A stretch of DNA of 13,004 nt from Acidobacteriota bacterium (GTDB lineage Bacteria > Acidobacteriota > Terriglobia > UBA7540). The position numbers and the translations under genes are program-made. Within the stretch, counting starts at the first letter, position 1; every line of letters begins with the position of its first letter. Positions 1 through 13,004 of the stretch are shown here, in pieces. Location of the stretch: positions 1-13,004 of the forward strand of contig JAKASH010000030.1 in NCBI GenBank assembly GCA_021828225.1, written 5' to 3'. The notes beneath the pieces were generated by a model, which did no database searches, was not told the DNA's origin, and saw nothing but the letters and a program-made list of their open reading frames with translations.

Positions 1-505
1 AAATGGTCCAATCCTGCAGGAATTTAGCCCGATAATGAAAGATCCGGCCAAGCCGGTCGCCGCTGACCAGTTCCTTGGCGAGAGCAACTGCCGGCACGCG
101 GCGGTAGTTATACCAGATCATATTCGGCACTCGTGCTTTTTCAGCAGCTTCCACAATGGATTTCGACTCGACGGCGTTTCGGCCCAACGGCTTCTCGCAC
201 AGGATCGCCTTGCCCGCCTGGGCGGCAGCAATGGCTATCTCCGCATGTGTGTCGTTAGGGCTTGCGATGTCAACGACATCGATGTCCCGCCGCTCGACCA
301 GCTTTCGCCAGTCGGTTTCAACAGATTCATAGCCCCAGGTCTCTTGAAAAGCCTCTGCCCGCGCGCGGTTGCGTCCGCAGACGGCTTTCAGTACGGGTTC
401 ATAGGGGACATCGAAAAAATTCGATACTTTGCGGAATGCATTGGAGTGCGCTCTCCCCATGAAACCATACCCGACGATGCCTATGTTTAATTGTGCTTTG
501 CTCAC
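1..505 (-). CDS. Gfo/Idh/MocA family oxidoreductase, N-terminal part (runs off left edge)
   Basis: Reading the minus strand from a GTG at 505 gives 168 residues without a stop before the window ends. The N terminus carries the Rossmann dinucleotide-binding loop GIVGYGFMG (residues 9-17). An SPNDTHAE segment (82-89) follows, then the family's CEKPLG motif (103-108), whose Lys contacts cofactor and substrate. In this family these mark NAD(P)-dependent oxidation or reduction of sugars, inositols or glycosides, usually in the cytoplasm. The C-terminal substrate domain is missing, so the substrate cannot be named. The GTG start is chosen because an AGAGGAG Shine-Dalgarno sits 4 bases upstream and an in-frame TAA lies six codons further up. 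The gene starts 37 bases after the TIM-barrel gene stops, so the two are probably co-transcribed. Confidence 0.9.
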
Positions 506-509
506 ACCA

Positions 510-515
510 CTCCTC
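510..515 (-). promoter_or_regulatory. Ribosome binding site that fixes the GTG start at 505
   Basis: GAGGAG on the minus strand lies 4 bases before the GTG. It supports a GTG start for the Gfo/Idh/MocA gene; the first in-frame ATG falls inside the Rossmann loop and is too late to be the start. Confidence 0.7.
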
Positions 516-542
516 TTCTGTTAGGGGCTGTAAGCTGAAAAG

Positions 543-1595
543 TCAATCCCATCCGTGCGCTTCCCGAACAGCGATCATCGTAGCAAGGATGTCGTGCCAG
601 GTTTGGGGATCAGTCATCACGCTGTTGGGGAACATGCACCCGTCCCAGCAGATATGCTGAAAGGCGCGGGTCAGTTCACCGTGATCATCTCTCATCCAGT
701 AGCCTGCATCGCGAACAATATCAAGTTTGCCGTTGGGGTCATTCGGAAGGCAATGGCGCCCGGTCTTGTCGTGGGACCCTGATCCTTTCACCGTGGCGTC
801 ATTCTGCGCAATGTGGAGGTCAAGGGTCAGCGGCCGAAGAGCGCTGGTCAAAGCTCGCAAAGCCTTTTCCCTCTGATTGCGCTCTTTCCAATCGAAGTGC
901 TCCGGGAGGAGCCTGTCTTCGGGAGCGTTGTAACCGAGGGTGAAAAGGAGCGTATGAGCCATATCAGCTTGAAAGCCGAGCGTTTCAGGGCGATCGACAA
1001 TCTCGAGGAGCTGCACAACCCGCTTCCAACTGTGCATGCCTCCCCAACAGATTTCGCCTCCAGCGGCCAACCGTTCTCCGTACTCTTCAGCAATGTCACA
1101 TGCCTGGCGGAATGTGTCGGCGATGCGCCGGGTGTTAGCTTCCGGATCCTTTACCCATTCCGTAACGCTGGTTGCGGAATCGATCCGAATGACGCCATAG
1201 CGCCGGATACCCAAATCGCGTAGTCGTTTGCCAATATGGCAGGCCTTCTGGACCTGATCCAGAAACCGTTTCCGTTCGTTTTCGTTGCCCATCGCGGAGC
1301 CTCTGCCGGTGGACTCCCACACAGGAGCAACAAGCGAACCTATCACCAGGTTGAAAGAAGCGATCTTGTCTGAAAGCCGTTTCAGATCGTCATCGTTGGA
1401 TTCGATGTCAACATGTGGCTTCGACAGGAACAAATCGACCCCGTCAAACCTGATGCCTTCGACCTCCGCCGAAGCAGTGAGTCTCAGCATGGTATCAAGG
1501 TCGATGCAGGGTTCAGAACCGGCGCCTTTGCCGACCACTCCAGGCCACATGGCATTGTGCAAGGCAGGTAGTCTGTGGTGACGACGAGTGTTCAT
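543..1595 (-). CDS. Xylose isomerase-like TIM-barrel sugar isomerase/epimerase
   Basis: A 350-residue protein with no signal peptide, therefore probably cytoplasmic. The pattern fits the AP-endonuclease-2/xylose-isomerase-like TIM-barrel superfamily of divalent-metal sugar (phosphate) isomerases and epimerases. Candidate metal ligands are Glu181 in GGEICWGG, Asp211 and His214 in QADMAHT, and His261 in DLHIAQND. A conserved stretch GSGSHDKTGRHC (271-282) and the PNGKLD segment (287-292) are characteristic of a subgroup that I recall from Acidobacteria and Planctomycetes. The protein is longer than the usual 270-300 residues, partly because of the insert near 225-240. It lies 37 bases upstream of the Gfo/Idh/MocA gene, a pairing common in catabolism of oxidised sugars or glycosides. 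Substrate is unknown. The ATG at 1595 has only a weak GGGGG ribosome site, buried in a hairpin. Confidence 0.85.
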   Translation of the reverse strand: MNTRRHHRLPALHNAMWPGVVGKGAGSEPCIDLDTMLRLTASAEVEGIRFDGVDLFLSKPHVDIESNDDDLKRLSDKIASFNLVIGSLVAPVWESTGRGSAMGNENERKRFLDQVQKACHIGKRLRDLGIRRYGVIRIDSATSVTEWVKDPEANTRRIADTFRQACDIAEEYGERLAAGGEICWGGMHSWKRVVQLLEIVDRPETLGFQADMAHTLLFTLGYNAPEDRLLPEHFDWKERNQREKALRALTSALRPLTLDLHIAQNDATVKGSGSHDKTGRHCLPNDPNGKLDIVRDAGYWMRDDHGELTRAFQHICWDGCMFPNSVMTDPQTWHDILATMIAVREAHGWD

Positions 1596-1597
1596 TT

Positions 1598-1621
1598 AGC
1601 CCCCGACGGACAAGTCGGGCT
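1598..1621. repeat. Hairpin abutting the start codon of the TIM-barrel gene (REP-like)
   Basis: Arms AGCCCCCGAC (1598-1607) and GTCGGGCT (1614-1621) pair around the loop GGACAA, with a two-base bulge in the longer arm. The hairpin ends two bases before the ATG at 1595-1593 and contains the only G-rich stretch that could serve as ribosome site. It could limit translation, or be a stray REP-type palindrome. Its pairing is seen directly; a role is inference. Confidence 0.6.
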
Positions 1622-1924
1622 ACTGCAGAGCAGGGTAGAATCCGGCATTAACTTTAGTATGGCTTTCGGCAGTAGCCTCTTTGGTCTTTCAAGTTCAGAA
1701 GACGGAACTCATTCGTTCTATGTAAGGAATCGATGTTGGAACGCGCCCATTGGCATCAGCCGCCCCTGGAAACCCTGGTCGACTCAAGCCAAGAGAGACC
1801 AAGCTATTTGTGCGTAGCGACAGGACAAAATGTTTTCATATTGTTGCTGCCCCGTCAGAAAGCAATCCACGCCATATCGAAAAGAGTACATATCACTCAA
1901 GCCTTAGGCTGTCAATGCGAAGAT

Positions 1925-1940
1925 TCACGAAGATTCGTGA
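1925..1940. repeat. Perfect 7+7 palindrome, possible operator
   Basis: TCACGAA and TTCGTGA flank a two-base spacer GA. On the minus strand the same area also reads as two adjacent copies of GAATCTTCG spaced by one base. It lies about 330 bases upstream of the TIM-barrel start. The symmetry suits a dimeric repressor, but no regulator gene is in the window. Confidence 0.4.
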
Positions 1941-2223
1941 CCCGAATTCCATTTTCGAGTTGTTGAGGGATTTGTGTTCCATGTCTTCTGTGGAGCCGAA
2001 GGGGATGGGAAGCTCGTAAGTTTCAAGATACCAAAGACGGTTTCCTCGCTGTCGCACAGAAAGATGGGTCAGATGCAACGCGGAAAATGCGTTCGCATCG
2101 CAAGTTAGCCTGCTTCCGTTCCCAGATTGGATTTTCACGAACACGTGGGGGAAAACCCGGACGCTACGTGTGATGTACCTGGAACTGGAAACGGGACTGC
2201 GGACTTACCTTCCGGTCACCGCG

Positions 2224-3383
2224 TCAGGCCATGTTCTGCCTTGCTTGGGCGAATGCGGCCAAAGCGTTGTCCCGGTAGATTCTCTTCAGCAAGGCGTCGG
2301 GCAGGTTGAAGCCGCTCAGGTACCAGTGGTAGCCGTATTGGAAGTGGTAGAAGTGCTCGTCGGCCGTCTCCAGCAACCGGAAAGTGGTGCGGTATATCTC
2401 CTGGTCGTATCCCATGTCTGTCCCGTACAGGATGCGGTCGGGGTGTTTGCCGAAGAACTGCGAGGCAAAGCGGGGGATGCAGGCGGTCTCAGCATAGCGG
2501 GCGCCGATGTCAGCGTAAAGGTTGGGATTGCGGTCCAGCATCTCGCCGAGACGGTCCAGATCGTTGCACTGGTTGGTAAGATGGCAGGCGAAGAATATCG
2601 TATCGGGGTGCTTCCTGACGGCACGCTCCAGGCTTTCGATCAGCGCCTCATGCCCCGTGATGCACGGCTTGACTGTGATCCGCCATGTGTAGGCGTTCAT
2701 CAACCCGTCGTTTGTCTGGTCCATCGGCTGGTACGCCCACGGTGGGTCGGAGACATGAATGCTGACGGGCATCCCCAGCTGTCGGCATTTGTCGAAAAGG
2801 GCGTCGAGCTTGGGATCGCCGGGATGGGCCGGGACCCAGTGGGCCGAATCCCCCAGCTCGCAGCTTCCGTCCCAATGGGGGCCCCGATGCCGCGCTCTTT
2901 GTCGACTAGCTCACCAACTCCGGTGGCACCCAGGCCATGGCATCGTTCCAGGGCCTCCAGCGCTCGCCGCTCGAATCCCGCCGAATCGAACCGCGTGAGG
3001 TCGAATCCGCACCACAGCTCAAACCGGTCCCTGTGCCCGGAAAAACGCTTCCAAATCTCGTCGAGCTTCTCGCCACTTGCCATGGTCAGGACGACGCCCT
3101 TCTCCTGGCCGACAGCGTCCATGTTCCTGACCCATTGGCCAACCTCGCTGGGTGTGCGGGCGTATGGGTGGGTGTGGCAGTCGATGACCGGGTGTTTCGC
3201 CTTGGCTATCCTTATCTCCGGGATTCTGTAAATGGACCTGGGACGGTAATCCTTGAGGAGCAGATTTTCCGGCGTGATCCGTTCCCCGGAACGAGAAATT
3301 CCCCGTGCGGCTTGGCGCCCACGGCTCGGGGGAATTCCGATTGCCGCCCCGGAAAGCATCGCCAGTGATTGCCTTCGGTTCAT
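2224..3383 (-). CDS. Tat-type amidohydrolase family protein, frameshifted
   Basis: Two overlapping frames together encode one amidohydrolase. The first frame starts at ATG 3383 and has a twin-arginine leader (MNRRQSLAML, then a short hydrophobic stretch), suggesting export. It then shows the metal-binding HxH of VIDCHTHPYA (His70, His72). The second frame continues with IHVSD, FACHL and the late Asp of YGTDMGYD, the usual ligand series of metal-dependent hydrolases. The frames join at the C5 tract of the minus strand (2877-2881), near residue 169; one extra C would give an uninterrupted GIGAPHWDGSCELG and a 386-residue protein. As sequenced, translation would derail there. Either the gene is a recent pseudogene or a base was lost in sequencing. 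An in-frame ATG at 3518 exists, but the Tat signal favours 3383. No strong ribosome site is visible. Substrate unknown; the family includes lactonases, decarboxylases and hydrolases. Confidence 0.85.
2877..2881 (-). other. Frameshift site in the amidohydrolase gene
   Basis: The minus strand reads GGGG followed by CCCCC. Amidohydrolase similarity passes from one frame to the next exactly here. Adding one C restores the frame without changing the surrounding residues, which points to a single-base contraction of a homopolymer. Confidence 0.75.
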
Positions 3384-3919
3384 GGTAGTGGCGTGCGGCG
3401 CCTGCAGCGGACCGTTCCCCGGCAGGCTTGCTACCGTCAAAATGCTACGGCGACAGAGGGGAAACACCAGCCGCCGGAATGCCTGCACGATCGGAGGAGA
3501 ACCAGCGGACCGCTTCATGCCGTACTCAGGAGCGATATTACGCCCCGCAGCGTTGGCGTCAAGCGCTTTCTGCGTTGACTACAACGGCAGAAACATCTCT
3601 ATGGTCGTTCCCCCGGCTCCTCAGCGAACTTGGTGGGTTGAGACCAGAGGCCCCGCACCCGACGGTGCAGGGCGAGGTTCTCATGCCGGGATGCTCGGGG
3701 ATGTAGCGCTGGCCTAACCATGGCCGAAACTCTGATTGAGCTACCGGCCTCCCTCGGCACAAGGTGAGGGAGACAGAAAGAGCCATCATGGTCCCCAGGC
3801 GGGATCGAATAGATGTGGGGTGGAACCTGGCCCACCGTTTCATGGCGAAACAGAAACCAGGACCCAGAACCCGATTTTGCTTGACACAACCGGCGACCTT
3901 ATAGATGTGCTACCTGCTG
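3384..3919. other. Intergenic region with GC-rich hairpins, no recognisable gene
   Basis: The 536-base gap lies between the GH106 stop and the amidohydrolase start. The minus-strand open frames here show no family motifs. Two hairpins are visible: 3651-3672 (CCC.GCACC / GGTGC.GGG with one mismatch, loop CGAC) and 3749-3772 (CTCCCTC / GAGGGAG). Neither is followed by a T tract on the minus strand, so I do not call a terminator. Confidence 0.5.
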
Positions 3920-6900
3920 TTACTCCGTTACGACTGAGTTGAGCGTTACCGGTCCAAGCAGGCCGGAGGGCAACAGCGGGGAATTGGCACGGTACGGATG
4001 ATAGTCCGTGAAGGTGTACTTCTTGGCTGCGTTGGGTTGCTGGTCGCCGATCAGCCGATTGACCCAGGCATTGGTCACTTTGACGGTGAGAGTATTGCTT
4101 CCCGGATGCAAGGCAGACGTGACATCAACCTGATAGGGCGTGTGCCATACGATTCCGAGCGGCTTGCCGTTCACGGTGACTTCAGCGAGATTCTTTACTT
4201 TACCGAGATTGATCCAGATGTGCGCACCGTGGCCGAACCATGATGCAGGAGCCTGGATGGTTTTGGTGTAAGTGCCGGTTCCGGAGAAATACTTCACGCC
4301 GGCATCGGAGTTGTCGCTCCACGAGGAAAGCGTGTCAAGGGTGATGGACGGAGGCGCACCCCAGTTGGGCGGGAAGGTGACTTTCCATGGGCCGTGGATG
4401 GTGGCCAACTGCTTCTCCACCTTTGCGGGAGCGGTCCAGGAATTCCGGGTGGCCGGTTCGCGGAAGACGACGAAGACCGAGCCCCACGGACCGAGCTTCA
4501 GTGGGACGGTCGTGCGGCCGTCAGAGATGGTGTAAGAGACTGGCGCGATCTTGCCGGTCTCTGAGTACCAGAGTTGCGGGACGCGGCCGGTGACGCGGAA
4601 GCTGGCTTCGACCTGGGCGCCGTCGTTGCTGCGGTTGTCGACGAAGTAGAGATCGCCATCGGGAAGCTTGCGGTGGATGAACTTCAGATTCGCACCGGGT
4701 AGTGTTGCGACGTAGTCGAAGTCTGGTGCGACATGCATCTCGGCGAGTGCTTCAGCAACTGTCTGGCTTGCGTAAACCGTCCCTTTGCCGACATGATGCA
4801 CGCCAGCTCCGTTGCCGAAGAGTTCGTTGGCCAGACGGTGGAATTCAGCCTGGCTGTCGGCGAGGCTTGGGTCGTGAGTAGGTTTCGGTCCCGCGACGGT
4901 GGCGCCTTCCATGACCAGCTTATGAATGGCGCGGAGCACCGGAAGAGACATGTACCGGCTGTTGCGATTCAGGCCGAGGATGCGATAGGTCACTCCGCCA
5001 GTCGTGGTGATCTCGCCATGGTTGTTAACGCCGAGAGCGTGGATGAGAGTGTCGGCATTGGCGTAGTCGAAGTCGTATCCGTTAGGGAGGTCGGGCGAGC
5101 GGTGCTGATAGAGCGCTGTGAGGTTCGTGTCCTGGCCGTAGTAGTAGATGATGTCTGCAGCGAAGCGGCCCTGTTGCAGCATGTAGCTGTTGCGGGCGAG
5201 ATAAGTGACCCAGGGGCCAGCTTCATTCGCCCAGGTTTCATTCCGGTTGAACCACTGGCCGAAGGGCCCGAGTGTGAGGCCGGGCTTCTTGTTGATGAGC
5301 GGCTGTTCGGCCGACTCGTGGATGAAGAAGCGGTTGATGCCATTGAGAAATTCTTGATCGGCCGTGGGCTTGAGCGTGGCGGGTGACCATGCCCAGGGCG
5401 CCGCGGCTGCGGTCATGGATTCCGCCGCAGCGAGGTTCTGACCATAGATGTGGGCGACGGAGGCGGATTCGCGATCGTCGGCGTTGTAGTCGTACTGGAT
5501 GTTGTTGACGCCGGGAGTTTGCGTCCACATGGCGCCCATGGGAACTTGGCAGTCCTGCTTGACTTCCATGCCGTCGGCGACAAATGCGCGACCGCTCTCA
5601 TCGGACTCACAATAATGGGTCATGTGCCACTGATCAAGAACCTGTTGGATGACACCAAAGTGCTGGCTGGCGATGAGGTCGCCGATGGTTTCGCGGAAGT
5701 CCCAGAGGAAACGATCGCTCTGCGCGGAGCTGCCGACGACCACGCCGGTCAGCACGGGCATCCACGGGATGGGATTGTAACCGCGAAGGTTACGAAAGTC
5801 CTGGATCATGTTGTTGGTCCAGTTCTGCGAGCCCGCTTCCCAACTGTCATTGGTAAGACTGTTGATGCCGCGTTGGCCCATGTTGCTGGCGCCGACAGCG
5901 CTTTTGTAACTGTCGAGATAGTTCTCTATGTACTTATGAACGTCCTTACCGTTGAGCTTGTCGACCTCAAGGCCCGTGGCTTCTTTCGTGGCAGGATGGT
6001 TGGTGATGCCGAGAAGACTGTATCCGAAGCGAAGAACAACCCAGCGGCCGGGCGGAGGCGTCCAGTTGAGGGCGCCATCGGGCTGCATCTTTGATGTGAG
6101 GTCGATGACATCCGACTCCTTGACGACGCTGTTGGGGCCAAATTGGGGTGTCGGAAAGCGATAGAGATCGACGGTGGGAACGAAGGCGGCTTTCTGTTCG
6201 AAGTGATTGACGCGAGCACCGGGATGGAGTTCGAGCTCTGCGATTTGATAGCCCGTTGGCTTGGACCCGAACCGCAGACCGAAGGCTTTGGGATTCAGGC
6301 CTTTAGCCCAGGCCGGAGGCGGTGGAGGCGGGACCCGGTGAAACGTAACACGGAAATACCTTGCGGTGACCGCGGGGAAAGAGACCGTGGTTTCCGGCGA
6401 TCCACCCGTATCCAACTGCGCGACGGTGTGCCAGGTTGTGCCGTCGTTGCTGGCTTCGAGAGCCTTCTTCGGTGCGGCGATGCCGTAGATCATGGCGGCG
6501 ATCCGGTTGGGGCTGACCGTCACCATGGTGACAGAGCGAATGGTCGCGGGCTTGGGGAACGAGTATTCGATCCAGGCGTCTTTCCCCGGTGCGGGAATGG
6601 GAATAGAAGTGGTCTTCACCAGGTTACCATCGGTGAGCATGGCAAAATCGGGATTGCCGCCGCTGCTGGACATGGTGGGGTGCAAGGATGCGAGCGAGAC
6701 GGCCGTCTGTGGCAAGTGATACGCAACCACAACAGAATTTGCATAGTATTGAGGGATGGGCTTCGACCCCTTAGGAGGACGAAGCAAATTGTGAATTTGC
6801 ATATCCTGAAAGACGCCGGTGTTCGCCGGAGGATGCGGAAGCTTGCCGTGGAAAGGATGACCACCCTGGATGACGATCTGGCTCCAGACGTACTTCTTCA

Positions 6901-7336
6901 TGCCCTCGGAGGGCAGAACCCATGGACCGCCCGTTTCGCTCCAGCCCGGGGAGCTGTCAATCGATTCTTTCATTCCAAACTGCTCTTCCAGTTTGGTGGC
7001 GTACAGGAAGTCACGCTTCCACTCGGGAGTCATGTAAATGATGCGATGCTTCACCACCTGCGGCGTGGCGAGCGATGCGTCGATGGTGGTAAATCCACCG
7101 AGGCCGACACGGTGCATCCAGTCCAGATCGAGCTTGATGCCCACCCGGGAAATGTTGCCGTTCATCCAATGCCACCAGACGCGGGGTTTGGCTTTCTCCG
7201 GGGGCTTCTCAAAGCCGGACTTCAAAGAATGGGCAGCAGCAGGCTGCTTCGACGACGAATTCTGAGGGAAGGCCACAGCCGTGCAAAGAAAGGTCATGGC
7301 TAAAATAGCAATCAACTTATTGGTTCGGAAATTCAT
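3920..7336 (-). CDS. Secreted GH106-type alpha-L-rhamnosidase
   Basis: A 1138-residue protein with a Sec signal peptide (hydrophobic residues 8-23, likely cleaved near AVA-FPQ). The GH106 signature is clear: PRVWWHWMNGN (51-61), then a DLDWMHRVGLGGF-like segment (70-82). Glu500 in NDSWE and Glu639 in AAAES are candidate catalytic acids by motif and spacing; I did not align them. Residues about 222-372 resemble an inserted discoidin (F5/8 type C)-like module and include a proline run. Residues from about 1016 form a GH2-like sugar-binding beta-sandwich (GKVKNLAEVTVNGKPLG, then VTNAWVNRL). GH106 enzymes remove terminal alpha-L-rhamnose by inversion from polysaccharides such as rhamnogalacturonan II. 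The ATG is preceded by AAAGGAG at good spacing. The GH78 enzyme upstream would give the locus two rhamnosidases of unrelated fold. Confidence 0.92.
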   Translation of the reverse strand: MNFRTNKLIAILAMTFLCTAVAFPQNSSSKQPAAAHSLKSGFEKPPEKAKPRVWWHWMNGNISRVGIKLDLDWMHRVGLGGFTTIDASLATPQVVKHRIIYMTPEWKRDFLYATKLEEQFGMKESIDSSPGWSETGGPWVLPSEGMKKYVWSQIVIQGGHPFHGKLPHPPANTGVFQDMQIHNLLRPPKGSKPIPQYYANSVVVAYHLPQTAVSLASLHPTMSSSGGNPDFAMLTDGNLVKTTSIPIPAPGKDAWIEYSFPKPATIRSVTMVTVSPNRIAAMIYGIAAPKKALEASNDGTTWHTVAQLDTGGSPETTVSFPAVTARYFRVTFHRVPPPPPPAWAKGLNPKAFGLRFGSKPTGYQIAELELHPGARVNHFEQKAAFVPTVDLYRFPTPQFGPNSVVKESDVIDLTSKMQPDGALNWTPPPGRWVVLRFGYSLLGITNHPATKEATGLEVDKLNGKDVHKYIENYLDSYKSAVGASNMGQRGINSLTNDSWEAGSQNWTNNMIQDFRNLRGYNPIPWMPVLTGVVVGSSAQSDRFLWDFRETIGDLIASQHFGVIQQVLDQWHMTHYCESDESGRAFVADGMEVKQDCQVPMGAMWTQTPGVNNIQYDYNADDRESASVAHIYGQNLAAAESMTAAAAPWAWSPATLKPTADQEFLNGINRFFIHESAEQPLINKKPGLTLGPFGQWFNRNETWANEAGPWVTYLARNSYMLQQGRFAADIIYYYGQDTNLTALYQHRSPDLPNGYDFDYANADTLIHALGVNNHGEITTTGGVTYRILGLNRNSRYMSLPVLRAIHKLVMEGATVAGPKPTHDPSLADSQAEFHRLANELFGNGAGVHHVGKGTVYASQTVAEALAEMHVAPDFDYVATLPGANLKFIHRKLPDGDLYFVDNRSNDGAQVEASFRVTGRVPQLWYSETGKIAPVSYTISDGRTTVPLKLGPWGSVFVVFREPATRNSWTAPAKVEKQLATIHGPWKVTFPPNWGAPPSITLDTLSSWSDNSDAGVKYFSGTGTYTKTIQAPASWFGHGAHIWINLGKVKNLAEVTVNGKPLGIVWHTPYQVDVTSALHPGSNTLTVKVTNAWVNRLIGDQQPNAAKKYTFTDYHPYRANSPLLPSGLLGPVTLNSVVTE

Positions 7337-7341
7337 GAAAG

Positions 7342-7346
7342 CTCCT
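7342..7346 (-). promoter_or_regulatory. Ribosome binding site of the GH106 gene
   Basis: AGGAG within AAAAGGAGC on the minus strand, 5 bases before the ATG at 7336. It fixes the start and yields a full signal peptide. Confidence 0.8.
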
Positions 7347-7349
7347 TTT

Positions 7350-8129
7350 AGCTCGTTTACGGAACGTAAGTACCTGTCAATGAACGAGTTTGATGCCCAG
7401 GGTAATCAATCGACGTTTTCAGAATGCGGTGAACACACTAGCACACGAGACTTAATGTCGAAAAGAGAATTGTTTTTTCTTATGAAACTGATCTGACCAC
7501 TTCGCAACTTGAGTGTTGCCGTTATCCGCCGCCGATATATTGCGGTCCGACGAAAGAAGAGTTGTCCCCAGGCTTCAAAAGATGCGACGCTCCATTCTGA
7601 TGCGAGACCTGAGCGCAAGTATGCGGGCGACCGCCCGCCCATTGCGAATGGAAAATAAACTCTTCCTTGTATCGTTTCTGCCCACAAGATAAAGCGGGTC
7701 TGAAAGGGTCATTATGAAAACCTCTTTGAGTGTGCCTATTTGCAAGCCCGCAAACGACATCTCGAACGTATGTTGACCCGACTCGGACGCATCGCTTGAA
7801 TTGGTGCAAGAACGAAATACTTTCCTGCTCAAACTGTAGGTTAACCTCGAATCTCCATCGAGTATAATCCTGACACACCGCCATTATCTTAGCGGCCAAG
7901 GATTACGATGTGTTCGTCACACATGAGGTGGGGTACGGAGCAACAGCATTTCGGCGAATTGTTTCCCGAATAATTGAGATGTAAGGATCGGTTTGAGTTC
8001 TGGTAGTGTTCCTTGGAATTGGAACGCCTTGCCGACCCGAACAATTCATATCCTCTGCGTCAGGAATACCCATTTTTTATCTGAAGACTGCCCCTGATTG
8101 AGCGGCAGGTTTCATCTGAAACCCTGGTC
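7350..8129. other. Non-coding upstream region of the GH106 gene
   Basis: No reading frame here has recognisable motifs; the longest minus-strand frame (7522-7899) looks like noise. The region should hold the GH106 promoter. A weak candidate on the minus strand is TTGCGA followed 17 bases later by CATAAG (about 7475-7510). A perfect palindrome AGGTTAACCT sits at 7838-7847, and a strong hairpin at 7614-7646. Confidence 0.4.
7614..7646. repeat. REP-like hairpin
   Basis: Arms CGCAA...GCGGGC (7614-7628) and GCCCGC...TTGCG (7633-7646) pair around the loop GACC. This gives eleven pairs with an internal loop of 4 by 3 bases. It has no T tract and no adjacent stop codon, so a REP-type palindrome is more likely than a terminator. 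Confidence 0.55.
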
Positions 8130-8269
8130 GACATCATTGGGCAAGAAGAGCTGTTGGTATTCATTGATGAAAAGCAGAGATTGCAAAGTAGTGAGAACGA
8201 TTTCCTTGTCGATCACGGTCTGGATATCGGCAAATAACAGTAAGTCAAAGGTCTTCTTCGCCGTATCCT

Positions 8270-8273
8270 CTAG
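8270..8273. repeat. Target-site duplication CTAG, left copy
   Basis: Left copy of the 4-base palindromic duplication flanking the 115-bp element; its partner is at 8389-8392. Confidence 0.85.
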
Positions 8274-8388
8274 TGTAGTGTCCACGAAATGTCTGGACAA
8301 TGCGCCCACCGCAGAAGCCGCCTTGAGGCGGGCATCTGCCGACCTGAAGGTCGGCGCTACACTGTCCATTTAAATCTCGGACACTACA
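8274..8388. mobile_element. 115-bp MITE-like element with CTAG target duplication
   Basis: Ends TGTAGTGTCC and GGACACTACA are perfect 10-bp inverted repeats, and each end is flanked by CTAG (8270-8273 and 8389-8392). The element interrupts the helicase remnant: deleting it with one CTAG joins HLE and LEDTAKK in frame as the expected LELED. That independently proves the borders and the 4-bp duplication. Inside are two tetraloop hairpins, CCGCC/GGCGG (8318-8331) and GCCGACC/GGTCGGC (8338-8355), and subterminal TGGACA/TGTCCA repeats. It has no coding capacity. Insertion into CTAG palindromes is known for IS481-type transposases, so mobilisation by such an enzyme is a reasonable inference. Confidence 0.88.
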
Positions 8389-8392
8389 CTAG
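8389..8392. repeat. Target-site duplication CTAG, right copy
   Basis: Right copy of the duplication. Keeping only one copy restores the reading frame of the interrupted helicase remnant. Confidence 0.85.
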
Positions 8393-8909
8393 TTCCAGGT
8401 GATCCACCAAGAACAGGACACGACGGGTGTTGCCAGTGGTGAGGTAAAATTTGACAATGGTGGCCGTGAACGTCCTACCGGTTCGGGTAGCTATCTCGAA
8501 CAGAATAACGATCGCGACCGTCACTCATGATCCATTGCAGGGCGCGAATGGCCTTTAACTGATAGGAATGCAAGAAACAAAATTTGTTTGCTTGGATGTA
8601 TCCGGGTTGTTTCCCCTCATTGCGCCACCCCGCCTCGGATTGATAATTCGGGGGTTGCGTCAGCACAATGTAGTATTCACGGATGTGCTCCTTGACAAGG
8701 CGTTTGGGGTTGAGCTTGGGCTGGTGATATCTGACCACCGAATCCGGCGTGGGTGCGCGGGGTTAAAGAACAGCTGTTACTACGCCGCTCGAACCACATA
8801 TTCAGACTTAACGGTTCTGCGCCCTCGAAGACGGTCTCCTCTCGGTAGATGTGCGTGTCTCGATCTGAGTGAGGTAGGTATCGTCGGTCTTGTGGCCCAA
8901 TCGGGGCCC

Positions 8910-8915
8910 GGAGGA
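8910..8915 (+). promoter_or_regulatory. Ribosome binding site of the IS66 orf1 remnant
   Basis: GGAGGA lies 5 bases before the ATG at 8921. The site is intact although the gene behind it is broken. Confidence 0.5.
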
Positions 8916-8920
8916 TACTG

Positions 8921-9300
8921 ATGATTACCCAGAACATCCCCGCCGTTCAGATGACGCTTGAGCAGGCCCGCCAGTAGTTTGAGAGTTGGCGGGGGACTCG
9001 CTCGCGTGTTTCACCCTTCACCCGAAACGCTGCGGACCCTGGCTGTAGTCATGGCCCGGGAACATGGCGTGGATCAAGCCGCGTGATTCCTTGTGCAGAA
9101 CTATACGCAGGCGAACAAACGCGAGGATGGAGCATGTAGCTCGGCTCGTTCCCATAGGCCCTCGGCGACATTTGTTGATCTGGTGCTGTTTGCTCCTTCA
9201 CCTTGGACCATCCAGTTGCAACATATGACCGCGCCTGCAAGGATATCCACCTACCCAATACCCGGGGGCAGTCGACCGATGGCGCTGGCCAAAGGTCTAT
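8921..9300 (+). pseudogene. IS66-family orf1 (TnpA-like) remnant
   Basis: From ATG 8921 the frame reads MITQNIP, then MTLEQARQ, a TAG stop (8975-8977) and FESWRGTR. After a frameshift near 9008 it continues as ETLRTLAVVMAREHGVDQAA, a TGA (9084-9086), and LVQNYTQANKRED. This follows the pattern of the small helix-turn-helix proteins encoded first in many IS66 elements: a QxFESWRxTR start, an ALAREHGV helix, then LNYxxLKKRVE. Two stops and one frameshift make it non-functional. The assignment rests on recalled family patterns. Confidence 0.65.
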
Positions 9301-9310
9301 GTGGTCGACG

Positions 9311-9460
9311 GTGAAGATGAGTCCGCAGATGCGCATCTTGGCGGCGGTGGAAGCCGTGGATTTTCGCAATGGAATTGATGGTTTGCCGCAGACTCACGAG
9401 CAGCGCACTGTTGATGCAGGAAGAACCGCTGGGCAGAAGATCATTGATAGTCGCTACCCG
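9311..9460 (+). pseudogene. IS66-family tnpB (Orf2) N-terminal remnant
   Basis: The frame from about 9311 reads MSPQMRILAAVEAVDFRNG followed by IDGL, the start of IS66 TnpB proteins (usually ending VDFRKGIDGL). After IDGLPQ the similarity fades, perhaps through another frameshift (EEPLGRR in a neighbouring frame recalls the usual DPxxG region). About two thirds of the usual ~115 residues are missing. It cannot support transposition. Confidence 0.7.
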
Positions 9461-9471
9461 ACTTCCAGCCG

Positions 9472-11658
9472 TTACTCATAGTCCAGCAACACCATTGACA
9501 TCATTTCAAAAGGTTGGACTTGAAACTCCACATAAGGCCAAACCCTCTTAAATGGGACCGGCCTGCCATCTGGAACCATGCTTACCCTGGACGCTTTTTG
9601 GCCGGACGGCACCTTCACCCGGACGGTGGCACTAATCGCAATGGGTGAAAGTTTCCATTCCATGTTGAGAAGGCTGACCACCAAGCGGCGCTTTTGAGGC
9701 TGGTGGAAAAGGGTCATCTCAACCGATTCATGCGTGTCGACCTGGAAATGATAGGGCCCCGGCAACACACGATGCAGGAGGGAGAGTACAACTTTGGAAT
9801 TCACGGCGTTGTCGCCGGACTCTATGGGCGCAGCCATCCAAATGGCCTTCCCTCGACCGAATGAATGGACTACGATGGCCGGATTGGTTCCGGGTGTGGG
9901 GGCAGGTGGATTGTTCCAGATCTGGGCAAAGCGAACATTGAGGCAGTTGCCGATTTGAGGGTCTACGAAGGGCAATGTCACCGTTGCCAGCACTTGTGTG
10001 CCCGAATGTGCTTCGCCTTGGACCATCGGCCCAGGAAAACTGAGAGCATCCTGGGGCCAGATGGCCTTTTTCATTTCACTGTCCCGAGGGGAAAAGTAAG
10101 TCCACGTGGTTCCCAGAGTTCCTTTGTAAGTTACCCCCAGAACATCTTCCAACAGGAACCTTGGACCACCTGAACCGAGGCGGTTTATCGATGAAGTCCC
10201 GGAAGCATACAAGACGCCTCCGTTCTTCACAAAATTACGAAAGCGGTCGGCTTGCTCCTCCGTCATCTCCAGCACGCTAGGCATAATCACCGCGCGAAAG
10301 ATGTCCAGCTGGTCCAGGTTGACATTGGTTACCACGCCATAAGGAATATGGGCCTGGCGCAGGATCCGCGCTGCCCCCACCACACCGCCCAGATGGGGTG
10401 GTTGGCCTCCTTTCCGCTTGTCCACGCGGACACCGTTGTCGGCGGGGTCGTACATCGATTCTTTGTCATAGTAGATTGCCACGTCGGCAAGCATTTCGCC
10501 CCCGAGGAAAGGCTCGTATGGGGCCCGCCTGGCGTTCACTTTTCCGAGGAAATCGTAAACATCAGGATTCAGTCTTCCTTCAGGGCTGATCGAGTCGATG
10601 GTAAGGTTGGCCGCCGAATGAAGGGTAGCGACGTAAGTGGAATCCAATAAGTCGTTAAATGGTTTCGTGGTTTCGAAATCGTGGAGATTCATTGTGCGCG
10701 ACGTCATGAACTCAAAGGGACGCATTTGCGTCAGCCCGTAATAAGCCTTGCAGACCAATGAATATTGTGTTGGTCCGCCGTAGAAATCGCCGCCCAGGTA
10801 GTCGCAGGCATTCCTTAGTTGGAGCGGGACGCCGAGCCTCCAATCGGCAAAGATGGTCGAATACTGGTGATTGACAGTGATCGGACGAACGCCCTTGATG
10901 GTCTTTGTGACGAGCATGGCAAATTCAAGAAGCCACTGCTCCCTCGCTTTTTGAAATAGCCTCCAGGTTGCATCGTTCCAGTTGATGATGCGTGGCGGCT
11001 CTGCCTGGTGTTCCTTTCGGAATCGTGCGGTGCAGTGGGGGCAGTAACAGACATAGGGCCAGAAAGTCATATCCAGAAATATGCCGTCGAATTCATAGTT
11101 GTGCACCAATTCGTGCAGTTCAGATAGAGCCTGCTTCCGGTAAGGGGAATTAGGGCAGACTTCCCCCGGGCGCCCTCTGAGAATCGTGTCGTACCCACTC
11201 TCGGGCAATACCCGCCAATCGGGATGGTGGTCAAAATTCCAGATGTCGTAAATTAGGCTATAGTAAGCAACCGTGCGCAGATTGTGGCGTCGGCATTCCT
11301 CCATGACCTCGCCGAAGTAGTCGCGCCCCTTCATATTGGCGTGCACGGGACCAACCTTGCTCTGCCAAAGGCACAATCCCACATGCGACTTTGCATATTG
11401 CATGACCGATTCAAAGCCCGCCTGTGCAATCGTGCGTACGTAGCGATCGGCGTCAAAGTCCGCCAGCAGGCCCAGGTCCCAGTCGGGCACGTGAGTATCC
11501 ACCAGGAGACGGCGATAGGCCCCCTTGGGCCATGCAGCAGGATGGTTCCGGCTGTCTGCTGTTTGCTGGTTGGAGCCCTCAAGCGCTTTCGACCACGTCC
11601 CTGTCCCCATGCCGAGCGTCGCTCCGCCGATGAGAGCGTTAAAGGTTCGTCGATCCAT
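9472..11658 (-). CDS. Tat-type GHL6-like putative glycoside hydrolase with beta-galactosidase-trimerisation/GATase-like region
   Basis: A 728-residue protein beginning with a twin-arginine leader (MDRRTFNALIGGATLGMG), so probably exported folded. Residues about 50-390 resemble the hypothetical glycosyl hydrolase 6 (GHL6) TIM barrel: YAKSHVGLCLW, YDIWNFDHHPDW, CPNSPYR, then FDGIFLDMTFW with Asp196 a candidate active-site acid, followed by CYCPHC (205-209). Residues about 400-620 look like the GATase-like beta-galactosidase trimerisation domain of GH42 relatives (DVAIYYDKES, then VKNGGVLYASGTSS). The last ~100 residues form a beta-rich domain. Family activity is not established to my knowledge; cleavage of a galactoside, fucoside or similar is only a guess. 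The ATG has GGAGG five bases upstream. It begins 102 bases after the GH78 stop, suggesting one operon. The stop codon lies at the edge of the IS66 remnant. Confidence 0.85.
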   Translation of the reverse strand: MDRRTFNALIGGATLGMGTGTWSKALEGSNQQTADSRNHPAAWPKGAYRRLLVDTHVPDWDLGLLADFDADRYVRTIAQAGFESVMQYAKSHVGLCLWQSKVGPVHANMKGRDYFGEVMEECRRHNLRTVAYYSLIYDIWNFDHHPDWRVLPESGYDTILRGRPGEVCPNSPYRKQALSELHELVHNYEFDGIFLDMTFWPYVCYCPHCTARFRKEHQAEPPRIINWNDATWRLFQKAREQWLLEFAMLVTKTIKGVRPITVNHQYSTIFADWRLGVPLQLRNACDYLGGDFYGGPTQYSLVCKAYYGLTQMRPFEFMTSRTMNLHDFETTKPFNDLLDSTYVATLHSAANLTIDSISPEGRLNPDVYDFLGKVNARRAPYEPFLGGEMLADVAIYYDKESMYDPADNGVRVDKRKGGQPPHLGGVVGAARILRQAHIPYGVVTNVNLDQLDIFRAVIMPSVLEMTEEQADRFRNFVKNGGVLYASGTSSINRLGSGGPRFLLEDVLGVTYKGTLGTTWTYFSPRDSEMKKAIWPQDALSFPGPMVQGEAHSGTQVLATVTLPFVDPQIGNCLNVRFAQIWNNPPAPTPGTNPAIVVHSFGRGKAIWMAAPIESGDNAVNSKVVLSLLHRVLPGPYHFQVDTHESVEMTLFHQPQKRRLVVSLLNMEWKLSPIAISATVRVKVPSGQKASRVSMVPDGRPVPFKRVWPYVEFQVQPFEMMSMVLLDYE

Positions 11659-11663
11659 GTAAT

Positions 11664-11668
11664 CCTCC
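11664..11668 (-). promoter_or_regulatory. Ribosome binding site of the GHL6-like gene
   Basis: GGAGG on the minus strand, five bases before the ATG at 11658, supports the start that gives the full Tat leader. Confidence 0.8.
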
Positions 11669-11750
11669 GTTTAGCTGTACTGATATCTCTTCTCCGCATG
11701 ATCCTGCAAATATCGAACTCCACCTTAGACTTGACGAAAATGCGCGAATA

Positions 11751-11764
11751 CTGAGGCCGCTCAG
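11751..11764. repeat. Small hairpin at the GH78 stop codon
   Basis: CTGAG and CTCAG pair around GCCG and overlap the TGA stop. No T tract follows, so it is unlikely to end transcription before the GHL6-like gene. Confidence 0.3.
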
Positions 11765-13004
11765 TTCAGGCGCTTTGGCGGTTCAGGTTCCTTTGGTTCG
11801 GCGACCCGGAAGTCGTAATGGCCGGAGCCGATTTCGACCTTTAACAAGTCCTTTCCAGGTTGCAGAGAGTTCACTCCGGGGTCGTGGGCAAGCGACCGGC
11901 CGCTCTCCGTGACTGATTGCTCCGACTTTGCCGGAAGGTAGACGGTGGCCGTAGTATTCGGAGGAATGCTGACCTGGAGGGTGAACCTGCCGGGATCGTG
12001 CTGCCAGTCGACCGTGATAGGACCGGAGATGGAATCGTACCGGGCCTTGACCCAGCGCAGATTGCCGGGCACCGGGCGAATGACGATTTTCCGGTAACCC
12101 GGCGCGGAAGGGTCGGGTCGGATTCCGGCGATGTCTCTGAACAGGAATGCGCCGATACAGGTTCCAAAGGGGTGGAGGAGGGTGCCGGTTGGCCCATCCA
12201 CCGATTCGCGCATCGTCGTGTTGCCGTTCGCAACCATCCAGAGGAAGCCCGGGAGATCCTTCTGCATGGCTACCGTGTAGGCAAGCATCGGGTGGCCCCA
12301 GTCCGCCAGGCCAAAGAGCATGGGCATCACACCCACAAAGCCCGTGGTCATGTGGTCCTGGTGCCGGTGGAGGCTGCCGATCAGATGGCGGAGCACCAGC
12401 GGCCGCTCGGCTTTCGGCACCATGCCGAGATAGAGCGGCAGGACCTGCGAGGTCTGCGAGTGCTCGGCGTAAAGCCCGGCGGCGCGGTTCAGAAAGTGCT
12501 GGTTGAAGCTGGTCTTGATCTCTTCGGCCAGGCGGGCGTATTTTTCCGCGTCCTGGGTCTTGCCCAGCACCTGCGCGGCGCGAGCTACCGCCATCACGCA
12601 GTAATAGTAGCCGGCGGTTGACGTTTGGATAACAGGCGTCCGCTTGGGCCGACCGTCGGCGCCCACCTCGAGCCAGTCCCCCAGCCCCCAGTCGAGCAGA
12701 TGATCCTTCGAGGTCATGGTCAGGTAGTCGGCCCAGTGCTTCATGGGCTCATAGGCTTCCTCCAGCGCGCGCCGGTCGCCGTAGTCGTCGTAGAGTTGCC
12801 AGGTGACGTAGGGCAGAGTTCCCCCCCACCAGGGATCGGAAAAAGCGGCCGGCGTGCCATGCGGCCCGGTCAGTCCCCACCCGTTGGTGGGAACGATGGG
12901 CGGCACGGAACCGTTCCGCTGCTGGGCGTTAATCATGTCAAACAGGTAGTTTGTATAAACCGCCGCCGCATTGAAATTGTAGACGGCTGCGTCCATGGAG
13001 TTCT
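11761..13004 (-). CDS. GH78 alpha-L-rhamnosidase, C-terminal part (runs off right edge)
   Basis: The frame is open to the window edge; the first ATG inside the window (12996) is an internal Met, so the true start lies outside. Numbering from that Met, the (alpha/alpha)6 barrel shows YNFNAAAVYTNYL and TNGWG, a DWGLGDWLEVG segment (102-112) at the usual position of the general acid, and NTTMRESVDG with Glu264 at the place of the catalytic base in the usual TTIWE motif. His275 and the AGIRPDPSAPGY/IVIRPVPG stretch lead into the C-terminal beta-sandwich (about 300-411). GH78 enzymes hydrolyse terminal alpha-L-rhamnosides by inversion, for example on rutinose-type flavonoids or rhamnogalacturonan fragments. 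The motif variant TMRE instead of TIWE is mildly unusual. Localisation cannot be judged because the N terminus is missing. Confidence 0.92.
   Translation of the reverse strand, partial: NSMDAAVYNFNAAAVYTNYLFDMINAQQRNGSVPPIVPTNGWGLTGPHGTPAAFSDPWWGGTLPYVTWQLYDDYGDRRALEEAYEPMKHWADYLTMTSKDHLLDWGLGDWLEVGADGRPKRTPVIQTSTAGYYYCVMAVARAAQVLGKTQDAEKYARLAEEIKTSFNQHFLNRAAGLYAEHSQTSQVLPLYLGMVPKAERPLVLRHLIGSLHRHQDHMTTGFVGVMPMLFGLADWGHPMLAYTVAMQKDLPGFLWMVANGNTTMRESVDGPTGTLLHPFGTCIGAFLFRDIAGIRPDPSAPGYRKIVIRPVPGNLRWVKARYDSISGPITVDWQHDPGRFTLQVSIPPNTTATVYLPAKSEQSVTESGRSLAHDPGVNSLQPGKDLLKVEIGSGHYDFRVAEPKEPEPPKRLN

Follow-up and report, generated by a model that had tools for sequence, protein, structure and literature searches.

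A 115-bp element that interrupts a decayed restriction gene in the analysed stretch of Acidobacteriota DNA (13,004 nucleotides, hereafter the window) is very probably a non-autonomous MITE of the IS630/Tc1-mariner group, mobilised in trans into a CTAG site and carrying a captured GTAG-REP dimer as its core. Since both the IS630-type ends and the GTAG-REP core are shared with relatives in other genomes, the element is best read as an IS630-type MITE built around a REP dimer.

The element occupies positions 8274..8388, is non-coding, and is bordered by CTAG on the left (8270..8273) and on the right (8389..8392), the whole lying inside the remnant of an HsdR gene. Direct reading and arm comparison define a left terminal inverted repeat, TGTAGTGTCC, at 8274..8283 on the plus strand, and a right one on the minus strand at 8379..8388, which reads GGACACTACA. 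The two arms match perfectly over 10 bp, or 14 bp counting CTAG, and are 76% complementary over 33 bp. Each contains a subterminal repeat common to full-length IS630 relatives, namely TGGACA at 8294..8299 (plus strand) and its minus-strand counterpart at 8363..8368 (TGTCCA on the plus strand). The perfect 14-bp inverted pair is the single case in the window at a spacing of 40-400 bp. A chance palindrome was rejected because any such pair appeared in just 1 of 200 dinucleotide shuffles. Folding as DNA gave a z-score of -4.4 against shuffles, and folding as RNA gave -5.7 and -6.8 on the two strands; in each comparison, none of the 200 shuffles folded as well. Two open reading frames overlap the element, and the one scanned (8112-8369, minus strand) matches no Pfam family. 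An Rfam search of positions 7400-9500 returned one hit, at E 0.77, whose 18.5 bits fall short of the gathering score of 40. A short, non-coding sequence with perfect terminal inverted repeats and a TA-containing target on both sides (CTAG/CTAG) has the makeup of a MITE. The initial annotation had described the perfect 10-bp inverted ends, the CTAG flanks, the 115-bp non-coding body, and two internal tetraloop hairpins; the first three are read directly in the letters, and both hairpins are present (8318-8331 and 8338-8355, with loops of 4 nt).

The interrupted gene provides evidence of insertion. The remnant (8127..8753, minus strand) belongs to HsdR, the helicase subunit of type I restriction systems, as indicated by Pfam and NCBIfam profiles and by alignment to approximately residues 145-323 of an intact HsdR frame (L164); it aligns similarly to the five other intact HsdRs tried. 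These acidobacterial comparison sequences were the best six among eight loci fetched, from 11 matching genomes out of 297. Deletion of 119 bp (the 115-bp element plus one CTAG), a length that is not a multiple of three, yields a single frame in which FLVDHLE runs directly into LEDTAKK. When the joined reading, FLVDHLELEDTAKKTF, is aligned with FLVDRLELEEQARKAF and its counterparts in the six best relatives (L164-L169), no gap falls at the junction. Profile scores rise in parallel. Against NCBIfam NF046051 (EcoAI-type HsdR), the joined 96 residues reach an E-value of 5.1e-6, compared with 1.5e-3 and no match for the halves; these scores lie far under the 550-bit cut-off, as expected of a fragment. 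Against Pfam ResIII, the joined piece scores 4.8e-5 and passes the cut-off, while the halves give 3.4e-3 (under the cut-off) and no match. At the level of the sequence, the join and the rising scores together prove an insertion into the hsdR frame, in line with the frame restoration that had been proposed. The further proposal that this frame fixes the element ends to the base was overstated: with CTAG on both sides, any register within it gives the identical join, so the frame test cannot set the exact borders. The gene shows further decay: a stop codon and a shift of frame both lie between 8475 and the element, nine consecutive residues are missing, and the ATP-binding TGKT reads TGRT. A search of plasmid DNA with this region found weak matches (55 records) in the hsdR flank and none in the element; the 20 matches listed all have E 0.06, 19 of them in genes annotated as DEAD/DEAH helicases and one without annotation. 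A PDB search of the joined piece returned one designed protein (E 0.0038), which was judged irrelevant.

The same ends and target recur in other genomes. Scanning genome contigs for the end pair at a separation of 82-110 bp retrieved 22 stretches from records labelled Acidobacteria or Acidobacteriota, Bryobacterales, Acidiferrobacteraceae, Betaproteobacteria, and Planctomycetota, as well as from GL140_6_metabat_212, which accounts for 12 of the 22. Their interiors vary among genomes and their ends recur. CTAG stands on both sides in 15 of the 22 and is lacking in five (L007, L010, L011, L015, and L020); the other two (L014 and L018) have one flank truncated where the contig or locus stops. L011 was set aside, as it has the end pair without CTAG and looks like a different palindrome. 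Overall, these ends with CTAG delimit mini-elements in Acidobacteriota and Pseudomonadota and insertion sequences of about 1.2 kb in Acidobacteriota, which supports the earlier suggestion of a MITE-like insertion at a CTAG target. Pooling of the fetched loci, with the window left out, gave 34 non-redundant elements, and 28 of them (16 shorter than 300 bp, 12 longer) have CTAG/CTAG flanks. Of the other six, two have an identical non-CTAG tetranucleotide, one has TA on both sides, and three have neither. The count was restricted to elements whose 10-bp ends are identical and begin with TGTAGTG and for which 12 bp of flank could be read, those with unlike ends or short flanks being dropped, and several loci were fetched for carrying CTAG; it therefore speaks for constancy of the target and not for its frequency.

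The initial annotation had proposed a search for further copies of the 115-bp sequence, and none of full length was found in sets of 396 and 398 acidobacterial genomes, with the two best candidates scored per genome. Parts of the window stretch matched seven of the 398 genomes, all from the family to which G156 belongs; among the sampled genomes, G156 best matches the GH106 protein of the window. Exact-pattern searches of viral contigs found neither the end pair nor the left end of the window element. One candidate empty site was inspected in G001, where a repeat in L018 resembles the joined flanks of L006 (77%); because CTAG is absent from the corresponding position, this repeat is uninformative as an empty-site paralogue. 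In the same genome, L006, L012, and L018 hold MITE copies oppositely oriented in one flanking repeat (attatggcc.CTAGaatacgg), as if one and the same CTAG within a repeat family had received two insertions. G157 has nine matches to TAGTGTAGTGTCT on nine contigs, three of them no more than about 110 bases from where the contig begins, a pattern that suggests a multi-copy element with slightly different ends.

Full-length elements identify the family of the mover. A 1203-bp element (counting both CTAGs) from a Baikal Bryobacterales genome (L038 in G010) has the same ends as the window element, and its transposase contains DDE_3 and HTH_32 domains according to Pfam. Insertion sequences ending in TGTAGTGTCC with CTAG flanks, as the initial annotation had foreseen, therefore exist. 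The mover it had named was an IS481-like transposase. Some IS481 elements do have TGT...ACA ends and a target with a CTAG core, and the IS481 model NF033577 gives a weak match. Even so, both full-length transposases scanned pass the IS630 model (L038, 271.6 bits; L136, 266.4 bits; cut-off 100) and fail that of IS481 (52.5 and 53.9 bits; cut-off 224), which, together with the DDE_3 and HTH_32 domains of L038, makes an IS481-family mover extremely improbable. The assignment is accordingly corrected from IS481 to IS630. L136 is one of two copies in G134 that have the same ends and encode 75-76% identical transposases. Three genomes from the family of G156 each contribute an element of about 1.2 kb with both ends (L209, L211, and L212), a TGGACA- or TAGACA-type subterminal repeat, and a transposase 73-75% identical to that of G010; in the same family, L207 and L210 have one end and a transposase match, and L208 and L062 have neither. 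With L038, L136, and the G156-family elements, the window element thus shares its ends with full-length IS630 elements, as a MITE would. Across 52 examined loci, 11 have TGTAGTG ends with CTAG on both sides and many others are fragments or gave no ends, the end-finder having credited matching or TA-containing flanks. Against this mover, searches for a G010-type transposase found no match in G001, which holds 11 full copies of its own MITE and may be incomplete as a genome, nor in G003. Shortened elements with the G010 IS630 ends also occur in that genome, including a 110-bp MITE (L022:488-597), a 250-bp element (L023:1505-1754), and an 819-bp truncated copy with transposase pieces (L048:1501-2319).

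Related transposases extend to plasmids, where 555 records match. In the 29 taken for end analysis from the 60 listed, an identical tetranucleotide flanks 23 (22 CTAG and one TTAG), with a finder that favoured TA-flanked ends. For L176, L188, and L223, a different register places CTAG on both sides; in L185 the ends are imperfect and CTAG lies beyond them; and L220 and L226 have no credible ends. The plasmid ends mostly differ from those of the window element, starting with TGT or TGG and continuing with different letters. In viral contigs, three loci encode distantly related IS630 transposases (37-51% identity).

The length of the target duplication is less clearly defined. At CTAG sites, a 4-bp duplication and a TA duplication by an element ending in G...C look alike, so deviant sites decide. 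Four insertions have equal non-CTAG flanks: L015/L071 (GTAG, with an element 100% identical to its sisters), L020 (CTAA), L172/L174 (CTAA, one insertion in two records), and L178 (TTAG). The ends of L172/L174 and L178 are unlike those of the window element, and these loci came from end-finders that credited matching or TA-containing flanks. Unequal flanks were recorded in 12 cases: L010 (ATAG/GTAG), L094 and L095 (TTAG/CTAG), L088 (CTAG/CCAG), L007 (CTCG/CCAG), L092 (CTAC/CTAG), L098 (GCCG/CTCG), L103 (CTTG/CTAG), L154 (CTAG/TTAG), L162 (CCAG/CTAG), L209 (CTAG/CTAA), and L023 (CTAG/CCAG). Most of these pairs differ by one base and sit in diverged copies, and the pairs, at least 12 in number, do not decide the question. 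Judged from the four equal non-CTAG insertions, duplication of four bases appears favoured over TA alone, although not firmly. The same MITE could instead measure 117 bp, counting the outermost G and C as its own and leaving the outer C and G to the target CTAG, with TA alone duplicated. IS630 itself is reportedly partial to TA within CTAG, and L094, L095, and L209 would then need no mutation. Such a duplication is described for the IS630-family element ISY100, which duplicates TA only (PMC2170065). Nevertheless, each of the four independent equal insertions would require a coincidental change of the last base of the element, and we consider the 117-bp version unlikely.

The interior of the element has a separate identity. 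Its left half contains a 5-bp hairpin, CCGCC-TTGA-GGCGG (8318..8331), preceded on the plus strand by GCAG (8311..8314), possibly a degenerate GTAG tag according to alignment with a related MITE (L005) and with free REP dimers. The right half contains a 7-bp hairpin, GCCGACC-TGAA-GGTCGGC (8338..8355), followed by a GTAG tag on the minus strand (8357..8360; CTAC on the plus strand). Read on the minus strand, the interior runs GTAG-C-GCCGACC-TTCA-GGTCGGC, then four bases and a second hairpin. No other perfect hairpin in the window carries a GTAG tag (stem 7-10, loop 3-8, 0-2 bases from the tag). The right half thus shows the GTAG beside a short G+C-rich hairpin that characterises REPs, and the left half a degenerate version of it. 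GTAG-tagged REPs and REPINs are thought to be moved by RAYT transposases.

The right-hand palindrome is also found outside the element, in other acidobacterial genomes. When the element was compared by BLAST with 396 genomes, scoring two candidates in each, 13 short matches emerged in nine genomes, 10 of them over this hairpin. Its exact core occurs 10 times in nine of the 13 loci, with CTAC two bases after it in all 10, and no IS630-type end lies within 50-60 bp on either side of any of them. The layout of the window element is reproduced by the L005 MITE of G004 and G006. G004 has 27 matches to this MITE, 20 of which span 92 or more of its 114 bases, and G006 has one full match. The interiors of the window element and L005 align better than all 300 shuffles (z 4.5). 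When nine MITEs were aligned with the window interior in both orientations, L005 and L010, which form one family, reached 4.5 and the other seven at most 1.2. G004 also contains GTAG...CTAC dimers without MITE ends, and the core of its MITE is 100% identical over 24 bp to these free REPs. Judging by these likenesses, the internal hairpins form a GTAG-tagged, REPIN-like REP dimer, a separate repeat family that the initial annotation had missed.

RAYT-type genes accompany these repeats in places. In G004, one Y1_Tnp match (C362:658-888) lies between REP matches at 286-309 and 1290-1345, and another (C85:177-407) adjoins a REP match at 529-552. In G334, a copy of the window core lies about 0.1 kb from the end of a 161-residue open frame that has a Y1_Tnp match of 24 bits (cut-off 23). 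PF01797 matches are found in all five REP-bearing relatives and also in five of 14 control genomes, so adjacency to a REP, and not mere presence, constitutes the RAYT evidence. The right MITE end joined to a REP was detected in one genome out of 366, with 14 matches in G004, which makes the arrangement rare in that sample.

The resemblance could in principle be coincidental, the hairpins of a MITE merely happening to look like GTAG-REPs. MITEs often contain hairpins, the tag of the left hairpin is merely degenerate (GCAG), and the tag of the right one stands one base from its core in the window and two bases away in the other loci. Against this, the tagged core recurs without MITE ends, in places beside RAYT-type genes, the MITE core in G004 matches its free REPs, and the window and L005 interiors exceed every shuffle; coincidence therefore seems distinctly improbable. 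The opposite simplification, a plain REP/BIME or terminator-like hairpin cluster with no transposon involved, would account for the GTAG-REP dimer. However, features beyond the REP, namely the 10-bp ends, the CTAG flanks, and the subterminal repeats, agree with full-length IS630 elements, and the HsdR frame is broken at the IS630-type ends and not at the REP borders, leaving this reading with next to no probability. Nested palindromes were also observed in G002 (Acidiferrobacteraceae), where IS630-ended MITEs (L029:1501-1680, L036:1501-1656, L041, L046, and L003:1335-1444) each enclose a GGTTCCCACGC...GCGTGGGAACC palindrome or a pair of them. A single MITE end is seen in L041 and L046, where the border of the palindrome seems to replace the other. 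These elements suggest a second, unrelated palindrome nested in an IS630-ended MITE and a recurring nesting habit.

Comparable systems place the IS630-type MITE among known kinds of element. RUP of Streptococcus pneumoniae is a 107-bp non-coding MITE proposed to be mobilised by IS630-Spn1 (PMC2229807); like the window element, it shares its ends with an IS630-family element and uses a TA-containing target. It differs in its host phylum, and the part of that source available to us mentions no REP core. ISY100, IS630, L038, and L136 likewise use TA or CTAG, L038 and L136 with one transposase family, whereas the window element has no gene. MITEPsy1 of Pseudomonas syringae is 100 bp long and inserts into CTAG or YTAA with duplication of the tetranucleotide, but it has GGAAGGTC... 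ends and is suggested to derive from ISPsy2, of a family marked 'IS5?' (PMC3189936). In BrickBuilt of Porphyromonas gingivalis, another repeat family is nested in a MITE, although the nested repeat is a tandem minisatellite and not a REP palindrome (PMC4596501). GTAG-REPs and RAYTs are a known pair, listed in Proteobacteria, Cyanobacteria, Chloroflexi, and PVC, with acidobacterial RAYTs mentioned (PMC3733652). The window core resembles them in its tag, its paired short G+C-rich hairpins, and the RAYT-type genes nearby in relatives, and it differs in being enclosed by IS630-type ends, with a CTAG site as the boundary. The kind of element is therefore already known from RUP with IS630-Spn1; what is new is this MITE with its unusual nested REP. 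The open-licence literature, consulted mostly as titles and abstract starts, held no description of these ends with a nested REP, in agreement with the earlier statement that the MITE was undescribed.

The surrounding window encodes a sugar-use cluster with a Gfo/Idh oxidoreductase, a xylose-isomerase-like protein, an amidohydrolase, GH106, GHL6, and a bacterial alpha-L-rhamnosidase. The GH106 protein has matches in 38 of 199 sampled genomes from the phylum of G010 (the Bryobacterales record), at best 65%, which points to a source that is probably acidobacterial and somewhat distant from all genomes sampled. The amidohydrolase gene (2224-3518, minus strand) is spread over two overlapping frames, 2224-2772 (Amidohydro_2) and 2700-3518 (no Pfam match); a frameshift or sequencing error appears to have split it.

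The following sequence of events would produce the observed arrangement. A full-length IS630-type element elsewhere in the genome would supply transposase in trans. This enzyme would bind the TGTAGTGTCC...TGGACA ends of the MITE, cut it out, and paste it into a CTAG, so that each side of the insert carries the site. In this way one insertion would have struck hsdR, now a fragment. The middle of the MITE would represent a GTAG-tagged REP dimer apparently captured between IS630 ends, not a shrunken transposase, and the REP may have entered through RAYT action or recombination. A more speculative extension is that IS630-type MITEs act as carriers of RAYT-type REP dimers. Two sets of transposition signals would then be nested in one small element, the outer ends serving a DDE transposase and the inner GTAG-REP an HUH (RAYT) enzyme, which would let REPs reach CTAG sites otherwise inaccessible to them. 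We regard this as a doubtful but conceivable outcome.

The interrupted reading frame and constant target make the window element a clean case for tests of trans-mobilisation, and elements of its type bear on whether two or four bases are duplicated in this branch of IS630. Small bacterial repeats have been explained separately as MITEs moved by IS630 and as REPs moved by RAYT. An element combining both may offer REPs a way to spread outside the reach of RAYT activity.
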